Source: Clostridia bacterium (GTDB taxonomy: Bacteria > Bacillota > Clostridia > Oscillospirales > CAG-272). From it: DNA of 43,119 nt. This document shows, piece after piece, positions 1-43,119 of the stretch. The stretch spans positions 1 through 43,119 of the forward strand of contig JAFQOX010000105.1 of NCBI GenBank assembly GCA_017412045.1, in the 5' to 3' direction. The position numbers and the translations under genes are program-made. Each line of letters begins with the position of its first letter. The stretch's first letter is position 1. Below the pieces are notes generated by a model. It searched no databases and had not been told where the DNA came from. It saw only the letters and a program-made list of their open reading frames with translations.

Positions 1-10
1 ACGGCATTTA

Positions 11-141
11 TTTTTATTGCATAGGAAATTGCGCAAATAGAACCTCGCCGTTTATATCGTTTGGATACAGTCTTAACTGCGATAGGCGAGCACACAGCTT
101 GCAGAGCAAGCAGTTTTCCAGCGGGCGTTGCCCGCTTTTTT
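11..141 (+). repeat. Structured intergenic repeat, copy A
   Basis: This 131-bp element recurs at 10761-10891 with a single base difference, and more diverged copies lie near 23164, 23487 and 37482 (reverse). It starts with a T-tract followed by CATAGGAAATTGCGCAAA. Pairings visible are CTCGCC with GGCGAG (a closing stem around about 40 nt), an inner CAGT/ACTG stem, a GCTTGC-AGA-GCAAGC hairpin and a final GCGGGC-GTT-GCCCGC hairpin followed by six T. It contains no ORF. It may be a small non-autonomous element or a structured RNA with its own terminator; the sequence does not decide between these. Confidence 0.9.
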
Positions 142-160
142 ATAGGAAATGATTTTGCAA
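136..160 (+). repeat. Partial repeat copy (5' module only)
   Basis: Directly after the terminator T-tract of copy A comes TATAGGAAAT, six bases and a short TTGCAA stretch, which is a degraded version of the repeat's own first module. The rest of the element is missing. It suggests a second insertion or a tandem remnant placed exactly on a U-tract. Confidence 0.55.
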
Positions 161-167
161 TTATTTT

Positions 168-330
168 AGGGCTTGTTTGAAAAATGACAACACGCCCAAA
201 AAGCGGTTATTTTTCCGCATAACTGCGCTTATTTTTTTTGAAATACATATAGTATTTCTGCAAAAAATCAGCTTGTTCTACGAAAAAATTCCTCACTTTT
301 GGTCATATCGCTATTTTTCAAACAAGCCCT
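168..330. mobile_element. MITE-like element with 18-bp perfect terminal inverted repeats
   Basis: AGGGCTTGTTTGAAAAAT at 168-185 is exactly inverted at 313-330, and weaker inverted similarity continues inward for roughly 30 bp. The middle has a palindrome, GAAATAC/GTATTTC. TA dinucleotides can be read on both sides if the ends are taken as GGGC...GCCC, consistent with a TA target duplication. There is no ORF for a transposase. The end sequence resembles those of IS5-group elements, but the family assignment is tentative. Confidence 0.75.
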
Positions 331-378
331 AATTTTACTATAAAAATAAACGCAATCACGGAAATCAAAACGCCGTCG

Positions 379-407
379 TTGACAAGACGCGGCGTTCATG
401 CTATAAT
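379..407 (+). promoter_or_regulatory. Consensus sigma-70-type promoter of the LRR gene
   Basis: TTGACA (379-384), a 17-nt spacer and TATAAT (402-407) form a perfect promoter 30 bp upstream of the start codon. An imperfect inverted repeat (ACGCCGTC near 370, GACGCGGCGT near 386) straddles the -35 box and could be a regulator site. Confidence 0.85.
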
Positions 408-436
408 AAATCAAAAAAAGAAAGCAGGTGATCCAT

Positions 437-2551
437 ATGGATACTCGTCCGACGGGGCTGATCTTTCAGACGATGGAGGGTGGCTTCTGCAAGATTTCGG
501 ATTTTAACGGCGCGGACCAAACGCTTGTGATCCCGCGCGAAAAGGACGGCTGTACGGTCAAAGAAATCGGAATCGGCGCGTTTCTCCGAAAGGGTTGTCT
601 GAAAACCGTCGTCTTGCCCGATACGGTGGAGAAAATTGACGATATGGCGTTTTATGAATGCCGCGCTCTGGAGGAGATCGTGCTTCCGGACGGCGTAACG
701 GAAATCGGATACGAGGCGTTCGGTCTTTGCGAGTCTCTGCGTATATGCCTGGGAAAAAACGTGCGCGAGGTGAAATCCTGCGCGTTGCGCGGAGTCAGGA
801 GCATCGCGGTTGCCGAAGGAAATCCTTATTTTTGCGCCGACGGCGGCAATCTTTATTCCAAAGACGGAAAAACGCTGTTGCAATATACGCCAAAAGAGGA
901 CGAAACCGTTTTCTCCGTTCCCGAGGGTGTGGAAACGCTCGGAAACGGCGCCTTTATCGGATGCGAGAGACTGTCGGAAATACGGCTTCCCGAAAGCCTG
1001 CGGACGATAGGCTGGAGCGTTTTCGAGGGATGCAAAGGCTTGCGCCGTATGACACTCCCCGACGGGCTGGTGCATCTGGGCGGCGGCGCCTTCACCGATT
1101 GCGATTCTCTCACGGAAATCTCGGTTGGAATCGGCTTGAAAACCATCGGAGAATCCGTGTTTCAAGGCTGTTATTCCCTGCAAAGGCTCCGTTACGGCGG
1201 AAATGCGGCGGCGTGGCGCGCGATCTCGTTTACCGAGGATTGGGCGGACGACGCGCCCTGTCTGCGGATCGAAACGTCGGAATCCGTACCGCAGAGCGCG
1301 GACGGTACGCCGTCCGCACTTCTCGATTATGCCGTGAACACCGAAGGCAAAAGCTGTACGGTCATCGGTATCGGGCTCTGTACGGATACGAGGCTCGTTT
1401 TTCCATCGGAAATCGACGGCTTTGCCGTGACGGCGATCGGGAAATCCGAGCCGCCCGATAACGGTTTTTCGGAAAACTACGTTTATTTTGAGGGCTCGTT
1501 TGCGGGACGGCGCGATATTGAGAGCGTTTTCATTCCCGAAGGCGTGACCGCCGTCGGAGACTGCGCTTTTCGGAATTGCTCCTCGCTGAAAAGTGTCTGG
1601 ATCAGCGGCAGCGTCCGTTATATCGGCGCATCCGCCTTTGAAGGTTGCCGCTCGCTGGAGAGCGTTTTTCTGGAGGACGGTGTGGAAACGGTCGGTTGGA
1701 ACGCGTTTTTCGGATGCATCTCGCTCGCGGAGATCCGCATTCCCGACAGCGTGACCAAAATCCATACAGGCGCTTTCGCGGGCGGTATCGCGGCAATCAC
1801 GGCATCGCCGGAACATCCCCTCTATCAGACCGCGGACGGCAATCTCTATTCGCGGGACGGAAAAACGCTCCTGCAATACGCCGCGGGCAAGCGGGACACC
1901 GCCTTTCGCTGTCCCAAAGCGGTGACCGCCATCGGTCAAGGCGCGTTCCGTGATGCCACCGCACTCACGGATGCCGTCCTCGGTGAAAACGTGAAAACGA
2001 TCGGAGACGAGGCGTTCCGCGGATGCAAAAGCCTTTCGTTTATCCATATTCCCGACGGCGTGGCGGAGATCGGGAACGAAGCCTTCAGCGGCTGCGCGAG
2101 CCTGTTCCGACCGCGCTTTGGAAAGGGTGTGAGGGAGATCGGCGCTTACGCCTTTGCGCATTGCGCCGCGCTTCGGACCGCGCCGCTCTCAGAAGGCGTT
2201 TCCTGCATCCGAAGAGGCGCGTTTTTCGGATGCGCTTCTCTGCGTAAAGCGTATGTGCCGGACAGCGTGACGGAGATCGCCGATCATGCATTTGCAGAAT
2301 GCGCCTCGCTTCGCGAGATTTCCCTGCCCGCAGGTCTGACGTGGATCGGAGAAGAAGCCTTTCTCCGCTGCGGCAGTCTGCGAACCGTCGTTTTCCGCGG
2401 TACCGTCGCGCAATGGAGCGCGCTCTCTGCCGGGCGTATATCCGCCGTTCGATCAGTCGTCTGTACGGATGGGACAGTTTCGAAAAATATCGCAGAGCAA
2501 CCGTACGATAAATTAGGGACAGGCGGATCTCAAGCCGATCTCTCCCGCTGA
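437..2551 (+). CDS. BspA-like leucine-rich repeat (LRR_5) protein
   Basis: The 704-residue product is built almost entirely of LRR_5 repeats of the BspA/Treponema pallidum type: recurring blocks of the kind IGxxAFxxCxSLxxIxLPDxVxxI. Two island segments, near residues 130-165 and 460-500, carry the phrases GGNLYSKDGKTLLQY and DGNLYSRDGKTLLQY, which suggests an internal duplication. I chose ATG 437 because AGCAGGTG sits six bases upstream; an in-frame GTG at 428 overlaps that ribosome binding site. No signal peptide, sortase motif or membrane segment is visible, so the protein looks cytoplasmic, although many BspA-type proteins are surface adhesins. It has its own consensus promoter and stands alone. 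Function is unknown beyond likely protein or ligand binding. Confidence 0.88.
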   Translation: MDTRPTGLIFQTMEGGFCKISDFNGADQTLVIPREKDGCTVKEIGIGAFLRKGCLKTVVLPDTVEKIDDMAFYECRALEEIVLPDGVTEIGYEAFGLCESLRICLGKNVREVKSCALRGVRSIAVAEGNPYFCADGGNLYSKDGKTLLQYTPKEDETVFSVPEGVETLGNGAFIGCERLSEIRLPESLRTIGWSVFEGCKGLRRMTLPDGLVHLGGGAFTDCDSLTEISVGIGLKTIGESVFQGCYSLQRLRYGGNAAAWRAISFTEDWADDAPCLRIETSESVPQSADGTPSALLDYAVNTEGKSCTVIGIGLCTDTRLVFPSEIDGFAVTAIGKSEPPDNGFSENYVYFEGSFAGRRDIESVFIPEGVTAVGDCAFRNCSSLKSVWISGSVRYIGASAFEGCRSLESVFLEDGVETVGWNAFFGCISLAEIRIPDSVTKIHTGAFAGGIAAITASPEHPLYQTADGNLYSRDGKTLLQYAAGKRDTAFRCPKAVTAIGQGAFRDATALTDAVLGENVKTIGDEAFRGCKSLSFIHIPDGVAEIGNEAFSGCASLFRPRFGKGVREIGAYAFAHCAALRTAPLSEGVSCIRRGAFFGCASLRKAYVPDSVTEIADHAFAECASLREISLPAGLTWIGEEAFLRCGSLRTVVFRGTVAQWSALSAGRISAVRSVVCTDGTVSKNIAEQPYDKLGTGGSQADLSR

Positions 2552-2620
2552 TTTGCATCAGCGGCGATTCGACACACAGCCTACAAGAATAAAGACGCAG
2601 CGGAGCGAAAAGAGCTCAAA

Positions 2621-2665
2621 GAAAAAATCCGAACCGATCGCAACGGAGCGAACCGATTCGGATTT
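2621..2665 (-). terminator. Intrinsic terminator of the YdjM-like gene
   Basis: On the minus strand AAATCCGAA pairs with TTCGGATTT around an imperfectly paired loop and is followed by six T. It lies 20 bp after the stop of the minus-strand membrane protein gene and also separates it from the convergent LRR gene. Confidence 0.7.
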
Positions 2666-2684
2666 ATCTGAAAAATGTTCTTCG

Positions 2685-3281
2685 TCAAGCCGTAATGCTG
2701 AAAATGAATCCGAGCACGAGCATGACTGCGCTGACGATGCCTCCGATGTACCAGAAAACGGTATCCACCTTACTGCTGGCATAGCAGAACTTGAACGCTA
2801 CGCCGAAATCCAAGGGATAAAGAAGAGGAATCTTCTTTTTGTTCAGCATATCGAGAAGCAGGTGAGAGAGGTACGCCGCCATGTAACAGAGCGCAAGCGG
2901 CTCGTAAATGCATCCGACGCAGAGCGAAAACAGAAACATTGCCGTCAGCGAGTGCGTGAACGTACGGTGATCGCTAAAATACCCGAAGATCCAAAGCGTA
3001 ACAAAGCCGATCAATCCGAGCAGTGCTCTCGTTTGATTTGCGAGAATCGCTTCGCAGATTCCCAAATCCATAAAGAAGTCCACAACCAGAGCGCCGAGCG
3101 TAGTTACCAACGCGTGCAAAAACACGCGTGAGGAATTGGATTGGTTCATGGTATCGACGTCCGGGGTAATGCCGCCGAATGAGCCTGCAATCAGAGCAGC
3201 CGCGCATTCACCGAGCGAATCCGGTCGCATGACTAAGAGCGATGTTGCCAGACCGATCGTAAAATGTGTTTTCCCCATCAT
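2685..3281 (-). CDS. YdjM/DUF457-type metal-dependent membrane hydrolase-like protein
   Basis: The 198-residue protein has the layout of the YdjM (DUF457) family: a GKTH start with histidine at residue 6, PDVD at about 40-43, a DHRTFTHS block in the middle and YLSHLLLDM further on. These His/Asp positions are the presumed metal ligands of a multi-pass inner membrane protein; several hydrophobic segments are visible. The ATG at 3281 is preferred over upstream in-frame codons because AGGAGGA lies nine bases upstream. The gene is divergent from the TetR-type regulator and has its own TTGAAT-17-TATAAT promoter. The substrate of this family is not established. Confidence 0.8.
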   Translation of the reverse strand: MMGKTHFTIGLATSLLVMRPDSLGECAAALIAGSFGGITPDVDTMNQSNSSRVFLHALVTTLGALVVDFFMDLGICEAILANQTRALLGLIGFVTLWIFGYFSDHRTFTHSLTAMFLFSLCVGCIYEPLALCYMAAYLSHLLLDMLNKKKIPLLYPLDFGVAFKFCYASSKVDTVFWYIGGIVSAVMLVLGFIFSITA

Positions 3282-3341
3282 AAGCCAAAATCCTCCTGCG
3301 GTTTCATGATAGTAAAAGTGATGATAAAACAACTAATCCGT

Positions 3342-3370
3342 ATTATAGCATGAAAAAAAGAATTATTCAA
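3342..3370 (-). promoter_or_regulatory. Promoter of the YdjM-like gene
   Basis: Read on the minus strand, TTGAAT (3370-3365), a 17-nt spacer and TATAAT (3347-3342) lie about 60 bp upstream of the start codon. Confidence 0.7.
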
Positions 3371-3445
3371 CATATTTGGAAAAATATTTTTTAATTTTTC
3401 GTCAGATAAAATTCCGGACGGCAAAACGGATTTTCGACAATTTCA

Positions 3446-3474
3446 TTGGAAAAAGTTTCTTTTCAGTTTAGAAT
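3446..3474 (+). promoter_or_regulatory. Promoter of the TetR-type regulator
   Basis: TTGGAA (3446-3451), 17 nt and TAGAAT (3469-3474) lie 47 bp upstream of the TTG start. The element sits in the divergent spacer, so the regulator could act on both genes; no clear operator palindrome was found. Confidence 0.5.
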
Positions 3475-3521
3475 CTTTATGTATCATAACCGTAAAACAT
3501 GAGTACGGGGAGAGATGATAT

Positions 3522-4094
3522 TTGGCAGATTCCAAGGTGACGAAAAAGGCGATGGCAGATGCGCTCAAGCAGTTGTCAGTCGATATGCCGTATGCAAAAA
3601 TCAGCATTGGCAATATTTGCAAACAGTGCAATATGAGTCGAAAAACCTTTTACTATCATTTCAAGGACAAGGAAGATCTGGTAAATTGGATATTCGAAAC
3701 GGAATTCGTAGCTTATGCGAGGGAGCATATTTATGAATCCGTATGGGACGGCGTGGAGGATCTCCTGCAATATTTTTATAGCAACCGCGTTTTCTACAGG
3801 AAAATTCTGGCGCACGAGGGACAAAATTCGTTTTCCCTTTATTTTAACGAGCTGATCCGTTCCGTTTTCATCCAGCAATTGCAGTCGATTATAGGAAATA
3901 CGGCCGGCAGAGACGTTCAGATCAATTTCATTGCGGACGGCATGGTTTGTATGCTGAAGCGCTGGATTGCCGAGGCGGAATGCTTGCCGCCCGAGCTGTT
4001 GATCCGGGAAATCGAAATCGGCGCGAAAGCGATGGCGGCTTATATTGCTCAAACCTTACCCCAAAAAGATCTTTCCGATTGTGAACAAGCATAA
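3522..4094 (+). CDS. TetR/AcrR-family transcriptional regulator
   Basis: A 190-residue DNA-binding regulator. The N-terminal helix-turn-helix is clear at residues 22-47, with ISIGNICKQCNMSRKTFYYHFKDKEDL, here given by its key parts ISIGNICKQCN and TFYYHFKDKEDL. The C-terminal part resembles that of DhaS-like regulators (TetR_C_8 type). The start is TTG at 3522: GGGGAGAG lies just upstream and the next in-frame codon but one upstream is a stop, so no ATG start is possible. It is followed by a strong terminator and stands alone. The ligand and target are unknown; the divergent YdjM-like gene is the natural first guess. Confidence 0.85.
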   Translation: MADSKVTKKAMADALKQLSVDMPYAKISIGNICKQCNMSRKTFYYHFKDKEDLVNWIFETEFVAYAREHIYESVWDGVEDLLQYFYSNRVFYRKILAHEGQNSFSLYFNELIRSVFIQQLQSIIGNTAGRDVQINFIADGMVCMLKRWIAEAECLPPELLIREIEIGAKAMAAYIAQTLPQKDLSDCEQA

Positions 4095-4150
4095 AGAGCG
4101 GGTAGCACTCTGCTTCGCCCGTATATAAAAATGCGGAACGGTGATCAGAC

Positions 4151-4196
4151 AAAAGAGAGAACGGGACGGCATGAAGCCGTTGCGCTCTCTCTTTTT
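4151..4196 (+). terminator. Intrinsic terminator after the TetR-type gene
   Basis: GAGAGA pairs with TCTCTC and an inner ACGGC/GCCGT stem follows, ending in five T. The sequence after the T-tract (ATTGCATAAGAGA) resembles the first bases of the window's structured repeat. The remaining stretch to 4359 shows no gene. Confidence 0.8.
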
Positions 4197-4359
4197 ATTG
4201 CATAAGAGATAAACAGAATCGGCGTGATACGCCGTTAAGAGCATCACGACGCGGGTGTTTCAAGGTTTCAACTCGATGCTGTTATCACGGAATTCATCCA
4301 ACGGTTTGGGAATGAATAAAAAATTTTTGAAATGTCCTATCCATTAAAAAATGTTGAAC

Positions 4360-4414
4360 GAATTTTGAATTTGTTCCAAAATTCCTTTACAATTTTTATT
4401 AAAAATGTTATAAT
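4360..4414 (+). promoter_or_regulatory. Promoter and upstream inverted repeat of the two-component operon
   Basis: TTTACA (4386-4391), 17 nt and TATAAT (4409-4414). Immediately upstream an inverted repeat GAATTTTG (4360-4367) / CAAAATTC (4377-4384) is placed where an activator, possibly the response regulator itself, could bind; that role is inferred. Confidence 0.65.
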
Positions 4415-4479
4415 ATAGAAAAAATCGGAATGCAAACGTATGACGAATACGGAGATATACATAAACAGGAGGTTACAGA

Positions 4480-5172
4480 ATGAATACGAAAATATTGATC
4501 GTTGACGACGACCCGCATATCAGCGAAGCCTTGAGATTATATCTGGAAAAGGAAGGACACGAGGTACAGAACGCCTACGATGGCGCGGAGGGCGTCTCCC
4601 TTTTCAAAAAATATGACCCCGATCTGGTGCTTCTGGACATCATGATGCCCAAAAAGGACGGCTGGCAGGTCTGCCGTGAGATCAGAGAGATCTCCACCAA
4701 GCCGATCATCATGCTGACGGCGAAGGGCGAGGTCTTTGATAAGGTGCTCGGTCTGGAGCTTGGCGCGGACGATTTTCTGGCAAAGCCCGTCGATATGAAG
4801 GAGCTTGCCGCAAGAATCAAGGCGGTCCTCCGCCGCTGTCAGACGAACGACACGCGCGCGGATGAAAAATGCGTGAGATTTGAAAATCTCGAAATTTCTC
4901 TGGAGCAGTACGAGCTCAAGGTCGCGGGAAAAGTCGTGGACATTCCGCCGAAGGAATTGGAGCTGCTCTATTTTTTGGCATCCAATTACAATCACGTCTT
5001 TACGAGAGATCAGCTGCTGGATAAGGTCTGGGGCTTCTATTATCCCGGAGATTCCAGAACGGTCGACGTTCATATCAAAAGATTGCGCGACAAGCTGGAG
5101 GGCGTCAGCAACAAATGGGTTCTGAAAACCGTTTGGGGCGTAGGCTATAAATTCGAAGTCGTTGCCGGATAA
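4480..5172 (+). CDS. OmpR/PhoB-family response regulator
   Basis: The 230-residue cytoplasmic regulator has a receiver domain (residues 1-120) with acidic pocket D10-D11, phospho-acceptor D53 in LLDIMMP, T80 and K102 in the FLAKP motif. Residues about 130-228 form a winged-helix DNA-binding domain ending in TVWGVGYKFE, typical of OmpR/PhoB proteins. A perfect AGGAGG lies seven bases before ATG 4480. The next gene is a sensor kinase 73 bp downstream, so the pair is a two-component system. The signal is unknown; no target genes can be named from this window. Confidence 0.95.
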   Translation: MNTKILIVDDDPHISEALRLYLEKEGHEVQNAYDGAEGVSLFKKYDPDLVLLDIMMPKKDGWQVCREIREISTKPIIMLTAKGEVFDKVLGLELGADDFLAKPVDMKELAARIKAVLRRCQTNDTRADEKCVRFENLEISLEQYELKVAGKVVDIPPKELELLYFLASNYNHVFTRDQLLDKVWGFYYPGDSRTVDVHIKRLRDKLEGVSNKWVLKTVWGVGYKFEVVAG

Positions 5173-5245
5173 TCGTTCAAAAAAGCATTGGCAGAGTGAG
5201 AACAGCTTTCTTTCTCTGCCAAATTTACGTTACGGAGAGGTTTTT

Positions 5246-6694
5246 GTGAAAAAAAGTATTTTTATCAGATATATATCCACGTTTCTGATGATTATTTTCA
5301 TCAGCTTTTTCGTTCTGACCGTTATCATCACCTCGATGACGATCCGCTCGGAAAATACAAAAAAGCAGATGATCGCGGAGAATACGTCCAGCTATATCGC
5401 GGAGTATCTGATCTCTGAATTTTCTTCCTCGTTTATACCGATGGATTTCGAGCGCTTCATCGCGCTGAGAAACGGCGACGTTTCCACGATGATCGACATT
5501 CTTTCCAAAAATGCGGAAAAAATGACGATTCTGATCACGAATCCACAGGGCAAGATCCTGATTTCGACGGATAACGCCTTCAGCGGAAGCATTGGAGATC
5601 CGCGCGTGCTGGATGCCTTGACGGAGAAGCAGGAAAGTAAGCTGTATACCGATATGGGCGGTATGCTGGACCGTAAATACGGCGTTATGGTCACGCCCTT
5701 CCAATACAGCCACGCGGACGTCAGCGCGGGCGCTCTGATCGTTTGCTACAGCGCGGGAACGCTGAACGATCTGGCAATCGGAACGGTCAGAACGATCATT
5801 CTGGCAAGCCTATGGGTGATGATCGCCAGCTTCGTCGCGGTCTATTTCATCACGGAAAGGATCGTCGCGCCGATCAGGCAGATGACCTATGCCACGAGAA
5901 ATTTCGCAAAGGGCAAATTCGATGTCAAAACGCCCGTGGTGGGAGAGGACGAGATCGCGGAGCTTGCGACTGCCTTCAATTCCATGGCGGACTCCCTCGC
6001 GCATTACGAATATACGAGAAGCTCCTTTCTCGCCAACGTCTCGCACGACCTGCGTACGCCGATGACCTCTATCGCGGGCTTTATCGACGGCATTCTGGAG
6101 GGCGCGATCCCGCCCGAAAAGCAATCCTATTACCTCGGCATCATCGGGCAGGAGGTCAAGCGTCTTTCCCGTCTGGTCAACTCCCTGCTGGATATTTCCC
6201 GTATGGAAGCGGGCAACCGCAAATTTGAAAAAACGCCGTTCGACATCTGTGAAATGGCAAGGATCATTCTGCTTTCCTTCGAATCCAAAATCGATGCCAA
6301 GCATTTGGACGTTGATTTTGACGCGCCCGAGGACCGTCTGACGGTCTTTTCCGACAAGGACGCGATCAATCAGGTGCTTTACAATATCTGCGATAACGCC
6401 GTGAAATTCTCAAAGGACGGCGGTAAATACAAAATTACGATCAGAGAAGAATTCTCCAAAGTAAAGGTTACGGTCTTTAACGAAGGCGAGGGCATTCCGA
6501 ACGAGGACCTGCCGTACGTCTTTGACCGTTTCTACAAGAGCGACAAGAGCCGAGGTCTGGATAAAACGGGCGTGGGTCTGGGTCTCTATATCTGCAAGAC
6601 GATCATGGACAATCTCGGAGAAAATATTTCCGTCGAGGGCGTACACGGTGAATACTGCGCCTTTACGATCGAATTGACAAAGCACAGAGGCTGA
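5246..6694 (+). CDS. Membrane sensor histidine kinase
   Basis: The 482-residue partner of the response regulator. A first membrane segment lies at about residues 6-30, then an extracytoplasmic sensor region of about 140 residues, a second segment at 180-203, a HAMP linker, and a HisKA domain whose phosphorylated histidine is H267 in SHDLRTPM. The catalytic ATPase domain shows the N box (NICDNAVKFS) and the G box (GVGLGLYICK). I chose GTG 5246 because GGAGAGG lies five bases upstream and the membrane anchor begins at once; a TTG at 5162 would overlap the regulator gene and add 28 residues without family character. Confidence 0.93.
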   Translation: MKKSIFIRYISTFLMIIFISFFVLTVIITSMTIRSENTKKQMIAENTSSYIAEYLISEFSSSFIPMDFERFIALRNGDVSTMIDILSKNAEKMTILITNPQGKILISTDNAFSGSIGDPRVLDALTEKQESKLYTDMGGMLDRKYGVMVTPFQYSHADVSAGALIVCYSAGTLNDLAIGTVRTIILASLWVMIASFVAVYFITERIVAPIRQMTYATRNFAKGKFDVKTPVVGEDEIAELATAFNSMADSLAHYEYTRSSFLANVSHDLRTPMTSIAGFIDGILEGAIPPEKQSYYLGIIGQEVKRLSRLVNSLLDISRMEAGNRKFEKTPFDICEMARIILLSFESKIDAKHLDVDFDAPEDRLTVFSDKDAINQVLYNICDNAVKFSKDGGKYKITIREEFSKVKVTVFNEGEGIPNEDLPYVFDRFYKSDKSRGLDKTGVGLGLYICKTIMDNLGENISVEGVHGEYCAFTIELTKHRG

Positions 6695-6769
6695 TGTCGC
6701 GGCGGATGATAAAAATCCGTTTATCTTATCAAAAATAAATGCGGTTGCCTTTGTGCTTTTTATCGGTGC

Positions 6770-6798
6770 TTGACAAACCGCTGCTTATGGAATATAAT
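6770..6798 (+). promoter_or_regulatory. Consensus promoter overlapping a terminator, likely for rpe
   Basis: TTGACA (6770-6775), 17 nt and TATAAT (6793-6798). The expected start near 6805 lies inside the left arm of the hairpin at 6802-6834, so transcripts from here would begin with a hairpin. The following 200 bp to the rpe start contain no other gene; a small GGCTT/AAGCC hairpin is visible near 6858-6875. Confidence 0.75.
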
Positions 6799-6800
6799 AA

Positions 6801-6837
6801 AAACAGATCTCTCCGTGATCCGGACAGATCTGTTTTT
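6801..6837 (+). terminator. Intrinsic terminator after the histidine kinase
   Basis: AACAGATCT (6802-6810) pairs with AGATCTGTT (6826-6834), an inner TCCG/CGGA stem adds four pairs, the loop is TGATC, and six T follow. It should end the two-component operon transcript. Confidence 0.88.
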
Positions 6838-7041
6838 TCAATATCACACTGATATAAGGCTTTATATGAAGCCGATCGCCGTATGCTCTTTTCGCAAACT
6901 GCCTTTTCCATGTTGTCCTTGCATAAGGCGCGTCGGCGGATTGGATTTTTGCTATTATCAGGATATGCCGCCCGTCGGCGTATGCTACCGATTTTCAAAA
7001 AAGATTTTATGCCGCAAACAAGCGGCGGATTGGAGACGATT

Positions 7042-7710
7042 ATGATTAAAATTTCCCCTTCGGTGCTCGCTTGCGATTTTTCGAAGCTTGGCGAGGAAGT
7101 CAGAAAAGTAGAGGATGCAGGCGCGGAATGGCTGCATCTGGACGTCATGGACGGTATGTTCGTTCCGAATATCTCCTTCGGTCCCGACGTCATCCGTTCC
7201 GTTCGCAAGCAGAGCGAAATGGTGTTCGACGTTCATCTCATGATTATGGACCCTATTCGCTATATTGACGGCTTCGTCAAGGCGGGTGCCGATCTGATCA
7301 CCTTCCATTACGAGAGCTGTGAGGATCGTATGGCTGTCATCGAAAAGATCCGCGCGGCAGGTAAAAAAGCGGCGATTTCCCTCAAGCCCGCAACGCCCGC
7401 TTCCGTTCTGGAGCCTTTTCTGCCCTATCTGGATATGGTTCTGATCATGACGGTCGAGCCCGGCTTCGGCGGTCAGAAATTCATGACGGACATGATGGAC
7501 AAGGTCCGCGCCGTACGCGAAATGATCAAAAAGAGCGGTCGGGATATCGACGTTCAGGTAGACGGCGGCATCAACGCGGAAACCACGAAGACCGCCGCGG
7601 CGGCAGGCGCGAACGTCCTCGTCGCCGGCTCCTCCATCTTCGGCGCTCCCGATGCGGCAAAGGCGGTGCTGGATATCCGCTCCGCGGCTGAAAATTCGTA
7701 TTGCGGATAA
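7042..7710 (+). CDS. rpe: Ribulose-phosphate 3-epimerase
   Basis: The 222-residue enzyme interconverts ribulose 5-phosphate and xylulose 5-phosphate in the pentose phosphate pathway, in the cytoplasm. Family landmarks are ISPSVLACDF at the start, LHLDVMDG with metal ligands H32 and D34, VFDVHLM, TVEPGFGGQ (phosphate loop) and VQVDGGI with D174. The length is the usual one for a TIM-barrel Rpe. ATG 7042 is the start because GGAG lies six bases upstream and the protein begins with family sequence; the frame is open for 53 more codons upstream but these resemble nothing. Its usual partners (rsgA, prkC) are not here. Confidence 0.96.
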   Translation: MIKISPSVLACDFSKLGEEVRKVEDAGAEWLHLDVMDGMFVPNISFGPDVIRSVRKQSEMVFDVHLMIMDPIRYIDGFVKAGADLITFHYESCEDRMAVIEKIRAAGKKAAISLKPATPASVLEPFLPYLDMVLIMTVEPGFGGQKFMTDMMDKVRAVREMIKKSGRDIDVQVDGGINAETTKTAAAAGANVLVAGSSIFGAPDAAKAVLDIRSAAENSYCG

Positions 7711-7716
7711 TGACAG

Positions 7717-8436
7717 ATGGCTACTTGGATAACACATTTAATGATTGCGGATGGCGTTCTTGAGCGCCATCCGTATTTGCACAAAAACTCTTTTTGTGTC
7801 GGTAATATTGCACCGGATTGCAATGTAGAAAATGAGGATTGGACAGCCTTTACGCCGTCCAGAGAAGTAACGCATTGGATGCAGAGTGAGCGAAAGAAAG
7901 CATCAGATTGCGAGGCTTTCTGCGACGAGTACATCTTGAAGCGTAAAGACAAAATCGAATCTGCAGAAGAATATGCGTTTCTGCTTGGTTACTACTCCCA
8001 TCTAATTACCGACGCAGCGTTTCAAGCTATGATCCGAGACGAAGATCGTGTAAGAACTGTTTGGATGCGTATTAAGGCTGATGAAGAATTGAGCATCGCC
8101 GGTGCCGGTATGGATGAAACATGGGATTCAGTAAAAAGGCTTATTCCCAAGAAAGATCGGATGCGTGAGATCTACGCAATGGAAGCTGAGTATCTGAACG
8201 ATCACCCAAACTCCGGGTATCTCACAGAGATTCTTCCGTTGAAATCTTTCCCCGATTATATTGATTACCTCCCCAAAGGTAGTATCGTTCGTAAGATCGG
8301 CGTGATGGGTTATTTGCCTGAACCCGACAAATCAATAAATAAGTTTATTACCATGTCGAGAGGCGAGTACGCAAATTTTGTAGAAGATACAATACATCTT
8401 GTGGCAAAACAGTTTTTCGAAAAGAAATTGGTGTAA
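7717..8436 (+). CDS. Zinc-dependent phospholipase C-like protein
   Basis: The 239-residue protein carries the spacing of His/Asp ligands of the zinc-dependent phospholipase C / S1-P1 nuclease fold: H7 in WITHLM, D34 in GNIAPD, H53 in THWM, and H95 and D99 in GYYSHLITD. No signal peptide is visible, unlike secreted clostridial phospholipases, so it probably acts inside the cell, and the substrate could be a nucleotide or phospholipid. It starts six bases after rpe ends but with a weak ribosome binding site. It opens a four-gene cassette with more A/T-rich codons than its neighbours. Members of this family in Firmicutes are mostly uncharacterised. Confidence 0.75.
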   Translation: MATWITHLMIADGVLERHPYLHKNSFCVGNIAPDCNVENEDWTAFTPSREVTHWMQSERKKASDCEAFCDEYILKRKDKIESAEEYAFLLGYYSHLITDAAFQAMIRDEDRVRTVWMRIKADEELSIAGAGMDETWDSVKRLIPKKDRMREIYAMEAEYLNDHPNSGYLTEILPLKSFPDYIDYLPKGSIVRKIGVMGYLPEPDKSINKFITMSRGEYANFVEDTIHLVAKQFFEKKLV

Positions 8437-8453
8437 GGAGAAGTATATTTGAA

Positions 8454-8942
8454 ATGAATAAAGAAGAATTGCTGAAGCTCTCTCCCGGAGAGCTTACTGA
8501 TATGGGTATATGTCCGACTTGCTTTAACCGTGAAAACGGCGGTGCTCTCTACGGCGATAATTCTGATAAGTTGCTGTACGAAGATGAAGATATTGAATGC
8601 TTTTTTGTTGGCAATCCGAGAGCTGACGGTCATATGTGTATTGCCACTATGGAACACTATCACGATATGAGCGAAGCACCCGACTATATCAATGAAAAGA
8701 TAATCCGTTTTGCCAAACGATTTATGCAGATCATTCGCGAGGTGTATGAGTGTGAACGTGTCTATATGTGTACGATGTGCGATGGTCCGAATAACCATTA
8801 CCACATCCAGCTCATCCCCCGCTACTCTCACGAAAAGCGTGGAAGCGGAAACTTTGTCAAGATGAGGAAAGCGTATGTGTTTGATAAGGATAAGTTTGAA
8901 TCTGTCCGTACTCTTATAGAAACTTACGCTTTAGAGAAATAA
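8454..8942 (+). CDS. HIT/GalT-superfamily nucleotide-binding protein
   Basis: A 162-residue protein with a histidine-triad-like motif H115-x-H117-x-Q119 in NNHYHIQLIPRY. The H-x-H-x-Q form, rather than H-x-H-x-H, is the one known from GalT-type nucleotidyltransferases and dinucleotide phosphorylases. A CxxC pair (C20, C23) may bind zinc. It could hydrolyse or transfer a nucleoside monophosphate; the substrate is unknown. GGAG follows the previous stop codon at once, 13 bases before the ATG, and only 17 bp separate the two genes, so they are co-transcribed. Confidence 0.82.
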   Translation: MNKEELLKLSPGELTDMGICPTCFNRENGGALYGDNSDKLLYEDEDIECFFVGNPRADGHMCIATMEHYHDMSEAPDYINEKIIRFAKRFMQIIREVYECERVYMCTMCDGPNNHYHIQLIPRYSHEKRGSGNFVKMRKAYVFDKDKFESVRTLIETYALEK

Positions 8943-8976
8943 TAATGTTAAAAATCTGCCGGTGGAGGTCTGAAAC

Positions 8977-9876
8977 ATGAACAGTAATGAATATTCAAAG
9001 ATTATTGGAAATAAAGTTGCTTTCATGTCAGATATACACTCCAATTATCATGCTTTCAAAGCGTGCTATGAGGATGCCATAAAATACGGTGCTGACAGCT
9101 TCATTTTTCTTGGAGACTATGTTTCTGATCTTGCTGAACCACATAAGACAATGGAGCTTGTATATAAAATTCAAGCCAACTATCCTACGGTTTGTCTGCG
9201 TGGAAATCGAGAAGGATATATGTTGGATTGTGAAAGTGGTCTCAGTAACTTTGTTCCCGGCTCAAAATCCGGCTCTCTTTGGTTCACATACGATCATTTG
9301 CGGAAAAAGGATTTGGATTTCTTTAGAGGATTGAAAATTTCTGATACTATAGAGATAAATGGAGTCCGAATTGAAATTGCACACGCAGCCAAGGATAACG
9401 ACAGATATTATTTTGACAGCAACGATGGTCATACTGCAGAAATCTTTCCGCAAATGAAATGCAATTATTTGCTTACCGGACACAGCCACAAACAATATTT
9501 ACAGCGGGATTTTGATAAGACTATTATCAATCCCGGCTCTGTTGGCATACCCCAGGGTGGAACGAAAAATCCCAAATACGCATTGTTGGACATAAGCAAC
9601 GGTGATATTTCTTGTGTGTTCCGGGAAGTGTCTTATGATATAGATGCTGCTATTCGTTCACAGTTTACAGAGGGACTTGTGAATTGCGCAAACTATTGGG
9701 CGATTGGTATTCTTTACGATATAATTACAGGTGAAGAATGTGTGCTGAAGCTTTTGAAATGTGTTCAAGAAGCCAATGGTATCTATGATGAAGAAGTATG
9801 GCATTCGGCAGCTATTAGTCTTGGAATGAAAACAACAGAGCAAGAAATTTTGGATTTTAGTCGAAATCAACCGTAA
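8977..9876 (+). CDS. Calcineurin-like metallophosphoesterase
   Basis: A 299-residue phosphodiesterase/phosphatase-like protein. Metal-binding blocks are in order: SDIHSN (D19, H21), GDYVSD (D47), GNRE (N77) where many relatives have GNHD/E, TGHSH (H169, H171) and NPGSVG (N185). This matches the YfcE/MJ0936-like branch. About 75 residues after the catalytic core form an extra C-terminal part of unknown role. GGTGGAGG lies eight bases before ATG 8977. Its start context GAGGTCTGAAACATGA is nearly repeated before the next gene. It probably cleaves a nucleotide or phosphodiester made or used by its cassette partners. Confidence 0.88.
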   Translation: MNSNEYSKIIGNKVAFMSDIHSNYHAFKACYEDAIKYGADSFIFLGDYVSDLAEPHKTMELVYKIQANYPTVCLRGNREGYMLDCESGLSNFVPGSKSGSLWFTYDHLRKKDLDFFRGLKISDTIEINGVRIEIAHAAKDNDRYYFDSNDGHTAEIFPQMKCNYLLTGHSHKQYLQRDFDKTIINPGSVGIPQGGTKNPKYALLDISNGDISCVFREVSYDIDAAIRSQFTEGLVNCANYWAIGILYDIITGEECVLKLLKCVQEANGIYDEEVWHSAAISLGMKTTEQEILDFSRNQP

Positions 9877-9903
9877 AAAAATAACTTACTAAGAGGCTGA
9901 AAC

Positions 9904-10671
9904 ATGAGCATTATTAAGAATGAAATACCAATATTGGAGTTTGATACCGACAGGACAGCGGTTATCAATCCAACTCACGAAAAGTTAGATTTGAAGCTCC
10001 CGAAAAAGTGCGTGTTTGCTTTTCTCGGTGAGTATATTGAAGAATACGCAAGCAAGACAGAAACACGGAAGGTGTCTGAGTTCGTCAGCGCAACGAAGCT
10101 TTACCCGATCTACATAACGAAATACAAGGGTGAAGAAATCGTACTCTGCCAAGCTCCCGTAGGAGCTGCACCTGCGGCACAGATACTTGACTTTCTGATT
10201 GGCTACGGTGTGCATGAGATCATCTCTGCCGGTTCTTGCGGTGCGCTTGAAAAGTTCCCCGAAAGCACGTTTCTTGTGCCGAACAAAGCTCTGCGTGATG
10301 AAGGAACGTCTTACCACTATGCGCTTCCTTCTCGTTTTATGGAGATCAGCGAAAGAGCGAGAAAAGCAATCAAGGAAACCGTATTTGAACATGGTATGAA
10401 ATATCAAGAGGTCATTACTTGGTCAACAGACGGATTCTATCGAGAAACCAAAGAAAAGGTTGCCTACCGAAAGGGCGAAGGCTGCTCTGTCGTTGAAATG
10501 GAGTGTTCGGCTCTTGCCGCTGTTTCCTCTTTCAGAGATGCAACATGGGGTATGATACTCTACACCGCCGACATCCTTGCCGACGTAGATAAATACGACG
10601 AACGAAATTGGGGCGGCAACGCATACGAATATGCGCTGACTCTCTGCCTTGATGCGGTGCTTAAACTATAA
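9904..10671 (+). CDS. Nucleoside phosphorylase (PNP/UDP family)
   Basis: The 255-residue protein is a family-1 nucleoside phosphorylase: phosphate-binding region VGAAPAAQILDFLIGYGV, ISAGSCGAL in the core and VVEMECSALAAVSSF, where Met-Glu-Cys corresponds to the ribose-binding Met-Glu of uridine and purine phosphorylases. It would split a nucleoside with phosphate into base and ribose 1-phosphate. The base preference cannot be read from the sequence. It is the last gene of the 7717-10671 cassette, follows the phosphoesterase by 27 bp and is closed by a strong terminator. Confidence 0.88.
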   Translation: MSIIKNEIPILEFDTDRTAVINPTHEKLDLKLPKKCVFAFLGEYIEEYASKTETRKVSEFVSATKLYPIYITKYKGEEIVLCQAPVGAAPAAQILDFLIGYGVHEIISAGSCGALEKFPESTFLVPNKALRDEGTSYHYALPSRFMEISERARKAIKETVFEHGMKYQEVITWSTDGFYRETKEKVAYRKGEGCSVVEMECSALAAVSSFRDATWGMILYTADILADVDKYDERNWGGNAYEYALTLCLDAVLKL

Positions 10672-10727
10672 AGAGCAATGTATTATGGAAGAATGTATTT
10701 TGATACTATAGTACAAAGAAAATAAAA

Positions 10728-10766
10728 TTCCCACGAACCTTTTGTTCCGGTCCGTGGGATTTTTTA
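10728..10766 (+). terminator. Intrinsic terminator of the four-gene cassette
   Basis: TCCCACGAACC (10729-10739) pairs with GGTCCGTGGGA (10749-10759) with one mismatch, followed by six T. The T-tract is shared with the first bases of repeat copy B. Confidence 0.9.
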
Positions 10767-10891
10767 TCGCATAGGAAATTGCGCAAATAGAACCTCGCCG
10801 TTTATATCGTTTGGATACAGTCTTAACTGCGATAGGCGAGCACACAGCTTGCAGAGCAAGCAGTTTTCCAGCGGGCGTTGCCCGCTTTTTT
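10761..10891 (+). repeat. Structured intergenic repeat, copy B
   Basis: Identical to 11-141 in 130 of 131 positions and in the same orientation, with the same stems and the same final GCGGGC/GCCCGC hairpin plus six T. It begins exactly in the U-tract of the preceding terminator. The near-identity to copy A points to recent movement or gene conversion, in contrast to the diverged copies elsewhere. Confidence 0.92.
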
Positions 10892-10915
10892 GTTTTGGTT
10901 TTCGCATGAAGGCGT

Positions 10916-12022
10916 TTATCCTTCAACGTCGGATTTTTCTTTTTTTCCGTATGGACGGATGCTTCGGATTCCGCTTTTCATGATCAGACCTCGGATGCGC
11001 GGATTGCACAAAAGTGACCGCTTGACCGATTTCATGCGAAGCTTGTACCGCAGGGCTTGCGTATTGCTCCGATAGATTTTCTGAATCTCCGGATACGACT
11101 TCCCTTCTGCAAAGGCATCGGCGAGTACCTTTCCGCTGTACATCGCGCTGCTGAGCCCCTCAAAGGAGCTGGCACTGATCCATCCCGCCGCCTCGCCAAG
11201 AAGAAAAACGCTTCCCTCGCCCGTGCAAAAATCAGCCATCGCGCGCGGGCTGGAGACCAGACAAGCCTCGGTTTTGACGGGGTCGCCGAATGCGTTGCCC
11301 AGAAAAGCCTCGAGCCTTGCTTTTTGCGCCTCGAACGCCTCTCGGCATCCCTGCTTTTGAAACGCGCCGCCGAAGATCACGTAGCTTCCTTTGTGTATCG
11401 TCCACGAACAGCTTTCGCTGGTTTCGGCGTCAAATATGCACGAATAGTAGGGTAATCTTTGTCCCCTGTTTTCAAACCACTGCTGGATGGCGACGTACTG
11501 CACCCGCATGGGCTTGAAAAAGGTCCGTCTGACGGCAGAGCCGCCGCCGTCCGCGCCTACGATCGCCTTCGAACGCACCGTTGCTTCGGAAGCTCCGCGT
11601 CTGATCAGCAGTCTGTAAAGCTCGCCCTCTTTTTCGATCCCGTTGCATCTGCCCTTGCAGACGCTGACGTGGGAAGGAACGAGAGAAAGAAGCCATTGAT
11701 CGAAAGCGTATCGGTCCATGTTGAGATAATGCCTCTGATAATACCGAACCAGATTTTGCTTCACGTCAATCGTTTCGACCGCGAAGATCTGCGGGTCCTC
11801 CAGAACGCTTTTGGGAAGCACCAGATCGAATCTTGCCAGAAGCTTTTGCGCATCCGGTGCGAGAAGACCTCCGCAGGGCTTTGCGGAATCGGGGGACTGT
11901 CCGTCGATCAGAAGGATCTTCAGATCGGGGCGCGCCTGCGCAAGCTCCTTGACGAAAACCGTTCCCGCGGGACCCGCGCCCACGACGGCGATATCGTAAA
12001 TACTATTATTTTCCTGCTCCAT
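10916..12022 (-). CDS. FAD-dependent oxidoreductase, geranylgeranyl-reductase-like
   Basis: A 368-residue flavoprotein with an N-terminal dinucleotide-binding motif (GAGPAG, residues 15-20), a middle VGADGGGSAVRR block and a late LLGEAAGWISASSFEGLSSA block that binds the FAD pyrophosphate. This is the layout of the FixC / geranylgeranyl reductase (CbrA-like) family, which reduces isoprenoid double bonds or acts as a quinone-linked oxidoreductase. The substrate here is unknown. GGAGA lies five bases before the ATG. It is the third gene after GH130 and a HAD protein with only 17 bp between stop and start, so it is probably co-transcribed, though no metabolic link to the phosphorylase is obvious. 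Confidence 0.82.
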   Translation of the reverse strand: MEQENNSIYDIAVVGAGPAGTVFVKELAQARPDLKILLIDGQSPDSAKPCGGLLAPDAQKLLARFDLVLPKSVLEDPQIFAVETIDVKQNLVRYYQRHYLNMDRYAFDQWLLSLVPSHVSVCKGRCNGIEKEGELYRLLIRRGASEATVRSKAIVGADGGGSAVRRTFFKPMRVQYVAIQQWFENRGQRLPYYSCIFDAETSESCSWTIHKGSYVIFGGAFQKQGCREAFEAQKARLEAFLGNAFGDPVKTEACLVSSPRAMADFCTGEGSVFLLGEAAGWISASSFEGLSSAMYSGKVLADAFAEGKSYPEIQKIYRSNTQALRYKLRMKSVKRSLLCNPRIRGLIMKSGIRSIRPYGKKEKSDVEG

Positions 12023-12039
12023 TTTCGTCTCCTGTATTT

Positions 12040-12990
12040 TTAATGAATGAGACTCAGAAAATCTTCTTCCAGATAGCTTTCAACCACGATATGGGAGCCG
12101 AGATTTTTGTGCAGATTTCTGCGGTACGTATCGGTCTTTTCCAGACGGCTGACGCAGAGCGCGCCCATTTTGACGCCCGCGGAAATTTCGCTTCTGCCGT
12201 CGCCGATGACGAGAACGTTTTTGCCGTCCGCGCCGAGCGTTTTCAGAAGCTTTTCCATGATCTGATCCTTCGGGATCTTGTCCGTCCACGTGGAGCCGAT
12301 CAGATCCTCCACGATTTTTCCGCTTCCGATCTCAAAGCCGAGCGTTTCCACTTCCTCGTGCATACCCATGCCCTTTTCCACGACGGCGCCCGTGACGAAA
12401 TAGTTTTTGACGCCTCTTTCGTGGAGAAGCGCGAGAAATTCCTTGGAGCCGCTGACAATGAATCGGTCGGGATCCGTTTTGGCAAGCTCAAGATTCTTAT
12501 CACGACAAAAGCCGTTCAGAACCTTTTCGTAAAATTTGAACAGGCGCGGCGTATGAACGGTCAGAAACGCCGTCAGCTCTTCGGAATCCGGCGTATCGAA
12601 GATTTCCTCGCCCTTGCGGATCATCTCGATCTTGCGCCGATTTTCGGCTTTATCGCACGGCACGGAAACGTGTCCCGCATCGATGGCGCGGCGGATCGCC
12701 CATTCCATTTGCGTCAGCGCGGAAAGTCCCGCGGACTCGATGCAGAAGCTGTCCGTTTCGGGGAGAGGCTCCGTTCCCGCGAGGGAAACGAGCCTCGCAA
12801 CCTGCGCATCGCCGTCGTAGCCGTCCGGCACGCCGTTTTCGGAAACGTAATGCAGCACGATGCTCATGACGGGAGGCCAATCGCGTATCAGGGAATGCGT
12901 GCCGTCAATATCGTGGAAGGCGTAAAGGATCTCTCTGTCCTCAAAGGAGCCGATGACGGAGGGAGAGCCGTTATCAACAAACGTAATCAT
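12040..12990 (-). CDS. HAD-superfamily hydrolase
   Basis: The 316-residue protein has HAD motif I as FHDIDGT (D27, D29), a threonine motif in YFVTGA, and motif IV as VIGDGRSEI, with a helical cap region of roughly 150 residues between motifs I and II. It should act on a phosphorylated small molecule in the cytoplasm. AGGAGA precedes the ATG. It begins 16 bp after the GH130 gene; a role in dephosphorylating a sugar phosphate such as mannose 1-phosphate is an inference from this position only. Confidence 0.82.
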   Translation of the reverse strand: MITFVDNGSPSVIGSFEDREILYAFHDIDGTHSLIRDWPPVMSIVLHYVSENGVPDGYDGDAQVARLVSLAGTEPLPETDSFCIESAGLSALTQMEWAIRRAIDAGHVSVPCDKAENRRKIEMIRKGEEIFDTPDSEELTAFLTVHTPRLFKFYEKVLNGFCRDKNLELAKTDPDRFIVSGSKEFLALLHERGVKNYFVTGAVVEKGMGMHEEVETLGFEIGSGKIVEDLIGSTWTDKIPKDQIMEKLLKTLGADGKNVLVIGDGRSEISAGVKMGALCVSRLEKTDTYRRNLHKNLGSHIVVESYLEEDFLSLIH

Positions 12991-13005
12991 TCTGAAAATC
13001 TCCTC

Positions 13006-14031
13006 TTATTCCTCTGTTTTTTCGTACTGTCTGGGCTCGGTACAGAGCGCGAGAAGATCGTCGAGCTTTGCGGTCGCCATTCTGACGATCGCGTCGCCCG
13101 CGCTGTAATAAATACGGACGGTATTATCGTCCTCCAGGAGCATACCGCAGGGGAAGAGCGCGTTGGTGCGGTAGCCCTCCTCCAGCTCCCAGTAGCCTTC
13201 GGGTACCATGAGGGGCTTTTTGGACATACCGATCACCTTGGAGGGGTCCTCCAGGTCGAGAAGCGCGATGCCGATGACGTAACGCTTTCTCCACGCCTTT
13301 TCCCAGCCGTTTTTGCCGCGGTTGGGGTCGACGTCAACGGAGTGGAAGATGATGAGCCAGCCCTTGTCCGTCTTGATGGGGGGCGCGCCGGGACCGATCT
13401 TGTCGTTGCAGTAGGGAACGTCCTCAACGCCCATCACGAGCTTGGAATTGCCCCAGTAAACGAGGTCGGGAGATTCGGAGAGCCAGATATCGAAAACGTG
13501 TCCGCCGCGGGAGTATACGGGCATGGGACGCTCCAGACGAACGTATTTACCGTTAATTTTTTCAGGAAAGAGAACCATGTTTCTGTTCTCGGGAACGGAA
13601 ATGGATTTCACGTCGAAATTTTTCAGATCCTTAGTGGTAGCCATGCCGCCGCATACGCCGTGCTTGGTGTCTACCGCGAAGCACATACAGTATTCGCCGT
13701 CGATTTCGGTGATACGGGGGTCATATACGCGCATGATCTCGTCGTCTCGCATTGCGAAGCAGGGCTCAGGCTCAACCTTCCAATGAATACCGTCATTGGA
13801 AAAAGCAAGTCCGAGATTGGTTCCCTCCAACGTCTGCTTGTCGTAATCGCCGATATCGTTACGGAATATCATGACGTATTCTCCGTTTTCACGCTTCAGC
13901 ACGCCCGCGTTGAAGGTCAGCGCGGATTTATAAGGAACGTCGTGTCGGGAAAGAATGGTTTCGGGGTATCTGGTGATGCAGGGTTCTGTTTTGAAAAGAG
14001 ATTCGTCAACGGGTCTGAAAGGTCTTGGCAT
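13006..14031 (-). CDS. GH130 beta-mannoside phosphorylase
   Basis: A 341-residue five-bladed beta-propeller enzyme of glycoside hydrolase family 130, which phosphorolyses beta-mannosides to mannose 1-phosphate plus the acceptor sugar. Landmarks are FNAGVLK, VYDPRIT with D104 (the expected proton donor Asp), LFPEKINGKYVRLERP, and GPGAPPIKT near residue 225. ATG 14031 is chosen because GGAGGA lies eight bases upstream, 13 codons inside the longest open frame. No signal peptide, so it handles imported disaccharides. Whether the preferred acceptor is glucose, N-acetylglucosamine or mannose cannot be read. It heads an operon with the HAD protein and the flavoprotein. Confidence 0.92.
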   Translation of the reverse strand: MPRPFRPVDESLFKTEPCITRYPETILSRHDVPYKSALTFNAGVLKRENGEYVMIFRNDIGDYDKQTLEGTNLGLAFSNDGIHWKVEPEPCFAMRDDEIMRVYDPRITEIDGEYCMCFAVDTKHGVCGGMATTKDLKNFDVKSISVPENRNMVLFPEKINGKYVRLERPMPVYSRGGHVFDIWLSESPDLVYWGNSKLVMGVEDVPYCNDKIGPGAPPIKTDKGWLIIFHSVDVDPNRGKNGWEKAWRKRYVIGIALLDLEDPSKVIGMSKKPLMVPEGYWELEEGYRTNALFPCGMLLEDDNTVRIYYSAGDAIVRMATAKLDDLLALCTEPRQYEKTEE

Positions 14032-14093
14032 TTTTGAGAGTCCTCCAAAAAAATTATTGCACGCTTTCATACAAGCGTTGCTTCGTTAGCAAT

Positions 14094-14122
14094 ATTCTAT
14101 CAAAATCCGATCATAAAGTCAA
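14094..14122 (-). promoter_or_regulatory. Promoter of the GH130 operon
   Basis: On the minus strand TTGACT (14122-14117), 17 nt and TAGAAT (14099-14094). The leader of about 60 nt holds a small ACGCTT/AAGCGT hairpin followed by a T-run near 14048, which may be a weak attenuator. Confidence 0.75.
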
Positions 14123-14166
14123 GACGGTTCCGTCCTTTTCTTCTTCACAAGCTTACCGGTTTTCTA

Positions 14167-14195
14167 TTGCCATACGTCGCGGTATACGATATAAT
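14167..14195 (+). promoter_or_regulatory. Promoter of the 41-residue BspA stub
   Basis: TTGCCA (14167-14172), 17 nt and TATAAT (14190-14195), 58 bp before the small ORF. The promoter looks intact although the gene is reduced. Confidence 0.65.
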
Positions 14196-14252
14196 GGAAA
14201 TAATGGAAACGATGAAAAATATCTCGCCGTCCTTCGGTGGAAAGGAATCTAT

Positions 14253-14378
14253 ATGAATGCAAATGATTTTGAGATTCAAAACGGTATATTGACAAAATAT
14301 CGGGGCAAGGGTGGCGGCGTGACCATACCCGCCGGCGTGACAGACGTTGGCAGATCTGCGAAAACAAATAAAAATTGA
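14253..14378 (+). pseudogene. Stub of a BspA-like LRR_5 gene (41 codons)
   Basis: The ORF reads DFEIQNGILTKYRGKGG then VTIPAGVTDVG and ends shortly after, at the place where the first LRR_5 repeat (IGxxAF) should start. This is the standard N-terminal cap of secretionless BspA-like proteins, with nothing after it. It has a promoter, an AAAGGA ribosome binding site eight bases before the ATG and a terminator directly behind. It is probably the remnant of a large repeat gene lost by recombination, but a short expressed peptide is possible. Confidence 0.65.
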
Positions 14379-14382
14379 ACGA

Positions 14383-14429
14383 AAAAAGGCTGATCAAACG
14401 TACTGCGAAAGTACTTGATAAGCCTTTTT
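14383..14429. terminator. Bidirectional terminator after pfkA
   Basis: AAAAAGGCTGATCAA pairs with TTGATAAGCCTTTTT (one mismatch) around an inner GTACT/AGTAC hairpin. A- and T-tracts on either side let it work for both the stub and the convergent pfkA gene. A near-copy lies at 15820-15866. Confidence 0.85.
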
Positions 14430-14460
14430 AATGATCCGTATTTTAATTGGCCGGTATCAA

Positions 14461-15588
14461 TCAGTCGCCAAACGAAATACCAATATTGCGAGCCGTTTTT
14501 ACGACAAAGCCGTCAGGGTCGACGTTATGGCTACCGCCCTTGCTGGTTTCACCGGTTGCGCCGCTTCCCAGAACCTTCTCGAGGGAAACGGTTTGAGGAG
14601 TTGCGTTATAAATGGTAACCATTTCACCGCTTTTGCCGTCAAACAGAGCATCGACTGCAAGGGAGCCGAGCTTTGTGCAAAGACTTCTGTCATATTGGCA
14701 GGTCTCACCGCCGCGTTGCGTATGACCGATATTGGTTGCGCGAACCTCTTTGCCGCCCAGCAAAGTCTCAAGCTGAGAAGCCAGCTGATCACCAATACCG
14801 CCAAGACGAACGGTATCAGCGCTGTCAGCAACAATCTTTTTAATAACAACGTCGCCATCCTTGGGCTTTGCGCCTTCGGAAACAACGATTACCGTATCGT
14901 TAAGCCCCTTTGCATCACGGTCCTTGATAACATCAACAATTTTGTTGATGTCATAAGGAATTTCCGGCAAAAGAATAATATCCGCACCGCCGGAAAGTCC
15001 ACCCTCAAGAGCGAGCCAACCGCAGTTTCTGCCCATAACCTCAAGAATTTGCACTCTGTCGTGTGAAAAAGCGGTCGTTCTTACTCTGTCAACCGATTCA
15101 CAAATGACACCGAGAGCAGTTGTAAAGCCGAACGTAATATCCGCATAGGAAACGTCGTTATCGATCGTTTTGGGAACACCGATGACGCGAACACCCTTTC
15201 TGGCGAAATCGCGCGCGCTGGTAAGAGTGCCGTCACCGCCGATTACCACAAGGGCATCGATCTGAAGATCCTTCAGGTTTTTTACGGCAACGTCGCTTAC
15301 ATCCTTGTGTTGAATATTTCCGTTTTCATCACGGTAAGCGTAGTTAAAAAGGTTATCTTTGTTCGAATTTTTCAGGATTGTACCGCCCTGGTTCAAAATT
15401 TGTGCTGTGTTTTCAGCCGTAAGCTGCATATAATTGTTAGCATACAATCCTGCATAGCCCTTTTTGAAGCCAATGACCTCACAACCGTATTTGTTAATTG
15501 CGGTCAGCGTTACCGCTCTTACGACCGCATTCAAGCCGGAGCAGTCGCCACCGCCGGTCAAAACGCCAATTTTTTTAATTTCAGTCAT
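14461..15588 (-). CDS. pfkA: 6-phosphofructokinase
   Basis: The 375-residue enzyme phosphorylates fructose 6-phosphate to the 1,6-bisphosphate, the committing step of glycolysis. It shows LTGGGDCSGLNAVVRA at the N-terminus, IGGDGT with G120, and VPKTIDNDV with K140, then the fructose-phosphate-binding MGRNCGWLA and IGHTQRGG. G120 and K140 align with E. coli G104 and G124. Glycine at the first site is typical of ATP users; lysine at the second is typical of PPi enzymes and of the mixed group III kinases. ATP use is therefore the best guess. AGGAGA lies before ATG 15588. It is a single-gene unit with promoter and terminators on both sides. Confidence 0.93.
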   Translation of the reverse strand: MTEIKKIGVLTGGGDCSGLNAVVRAVTLTAINKYGCEVIGFKKGYAGLYANNYMQLTAENTAQILNQGGTILKNSNKDNLFNYAYRDENGNIQHKDVSDVAVKNLKDLQIDALVVIGGDGTLTSARDFARKGVRVIGVPKTIDNDVSYADITFGFTTALGVICESVDRVRTTAFSHDRVQILEVMGRNCGWLALEGGLSGGADIILLPEIPYDINKIVDVIKDRDAKGLNDTVIVVSEGAKPKDGDVVIKKIVADSADTVRLGGIGDQLASQLETLLGGKEVRATNIGHTQRGGETCQYDRSLCTKLGSLAVDALFDGKSGEMVTIYNATPQTVSLEKVLGSGATGETSKGGSHNVDPDGFVVKTARNIGISFGD

Positions 15589-15623
15589 ATTTTTCTCCTA
15601 TCTATTATTCGGAATGCTGATAG

Positions 15624-15701
15624 CTTGCAGGTATTTCTTCCCTGCAAGCATAAAATATATATTGCATATACAAGTATAGCATACTCTTCGGCTTTTTTCA
15701 A
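15624..15701 (-). promoter_or_regulatory. pfkA promoter and leader hairpin
   Basis: On the minus strand TTGAAA (15701-15696), 17 nt and TATACT (15678-15673). The leader contains a perfect 8-bp stem CTTGCAGG / CCTGCAAG (15624-15648) about 35 nt before the start codon. It has no T-tract, so a role in mRNA stability or protein binding is more likely than termination. Confidence 0.65.
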
Positions 15702-15819
15702 TATGATTGGCAAAAACATTTTTGCAAAAATGAAAATTTTACAGAACGATTATAGGCAAAAATTATGAACTGCACTTGTCAACAAAAAGCGGACACGAAA
15801 TTAATTTAGAATAAGAACG

Positions 15820-15866
15820 AAAAGGCTTATCAAAAGTACTGCAAAGTACAATGGATAAGCCTTTTT
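15820..15866. terminator. Bidirectional terminator, twin of the one after pfkA
   Basis: AAAAGGCTTATC (15820-15831) pairs with GATAAGCCTTTT (15854-15865) around GTACT/AGTAC. The preceding GAACG and the loop match the 14383-14429 hairpin, so the two are duplicates. It ends the HipA-like kinase region on the minus strand. Confidence 0.85.
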
Positions 15867-15934
15867 CTTATTGATTTTTTAAGCGTTCTATTCTCATTCT
15901 AAGGAATTTGCATATTGCCTCGGAGCGTTCTGCA

Positions 15935-16181
15935 TCAATCGTTTCTCTTTTTAAAAGCCTTCAAAATCTGGCTTATCGGCACAAGATCCGTATCGGGTGA
16001 AACAAAATTTTCACTATAACAGCAAATATCATCATGTTCTTCAACAAGGCTATATATCGCATGATCAATACCAAGTTTTTCAGCGATAAGAGAAGCAATT
16101 ACCTCATTCATAGACTTCTTGACGGAATGGATCACTTCCACCTTTCATGGAGCACCTTTCGATCAACACCCGTTCCTTCAT
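15935..16181 (-). pseudogene. Frameshifted fragment of a second HipA-like kinase
   Basis: Two frames together make one family-like segment. The first, from ATG 16181, ends MKGGSDPFRQEVYE then a stop; the second continues as NEVIASLIAEKLGIDHAIYSL and later NFVSPDTDLVPISQI. Dropping one G in the TATGAATGAG stretch would join them as KGGSDPFRQEVY-NEVIAS, the usual nucleotide-binding-loop region of Clostridia HipA-like proteins. The catalytic half is absent. It lies 17 bp behind the intact kinase gene, so it is likely the debris of a tandem paralogue. After the stop, a further open stretch in another frame reads ETIDAERSEAICKFLRMRIE, origin unknown. Confidence 0.7.
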
Positions 16182-16198
16182 AAGTTTCTATGTTGGAT

Positions 16199-17239
16199 TT
16201 ATTTGATCAAATGATATCTTCCCATCACAAGATCAACCACGCTCTGTGTTTTTACGCGCATATGAAGATTAGAAATCACTTCAAAAACCATTTCTTCCTT
16301 GATTTCAGGTAGATATTCTTGGTATTCGGGATATTCCTCCAAGACTTCACCAAAAAGCTGTATCAGCATATCGTTTGCTTTCGGTTTTGAGGGATATCCT
16401 CTTGCAATCAAAGCCATGTTATTATCGAAATTTGGTGCAAGTCCCAAAAGATTTCCGTTGTCGATATCTCTCAAAAGTCCGAAATTATTCGTATGTCTGT
16501 CCGGATTTGCACAGACGGTATCAAGGAAAATCATTCGGATATAATCGGGGATCGATTGAGGACAAATCATTTTCAGTGCTTCAAGCACATCAAGATAATC
16601 TTCATTATCCCCCATAAATGCAGAAGCCGGCTCAAAATTAATGTTTGCACTGCCTGTGAAATCGAGCGATTTCACGCAATTTTCTCCGCGTTCGTATATC
16701 GCCATATTCATGCCAAGCGCTTTGCCAAGCTCGTATACAAACAATTCAGAAAACATTTCTTCATGATTGGCTTTCTTATGCATCCACCATTTGCCGTCTT
16801 TCAGCTTCCAACACTTTTCAAAGCTGCCCACATTGGTTAATTCAGGCGTTCTGGAACGCTTGCTGTTTGCCGCGCGGTTGAAGCTGTTATAAGTACCTTT
16901 CAACGCCAGATTCGAAAAATAGTCGTCAGAGAACCGAATGTCCTCATATTTCAAGTTGGAGTCCAAAGGACGAATCCAATAATTGTCTGTGATCGTTGCA
17001 CCGTTCACATGAATTACCGTAGATATGTCATCTTTTTCAACAAGGCGTAATGCTTTTTTTAAAAGTCGGGAATTGGAGCGGTGACTATCTATTGCGCGAG
17101 TCTCCAGCCACATATCCGCATTTTTTATGCGCTTTAAAAATAATGGAAGCAATGATTCATTGATGATTTCAAGATTTCCGTTTTGCCATTTCGCCACAAG
17201 TATATCGCCGCTTAAAATTTCATAATTTTTCTTATCCAT
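16199..17239 (-). CDS. HipA-like serine/threonine kinase
   Basis: A 346-residue protein of the HipA-like kinase fold found in Clostridia genomes. The catalytic motif is NPDRHTNNFG, with D247, R248 and H249, and the metal-binding motif is NFDNNMALIARG about 25 residues later. The N-terminal half has the usual WWMHKKANHEEMFSE region in place of a glycine-rich loop. HipA proteins phosphorylate proteins such as GltX; the target here is unknown. The start is ATG 17239, seven bases behind AAAGGAGAG, rather than the TTG six bases earlier. No HipB-type antitoxin lies beside it, so it may be an orphan kinase rather than a toxin-antitoxin pair. Confidence 0.8.
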   Translation of the reverse strand: MDKKNYEILSGDILVAKWQNGNLEIINESLLPLFLKRIKNADMWLETRAIDSHRSNSRLLKKALRLVEKDDISTVIHVNGATITDNYWIRPLDSNLKYEDIRFSDDYFSNLALKGTYNSFNRAANSKRSRTPELTNVGSFEKCWKLKDGKWWMHKKANHEEMFSELFVYELGKALGMNMAIYERGENCVKSLDFTGSANINFEPASAFMGDNEDYLDVLEALKMICPQSIPDYIRMIFLDTVCANPDRHTNNFGLLRDIDNGNLLGLAPNFDNNMALIARGYPSKPKANDMLIQLFGEVLEEYPEYQEYLPEIKEEMVFEVISNLHMRVKTQSVVDLVMGRYHLIK

Positions 17240-17270
17240 CAACAACTCTCCTTTCCGTTATGTCTAAGTC

Positions 17271-17299
17271 ATTATATCATAATTTTCGAAAAGTGTCAA
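17271..17299 (-). promoter_or_regulatory. Consensus promoter of the HipA-like gene
   Basis: On the minus strand TTGACA (17299-17294), 17 nt and TATAAT (17276-17271), 31 bp before the start codon. Confidence 0.85.
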
Positions 17300-17362
17300 A
17301 TCATTCCTTGAAACAAAAATTATTGTTTTTCATATAAGGAACCTCTAAAAATTTCCACTCTA

Positions 17363-17391
17363 TTGCAATAACCAACAAAATATGATATAAT
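17363..17391 (+). promoter_or_regulatory. Promoter without a convincing gene
   Basis: TTGCAA (17363-17368), 17 nt and TATAAT (17386-17391) point rightward. The next 170 bp hold only a 47-codon ORF from ATG 17424 without a ribosome binding site or family resemblance. It could make a small RNA, feed ychF, or be left from a lost gene. Confidence 0.5.
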
Positions 17392-17561
17392 AGGGGCAGA
17401 ACAAGGTCTGACGGTGCGCTCATATGTCCTTTTGTTTTATATGTAGGAACAAAAAAGTTGGTCAAAAGAAAAGAATTCGAAGAATATATCAGTCGCCAAA
17501 TTTCAATCTGAAAACACATAAAAATTTATTCATTATTTTTAAAGAAATTTTATGGAATCGC

Positions 17562-17764
17562 TTGTGAAATCGGACAGTATATGCTATAATTAATCTGTAA
17601 TGTTATGTCCTCTTCACAAGCCAAGGACAAACGGCAGGAAAAAGCCGATCCGCTCTACCGTGCGGCAGCGGCATTTTTCAAAAACAAAAATCGGTACGGT
17701 AATACCACAGCACCGATGAATTACGACAAGAAAACCTTGTAACATAAAGGAGATTTACATAAAC
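17562..17764 (+). promoter_or_regulatory. ychF promoter and structured leader
   Basis: TTGTGA (17562-17567), 17 nt and TATAAT (17585-17590). The 160-nt leader holds three possible hairpins: GCCG/CGGC with CCGC/GCGG followed by ATTTTT (17644-17677, terminator-like), ATCGGT/ACCGAT enclosing GGTAATACC (17689-17720), and ACAAG/CTTGT near the ribosome binding site. No known riboswitch class was recognised. Confidence 0.55.
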
Positions 17765-18859
17765 ATGAAATTAGGTATCGTCGGTTTGCCGAACGTCGGC
17801 AAAAGCACACTTTTCAACGCAATCACCAACGCGGGCGCGCAGTCCGCAAACTACCCCTTCTGCACCATTGAGCCGAACGTCGGCATGGTAGCAGTTCCGG
17901 ACTCCCGTCTGGACGACCTCGCGAAGATGTACAATCCCGAAAAATACACGCCTGCCGTCATCGAATTCGTTGACATCGCAGGTTTGGTCAAGGGCGCTTC
18001 CAAGGGCGAAGGTCTCGGAAACAAATTCCTCTCCCACATCAGAGAGACGGATGCCATCATCCATCTCGTCCGTTGCTTTGAGGATTCCAATATCATTCAC
18101 GTAGACGGCAACGTCAACCCGCTCCGCGACATCGAGACCATCAATCTGGAATTGATTTTCTCCGACCTTGAGATTCTGGAGCGCCGCATCGTCCGCACCG
18201 AAAAGGCGATGAAGGGCGACAAGAAGCTCGCGGAGGAGCTTGCCGTACTGAACAAGATCAAAGCCGCGCTGGAGGAAGGCTTGAGCGCCCGTGCCGTTAC
18301 CCTGACGGACGATGAGCGCGCGATGATCGGCGACGTGGAGCTTCTCTCCATGAAGCCCATCATCTACGTTGCCAATATCAGCGAGGATCAGATCGGCGAC
18401 GAATTCAAGGAAACCGAAATTTACGCTTCTCTCGAATCCCTCGCAAAGAGCGAAGGCGCGGAGCTTCTGACGATCTGCGCAGGCATCGAAAGCGAGCTCG
18501 CAGAGCTGGAGGGCGAGGATAAGCAGGCGTTCCTCGACGACCTCGGCATCGAGGAAAGCGGTCTGGATCAGCTTATCAAGGCAAGCTACAAGCTTCTCGG
18601 CTACATCAGCTTCCTCACGGCAGGACCCAAGGAGGTTCGCGCATGGACCATCGTCAACGGCACGAAGGCGCCTCAGGCAGCGGGCAAGATCCACTCCGAT
18701 ATGGAACGCGGCTTCATTCGCGCGGAGGTCATTCACTTCGACGATCTGATGGCTTGCGGCTCCATGGTCGTTGCCAAGGAAAAGGGCTTGATCCGCAGCG
18801 AAGGAAAGGAATACGTATTCAAGGACGGCGATATCGTCGTGATCCGCTTTAACGTATAA
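17765..18859 (+). CDS. ychF: Redox-regulated ATPase YchF (OLA1 family)
   Basis: The 364-residue protein is a full-length YchF/OLA1: P-loop GLPNVGKS (residues 7-14), switch region TIEPNVGM, DIAGLVKGAS, the altered G4 region YVANISE that explains ATP preference in this family, and a C-terminal TGS domain beginning near residue 280 with SFLTAGPKEVRAWTI. It binds ribosomes and is linked to stress response and translation control. AAGGAGA lies 12 bases before the ATG. It is followed by a sugar kinase 33 bp downstream, an unusual partner for a translation factor. Confidence 0.96.
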   Translation: MKLGIVGLPNVGKSTLFNAITNAGAQSANYPFCTIEPNVGMVAVPDSRLDDLAKMYNPEKYTPAVIEFVDIAGLVKGASKGEGLGNKFLSHIRETDAIIHLVRCFEDSNIIHVDGNVNPLRDIETINLELIFSDLEILERRIVRTEKAMKGDKKLAEELAVLNKIKAALEEGLSARAVTLTDDERAMIGDVELLSMKPIIYVANISEDQIGDEFKETEIYASLESLAKSEGAELLTICAGIESELAELEGEDKQAFLDDLGIEESGLDQLIKASYKLLGYISFLTAGPKEVRAWTIVNGTKAPQAAGKIHSDMERGFIRAEVIHFDDLMACGSMVVAKEKGLIRSEGKEYVFKDGDIVVIRFNV

Positions 18860-18892
18860 AATTTAAAATCAATATAATGGAGGTAAACATTC

Positions 18893-19993
18893 ATGGACAT
18901 CAATCTTTTTGACATTTTCGCGCAATTTTCTCCCACGGAAACCGCAACGAAGTGCGAACCCATCACCGCAGGTCTGATCAATCACACCTATGCCGTTTAC
19001 GTTGAAAACGAGGAGAAGCCCAAATACGTTCTCCAGAAGATCAATACCAATATCTTCAAGGATTCCGACGGTCTGATCGAAAACATCAAGGGTGTATGCG
19101 AGCACGTCCGCGCGAAGGTCATCGCAAACGGCGGCGACGTCAACCGCGAGGTTCTGACGCTGATCCCCACCAAGGACGGCAAGAGCTATCTGAAAAACGA
19201 CGAGGTCGGCGCATGGCGTCTGTATAACTTCATTACGGACGCGACCGCTCATCAGAGCGCGGCAGGCAAGCCCGGCATCCTCGCAAGCGCGGCTGAGGCC
19301 TTCGGTACTTACCAGAACCTTCTCTCCGATTATCCCGCTGAAACGCTCCATGAAACCATTCCGAACTTCCATAACACCGTCTCCAGATACAACGACTTCA
19401 TGACCGCGCTCGAAAACGACGTCGCAGGCAGAGCTTGCGAATGCGCTTATGAAATCGAGGAGATCAAGAAGCACGAGCCCCTCGCTCACGTCGTCGTAGA
19501 TGCGCTCGCAAAGGGTGAGATCCCCCTGCGCGTAACCCACAACGACACCAAGCTCAACAACGTCATGATCGACAACAATACCAATAAGGGTATCTGCGTC
19601 ATCGACCTTGATACCGTTATGCCCGGCTCCCTCCTGTACGACTTCGGCGACAGCATCCGCTTTGCCGCTTGTAACTCCGCGGAGGACGAGGAGGATCTTT
19701 CCAAGGTCTACCACCGTCTCGATCTCTTCGAGGAGTACGTTTCCGGCTTCCTCAAGGGCGTCGGCGACAATATCACGGAAAAGGAAATCGAGCTTCTGCC
19801 CTTCTCCGCATTCCTTCTCACCTACGAGCTGGTTCTTCGCTTCCTCGGTGACTATCTGAACGGCGACGTTTACTTCCAGACGCGCCGCGACAAGCACAAC
19901 CTTATCCGCGCGCGCGCACAGCTCAAGCTCGCTCTCGATACCGAAAGCAAGCTTGGCGAAATGGCGGAAATCGTTAAGAAATATACAAAATAA
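18893..19993 (+). CDS. NahK-like sugar 1-kinase (aminoglycoside phosphotransferase fold)
   Basis: A 366-residue kinase of the APH fold. The catalytic loop is VTHNDTKLNNVMID with H216 and D218, and the metal-binding aspartate region is VIDLDTVMPGSLLYDFGDSIR with D238 and D240. The phrase DTxMPGxxxxDFGDxIR is typical of N-acetylhexosamine 1-kinase (NahK) of bifidobacteria, which phosphorylates GlcNAc or GalNAc at C1. The GH130, AGE epimerase and GH20-like genes nearby fit such a substrate. GGAGG lies nine bases before ATG 18893. It is probably in an operon with ychF and, across a terminator, with GH127. Confidence 0.85.
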   Translation: MDINLFDIFAQFSPTETATKCEPITAGLINHTYAVYVENEEKPKYVLQKINTNIFKDSDGLIENIKGVCEHVRAKVIANGGDVNREVLTLIPTKDGKSYLKNDEVGAWRLYNFITDATAHQSAAGKPGILASAAEAFGTYQNLLSDYPAETLHETIPNFHNTVSRYNDFMTALENDVAGRACECAYEIEEIKKHEPLAHVVVDALAKGEIPLRVTHNDTKLNNVMIDNNTNKGICVIDLDTVMPGSLLYDFGDSIRFAACNSAEDEEDLSKVYHRLDLFEEYVSGFLKGVGDNITEKEIELLPFSAFLLTYELVLRFLGDYLNGDVYFQTRRDKHNLIRARAQLKLALDTESKLGEMAEIVKKYTK

Positions 19994-20006
19994 GATATTC
20001 CGTATC

Positions 20007-20042
20007 GCCCCGGTGGACAGCAAACGTTCATCGGGGCTTTTG
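20007..20042 (+). terminator. Intrinsic terminator after the NahK-like gene
   Basis: GCCCCGGTG (20007-20015) pairs with CATCGGGGC (20029-20037), followed by four T. Only 44 bp remain before GH127, and no promoter is visible there, so read-through is likely. Confidence 0.8.
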
Positions 20043-20085
20043 CGCGCAAGCGAAACGGATCACCGTAAGGAAAGGAGCAAGTCAT

Positions 20086-22014
20086 ATGCTTTGCACTGAA
20101 AAAAGGGACGCATTTTATACCGCTCAAGGCAACGTCTTTCAATACGAGGGCTTTATGGATCGGGCGTATCGCTTCATTCTCGACGCCCAGCTCATGCGCG
20201 AGGATCTCTGGGCGAGATTCGTTCGGCAATTCCGCGAGGATTCGGACTACGAGGGCGGATGGCGCGGCGAATATTGGGGGAAAATGATGCGCGGCGCCTG
20301 CCTCGTATATACGTACGTCAGAAGCCCCGCGCTGTATCGGATTCTGAGCGATACGGTGGAGGATATCATGACCGCCGCCGACGAGGACGGCAGAATCAGC
20401 ACCTATGCCAAAAGCCACGAGCTGGAATCGTGGGATCTGTGGTGCAGAAAATATGTTCTGCTCGGTATGCAATATTTTCTGGAGATCTGTGAGGACGATG
20501 CGCTTCGGGAAAGGATCGTCCGCTCCATGCAGAGGCAAGCCGACTGCATCATCGGCAAGGTGGGGAAGGGCGAGGGCAAAAAGCCCATCACCGCCTGCAC
20601 GAGAAATTGGCGGGGCTTGAACGCCTCCTCCATTCTGGAGCCGATCGTGGGGCTGTACCGTCTGACGGGCGAGCAAAGATATTTGGATTTCGCGCAATAT
20701 ATCGCAGACAGCGGCGCGACCGACGTGGAAAACGTTTTCCGCCTCGCGCTGGAGGACCAGCTGTATCCGTATCAGTATCCCGTCACCAAGGCGTACGAAA
20801 TGATGTCCTGCTTTGAGGGCTTGCTCGCCCTCTACAGGATCACGGGCGAAGAATGGTACAGGATCGCGACCGTGAATTTCGCAAACAAGATATTGGAGAG
20901 CGATTTTACCGTGATCGGCTCTTGCGGCTGTACGCACGAGCTGTTCGACCATTCCTCCGTCAGACAGGCGAATACGACGAACGAAAAAATTCAGCAGGAG
21001 ACCTGCGTGACGGTCACGCTGATGAAATTGATGTATCAGCTTACGCTTCTGACGGGAGAGAGCAAGTATGCGGATGCCTTTGAAATCTCTCTGTATAACG
21101 CCTATCTCGGCGCGATGAATACGGAAAACGTCATCGAGCCGATGATTCTGAGGGAGCATCCCGATTGGGTCGCGGAGCCGCTGCCCTTTGACAGCTACAG
21201 CCCTCTGACGGCAGGCACGCGCGGAAACGGCATCGGCGGACTCCGACGGATGAGCGATCGCCATTACTACGGATGCTGCGCCTGCATCGGCTCGGCGGGC
21301 TTGGGGCTCGTGCCGCGTATGCAGCTTTTGCGGACGGAGGATGGCTTCGCCGTCAATCTTTACGTCGCAGGCACGGTCAGCGCCGACACGCCCGGCGGTC
21401 AAAGGATTCTTTTCGATTTCCGTACGGAATATCCCAAGCATGGAGAAACGGAGATCCGTTTCCGCTTGCCGCGTCCCGAGGACTTTCGGCTTCTGCTCCG
21501 CAATCCGCATTGGAGCCAAAAAACGAAGCTGACGCTGAACGGCAAGCCGCTCAGCGTCAGCGAGGGTTATATTGCGATCGAGCGGGAATGGAGAGACGGC
21601 GACACGCTTTCTCTGACGCTCGATATGAGAACGCAGGCGATCCGCCCGATTCCCTACGGCTCGCAGATCCTGATGAATAAGGTCGTATGGGATAAGGATA
21701 TTACGGTTCCCCGCTTTGACCGCGAGGACCCGCTCGCCAGGGAACATCTCGCCTTTCGCCGCGGGCCGATCATGCTGGCGCAGGACGGCAGGCTCGGCTA
21801 CAGCCTCTCCGATGCCGCAAGCGTGAGGGTTCGCGCAGACGGATACGTGGACGCCCTGCTTCCAGCGGAGAAAAAAGCGGCGTTCGATACAGTCGTCGAA
21901 GCGGCGCTTCCGCTCGCGGACGGCTCGTATATGCCCGTCGTCGATTACGCGTCGGCGGGAAAGCTTTTCTCGGAAAAAAGCAGGATGGCGGTATGGATTC
22001 GCGTTGCGCCGTAA
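20086..22014 (+). CDS. GH127 beta-L-arabinofuranosidase-like protein
   Basis: The 642-residue protein belongs to the GH127 (DUF1680) superfamily: an (alpha/alpha)6 barrel followed by beta-sandwich domains. The zinc/nucleophile site is visible as QETC (E305, C307) and GCCAC (C397, C398), matching E338, C340, C417 and C418 of HypBA1, where the second cysteine pair provides the nucleophile. It should release beta-linked arabinofuranose from oligosaccharides. No signal peptide, so the substrate must be imported. AAAGGAGC precedes the ATG. It converges tail to tail with the URO-D-family gene, one base apart. Related GH families share this fold, so the exact sugar is uncertain. Confidence 0.9.
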   Translation: MLCTEKRDAFYTAQGNVFQYEGFMDRAYRFILDAQLMREDLWARFVRQFREDSDYEGGWRGEYWGKMMRGACLVYTYVRSPALYRILSDTVEDIMTAADEDGRISTYAKSHELESWDLWCRKYVLLGMQYFLEICEDDALRERIVRSMQRQADCIIGKVGKGEGKKPITACTRNWRGLNASSILEPIVGLYRLTGEQRYLDFAQYIADSGATDVENVFRLALEDQLYPYQYPVTKAYEMMSCFEGLLALYRITGEEWYRIATVNFANKILESDFTVIGSCGCTHELFDHSSVRQANTTNEKIQQETCVTVTLMKLMYQLTLLTGESKYADAFEISLYNAYLGAMNTENVIEPMILREHPDWVAEPLPFDSYSPLTAGTRGNGIGGLRRMSDRHYYGCCACIGSAGLGLVPRMQLLRTEDGFAVNLYVAGTVSADTPGGQRILFDFRTEYPKHGETEIRFRLPRPEDFRLLLRNPHWSQKTKLTLNGKPLSVSEGYIAIEREWRDGDTLSLTLDMRTQAIRPIPYGSQILMNKVVWDKDITVPRFDREDPLAREHLAFRRGPIMLAQDGRLGYSLSDAASVRVRADGYVDALLPAEKKAAFDTVVEAALPLADGSYMPVVDYASAGKLFSEKSRMAVWIRVAP

Positions 22015-22015
22015 A

Positions 22016-23134
22016 TCAGATGCGGATCTTTTTGATCTCCTCCGCATAATACTGAACGAGCTCGAATTTCGTGCCGGGCATCAGTCGGTGGTCGGGACAG
22101 GGCAAAAAGCCGCCAAGCGAGGCGAGTCGCTTCATGCGTTCGATTTCCGCGTCGACAGCCGCGCGGTCCTTGCGAAGCGCCGTTTTGTCCATGCCGCCGA
22201 CGCCGAGCATACCCTTGCCGAAGCGGGCTCTCGCGGGCGCGAACTGATCGCCCCAGACGCCGACTTCGATCGGAAACATGGTATTGACGCCGCTTTCAAA
22301 CCACGTCGGCAAAAGCTTTTCCGTCACGCCGTCGCAGTCGAGTGAAATAATATCGATGCCGTAAGCGTGGCAGAGCTCGTTCCGCTTCCGATAATGCTTC
22401 TCGCACAGCGCACGGAACGTATCGGGAGAAAGCAGGGGACCGTTTTTGAAGCAGATATCCTCCCAATAATGCGCAAAATCAAATTTCGCGCCCGTTTCCA
22501 ATACCGCCTTTGCGCATTCGTACTGCATATCGGCGTAAGTGTCCACGATGTCGGCGAACAGCGTTTCGTCCTCGTCATAGAGCAGATAGCTCATGCCGAG
22601 CACGGAGGTCATATTGCGGATCTCTCCCAGAACGCTTCCGAGATGTAAGCCGACGGGGACGTCCTGCGGGCGCGTCTGATTGAAATTGCGGAAGTATTCC
22701 AGATCCACGCGGGCGGGCGAAAACTGCATTTTCGGCTTGTAGAGCGTTTCGAAGGCTTCCCTGTCCTTGAGAAGGTAATCGTCCTCCGAGGGAATGGAAG
22801 CCACACCGGGCTTGCTCCGCTCGATCAGACCGTTACCCGTCAGCAAGCGCCTCGTGCCGTCCGGGAAGACCTCAAGCACCTTGCTTTCAAAGCGCGGAAG
22901 CAGTCCGTTCCTCGGCGAAACGGTATGATACCAATTGAAATCCCAGCCGATCAATTTGTCGATTTCCATGTCGCTCTCATTGCCGTCGTCGTGGTTTGCG
23001 ACCAGCTCCTTCGGAATATGGCCCTGCTCGCTCCACTCCGCAAGCAGCTCTCTCCAGTAGCCGAAATGCACGGCGGGAAAGCGATCAAAGGGCTTTCCGT
23101 GCAAAATATTCATAGCGCGTTCTCTGTTCGTCAT
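22016..23134 (-). CDS. Uroporphyrinogen decarboxylase-family protein
   Basis: The 372-residue protein has the URO-D fold: MTNRERAMNILHGKPFDRFP at the start (a phrase shared by this family), a middle FAHYWEDI block and SLDCDGVTEKLLPTW near residue 265. Members outside heme synthesis are often corrinoid-dependent methyltransferases (MtaA/CmuA-like) or act on sugar-linked methyl groups, and the family often appears in glycan-use regions of gut Clostridia. The invariant arginines of true HemE were not found, so heme synthesis is unlikely. GGAG lies six bases before the ATG; its promoter is 100 bp upstream, with repeat copy C in its leader. Confidence 0.82.
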   Translation of the reverse strand: MTNRERAMNILHGKPFDRFPAVHFGYWRELLAEWSEQGHIPKELVANHDDGNESDMEIDKLIGWDFNWYHTVSPRNGLLPRFESKVLEVFPDGTRRLLTGNGLIERSKPGVASIPSEDDYLLKDREAFETLYKPKMQFSPARVDLEYFRNFNQTRPQDVPVGLHLGSVLGEIRNMTSVLGMSYLLYDEDETLFADIVDTYADMQYECAKAVLETGAKFDFAHYWEDICFKNGPLLSPDTFRALCEKHYRKRNELCHAYGIDIISLDCDGVTEKLLPTWFESGVNTMFPIEVGVWGDQFAPARARFGKGMLGVGGMDKTALRKDRAAVDAEIERMKRLASLGGFLPCPDHRLMPGTKFELVQYYAEEIKKIRI

Positions 23135-23163
23135 TCGTAACTCCGTTCTCCGCCCAAAGGCGG

Positions 23164-23220
23164 TTTTTTATTGTATGAGAAATTGCAAAAAATGGTCCTC
23201 GCCGTTTCGCATTGCGATCC
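23164..23220 (+). repeat. Structured repeat, truncated copy C
   Basis: Starts with the T-tract, then TATGAGAAATTGCAAAA and CCTCGCCGTTT, and then the similarity stops; the 3' half and terminator are lost. It directly follows a CCGCC-CAAA-GGCGG hairpin (23150-23163). It lies, in antisense, in the 5' leader of the URO-D-family gene. Confidence 0.75.
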
Positions 23221-23231
23221 TGATACCTTTT

Positions 23232-23260
23232 ATGATAGCATAATTGATCGCATATGTCAA
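23232..23260 (-). promoter_or_regulatory. Promoter of the URO-D-family gene
   Basis: On the minus strand TTGACA (23260-23255), 17 nt and TATCAT (23237-23232). The transcript would carry the antisense of repeat copy C and the CCGCC/GGCGG hairpin about 10 nt before the ribosome binding site. Confidence 0.75.
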
Positions 23261-23292
23261 TTCCGTAAATACGCAAAAACCGTATCTGTTTT

Positions 23293-23454
23293 TTAATCCG
23301 ATAAACGGAATTTTATATTGATCGTTCCAATGTTTGGGAATGAAGTAAAAAACGCATTTTTCCCAATACTCGTTACGCCGTCGGGAATCACGACGCGGCG
23401 CTCGTTGCCGGTGTATACCGGAAGCTCGCCGTTTTCTATCACAAAATCATGCAT
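23293..23454 (-). pseudogene. Stub of a BspA-like LRR_5 gene (53 codons)
   Basis: It starts MHDFVIENGELPVYTGN and continues VVIPDGVTSIGKNAFF, the N-terminal cap and the first helix of an LRR_5 repeat, then ends within 20 residues. AAAGGAGA lies five bases before ATG 23454. It is the second such stub in the window after 14253-14378. It sits between repeat copies C and D, so repeat-linked deletion is a possible cause. Confidence 0.6.
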
Positions 23455-23486
23455 ACGGATCTCCTTTCCATCCGCGGACGGAACTA

Positions 23487-23598
23487 TTTTTTGTACCATA
23501 GGAAATTGCGCAAAATGGTCCTCGCCGTTTCTCATTGTTTCAATACAGGCTGAACTGCGGTAGGCGAGCAACTTCCTGCGGGCGTTGCCCACTTTTTT
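23487..23598 (+). repeat. Structured intergenic repeat, copy D
   Basis: Shares the 5' module (ATAGGAAATTGCGCAAAAT), the CTCGCC/GGCGAG stem, an inner CAG/CTG stem and the final GCGGGCGTTGCCCAC plus T-tract, in which the last stem has one mismatch. It lacks the GCTTGC/GCAAGC hairpin of copies A and B. Confidence 0.88.
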
Positions 23599-23662
23599 GT
23601 TTTATTGCAAAATTCGCTACGCCAACCCACAGGTCAGCGTAGCGAATACTACTGATAGGATC

Positions 23663-26600
23663 TTATATTCTCTTACCTGCCGTATTGGCGATCATTTCCA
23701 GAATGCGCTTGACGCATTTACGAACGCTTTCTCTGGAGAGCGTGCCGTCCGCGAGAGCCGCCTCTACGCTTCGGGGATCGCCGAAGTGCATCTTCAGGTC
23801 GTGCTCTGCCGCAAGCTCCTTCACGTGAACGGAATCGTTACCGAAGTCGGACATGAGGACTCCCTTGAAGCCGAACTCGTCACGGATGATCGACTTACAA
23901 AGAACGGGATCCTCGCTGGACTTGATACCGTTGATGAAGTTATAGGAGGTCATGATGGAATACGGGTCGGAATCACGGATAACGATCTCAAATCCTCTTG
24001 CGTAGATCTCACGGAATGCTCTTGCCGCGATACGGCTGTTGGAGCGGAGACGCTGATATTCCGTGTTGTTTGCCGCGAAATGCTTGATCGTCGCCGCAAC
24101 GCCGTACTCCTGAACGCCATCGACCATCGCCGAAACGATCTTGCCGGTCACGTATGGATCTTCGGAATGATACTCGAAGTTACGTCCGCAGCAGGGATCT
24201 CTGTGGATATTCATCGCGGGTGCAAGCCAGACGTCGATATTATAGAGATTGGCTTCCGCGCCGATCGCACGTCCGTATTCTCTGGAAAGCTCGGTGTTCC
24301 AGGAGGAGGAAACCATCGTGCTGGAGGGATATACCGTTACCTTGAAGGGTTGACGGAGTCCGACGGGACCGTCAGACCAGTATGCTTCGGGAATACCCTT
24401 TTCGGGGATATAACCGATCCAGCCCTCTGCGTTACCGCAGGTCAGGATCGCGAGCTCGTGATCGGAAAGGCTTTCCACGAAGGTATCCATGGGAAGCGTA
24501 CCCGCCATAACGTGACGGAAGTCCATGTCACCGACCGTAGCGGGAAGACGGCGGCGAACGATTCTGCCTTTGGCTTCCGCGGTCTTCTGATTTTCACTGA
24601 CATCAGAGGATTTCGCAACGGCACCCTTTCTGCGTTTGCTGGGAGTGATCTCAAAATAGGTGGTGATCGGTGTCGTGAAGGACTTGGAAACGACCTTCAG
24701 GAAGATTTCACCCTTGGGGAGATAGAGAGAGAAGGGCCTCGTCGTAGCATAAACGGGCTTCTTTTCGTCATCGGTGGTGTGATCGAGCGTAATGCGCTCG
24801 ATATTCTGCGTTACGTTGGAAACGAAGAAGGAGAAGGTTTCGTGAAGCTTCAGGCGGTCGTGCTTGTTGCTGAAGCGCATACGAATATCATAGCGGCCTG
24901 CCTTCTGTACGTCAAGCTTATACTGCGCGTATCTGCCGGGGCTGTGCATTCTGGAAAGCGCGCGTCCGTGAGTAAGCGCGCCCTTTTCATCAAAGAAAGG
25001 ACGGTTCGCGACCCAGAGTCCGCACTCCGTATATCTGCCGCACTGGATATAGGAGGCTTCCGTCGGAGAAATAACGATCGGATCGTCGTTCTTTTCCAGC
25101 GTAAGCTCAACGAGCGGAAGCTCGCCGCCCTCCGCCGCCGTGAACGTATATTCCACGGTACCGAGGTTCAGAACGGTCTCGTCGCCCTCCTCCGTAAAGA
25201 AACGCTCGGGATCCGCAACGGGAACGCGGTTGAGACGAACGGAAGCGGGCATACCGTTTTTCGCTTTCATACGGATGGTATAAACACCGGTTACGGTAAG
25301 GTGCATACGGTAGGTTCTGGAGTTTTCCGTTTCGGAGAAATATTGCTCCGCGAGAATCGTGGTGGGCTTGAACATATTGACCTTGATGCCCTTTGCGGGA
25401 TCGTGAGGAATGACCTCGAGCTGCTCGATCTCACCGCTTGCGGTCAGACGCTCCTTCAGCTTCGTGCCCATGTGCGCGCAAGTCTTGAGCACCTGCGTTT
25501 TATGATTCAGGAAGGCGCCGAAAAGCGTGAGGTTCTTGACGTCGTTTCCGTAATATACGAAAAATTTACCCTGCTCCATGACCCAGGAATCGGCTGTGCC
25601 GAGAACGCCGGTATCGTCGAAGGATGCCAGATCCGCGATATCGAACGAAAGCGTAAGAATTTCTTCCTCGCCGGGCGCGAGAAGCTTCGTTTTCGCGAAC
25701 GCGCGAAGCTCGTATTTCGGCGCGCCGAGCTTCACCGAGGGAGAGGAGCTGTAGAGCATAACGACCTCTTTACCCGAAAATTCCGTTCCCGTGTTTTTCA
25801 CGCAAACGCACGCGCGGACCTTTCCGTCCGCAGTTTTATCGCATTCAAAGGTAATGGGGGTGATGGAGAAGGTCGTATAGGAAAGACCGAAACCAAAGGG
25901 ATACAGCACGCGGTCCTTGGCGTGCTCGAAGGTTTCAAAATAACGGTAACCAACGAAAATGTCCTCGTGGTAATGCTGAGCAATACCGGATTTTTGACCG
26001 AAGTAAGAGGATGAGGGATAATCTTCATAGGATTTTGCGATGGTATCCGTCAGCTTACCGGAGGGAGTTACTTTACCCGAAAGCACGTTGCCGAGCGCGT
26101 TGCCGCCCTCCATGCCGGGAAGATTGAGAAGAACGACAGCCTTGATCTTTTCGTGTTCGGTAAAGGAGAGGTCAATCAGGTTGCCGGAGTTGATGACGAT
26201 AGCGACCTCTGCGAAATAGCGGCACGCGCGTTCGATCAGTTTCTTTTCATCGTTGGAGAGAAGATAGTCGCCCTCCGTTACGATCACGTCGTCGTTTTCG
26301 CCGGCGGTTCTGCCGATGACGACGATCGCCTTTTGGGCGCGTGTTGCCGCCTGCTTGACGGTGTCCTTTACCATAGGCATCTCTGCATTGCAGTGCGCGC
26401 CGGTTCCCCAGACGTCCAGCGTGGTGATGACGTTTTCCTGCGCCCATGCGCGGTACATATCCGCAAGCTCTCGGTCGACCGCTATGCCAGCGTTTTCGAG
26501 ACCGGTCAGGACGTCCACCATATATTCGCTTTCACAGAATGCGGAGCCTGTTCCGCATTTGATCGTATCGATCTGCGTTCTGCCGAAAACAGCGACGGGC

Positions 26601-26710
26601 TCATCCTTGAAGGGGAGCATATTGTTTTCATTTTTCAAAAGCACGATGCCTTCTTCGGCAACGGTGCGCGCAAGATTTGCTCTTGCCTCCAAAAAATTGT
26701 AATTTGCCAT
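23663..26710 (-). CDS. Domain-permuted GH3 beta-glucosidase-like hydrolase
   Basis: The 1015-residue protein has GH3 domains in reversed order: the C-terminal-type sandwich comes first (residues about 1-310, with VAEEGIVLLKNE and YPFGFGLSYT), then a fibronectin-III-like domain (about 320-410), an insert of about 250 residues that may bind carbohydrate, and the catalytic TIM barrel last (about 700-1000). The barrel shows MNIHRDPCCGRNFEY, IKHFAANN and the nucleophile D955 in MSDFGN. Reversed GH3 enzymes are known from Ruminococcus and Butyrivibrio. No signal peptide. AAGGA precedes the ATG. A promoter with a perfect operator palindrome and a leader hairpin lie upstream, so it is likely sugar-induced. 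Confidence 0.92.
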   Translation of the reverse strand: MANYNFLEARANLARTVAEEGIVLLKNENNMLPFKDEPVAVFGRTQIDTIKCGTGSAFCESEYMVDVLTGLENAGIAVDRELADMYRAWAQENVITTLDVWGTGAHCNAEMPMVKDTVKQAATRAQKAIVVIGRTAGENDDVIVTEGDYLLSNDEKKLIERACRYFAEVAIVINSGNLIDLSFTEHEKIKAVVLLNLPGMEGGNALGNVLSGKVTPSGKLTDTIAKSYEDYPSSSYFGQKSGIAQHYHEDIFVGYRYFETFEHAKDRVLYPFGFGLSYTTFSITPITFECDKTADGKVRACVCVKNTGTEFSGKEVVMLYSSSPSVKLGAPKYELRAFAKTKLLAPGEEEILTLSFDIADLASFDDTGVLGTADSWVMEQGKFFVYYGNDVKNLTLFGAFLNHKTQVLKTCAHMGTKLKERLTASGEIEQLEVIPHDPAKGIKVNMFKPTTILAEQYFSETENSRTYRMHLTVTGVYTIRMKAKNGMPASVRLNRVPVADPERFFTEEGDETVLNLGTVEYTFTAAEGGELPLVELTLEKNDDPIVISPTEASYIQCGRYTECGLWVANRPFFDEKGALTHGRALSRMHSPGRYAQYKLDVQKAGRYDIRMRFSNKHDRLKLHETFSFFVSNVTQNIERITLDHTTDDEKKPVYATTRPFSLYLPKGEIFLKVVSKSFTTPITTYFEITPSKRRKGAVAKSSDVSENQKTAEAKGRIVRRRLPATVGDMDFRHVMAGTLPMDTFVESLSDHELAILTCGNAEGWIGYIPEKGIPEAYWSDGPVGLRQPFKVTVYPSSTMVSSSWNTELSREYGRAIGAEANLYNIDVWLAPAMNIHRDPCCGRNFEYHSEDPYVTGKIVSAMVDGVQEYGVAATIKHFAANNTEYQRLRSNSRIAARAFREIYARGFEIVIRDSDPYSIMTSYNFINGIKSSEDPVLCKSIIRDEFGFKGVLMSDFGNDSVHVKELAAEHDLKMHFGDPRSVEAALADGTLSRESVRKCVKRILEMIANTAGKRI

Positions 26711-26791
26711 ATCAAGATTCCTTTCAGTCCGTTATATTTCCGTCCAATATCTGATTGCCCGAAAAAGACACGTTTCGACGCTTCTTTCGAA

Positions 26792-26816
26792 GAAAAGCCA
26801 CACACAAGGTGTGGCT
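26792..26816 (-). terminator. Terminator-like hairpin in the GH3 leader
   Basis: On the minus strand AGCCACAC pairs with GTGTGGCT around a 5-nt loop and is followed by TTTTC. It lies between the GH3 promoter and its start codon, so it could attenuate the gene. The U-tract is short, so it may only be a stability element. Confidence 0.5.
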
Positions 26817-26933
26817 TTCGGTACTTTCTTTCGGGATTTGACAGCCTGTCCGGCTGTGGGTGGCGGTCTCCTTCCAACAAAGACACGCCGTACAGAGCCG
26901 AATCTGAACCATAATATATTCAGCGGGACGATT

Positions 26934-26995
26934 TATAGTGAGACGATCACTATATTTTTCGTCTTTATTTTATCAAACATTCACGGATTTGTCAA
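26934..26995 (-). promoter_or_regulatory. GH3 promoter with perfect operator palindrome
   Basis: On the minus strand TTGACA (26995-26990), 17 nt and TAAAAT (26972-26967). Just downstream, about at the transcript start, is TATAGTGA-N5-TCACTATA (26934-26954), a perfect inverted repeat placed as for a LacI- or GntR-like repressor. No repressor gene is adjacent. Confidence 0.8.
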
Positions 26996-27024
26996 TATGG
27001 CTGCGTATGATTTCCAAAAGTTTT

Positions 27025-27057
27025 GATGCCGTCCGATCATGCGTAACGGACGGCATC
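27025..27057. other. Strong hairpin between GH3 and ECF genes
   Basis: GATGCCGTCC and GGACGGCATC pair perfectly over 10 bp with a 13-nt loop. No U-tract follows on either strand, so it is not a standard terminator; it could be an mRNA 3' end stabiliser behind the ECF gene. The rest of 26996-27139 holds only a small GCGGG/CCCGC hairpin. Confidence 0.6.
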
Positions 27058-27139
27058 ATACCCTTTGTTATTGCGGATCGGTCTGATCATGCTTGATCGA
27101 ATTTTCGCGGGTTCTCCCGCTCCGTTCCGCTGTTTTATA

Positions 27140-27679
27140 TCAATCCTTCAAATTCAGGATATTCGGATGATCCAGCAGCATAACGAGGATCGGCACCAGG
27201 ATGATTTGCGCAATGATACCCGGAATCGCATTGGTAAATGCGCCGGCAATAAACGCCGCCAGCGTAAAGACGCCTCCGCTCATACCGACGACGATATGCA
27301 TCGCCGCGCCCCAGATCAAACGCCCCGTCAACATTGCCGTCAGAAGCGAGCAATAGATGAAGGGCTTTTTACGGGGGAGCAGTCTGTGCATGATGCCCGC
27401 TACCGCACCGTAAGCGGCAAGCTCAAAGGTCATGCAGACCGCCGTAGGAAACAGAGCGGGCATACCGAGCGTCAGCGAACGGAAGATCGGGACAACCAAG
27501 CCGACGATCATTCCCCAAACGGGGCCGCAAATAAAGCCGCAAAGCAAAACGGGCAGGTGCATGGGACAAAGCATAGATCCGATTTTCGAAATATGCCCTG
27601 TCAAAAACGGCAGTACGTAAGCGAGCGCCAAAAAGAGCGCGGCAAGGATCATTTTCATAATTCTTTTGTGCTGATTCAT
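27140..27679 (-). CDS. ECF transporter S component (substrate unknown)
   Basis: A 179-residue membrane protein with about six hydrophobic segments. The phrases GSMLCPMHLPVLLCGFICG and PLFPTAVCMTFELAAYG-type sequence in the middle fit the substrate-binding S components of energy-coupling-factor vitamin transporters; the energising subunits EcfA and EcfT are not in the window. I start it at ATG 27679 because AAGGGGA lies five bases upstream; the open frame runs 28 codons further but across a terminator hairpin. It is preceded by a promoter and an attenuator-like leader, so expression probably follows the level of the imported vitamin. DUF3842 lies directly upstream. Confidence 0.82.
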   Translation of the reverse strand: MNQHKRIMKMILAALFLALAYVLPFLTGHISKIGSMLCPMHLPVLLCGFICGPVWGMIVGLVVPIFRSLTLGMPALFPTAVCMTFELAAYGAVAGIMHRLLPRKKPFIYCSLLTAMLTGRLIWGAAMHIVVGMSGGVFTLAAFIAGAFTNAIPGIIAQIILVPILVMLLDHPNILNLKD

Positions 27680-27701
27680 AACAGTCCCCTTCTCAAAAGC
27701 G

Positions 27702-27851
27702 CAAAAAGGCATGACTGTCCCTTCAGAGACAATCATGCCTTCATAGCAATCTTTTTCAGTCATTTTAAATTATAGAAAAAGGAACTTCTGTTCCATCGCC
27801 ATTCTTCTGAATGACTGAGAACATTGTACCATAAATTTTCCCAAAAAACAA
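27702..27851 (-). promoter_or_regulatory. Promoter and attenuator-like leader of the ECF gene
   Basis: On the minus strand TTGTTT (27851-27846), 17 nt and TACAAT (27828-27823). The transcript should start near 27817 with CAGTCATT, which can pair with AATGACTG (27764-27757). The same AATGACTG can instead pair with CAGTCAT (27717-27711), the 3' arm of a strong terminator: AAGGCATGATTGTC / GACAGTCATGCCTT followed by T-run (27741-27702). Between lie CATTC-AGAA-GAATG and GGAAC-AGAA-GTTCC hairpins. This is the layout of a riboswitch or attenuator; I recognise no known class. Confidence 0.7.
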
Positions 27852-27882
27852 GTGGATTCGATCAAAATCTTCAAAATTGCTT

Positions 27883-28302
27883 TCAAACCTGCGATGTAAT
27901 CACGTCTTTCAGCTTTGCAATCGCATCCGCAATGAGGGAAGCCGTGTTCAGACTTGCCACACCCGCCACCAGATTTTCACACTTATTCATCGGAAGCAGA
28001 ATACGCACAGCCTCTGCCTGTCCGACAGCGATCGCCATTTTTGGCGTAACCTCACCGAGGAGCGCATCCGCAATCACAATACCTATGGGGCCTATGATCA
28101 CATCCGCTTTCCGACAAGCGACAATGACCGGATTTTCCCCCGTTGCCGCCTGTTTCGCTCCCGCCTTCAGCATCGAAGCGGTTGCAACGGCGTTCGTTCC
28201 GATTGCCGTGATTTTCTCATTTGGAAATTGCGCGGTGATTTCTTTTACGAGCTGCGCGCCGAGTTGACCGCCCTGTCCGTCTATAATTACGATGTTCATC
28301 AT
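27883..28302 (-). CDS. DUF3842-family protein
   Basis: The 139-residue protein matches the DUF3842 pattern: NIVIIDGQGGQLGAQLV at the start, TAIGTNAVATASMLKAGA, ATGENPVIVACRKADVIIGP, and ILLPMNKCENLVAG. The glycine-rich start resembles a nucleotide-binding beta-alpha-beta unit. The function is not established. GGGGA lies a few bases before the ATG pair at 28302. It follows the AGE epimerase by 68 bp and precedes the ECF gene with its own promoter, so it could belong to either unit; a role linked to the vitamin imported by the ECF transporter is an inference. Confidence 0.85.
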   Translation of the reverse strand: MMNIVIIDGQGGQLGAQLVKEITAQFPNEKITAIGTNAVATASMLKAGAKQAATGENPVIVACRKADVIIGPIGIVIADALLGEVTPKMAIAVGQAEAVRILLPMNKCENLVAGVASLNTASLIADAIAKLKDVITSQV

Positions 28303-28370
28303 ATCGTTTCCCCGTTCAAATCAAGTATTTTCCCGCGTTTTTTCCCGTGGCGGAATTTGCAATCGCGGGA

Positions 28371-29540
28371 TCATTCGCCGTATCGCGCATAGGATTCTAT
28401 CGAAGCGCCGCCGTCCAGCACTTCCATAATCATATAAAGTCTGGGAACGTGGAAAGGACCTTTGAATATATTGCCTTTCAGCGTGGTCGAGACCGTATTG
28501 TCATAATGCAAATATCCGTACCATTCCCCGTATTTTTCATCTATAAAATATTTTTGTACGTATGCTTCCGCTTCTCGGTAAAAATGCAGATACTTTTCTT
28601 CTCCGAAGATTTCGTATGCGAGCCTTGCGGCAATGAGCGCCTCGCATTGCGGCCACCAAAGCTTCATATCCCATTCCAGCTGAACGGGAGGCTTCCCCAG
28701 CGCATCGGTAAACGCAATGATTCCGCCGTGCTTCCGATCCCATCCGAGAGGCAGGGTGATATCAATGATCTTTTTACCCAGAGAGATCGCTTCCCGATCG
28801 TCCGTAAGAATACCCTCCAGCATGACGAACCACGCGGCTTCCATCGAATGCCCCGGATTGACGATTCTTCCCGTCGGCGTATCGACCGCGAGTCCGTCCG
28901 CGGATACGTTTTCCAGAAGCGCGTGATCCGTCAGAAATCCGCCGTGCAGGATCTCATCCAGACATTCCTTGGCAATCCGCGCGTATCTGTCTTTTTGCTC
29001 AACGTCAACGGCGCGCATCGTTTGCGCGGTCGAAAGCATAATCATGACGGGAGAAAGCGCCTTGTAATCGTAGGTATCCCGATTGAATTTCGGCTCGTTC
29101 AGACGAACGCCCGTAAAGCATTCGTAAGCAATATCAAAATATTTTCTTGCCGCGAGGAGCGCTTCCCGCTCGCCGCTTGCGCGGTAATACTCGGCGCATC
29201 CGATCGCGGCGAAGGTTTCGGAAAAATAATATCTCCTCTTTTGAATGCCTCTGCCGTCCTCCGTTACGGTAAAATACATTCTTCCGTCCGCATCGGAGCA
29301 ACGGTTCAGAAAAGCATAAATGCTCTTTGCCGCCTCCAGATATTCGGGATTCCTTTCGACCGTATTGTAGGCTTTGGAAAACGTCCAAAGAGCGCGGCCC
29401 TGAAACCAGACGCTTTTATCCGTTCCGTAAAGCTCGCCTTTTTCATCCACGCAAGTAAAAATACCGCCGTTTTTCCGATCCATGCCATACTTGATCCAAA
29501 AAGGCAGGATATTGTTTGTCAACTGTTCTCTGTAATTCAT
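28371..29540 (-). CDS. N-acylglucosamine 2-epimerase-family protein
   Basis: A 389-residue (alpha/alpha)6-barrel enzyme of the AGE / cellobiose 2-epimerase family. Landmarks are WFQGRALWTFS, VNPGHSMEAAWF with the catalytic histidine, LWWPQCEAL, and KGPFHVPR near the end. It should interconvert GlcNAc and ManNAc, or the reducing-end sugar of a mannobiose/cellobiose; GPFHVPR favours the monosaccharide AGE branch. It starts nine bases behind the stop of the GH20-like gene, so they are one operon. With NahK-like kinase and GH130 it fits processing of N-acetylhexosamine-containing glycans. Confidence 0.88.
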   Translation of the reverse strand: MNYREQLTNNILPFWIKYGMDRKNGGIFTCVDEKGELYGTDKSVWFQGRALWTFSKAYNTVERNPEYLEAAKSIYAFLNRCSDADGRMYFTVTEDGRGIQKRRYYFSETFAAIGCAEYYRASGEREALLAARKYFDIAYECFTGVRLNEPKFNRDTYDYKALSPVMIMLSTAQTMRAVDVEQKDRYARIAKECLDEILHGGFLTDHALLENVSADGLAVDTPTGRIVNPGHSMEAAWFVMLEGILTDDREAISLGKKIIDITLPLGWDRKHGGIIAFTDALGKPPVQLEWDMKLWWPQCEALIAARLAYEIFGEEKYLHFYREAEAYVQKYFIDEKYGEWYGYLHYDNTVSTTLKGNIFKGPFHVPRLYMIMEVLDGGASIESYARYGE

Positions 29541-29549
29541 AATCTCTCC

Positions 29550-30950
29550 TTAAGCAAACGTAACGTAGCTTCTGCGCGCTACTTCTCCTATGATCTGATC
29601 CAGGACGCGCTCACAATCCCAGAGCATTTCGGAATAAAGAGCGACCGGATACATGATATTCTCCTCAAACATTCCATCCTCAACGAGCGCGTATATGCTC
29701 AGCTTGCCGTTTTTGGCGCGGCACATTGCGCGTACCGCTTCATACGCCGCGTCAGGATGTCTGAGCCAGCCTGACTGTATATACCGCCATATTTTTCTTT
29801 TTTGCTCTGCACGGCTTCGCCTCATGGATTCCGAGCTGACACCGGGACAGTACGCGCCTTCGGCGTGCTCGAATTTCTTCCAATCGAGATTGACGAGCCC
29901 CTTGGTAACGACGCCGAAGCGATCGCTTGCTCCGCGTAGCCGCGCCGCCGTAGCGACAAACGCCATGGTTTCGTCAAAGCCCGAAACGTCGTTCGGATCG
30001 TAGGAAAACGGAAACGCGCCGCAATCCTCCCAAACGATGCGAATGCGGGGATCGACCGTTGCTATCAAATCAAGTCTGTTTTTCACCGACGTTGCGTGTA
30101 AGCCAAATTGAATTTCCAGCTGGGGATACTTTTCATAGAATCGCGCGGCTGTCTCATTGACGAAATCCGCCGCCGCTTTTGCGATCAGGACACCGTCGAT
30201 ACGGTCGTTCTTCAGCTCGGTGAACGTCTGAAAATAAATGCCGTCCACCCCGAGATCCGCGTATTCGGATTCATATTTTGCAAGGATCGTCTCTGCATAT
30301 CCGCCAAGGTGCTTCAGGTCCGCGCGGTCACAGCGCGTGTCCCACAGCCAGGAAAAGCCCCATATGACCTTGACGTTGCGCGTGTGCGCGTAATTGACGA
30401 TCTCGCGGGCATTCACGGGCGCGAAATCATTCCAGATGATCATGCTATTCATTTTGAGCTTCATCATATGGTCGATATATCCGCGATAATCGTATATCAC
30501 GTGTCCCCAAGTCCACAAGCCCCGCTCCGCGACACACGGAGAGGAAGAATATTCAAAGCACGGAAGCTCTTCCTTTCCCGTCGCATTGAGCCAGCATTCG
30601 CCCGTATCGGGACGTTCGTATTTCAGGATATATCGGTTATAAAAATCAATCGCGCCGTACAGCACGCCCGCGTCGTCATAGCCTTCTATGATCGCATGAT
30701 CCTTTTCGACCTTGATGCGGTATTCCTCCGGCTTTGTAAGCGCTTTTGCAGAGTGTTCCCCGATATACCGATGGTTTTCCTTCGTGCCAAGGTATATCCT
30801 GATATAACGGCTCATATCCTCGCCTTCTTCATATTCACGGCAAACGGGATACTCGGAGGTCTCGTCGAGCAGGATCTTGCTCAATTCTTCAACGGCTCTT
30901 TTTTGTATCTCGCTGAGAGGGCTTCCAAAAATGACGGCAAATTTTTTCAT
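29550..30950 (-). CDS. GH20/GH67-like glycoside hydrolase-type protein
   Basis: The 466-residue protein has an N-terminal alpha/beta domain (residues 1-115) like the non-catalytic domain in front of GH20 and GH67 enzymes, with EYRIKVEKDHAIIEGYDDAGVLYG, key parts EYRIKVEKD and GYDDAGVLYG, then a TIM barrel with RGLWTWGH, NSMIIWND and GVDGIYFQTFTEL. The Asp-Glu pair of GH20 hexosaminidases is not seen; the late Glu in TFTEL or the Asp/Glu in VWEDCG could be catalytic. The exact family is therefore left open. No signal peptide. AAAGGA precedes the ATG. It heads the operon with the AGE epimerase and lies divergent from the GH63-like gene. Confidence 0.72.
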   Translation of the reverse strand: MKKFAVIFGSPLSEIQKRAVEELSKILLDETSEYPVCREYEEGEDMSRYIRIYLGTKENHRYIGEHSAKALTKPEEYRIKVEKDHAIIEGYDDAGVLYGAIDFYNRYILKYERPDTGECWLNATGKEELPCFEYSSSPCVAERGLWTWGHVIYDYRGYIDHMMKLKMNSMIIWNDFAPVNAREIVNYAHTRNVKVIWGFSWLWDTRCDRADLKHLGGYAETILAKYESEYADLGVDGIYFQTFTELKNDRIDGVLIAKAAADFVNETAARFYEKYPQLEIQFGLHATSVKNRLDLIATVDPRIRIVWEDCGAFPFSYDPNDVSGFDETMAFVATAARLRGASDRFGVVTKGLVNLDWKKFEHAEGAYCPGVSSESMRRSRAEQKRKIWRYIQSGWLRHPDAAYEAVRAMCRAKNGKLSIYALVEDGMFEENIMYPVALYSEMLWDCERVLDQIIGEVARRSYVTFA

Positions 30951-31072
30951 ACCGTTTCCTTTCTTTCAATCAATGGTTTTGATTTACTGATCGTTGTTCA
31001 TAGTATCTTGATAGCACGTTTTTTCCGTATTCCCGCATAATTTCTCACGTAACAAAAAATGGAACGATCCTA

Positions 31073-31100
31073 TTTACTTATTTCGTATTTGTGTTATAAT
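31073..31100 (+). promoter_or_regulatory. Promoter of the GH63-like gene
   Basis: TTTACT (31073-31078), 16 nt and TATAAT (31095-31100), 50 bp before the start. The other half of the divergent spacer (30951-31070) shows no clear promoter for the GH20-like gene. Confidence 0.6.
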
Positions 31101-31150
31101 AATGTTCGGTAAATCCCAATTTGATCATTTGAAAGTGAGACAGCAGCATT

Positions 31151-32905
31151 ATGAATCTTATTGATCTTCAAAAGTCGGCAAACAACGGATGGAATACCTG
31201 GTATAACGAGAATATCCTCGCTCACGTTCTCCTTCCGTGGGGCTTTGCCATCCATCTGAGCTTCCGAAAAAAATCGAACGGAGATACCCTCCGTTCTTTA
31301 CTGATCAACAGAGACTCTCCCGTACGTCCCGACGTGAGAAGCGTTGACGGAAGCTATACCTGCTTGCGCATCCGCCACGGAAACGTTCCGATCAAAATAG
31401 AAAGCGCGGCAAAGGACGGCGAGCAGATCCTCATCGTCACGCCGGACGGATATTATTCCGATGATGAACTGCTCATCGTTGAAGCCGCGTTTCTCTGGGG
31501 GCGCGACGGCACGCTGACCAAGGAAAACGGCAGACTCGGTGCGATCTGCCCCGACGGAAAACGCATCCGGCTCTATTCCAATACGGCGCCCTATGATTTT
31601 TATTTGCCGGAGCTGACGTCGCCCGCCATGTTTTTCACGATGAACGCGCCGATCGTGATTTCGACCTTTCCCTGCACGACCTCGGAGGCGTGCAGCAGCG
31701 TGGGGGAGTCTCGCGACGCGGTTCTTGACGAATCGCAAAGGTACGGCGAGCACGCGGAAGCGTATCGCGCCATGACAAGCTGTCTGGGATGGAATACGGT
31801 CTACGATCCCATCAAGCAACGCGTGTGCACGCCCGTAACGAGAAATTGGAACCGGGGAAAGCCCATCAATCTCTTCTGTTGGGATACCTTTTTCGGCGCG
31901 CTCATGCTCTCCTTGGAAAACGGAAAATTCTGCAAGCTCAATCTCAAAGCGATCTTTGACGAAATGACCGCCGACGGGATGATACCGAACGCGTCGGGCT
32001 CCCGCCATTCCCAACCGCCGGTCGGCTCTATGGTGGCGGAGGAAATCTATAAGAAAAACGGGGATACCGAGCTTTTGCATGAAATATACCCGTATCTTCT
32101 CCGCTGGAATACGTGGTATTATGAAAACCGTATGACGGAGGAGGGGTATCTGTGTTGGGGTACGGGCTCTTACGGAACAGGAAAGGAAAACCTTTTCGGC
32201 GCGAAATGCGAATCCGGAATGGATAACTCCCCTATTTTCGACGATGCGGTATACGATGAACGGAGCGGGCTCTGTATGATCGCCGACGTCGGTCTTTCGG
32301 GGCTTTTCATCAAGGATTGCCGCGCCTTGATTGCGCTCTCCGAGATTCTCGGATATACGGAAAACATCGGAAATCTGGAATTGCGCATGGAACGCGCGCA
32401 AAAAGCGCTCGACACGCTATGGAATGAAGCGGACGGCATTTTTGAAAATCTGGATCTCACGACAGGCAAGCCCGTCAACCGTCTTTCGCCGTTTCATTTC
32501 TTCAGCCTGTTTTCTCCCGCTATCACCGAGGCGCAGAAAAAAGCGATCGTGGAAAAGCATCTTTTGAATGAAGCGGAATTCTGGGGTGAATACGTGCTTC
32601 CCTCCGTCAGCAAAAACGACTATGCTTTCCACGAGCAGCATTATTGGCGCGGACGCATTTGGGGACCGCTCAACGCCATCGTCTACTATGCGTTGAAGGA
32701 TGCCTGTTTTTGCAGAGAAGCCAAGCTTCTCGCGGAAAAAAGCGAAAAAATGATGCTCCGCGTATGGGAAAAAGAACACCGCATCTATGAAAATTACGGC
32801 GCGGTCGACGGTCTGGGCGATAGCGCGCGCCAAAGCGATGCCTTCTATCATTGGGGCGGTCTGCTCGGCTATATTGCCATTGACGCAGACTGCAATTTCG
32901 AATGA
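31151..32905 (+). CDS. GH63-like alpha-glycosidase
   Basis: The 584-residue protein carries an N-terminal beta-sandwich (about 1-190) and an (alpha/alpha)6 barrel. Barrel landmarks are LFCWDTFFGALM (D245, likely general acid region), GMDNSPIFDDA, YWRGRIWGPLNAIVYYAL (W504) and ENYGAVDGLGDSA, the order seen in GH63 enzymes such as mannosylglycerate hydrolase and processing glucosidase. The true substrate is unknown. No signal peptide, so cytoplasmic. The ribosome binding site before ATG 31151 is weak (GTGAG). It is divergent from the GH20-like/AGE operon and probably co-regulated with it. Confidence 0.85.
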   Translation: MNLIDLQKSANNGWNTWYNENILAHVLLPWGFAIHLSFRKKSNGDTLRSLLINRDSPVRPDVRSVDGSYTCLRIRHGNVPIKIESAAKDGEQILIVTPDGYYSDDELLIVEAAFLWGRDGTLTKENGRLGAICPDGKRIRLYSNTAPYDFYLPELTSPAMFFTMNAPIVISTFPCTTSEACSSVGESRDAVLDESQRYGEHAEAYRAMTSCLGWNTVYDPIKQRVCTPVTRNWNRGKPINLFCWDTFFGALMLSLENGKFCKLNLKAIFDEMTADGMIPNASGSRHSQPPVGSMVAEEIYKKNGDTELLHEIYPYLLRWNTWYYENRMTEEGYLCWGTGSYGTGKENLFGAKCESGMDNSPIFDDAVYDERSGLCMIADVGLSGLFIKDCRALIALSEILGYTENIGNLELRMERAQKALDTLWNEADGIFENLDLTTGKPVNRLSPFHFFSLFSPAITEAQKKAIVEKHLLNEAEFWGEYVLPSVSKNDYAFHEQHYWRGRIWGPLNAIVYYALKDACFCREAKLLAEKSEKMMLRVWEKEHRIYENYGAVDGLGDSARQSDAFYHWGGLLGYIAIDADCNFE

Positions 32906-32957
32906 CGCAAGGCGAAAACGATCTATTTTTCAAGGTCTCCGTTTGCGTCTTTTTTTC
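32904..32957 (+). terminator. Possible terminator after the GH63-like gene
   Basis: GACGCAA and TTGCGTC pair over seven bases and are followed by eight T, but the loop is over 30 nt and the hairpin overlaps the 3' end of the convergent gene. Weak evidence. Confidence 0.4.
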
Positions 32958-33990
32958 TGAGAGAGAACGTATAGTGCTTGAAAACGGATTCTTGACCGAG
33001 TCCCACCGCCAAGGTGTCCCAGCGCCCGGATGAGCATAACGCGGAATCGGGAAAACGGATCGATCTGCCGTTGGTTTTGAACAATACGCCGAGCAAGCGC
33101 CCGCCGCCGATCATCGCCATATTGACGGTGGGCGTGCGTTTTGTCCTTTCTGTTTCCAAGACGTCCTCGTCGCAGTAAGGATAGCTTACGTAATGACGGT
33201 ACTCCAGGCAAAGGGAATGATTGCCAAGCGTATCGAAAAGCATCTTGACCGTCTCTCTGTCGGCGGTCACCTTTCTGACGGCTGTTTCCTCTCCCGCAAA
33301 TACGACGGGCTCGCCATCCGACGGCTCGCACAGCTCGTAAACCGTTTTGGGCGCGTATGGATCTGCCAAGAGGCTGTCGTCGTCCTTCCCATCCTCGCAC
33401 ATACCGTTTGCGTATTCAATGCGGCGGGCAAGGATCCTGCCGTCGTTAAAAAAGCAACGCTGAACGGTATCGTTGCCCTGCAAGATCTGACAGAAGCCGT
33501 GGAAATTACCGTTTGCATTTTTGTGACCGAATATCTTCACGTCCTCAGAACCGACGGAAACGGTTTCTTCCGCATAGCCGTAATCGTTCTCAAGACCAAG
33601 CTCTTCTACGTTCAGTTTATCGGAAAAACAGGTAAAGCCCATAGCGAATCGAAGTGCTTCATATGCGCGCTGATTTCCGATTCTTCCCCACATATCGGTG
33701 TGGATGTCGTGTCCTGATGCGGCGTATGCAACCTCGGCAGTTTTGGCATCCTCCAGATACCGCATAAAATATCGGTAGGAATCCGTCCCGAAATCCAGAT
33801 AGTGATTCATTTGGGATAAATATTTTGAAAGCTCTGCATTTTCGGAAAAGGTATGCCGAAGCGCTTTTGCATTGACGAATTCCTCAAAAGGCATCTGGAG
33901 AAACTGTTTTCTGAGATGCGCCATTGCTTCGGCAGCCAATTGGTAATGATCGCTCGTCCTGTATAAGGGTGCCGTTAATTTTTCAATCAT
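32923..33990 (-). CDS. Uncharacterised protein, third gene of the radical SAM operon
   Basis: I do not recognise this 355-residue protein. It has no membrane segment and no signal peptide. The first 100 residues are mostly helical; the middle has a conserved-looking stretch GRIGNQRAYEALRFAMGF; the C-terminal half looks beta-rich, with VNMAMIGGGRLLGVLFKTNG. No catalytic motif stands out. GAGGAGA lies five bases before ATG 33990. It begins 28 bp after the FVTNSSSTSF protein, and all three genes share the direction and the upstream promoter at 35699-35727, so it is probably co-expressed with the radical SAM enzyme. Confidence 0.75.
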   Translation of the reverse strand: MIEKLTAPLYRTSDHYQLAAEAMAHLRKQFLQMPFEEFVNAKALRHTFSENAELSKYLSQMNHYLDFGTDSYRYFMRYLEDAKTAEVAYAASGHDIHTDMWGRIGNQRAYEALRFAMGFTCFSDKLNVEELGLENDYGYAEETVSVGSEDVKIFGHKNANGNFHGFCQILQGNDTVQRCFFNDGRILARRIEYANGMCEDGKDDDSLLADPYAPKTVYELCEPSDGEPVVFAGEETAVRKVTADRETVKMLFDTLGNHSLCLEYRHYVSYPYCDEDVLETERTKRTPTVNMAMIGGGRLLGVLFKTNGRSIRFPDSALCSSGRWDTLAVGLGQESVFKHYTFSLRKKDANGDLEK

Positions 33991-34018
33991 GCTATTCTCC
34001 TCGCTTTCCCATGATCAA

Positions 34019-34567
34019 TCAGAAGAACGCATCCGGCGTTTCTTCATAGACGACGGTGCATTCCCCCAAGTCCGTAAAACGGAATTCGCCGCAAACGTGT
34101 GCCTGATAGTTGCGGCCGCTTTCTTTACCGATATATTCTTTCGTTTTTAAACGGTACGTATAGGTTCTGGAATGATGGTCAAAATTGATTTCCGTGCCGG
34201 AAACCGTGATCGAATCGATCCGGTCCATGCTCTCGATGTTTTTGCGGATACGGTTGAAAAATATGTATTTTTCCTTCAATTTGACTCTTGTTTCATCATC
34301 CGGATTCACATATGGATTACGGTATCCGTAAGCACTCAGACCACGGTTCAGCAATCGGATCAGCTCATCCACGCTTTCGGCGCACCCTAACTGCTTCGGG
34401 CTGACTCTCATGCAAAGACCGCCGTACGGCGCTTTCGAAATTCCGAAGGCTGTCATATCGCTCTCAGCGCGAAACCAGACGCTTTCACGATTGGTCAGTC
34501 TGATCGTGATTTTTAAAGTAAAGCTGGTGCTGCTCGAGTTGGTTACGAAATCCGTTCTGATCTTCAT
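34019..34567 (-). CDS. Protein with Ser-rich FVTNSSSTSF N-terminus next to a radical SAM gene
   Basis: The 182-residue protein begins MKIRTDFVTNSSSTSFTLKI. This N-terminal phrase recurs as the start of otherwise unlike small proteins in Clostridia and archaea; I cannot name the family. The rest is a mixed alpha/beta protein with two cysteines in LCMRVSPKQLGC. ATG 34567 is chosen because AAAGGAGC lies six bases upstream; the longer frame before it overlaps the radical SAM gene. It starts 13 bp behind that gene, so translation is closely linked. It may be the partner or the substrate of the radical SAM enzyme; this is a hypothesis from position and the conserved Ser-rich start. Confidence 0.75.
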   Translation of the reverse strand: MKIRTDFVTNSSSTSFTLKITIRLTNRESVWFRAESDMTAFGISKAPYGGLCMRVSPKQLGCAESVDELIRLLNRGLSAYGYRNPYVNPDDETRVKLKEKYIFFNRIRKNIESMDRIDSITVSGTEINFDHHSRTYTYRLKTKEYIGKESGRNYQAHVCGEFRFTDLGECTVVYEETPDAFF

Positions 34568-34580
34568 ATGACAGCTCCTT

Positions 34581-35666
34581 TCATTTTGCGAGGCTTCTTT
34601 GATTGCTGTTGCAAAATACGATTTCCGGCATAAGCGGACAACCGCCCATGCAAAGCGCCCTCTTTTCGCAGTCGGGACACGCGCCGCGCATTTTATTTCT
34701 GAAGCGCTCAAACGGCTCGCTGTTCCAAGCCTCCGCAATACTCATTTCACGCAGGGAGACCTCGTAATGCTTCTGCTGATCGAAGGAGCAGGGAACCATC
34801 ATCATATCCGCGCCGATATAACAGCTGAACCGACCGCCTTCACAGGTGTCAAGCGATTCGGGCATAATGGATTTACAGAAATTGATTGCGCCGGGGACGT
34901 TACAGCTGTCCATACCGACCTTGAACGTATGGGGGCGATCCACCTGAGCAAAAAATTCCGCCACTCTCGGATCGTCAGGCGAAAGCATATTGGCTTTCGT
35001 TCCTTGTCCCGCCGGCTTATGCAGGAGAAAGATCACTGCGTTGATGCCTGTCGGGAAATCGTTGTTTTTCAAGCGTTCGATGGCTTCGTCGATGCTGTTC
35101 TTGCCGAGAACGTAGTGAATATTGGTCTTGACGCCCGCTTCCAGAAGCATACGGATTGCGTTCAGCGTATATTCGCTTCTGTACCAGCTGACTGCCACTG
35201 CGCCGCAGTATTTCTTGCAGAGTGCCGCAATTTCGGGCGTCATGTCGTAGCCCGAAGTCGTGAAATTGGGTACGAGAATATTTTCACGGCAGATTTTAAG
35301 AATTTCTTCAAAATGCTCATGTTGGTCGGGATCGCCTCTGCCGCCGAGCGCAAACTGATTGCATTTGCCCTTGGATTGTTCAGCGATCCATCGGAAATCA
35401 TCCACCGTCATATTCGGCTGTTCCATGAAAAGACCGCTCTGGTAACAACCGATGCCCGCCTTGGCACACAGCCCCGTTTTTCCGTGAATACAATGTCCCA
35501 TGATTCCCACGTCGATCAGATGGGGATAGGATGCCATAAATGGATCTACTCCCGTATCTCTCCCGTTTTCATCCAGCACGCCCGTGCGGACGTACGCGCC
35601 CGTCTTTGTGTCGAATGCGGATCGAAAACGGTATTTTTTATCGTAAATGATATAACGCACGATCAT
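34581..35666 (-). CDS. Radical SAM/SPASM-domain protein with unusual cluster motif
   Basis: The 361-residue enzyme has an N-terminal cluster motif C59-x7-C67-x6-C74 in GHCIHGKTGLCAKAGIGCYQ instead of the classical Cx3Cx2C, followed by a SAM-binding GGRGDPD (residues 108-114). The C-terminal SPASM domain is complete: C275, C282, C293, then C330-x2-C333-x5-C339-x3-C343 and C352, which would bind two auxiliary Fe-S clusters. SPASM enzymes usually modify peptides or proteins. ATG 35666 and GTG 35669 are both possible starts; GGGGA precedes them. It leads an operon with two unknown proteins and has its own TTGACC-17-TATAAT promoter. Confidence 0.85.
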   Translation of the reverse strand: MIVRYIIYDKKYRFRSAFDTKTGAYVRTGVLDENGRDTGVDPFMASYPHLIDVGIMGHCIHGKTGLCAKAGIGCYQSGLFMEQPNMTVDDFRWIAEQSKGKCNQFALGGRGDPDQHEHFEEILKICRENILVPNFTTSGYDMTPEIAALCKKYCGAVAVSWYRSEYTLNAIRMLLEAGVKTNIHYVLGKNSIDEAIERLKNNDFPTGINAVIFLLHKPAGQGTKANMLSPDDPRVAEFFAQVDRPHTFKVGMDSCNVPGAINFCKSIMPESLDTCEGGRFSCYIGADMMMVPCSFDQQKHYEVSLREMSIAEAWNSEPFERFRNKMRGACPDCEKRALCMGGCPLMPEIVFCNSNQRSLAK

Positions 35667-35698
35667 CACCTCGTTTCCCCATTATTTCCGTTATTTTT

Positions 35699-35727
35699 AT
35701 TATACCATATATATGCCGTTCGGTCAA
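35699..35727 (-). promoter_or_regulatory. Promoter of the radical SAM operon
   Basis: On the minus strand TTGACC (35727-35722), 17 nt and TATAAT (35704-35699), 33 bp before the start codon. Confidence 0.75.
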
Positions 35728-35791
35728 TAATTTCATCAATCTTCGGAATGGACTCACGCATAAAATTTTTTGTTTGAAATTTTCAAAACGA

Positions 35792-35820
35792 TTGCAAAGC
35801 CTCGCGGATCATGGTATAAT
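35792..35820 (+). promoter_or_regulatory. Promoter of the VUT/SDR operon
   Basis: TTGCAA (35792-35797), 17 nt and TATAAT (35815-35820), 35 bp before the start codon; divergent from the radical SAM promoter. Confidence 0.8.
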
Positions 35821-35855
35821 AACAAGAAAATCCACAAAAACAAAGGAATAAAAAA

Positions 35856-36641
35856 ATGAAGCTCAAACAAAAACTCAGGAAGGAGAAGGAAGAAGCATCA
35901 ATTCTGCTGAAATCCATTCCTTCCATCATCGTCACGCTTTTCGTGGTCAGCGTCATCTGTATGAATCTGTTGGCAAATAAAACGCTGTATCAGAACGATT
36001 GGATCGCATTGGACGGCGGCATCCTGATCTCGTGGCTTTCCTTCATGTGCATGGATATCATCACCAAGCATTTCGGACCGAAGGCATCGAACAGTATTTC
36101 TCTTCTGGCGGTGATGATCAATTTGCTGACTTGCCTGATCTTTTTTACGGCGAGCGCGATTCCCTCGAATGCGAACGACTACAGCGCGTTTGACGGCATT
36201 TTCGGCGGGACGTGGTTCATTTTGCTGGGAAGCACGGTCGCTTTTCTGGCTTCCGCCGTCATCAATAATATGCTGAATTTCATGATCGGCAGAACCTTCC
36301 GGAGAAATCCGGACGGTAAGCTTGCGTACTGTATGCAGACCTATATTTCCACGTTTATCGGTCAGTTTCTCGACAATTTTATCTTTTCGCTGATCGTTTT
36401 CGTCGGCTTTGCGCCGATCTTCTGGGACGGCTTCTGCTGGAGCGTACTGCAATGCTTCTCCTGCGCGCTGACGGGCGCTCTGGCAGAGTTGATTATGGAA
36501 ATCTGCTTCTCACCCATCGGTTACCGCATCGTTTCCAAATGGAGAGCGGAGAACGTGGGCAGGGAGTATCTGGAATACGTCGGCAAAAGAAGACTTTCCG
36601 ACAACGCGACCTCAAAAGAAACAGACAGAAAGGCAAGGTAA
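35856..36641 (+). CDS. VUT-family (YhhQ-like) queuosine precursor transporter-like protein
   Basis: A 261-residue integral membrane protein with about six hydrophobic segments and the VUT pattern: LLANKTLYQ..., IVDGGILISWLSFMCMDIITKHFG-like early part (key words GGILISW and DIITKHFG), and TYISTFIGQFLDNFIF in the second half. Members such as YhhQ import queuosine precursors; others remain untested. AAAGGA lies six bases before ATG 35856. A charged tail of about 35 residues follows the last membrane segment. It overlaps nothing but is only four bases from the SDR gene, so the two are one unit. Confidence 0.85.
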   Translation: MKLKQKLRKEKEEASILLKSIPSIIVTLFVVSVICMNLLANKTLYQNDWIALDGGILISWLSFMCMDIITKHFGPKASNSISLLAVMINLLTCLIFFTASAIPSNANDYSAFDGIFGGTWFILLGSTVAFLASAVINNMLNFMIGRTFRRNPDGKLAYCMQTYISTFIGQFLDNFIFSLIVFVGFAPIFWDGFCWSVLQCFSCALTGALAELIMEICFSPIGYRIVSKWRAENVGREYLEYVGKRRLSDNATSKETDRKAR

Positions 36642-36645
36642 TTTC

Positions 36646-37299
36646 ATGAAAATTCTGATCACGGGAACCTCACAGGGCATTGGAGAGGCGATTGCGCGCC
36701 TCTTTCTGGAAAAGGGACATACGGTTCACGGCATCGACCGGAAAGAAGCAAGCATCTTTCATAAAAATTATACGCATACGCTTTGCGACGTACGCGACCG
36801 CGCGCATCTGCCCGAAATCGACGGCGTGGATATTCTGATCAACAATGCGGGCACGCAGAACGAGGACGACATCGAGATCAATCTGAAGGCGCTGATCGCC
36901 ATCACGGAAAAATACGGCGTACGCCGCGGCATCCGTTCCGTTCTGAACATCGGCTCAGCAAGCGCGCACACGGGCGCGGAATTTCCGGAATACTGCGCCA
37001 GTAAGGGCGGCGTGCTCGCCTATACGAAAAACGTAGCGATCCGCATTGCGCAATTTGGCGCGACCTGCAACAGCCTCGATCCGGGCGGCGTACTGACACC
37101 CCTGAACGAATGCGTGATGAACGACCCCATCCTTTGGGCGCAGATCATGGATGAAACGCCGCTGAAAAAGTGGGCGACACCCGAGGAGATCGCCGAATGG
37201 GCGTATTTTCTGACCGTTGTCAATACGTTCTGTACGGGACAGTGTATTCTCGTGGACGGCGGCGAATCCATCAATTATCACTTCGTCTGGAAGGATTGA
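36646..37299 (+). CDS. Short-chain dehydrogenase/reductase
   Basis: The 217-residue protein is a classical SDR: TGTSQGIG (residues 7-13) for NAD(P) binding, NNAG at 66-69, and catalytic S104, Y116 and K120 in the YCASKGG motif; VDGGESI near the end is also typical. It is a little shorter than usual (about 250 residues). The substrate is unknown. It starts four bases after the VUT gene, with AAGG inside that gene's end as ribosome binding site. A weak CCGT/ACGG hairpin follows at about 37339-37356. Confidence 0.9.
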   Translation: MKILITGTSQGIGEAIARLFLEKGHTVHGIDRKEASIFHKNYTHTLCDVRDRAHLPEIDGVDILINNAGTQNEDDIEINLKALIAITEKYGVRRGIRSVLNIGSASAHTGAEFPEYCASKGGVLAYTKNVAIRIAQFGATCNSLDPGGVLTPLNECVMNDPILWAQIMDETPLKKWATPEEIAEWAYFLTVVNTFCTGQCILVDGGESINYHFVWKD

Positions 37300-37369
37300 A
37301 AGGAAATCAAGAAAATGCTATTCCATTGCTCTTTCCTGCCGTTGCCAAAGACGGAATTTTGTGATATTG

Positions 37370-37482
37370 AAAAAAAGCGGGCAACGCCCGCTCGAAGTTG
37401 CTCGCTTATACAAGTTTGGCTTGTATCTCAACAATGCAAACGGCGAGGTTGATTTTGCGCAATTTCCTATGGAATAAAAAAA
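37370..37482 (-). repeat. Structured intergenic repeat, copy E (reverse)
   Basis: In reverse orientation it shows the T-tract, CATAGGAAATTGCGCAAAAT, CTCGC/GCGAG, a perfect ATACAAG/CTTGTAT inner stem and the final GCGGGC-GTT-GCCCGC hairpin with seven T. The inner stem differs in sequence from copies A and D but keeps pairing, which supports a selected fold. Confidence 0.9.
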
Positions 37483-37500
37483 GCTGCGTGTCGCTTTTGA

Positions 37501-37524
37501 GCAATTTCCTATACAATAAAAAAA
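37501..37524 (-). repeat. Partial repeat copy (5' module, reverse)
   Basis: In reverse, a seven-T tract, ATTG, then TATAGGAAATTGC: only the first module is present. It sits head-on upstream of copy E, with a short AAAAGC/GCTTTT hairpin between, again giving module-hairpin-T-tract-module order. Confidence 0.65.
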
Positions 37525-37544
37525 TCAGAGAGGACCTTTTATTG

Positions 37545-38480
37545 ATGAAGAAAAAAATAATTACGATTACAGTTATTTGCGTTGTCCTTATCGGACTGGG
37601 GGTGTTTATCGGTTTGCACCAATATTCCAAAAATAAGATCAGCTTTACGGTCAATGATACTTTGCCTGACGGAGAAGGGAAAACGGTGAAGGTCATTCTG
37701 CTCGGCGGACAGTCGAACGCTTCCGGTTGCAGCTTGGATGAATATTTGCAGAAAAAAGTATCTGCCGAAAAGTATGCCGAATATGAGAATGGCTACGATA
37801 ACGTCTACATCAATTATTTTGCATCCGGAACAAACGAATCAAAGGGGTTCGTTCAATGCGCTACCCGTCAGGGCGAGCAGGGTACGTGCTTCGGACCGGA
37901 GTTGGGTATTGCGGAGAAGCTCAATGAAATGTACCCGGACGAAATGTTCTTTGTTATCAAATACGCTTGGGGCGGAACAAATCTGTATGATCAGTGGCTA
38001 TCTCCTTCCGGCAGGGGAAAGACGGGTGAACAGTACCGGTCATTTGTGTCATTCGTTCAAACGAGCATCGAATATCTCGAATCCAAAAATTACGTTGTGG
38101 AGATTGAGGGTATGTGCTGGATGCAAGGGGAATCGGATTCATTATCGGAGGAAAATGCGACAGACTATAAAGTGAATCTGAGTCATTTTATCAAGGATAT
38201 CCGCAAAAAGTTTTCCCGCTATGCAGATGATGGCATTGCTTTTGTTGATGCCTATATTGCGGCAAATCCCACGTATTGGGTGTACTGTCATACTGTCAAT
38301 CAATCGAAAGAAGCAGTTGCCCGCTCTTCTTCCATGAATGTTGTCATCAATACCGTGACCGCAGGCTTGTCCTGTTCCTCGGAGCCTGAGGGCAATCCCG
38401 ATATTCCTCATTACGATTCACTCAGTCAGATTAAGTTGGGACATCTCTTTGCCGAAGAGATCGTAAAATTTTTTGAATAA
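37545..38480 (+). CDS. SGNH/SASA-type carbohydrate esterase, membrane-anchored
   Basis: A 311-residue protein with an N-terminal membrane anchor or signal peptide (residues 5-24, after MKKK) and an SGNH hydrolase domain of the sialate O-acetylesterase (SASA) type: GGQSN with nucleophile S57, a middle KYAWGGTNL block and EGMCWMQGESD. It should remove acetyl groups from carbohydrates outside the membrane. Start ATG 37545 is preferred because GAGAGGA lies 10 bases upstream and the anchor begins at once; the long open frame to 37398 runs through repeat copy E and is artificial. It is the only clearly exported carbohydrate enzyme in the window. Confidence 0.87.
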   Translation: MKKKIITITVICVVLIGLGVFIGLHQYSKNKISFTVNDTLPDGEGKTVKVILLGGQSNASGCSLDEYLQKKVSAEKYAEYENGYDNVYINYFASGTNESKGFVQCATRQGEQGTCFGPELGIAEKLNEMYPDEMFFVIKYAWGGTNLYDQWLSPSGRGKTGEQYRSFVSFVQTSIEYLESKNYVVEIEGMCWMQGESDSLSEENATDYKVNLSHFIKDIRKKFSRYADDGIAFVDAYIAANPTYWVYCHTVNQSKEAVARSSSMNVVINTVTAGLSCSSEPEGNPDIPHYDSLSQIKLGHLFAEEIVKFFE

Positions 38481-38487
38481 ATAGCGT

Positions 38488-38526
38488 AAAAAATCCATCC
38501 CGATTTTGACCGGGATGGATTTTTTC
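38488..38526. terminator. Bidirectional terminator between esterase and ABC genes
   Basis: ATCCATCCCG and CGGGATGGAT pair perfectly over 10 bp with A- and T-tracts on each side, serving the convergent esterase gene and ABC operon. Confidence 0.92.
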
Positions 38527-38547
38527 TTTTGGTATGATAGCGCCCGC

Positions 38548-40299
38548 TTATTGCTTGAATTGGCTGTTATAGAGATTGGCGTAGAAGCCGTTTTGCGCGA
38601 GGAGGGATTCGTGCGTACCCGTCTCGACGATCTGACCGTCGTTCATGACGAGGATCATATCGGCTTCGCGGATGGTGGAAAGTCTGTGCGCGACGATGAA
38701 GCTGGTTCTGCCCTGCATCATTTTCGCAAATGCGTTCTGAATGCGCATTTCCGTTCTGGTGTCGATGGAGGACGTTGCTTCGTCGAGGATCAGCATGGGA
38801 GGGAGAGAAAGCATAATGCGCGTGATACAGAGAAGCTGCTTCTGTCCATGGGAAAGACCGCTGTCATCGCTGATGACGGTATCGTAGCCCTTGGGAAGTC
38901 GTTTGATGAAGCTGTGCGCGTGGGAAGCCTTCGCCGCGGCGATGATCTCCGCTTCCGTGGCATCCGGCTTACCGATCGTGATATTCTCTCTGACGGTCGC
39001 CGTTTTGATCCACGTGTCCTGAAGCACCATACCGTAGGAACGGCGCAAGCTGTTTCTCGTGATGTTGCGGACATCCGCGCTGTCCACGAGGATCTCACCG
39101 CCGTTTACGTCGTAGAAGCGCATGAGCAGTCCGATCAGCGTGGTTTTGCCGCAACCCGTCGGACCGACGATGGCGACGCGGCTTCCGTGAGGAACGAATA
39201 CGGAGAAATCACGGATCAGAGGCTTATCCTCCGTATAGGAGAAGGAGATATTACGGATGTCAATATTACCTTTCGCGTTGGTAAGAACCTTTGCGCCCGG
39301 CTTGTCGGGTGTCTGAGGCTCTTTTTCGACCAATTCCAGGAGACGCTCCGCGCAAGCCATTGCGTTCTGAAGCTCCGTTACGACGCCGGAAATCTCATTG
39401 AAGGGCTTGGTATATTGATTTGCATAGCTGAGAAAAACGGAGAGACTGCCGACTGTAAATGCCACGGGATCGGCAATGACGGAAAGCGCGCCCACGAGAC
39501 CGACGCCTGCGTATACGACGCTGTTGACGACACGGGTAGCGGGATTGACGAGAGAGGAGAAGAATACCGCCTTGAGGGAGCAGGATTCCAGTTCCTTGTT
39601 CATTTTCTCAAAGGCTTCGATCGCCTCCGCTTCGTGACCGTACGCGCGGACGACCTTTTCGTTTCCGATGATTTCATTGATGTACGCGGTCTGCTCACCG
39701 CGGATCTTCGCCTGCGCGGAGAAGAGATTGTGCGTGCGGCTTGCAATGAAGCTCGCTACAAAAAGGGAGAGCGGCGTGACCAGGACGACGACGAGAGCGA
39801 TCTTCCAGTTGATCACGAACATAAAGGCAAGCGTTCCGATGATGGTGATCATACCCGTGAAGAGTTGAGAAAAGCCCATCAGCAGACCGTCGGAGAATTG
39901 GTCGGCATCCGTGATGATACGGCTGACGATATCGCCGTGCGCGTTCGTGTCGCTGTAGGAAACGGGAAGCTCCTGCAATTTACCGAAAGCGGCGCTGCGA
40001 AGATTGCGCACGATACCGAAGGTGATCTTGTTATTGATCACGCCCTGGATCCATTGGATCAGCGCGGCGAGAACGGCGGCAATCGCGACCTTGGTCAGAA
40101 TATTCAGGATCATATCCATATGAACCTTGCCGGGCTCGATGATATGGTCAATGGCTTCACCTACGGCGATCGGAATATAAAGAGTCAGGAGAACCGTAAG
40201 CGCGGCGCAAATCAGGGAGAGGATCAGTCCCGCGTAATAGGGGCGAACGTAAGTCAGAATCTTTCTGACCGTTCCTTTGGAAACCTTGTTTTTCTTCAT
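38548..40299 (-). CDS. ABC exporter subunit with canonical ATPase site
   Basis: The 583-residue protein has six membrane helices followed by an ATPase domain: Walker A GPTGCGKTT (K385), signature LSHGQ (altered from LSGGQ) and Walker B LILDEATSSID with catalytic E507. Together with the upstream subunit it should form a heterodimeric exporter of the BmrCD/LmrCD/TM287-288 type. Its Walker site pairs with the partner's LSGGQ to make the one active site. The start ATG 40299 overlaps the partner's stop (ATGA), so translation is coupled. The substrate is unknown: drugs, lipids or peptides are possible. Confidence 0.95.
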   Translation of the reverse strand: MKKNKVSKGTVRKILTYVRPYYAGLILSLICAALTVLLTLYIPIAVGEAIDHIIEPGKVHMDMILNILTKVAIAAVLAALIQWIQGVINNKITFGIVRNLRSAAFGKLQELPVSYSDTNAHGDIVSRIITDADQFSDGLLMGFSQLFTGMITIIGTLAFMFVINWKIALVVVLVTPLSLFVASFIASRTHNLFSAQAKIRGEQTAYINEIIGNEKVVRAYGHEAEAIEAFEKMNKELESCSLKAVFFSSLVNPATRVVNSVVYAGVGLVGALSVIADPVAFTVGSLSVFLSYANQYTKPFNEISGVVTELQNAMACAERLLELVEKEPQTPDKPGAKVLTNAKGNIDIRNISFSYTEDKPLIRDFSVFVPHGSRVAIVGPTGCGKTTLIGLLMRFYDVNGGEILVDSADVRNITRNSLRRSYGMVLQDTWIKTATVRENITIGKPDATEAEIIAAAKASHAHSFIKRLPKGYDTVISDDSGLSHGQKQLLCITRIMLSLPPMLILDEATSSIDTRTEMRIQNAFAKMMQGRTSFIVAHRLSTIREADMILVMNDGQIVETGTHESLLAQNGFYANLYNSQFKQ

Positions 40300-42029
40300 G
40301 CGGAAGCGCCCTCCTTATCTTTCGGAAATTGAGAGTAATAGATTTCGCGGTATACCTCGCAGGAGGAGAGAAGCTCCTCGTGGTTGCCGGAGCCGACGAG
40401 CTTACCGTCGTCCAATACGAGAATACGGTCGGCGTGCAGGATAGAGGCGGTGCGCTGAGAGATGATGAATACGGTGCGTTCACCCTGCATACCGCGTACT
40501 GCGGAACGGAGCTTGGCGTCCGTTGCGTAGTCGAGAGCGGAAGCGCTGTCGTCGAAGATCAGAATTTCGGGATCGGCAACCAGCGTGCGGGCGATACCGA
40601 GTCTCTGTCTCTGACCGCCGGAGAGGTTTTTGCCTCCCTGCTCGATCATGAAATCGAGACCGCCCTCCTTACCGTTGACGATTTCGGATGCCTGCGCGAT
40701 TTCCAGAGCTTTCATAATCTGCTCGTCCGTAGCTTCGGGATTGCCCCAACGGATATTATCGCGGATCGTGCCTTTGAAGAGAACTGCCTTCTGCATGACG
40801 ATACCGACCTTTTCGCGAAGCTGCTCCGTGGAGTAAGCGCGGATATCCACGCCGTCCAGACAAATTTCTCCCTTCGTTGCATCGTAAAAGCGGGGGATCA
40901 GATGCGCAAGAGAGGTCTTACCCGATCCCGTACCGCCGATAATACCGACAGTCTCACCCTTTTTGACCGAGAAGTCAATATCGGAGAGAGATTCGTCGGA
41001 AGCGTTATCGTAAGTAAGGCTGACGTGAGAGAAGGAAACGGCGTAACCGTTCTTCTTTTCCACAGACTCTGCCTTTTGCGGCTCCTTACCGCCTTCCTCC
41101 AGAATCTGCTCGATACGTCCGGCGCAAGCCGCGGCTTTCGTCATGGTGATGATCAGATTCGCAAGCTTGACCAGCTCGACGAGGATCTGGGACATATAGT
41201 TATAGAGAGCGATAACGATACCCTGCGTCAAAATACCCGCCTCCACGCGGATCGCGCCCGTATGGATCAGGGCGACGATCGCAAGGTTTACGATCAGGCA
41301 GGTGACGGGATTCATCAGCGCGGAGAATTTTCCGGCGAACTTCTGTGCCGCATTCAAGGCTTCGTTGGTACGGTCGAAGCTTTTGATCTCGCGTTCTTCG
41401 TTGGCAAACGCGCGGATCACGCGGGTACCTGCGAGGTTTTCTCTGGTGATACCGAGCACGCGGTCGAGATGAGACTGTACTTTCTTATAGAGGGGAATAG
41501 AACCCAGCATAATGCCGAACACAATCGCGCAAAGGAGCGGGATCGCTACGACGAAGATCAGCGCGGATTTGACGTCAAGGGTAAACGCCATGATCATGGA
41601 ACCGAAAACGATGACGGGGGAGCGGGAGAAGAGACGGAGCGTCAGGTTCACGCCCGATTGCACCTGCGTGACGTCGTTTGTGATTCTTGTGATCATTGTG
41701 GAAGTACCGAGTCTGTCGATCTCGGAGAAGGAAAGCTTCTGTGCGTGACCGAAAACGGCGCTTCTGATATTGGCGGAAAAGCCGACCGCGGCGCGGGCGG
41801 CGAAATACTGAGCAAACAAGGTGCAGGTAAAGCCGACGAGGCCGAGCAGGATCATGAGTCCGCACATTTTGAAAACATAGGGCTGATCCGAATTTTTGAT
41901 ACCGTCGTCGATAATGGAAGCAACGACGAGGGGAATCATCAATTCAAAAATGGCTTCCAGAACCTTAAAAAATGGGGCTGAAATCGCGGCGGCGCGATAA
42001 CCCTTCATATATTTCAAAAGCTTGATCAA
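40296..42029 (-). CDS. ABC exporter subunit with degenerate ATPase site
   Basis: The 577-residue partner subunit has six membrane helices, Walker A GGTGSGKTS (K371), canonical LSGGQRQRLGIAR, and Walker B ILIFDDSASALD in which the catalytic Glu is Asp (D494). With the partner's LSHGQ this makes one degenerate and one active nucleotide site, as in known heterodimeric exporters. The start is TTG 42029: GGAGG lies nine bases upstream and TTGA overlaps the stop of the Fe-S protein gene. Upstream in-frame ATG codons (for example 42086) would lie deep inside that gene. Confidence 0.93.
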   Translation of the reverse strand: MIKLLKYMKGYRAAAISAPFFKVLEAIFELMIPLVVASIIDDGIKNSDQPYVFKMCGLMILLGLVGFTCTLFAQYFAARAAVGFSANIRSAVFGHAQKLSFSEIDRLGTSTMITRITNDVTQVQSGVNLTLRLFSRSPVIVFGSMIMAFTLDVKSALIFVVAIPLLCAIVFGIMLGSIPLYKKVQSHLDRVLGITRENLAGTRVIRAFANEEREIKSFDRTNEALNAAQKFAGKFSALMNPVTCLIVNLAIVALIHTGAIRVEAGILTQGIVIALYNYMSQILVELVKLANLIITMTKAAACAGRIEQILEEGGKEPQKAESVEKKNGYAVSFSHVSLTYDNASDESLSDIDFSVKKGETVGIIGGTGSGKTSLAHLIPRFYDATKGEICLDGVDIRAYSTEQLREKVGIVMQKAVLFKGTIRDNIRWGNPEATDEQIMKALEIAQASEIVNGKEGGLDFMIEQGGKNLSGGQRQRLGIARTLVADPEILIFDDSASALDYATDAKLRSAVRGMQGERTVFIISQRTASILHADRILVLDDGKLVGSGNHEELLSSCEVYREIYYSQFPKDKEGASA

Positions 42030-42718
42030 GACGGTGTTCCTCCTTTTCTCTGATTGTAGGGACATACGCGCATACAGATGCCGCAAACGGCGCCTCTGCC
42101 GATATCCTTATAGGTCTTCATATGCTCGGAGCAGCGGCGCGCATCCAAAACGGTGTCGCGCGCGTTTCCGTAAATATAATTGTTTCCCGTGATTGCTTTT
42201 GCGGGACAGGCGTTTTTACAGATCTCGCAAGCGCCGCATCCTCTTTCCATCACGGGAAATTCGGGAGAAAGCGGCATATCGGTCAGGACCGTAGCGAGAC
42301 GGATCTTCGATCCGTATTGCGGGTTAATGAAAAGCGCGTTTTTTCCGATAAAGCCGAGTCCGGATAAAACGGCTGCCGTTTTGTGGGAAAAGACGCCCTT
42401 GTAGGCGTCTTTGTCCGTATTGGTGCTTTGCGATGCGGCGATCGGAAGCGCGGCGTATCCGCGCGCTTCCATAAAATCAACGGCATCCAGAGCCAGAAGA
42501 TCGAGTTTTGTGTTCGTCGTCCGATAGTGATGAAAATACATGATACTCGGCTTGCCGTTGATGGTTTCCACGACGGTATCCGAGAGCCTGCGGACGATCG
42601 TGACCGCATAGCGGAGGTTCGGAAATTCCGCGGGGGCTCGATCACCGAGATCGGAAAATCCAACCAGCGTTGCTCCGTTCGCTTGCAAAAGCGTTTTTAA
42701 TTCTTGCTCGTACATCAT
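42026..42718 (-). CDS. QueG-like 4Fe-4S double-cluster protein
   Basis: The 230-residue protein has a vitamin-B12-binding-like first part and two Fe-S motifs at the end: C161-x2-C164-x2-C167-x3-C171 and C212-x2-C215-x3-C219. The segment LSGLGFIGKNALFINPQYGSK-type (key words GFIGKNALF) is that of epoxyqueuosine reductase QueG, but the protein lacks about 150 residues, including the C-terminal HEAT part, so queuosine synthesis is uncertain. It may be one of the QueG-like proteins of unknown role. ATG 42718 overlaps the stop of the upstream gene (ATGA), and its own stop overlaps the ABC start. Confidence 0.85.
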   Translation of the reverse strand: MMYEQELKTLLQANGATLVGFSDLGDRAPAEFPNLRYAVTIVRRLSDTVVETINGKPSIMYFHHYRTTNTKLDLLALDAVDFMEARGYAALPIAASQSTNTDKDAYKGVFSHKTAAVLSGLGFIGKNALFINPQYGSKIRLATVLTDMPLSPEFPVMERGCGACEICKNACPAKAITGNNYIYGNARDTVLDARRCSEHMKTYKDIGRGAVCGICMRVCPYNQRKGGTPS

Positions 42719-43119
42719 TTTTCCACCGCGGAAGCAACCTCGGACTCTTCTTCGTCCTGCTTCTTGAGAACAACGACCGTCATTTCGACTTTGTGTTCCT
42801 TGATTTCCTGAACATCAATGTCAAACATATCCGTGGAAAGCTCAAAAGAGGATCCATCCTCGGGAATCGAGCCGTAAAGGCCGAGCACGAAGCCGCTGAA
42901 GGTTTCCGCCTCGCAATCTGCAATCTTGACATCAAGCTCTTCTTCGATATCGGAGATAAGGGCACCGCCCATGATCTTCCATGTATTCTCCGCATCATCA
43001 ATTTTTTCTATCAGAGAAACGGTTTCTTCTTCGGTTTCCTCTTCGGTGTCGATTTCACCGATCAGACACTCAACAAGGTCCGTCATGGTAACGATACCGT
43101 AAACACCGCCATATTCATC
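42715..43119 (-). CDS. CorC/HlyC-family protein, C-terminal part (gene runs off the window)
   Basis: The frame is open to the window edge. The part present reads DEYGGVYGIVTMTDL, the end of a CBS domain pair, then a CorC/HlyC transporter-associated domain (about 80 residues) and an acidic tail of EEESE type. Such proteins have an N-terminal CNNM/DUF21 membrane domain, here outside the window, and are linked to magnesium efflux. Its stop overlaps the QueG-like start, so four genes in a row from here to 38548 are joined by 4-bp overlaps. Confidence 0.85.
   Translation of the reverse strand, partial: DEYGGVYGIVTMTDLVECLIGEIDTEEETEEETVSLIEKIDDAENTWKIMGGALISDIEEELDVKIADCEAETFSGFVLGLYGSIPEDGSSFELSTDMFDIDVQEIKEHKVEMTVVVLKKQDEEESEVASAVEK

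Follow-up and report, generated by a model that had tools for sequence, protein, structure and literature searches.

Group IIC introns insert behind transcription terminators, whose hairpins they recognise (excerpts of PMC3898094). SPRITE repeats of Streptococcus pneumoniae carry a terminator-like hairpin with a U-rich tract, are enriched behind genes and yielded no matching IS; they are AT-rich, with an 18-bp stem, a longer T-rich tract and AAAA/TTTT ends, occur in 30 copies in the genome studied, and could not be assigned a site duplication (excerpts of PMC3049150). MITEs such as BOX and RUP are small non-autonomous repeats that show site duplication and nested insertions (excerpts of PMC3049150 and PMC10969869). 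The BCR repeats of the Bacillus cereus group are 100-400 bp long, and one of them, bcr1, is present in tens of copies, has mobile features and a TTTAT motif, and moves by a mechanism that is only proposed (excerpts of PMC6542083). Stem-loop repeat families are also known in C. perfringens and C. tetani (excerpts of PMC2267715).

The repeat described here was found in the window, a stretch of 43,119 nucleotides that makes up positions 1 to 43,119 of contig JAFQOX010000105.1 of a Clostridia bacterium (assembly GCA_017412045.1). It is probably a non-autonomous mobile element that makes a short target duplication and uses the T-runs of terminators as landing sites, a reading based on its position behind T-runs, the duplicated base, comparison of filled with empty sites, and the occurrence of arrays. 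The original prediction had proposed a five-copy family; four of these copies stand, the one at 23164-23220 turns out to be decayed and to have no recognisable 3' end, and a further 5' fragment lies at about 37523-37490 on the minus strand. The parts of the window that concern the repeat are as follows.

11-16, plus strand: target T-run and purine (TTTTT A) before copy A, from the sequence.
17-135, plus strand: copy A, long form, with pentamer TTGCA, TAGGAAATTGCGCAAA, closing stem, extra GCTTGC/GCAAGC hairpin and terminal hairpin (121-135); 76.2 bits over 18-111.
136-141, plus strand: T-run after copy A, by eye.
10730-10765, plus strand: native intrinsic terminator, hairpin CCCACGAACC/GGTCCGTGGG and T6, the landing site of copy B, by eye.
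10767-10885, plus strand: copy B, long form, with terminal hairpin at 10871-10885 and T-run at 10886-10891; 75.2 bits over 10768-10861, 99% identical to copy A.
23150-23169, plus strand: native hairpin CCGCC/GGCGG and T6 before decayed copy C, by eye.
23171-23220, plus strand: copy C, decayed, with a recognisable 5' half; 17.9 bits, E 0.0025 over 23172-23260.
23487-23493, plus strand: target T6G of copy D; the same T6G stands again after copy D at 23593-23599.
23494-23592, plus strand: copy D, short form, with terminal hairpin at 23578-23592; 97.6 bits.
37377-37474, minus strand: copy E, short form, with target T7A at 37482-37475, terminal hairpin at 37391-37377 and T-run at 37376-37370; 100.7 bits.
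37490-37523, minus strand: 5' piece of an earlier copy (TTTTTTTATTGTATAGGAAATTGCTCAAAA...), standing before the T-run that hosts copy E, from sequence, alignment and the 5'-end pattern.

Copies A (11-141) and B (10761-10891) are 99% identical across 131 nt, and parts of the copies at 23487-23598 and 37482-37370 (minus strand) align to A/B or to each other at 76-89%. A covariance model whose training set included two of these same copies gave E values of 4e-19 to 4e-26 for four copies in the window and 0.0025 for the fifth (23172-23260). The shared features named at the outset, a T-run, CATAGGAAATTGCGCAAA, a CTCGCC/GGCGAG stem and GCGGGC-GTT-GCCCGC with a T-run, were all seen, as was the extra GCTTGC/GCAAGC hairpin of copies A and B. 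The T-run at the 5' side is present in the copies as described, and it belongs to the host site rather than to the repeat: the native hairpin and T-run at 10730-10765, which precede copy B, stand behind the PNP_UDP_1 gene at 9904-10671. By eye, CGGCATTTA upstream of copy A is similar to GCATTTACTTTTT, which precedes several other copies, and ATAGGAAATG at 142-151 looks like the 5' remnant of another copy. Two neighbours of copy A were also recorded. At 153-345 lies a separate inverted-repeat unit (arms 153-223 and 275-345, 70% complementary, with GGGCTTGTTTGAAAAATGACAACACGCCC), part of which recurs in locus L024 and which looks like another MITE; and 428-2551 encodes a BspA-type leucine-rich repeat protein (LRR_5) of 707 aa.

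The expectation that the host genome would contain many further copies was borne out: TAGGAAATTGCNCAAA has 91 exact matches there (50 forward, 41 reverse), and a reversed-pattern control has 0. Both ends could be read in 93 rows drawn from 60 fetched stretches and the window, corresponding to 92 separate copies, since one row covers both the 5' fragment and copy E. In 85 of the 93 rows the length from the pentamer to the foot of the hairpin is 98, 99, 119 or 120 nt; the repeat is thus short, multi-copy and free of genes inside, as a MITE should be. Read from the host sequence inwards, a T-run that is mostly T6 comes first, then a purine, four bases that vary, ATAGGAAATTGCGCAAA, a spacer and CTCGCC; these are followed by a variable interior, GGCGAG, a linker that is either short or includes the GCTTGC/GCAAGC hairpin, the terminal hairpin (for example GCGGGC-GTT-GCCCGC or GCGGCGATTCGCCGC) and a T-run. 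Head-to-tail copies are frequent, at a spacing of ~105 or 127 nt. Terminal inverted repeats were not found: the best 12-nt match between the ends averages 5.89 (6.59 with the T-run) against 5.28 in shuffled sequence, and 0 of 56 copies reach 9.

Base changes with retained pairing had been taken as a sign of a folded RNA or DNA element, in particular for an inner stem differing between copies. For the structure analysis 63 distinct short copies were picked, of which 60 and then 56 were aligned, seven divergent rows (three of them a second subfamily) being excluded. Among the 56 copies, 96.1% of cells pair in the closing stem, which is mostly invariant, and 98.5% in the terminal hairpin. Both partners of a pair have changed in 35 cells of the structure, 31 belonging to the terminal hairpin, versus 6.9 in shuffles, and at one pair of the terminal hairpin a full G-C/C-G swap is present in 12 of 56 copies; the number of pairs with such changes, 4, is not in excess of the shuffles (3.3). 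The covariation holds for the terminal hairpin and fails for the inner stem, of CAG/CTG type, in which two key column pairs are complementary in just 23 and 13 of 56 copies. With the terminal hairpin removed, the copies (28 of the 56 were folded) do only slightly better than shuffles, with a mean z of -1.0 for the plus and -0.45 for the minus strand, and G-U pairs are not in excess of A-C mismatches in the two stems (5 vs 12). Because the fold outside the terminal hairpin is weak and G-U pairs show no excess, selection on an RNA fold is not demonstrated, and the idea of a folded functional RNA as such was not upheld. Pairing of the variable 5' bases with the inner segment is weak (mean run 3.25 vs 3.15 in shuffles, with 35 of 500 shuffles as high). 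The statement that no known RNA class applies agrees with the Rfam searches: at gathering score there were 0 matches in the window, 20 class and family loci gave three tRNAs only, and at a low threshold (one locus, E up to 10) there were only weak matches far below gathering scores.

Landing sites in the host genome were compared with other T5-9 runs of the same genome. At 36 of 65 sites the T-run has a hairpin immediately before it, versus 288 of 1727 control runs (p 5e-12); 29 of the 65 have no hairpin by this simple test, and by eye several of these resemble longer hairpins. The base following the T-run is also skewed, with A45 G18 C2 at the sites versus A321 G603 C803 in the controls. The upstream gene is codirectional at 38 of the 56 sites that have both neighbours, and a simple ORF caller places 8 of 65 sites within an ORF of at least 110 aa. 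Two side observations concern these T-runs. In L003, L014, L024, L029 and L050 the landing T-run is part of the repeated GCATTTACTTTTT sequence, which may be where another MITE ends. In L009, L021 (4376) and L024 the T-run of the copy itself is broken after GCCCGCTT or GCCCACTT by a common end, CAG(A/G)CTGTCGAAAAA, which is probably the end of an IS that uses the element's hairpin as its target and which we take to be IS1182-like.

In 70 of 80 copies of the home genome, the T-runs on the two sides of the element are followed by the same base (13 of the 93 rows, with no T4 run on both sides, were dropped). Genus-wide, 176 copies have both ends, and 90 of those with no other copy behind them have a T-run of at least 4 on each side; in these the base agrees in 76, against a permutation expectation of 47.9 that 0 of 2000 permutations equalled, and agreement at the next five positions is not above expectation. 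When another copy stands behind, the base agrees in 40 of 41. Disagreement is seen in 14 of the 90 copies, and also for copies B and E of the window. Copies with identical 59-nt cores occur at A, G or C sites; since examples among them (L027, L028 and L034) have the same base behind them, the duplicated base belongs to the site. Runs such as TTTCTTG or TTTATTC are found on both sides of such copies. Among impure T-runs, those of L017, L019, L031, L055, L061, L135, L140 and L143 show a certain duplication of just 1-4 nt; in L004 (where the following base differs), L027, L028 and L109 the impure run recurs in full, and three of these four follow another element-like hairpin by eye; and many more irregular pairs among the 62 listed match neither pattern. 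The sure duplication is the purine plus some number of Ts, without a fixed length; with impure target runs it is often a mere 1-4 nt and the 3' run consists of T alone, so that the element may supply Ts of its own. Outside the genus the comparison does not discriminate, as the base is nearly always A (36 of 60 agree vs 34.9 expected). A target site duplication, which is expected of a MITE, is thus found in the home genus, where it comprises at least the base after the T-run.

The joined flanks of 115 sites were searched against all collected loci. Of 31 matches that passed the filter, most were matches between copies or weak similarities, and two sites were accepted, both of them paralogous repeats within one assembly rather than strain pairs at the same locus. 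At the first, filled L170 reads GGGGAGGC-TTTTTTTG-[element]-TTTTTTG-CAATTTTCG and empty L131 of the same assembly reads GGGGAGGC-TTTTTTTG-CAATTTTCG, with 97.6% identity over 85 nt. At the second, filled L113 and L142 have CTGCT-ATTTTTA before the element and TTTTTTA-CAAATTC after it, and empty L148 of the same assembly has CTGCT-ATTTTTA-CAAGTTC (78-79% over 82 nt); a third filled copy of this site, L118, has a different 3' junction. As the 3' run in L113 and L142 is longer than that of the target, the element seems to bring some Ts of its own. Orthologous empty sites between species were set aside, intergenic DNA being too diverged for comparison.

Among 39 genomes (the home genome, 6 of its genus and 32 of its family or order), TAGGAAATTGCNCAAA is present in the home genome and in 5 of the 6 genus members, and in 0 of the 32 others; the five carry 7-117 copies, and the genus member with none is 93% complete. 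A longer pattern searched over genome contigs gave at least 76 stretches; among the matches listed, all are in four metagenome assemblies that bear Oscillospiraceae or Clostridia bacterium as title, three labelled as goat or roe-deer gut and the fourth being SIG642, with no source named. With a covariance model (R2), strong matches (E 2e-18 to 1e-10) appear in further genera within the family (g37, g47 and g80), and 17 of 395 genomes in all match at E 0.01, the weakest being doubtful. G147 has the same 5' end joined to a wholly different interior and another terminal hairpin. The 5' end alone consists of T-run, purine, N4 and ATAGGAAATTGC; searched as TTTTRNNNNATAGGAAATTGC and counting the home genome each time, it is present in 19 of 395 family genomes (6 genera), in 27 of 391 sampled class genomes (21 genera; interiors differ) and in 2 of 398 phylum-wide genomes, the second with a single match. 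As 15 of these 398 belonged to the home class, the rate outside the class is 1 of 383. Per genome, 5'-end matches peak at 151 within the genus (G003), at 51 within the family (G091 and G179) and at 36 elsewhere (G584), and reversed-pattern controls gave 0, bar one match in the family search. The class and family copies sampled often have a hairpin and T-run behind them, according to automatic 3' ends for 72 of 102 copies, some of which are wrong; the T-run in front is given by the search design.

Some relatives in the class depart from this form. L298, L299, L300, L304 and L305 have a long palindrome as their 5' end, built of a T-run, N4, ATAGGAAAT, a short loop, ATTTCCTAT, N4 and an A-run, and some such copies continue into longer sequence with further hairpins. 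By eye, the palindromic 5' end of some class genomes pairs the variable bases with the inner segment, and these copies may belong to the same superfamily. In L246 (G584:C4), class-relative copies and other sequence recur with a 313-bp period behind a tRNA gene. The copy at G005:C21:9659-9769 is 97% identical to a copy of the home genome (G000), and the long genomic matches listed between G000 and G005 are at 66-84%; to judge from the sequences, this suggests a recent exchange between species. Copy D of the home genome had 0 matches in phage or plasmid records, and the pattern with the closing stem had 0 in viral contigs, in which the 5'-end pattern matches 8 stretches. The class relative L305 matches 20 human-gut phage records, the 10 matches listed having no annotation; the class relative L298 has no plasmid matches.

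These spread data, nearly confined to one class, join the copy number, the position, the site duplication of the home genus, the filled and empty sites and the arrays as the directly supported properties of the repeat. One account of how it moves is SINE-like retrotransposition, in which an RNA ending at its own terminator would pair its U-tail with the A-run of another terminator and be copied there by a reverse transcriptase. The terminator at the 3' end, the T-run target, the fixed orientation and the asymmetric ends all suit it, as do a 3' T-run sometimes purer or longer than that of the target and first bases of the 5' end that vary among otherwise identical copies. The enzyme, however, is sparse: in copy-bearing metagenome assemblies, which are incomplete and may miss a mobiliser gene, the Pfam domain RVT_1 was found in just 9 of 20 genomes (6 of the 13 good ones) and was not found in G091 (97% complete, 51 matches), G584, G018, G580, G533, G147 or G137. 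The home genome has a sole RVT_1 match, in an RT-Cas1 fusion protein (RVT_1 with Cas_Cas1; L064 1294-3204, G000:C132), to which a protein in L065 (G005:C132) is similar. Because of this fusion and of the 7 of 13 good genomes in which RVT_1 was not found, a reverse transcriptase was rejected as mobiliser. Copies cut on the 3' side are moreover seen (e.g. L001, L013 and L026), whereas the 3' halves without a 5' end that this route predicts are few (L001 and L035), and we regard it as a somewhat unlikely origin of the copies. Movement as single-strand DNA by a Y1 (IS200/IS605-like) transposase, in the manner of REP sequences, would also account for asymmetric ends, a terminal hairpin and a short target tract, and Y1_Tnp was found in 13 of 20 copy-bearing genomes, one of them adjoining a copy in G006. 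Transposases of this class are not known to duplicate their target, in contrast to the repeat, in which the base that comes after the tract follows the site. Y1_Tnp was not found in G000 (91 copies, 88% complete), G003 (117 copies, 75% complete), G137, G018, G147 and G580 (91-94% complete) or G730, seven copy-bearing genomes of which several are incomplete assemblies; on account of this patchy distribution the Y1 transposase was rejected, and movement by it is unlikely.

If the repeat were an immobile host module, a regulatory RNA or terminator spread by duplication and gene conversion, its terminator end, its position behind genes and its covarying terminal hairpin would be understandable. 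Against such a module, which we hold to be improbable, stand the near-identity of copies at separate loci, the contrast between one genus member with 0 copies and others with 7-117, the arrays, the empty sites and the lack of a G-U excess. Descent from group IIC introns would explain the same class of landing site (excerpts of PMC3898094), and is yet more remote given a length of ~100 nt, no Rfam intron match at gathering score and 11 of 20 hosts in which RVT_1 was not found. A further search was directed at autonomous copies: 891 ORFs near class-level copies yielded 25 clusters common to different genomes, and no transposase was found in the 7 of these 25 that were scanned with Pfam (all five with at least 3 genomes, and two more). 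Their ten proteins, comprising ABC transporters, S-layer proteins, a Cys/Met enzyme, a copper amine oxidase N-terminal domain, an AraC regulator, a weak AAA match and a HAD hydrolase, were rejected as candidates.

For the preferred reading, a mobile element with a short target duplication, the following course of events is proposed. With its orientation fixed, the element would enter a T-run that has a purine after it, T-runs of intrinsic terminators being preferred, and would duplicate the purine and probably part of the T-run. The 5' end (N4-ATAGGAAATTGC) and the 3' terminator hairpin are most likely the parts read by the mobilising enzyme, since both are preserved between species and the interior can vary freely. 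Genes would be spared by an insertion behind a terminator. With a terminator at its own end, every copy would in turn offer a fresh target, and the head-to-tail arrays would follow from this. We infer that the mover would be an enzyme acting in trans, a DNA integrase being slightly likelier than an RNA-templated process, and that the element would be parasitic rather than a regulator. A wider proposal, tentative and less likely to be right than wrong, is that the copies represent a superfamily of mini-elements that spans the class and targets terminators. Only a 12-nt 5' signal and the terminator hairpin would be conserved in it, the interior would be replaced from species to species, and the mover would be an undescribed enzyme that recognises terminator structure, possibly one that copies the element from its U-tailed RNA, as in a bacterial equivalent of SINEs.

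Bacteria commonly carry small interspersed repeats, few of which have a defined landing rule. Terminators are safe harbours for this repeat, which rebuilds a terminator and so provides new harbours, and it gives many host genes a second or third terminator. With one 5' signal shared inside a single class, exchangeable interiors and no adjacent transposase found, it opens the long-standing question of how transposase-less repeats are moved to direct testing. As far as checked, the family is undescribed, is aimed at terminators and has an unusual landing rule; a limited check of open-licence papers found no description of such an element. Group IIC introns are ribozymes with a reverse transcriptase, unlike this repeat of ~100 nt with no intron match. 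MITEs resemble it in being small and non-autonomous and in their site duplication and nested insertions, and differ in having terminal inverted repeats, of which none were found here. By description alone, bcr1 and the other BCR repeats are like it as short multi-copy repeats with mobile features; their hosts differ, and a terminator landing site is not mentioned for them in the excerpts of PMC6542083. Like SPRITE, the repeat is short and interspersed, carries a terminator-like hairpin with a T-tract and stands behind genes; unlike SPRITE, it has a terminal stem of 6 bp, a tract that is mostly T6, and other ends.
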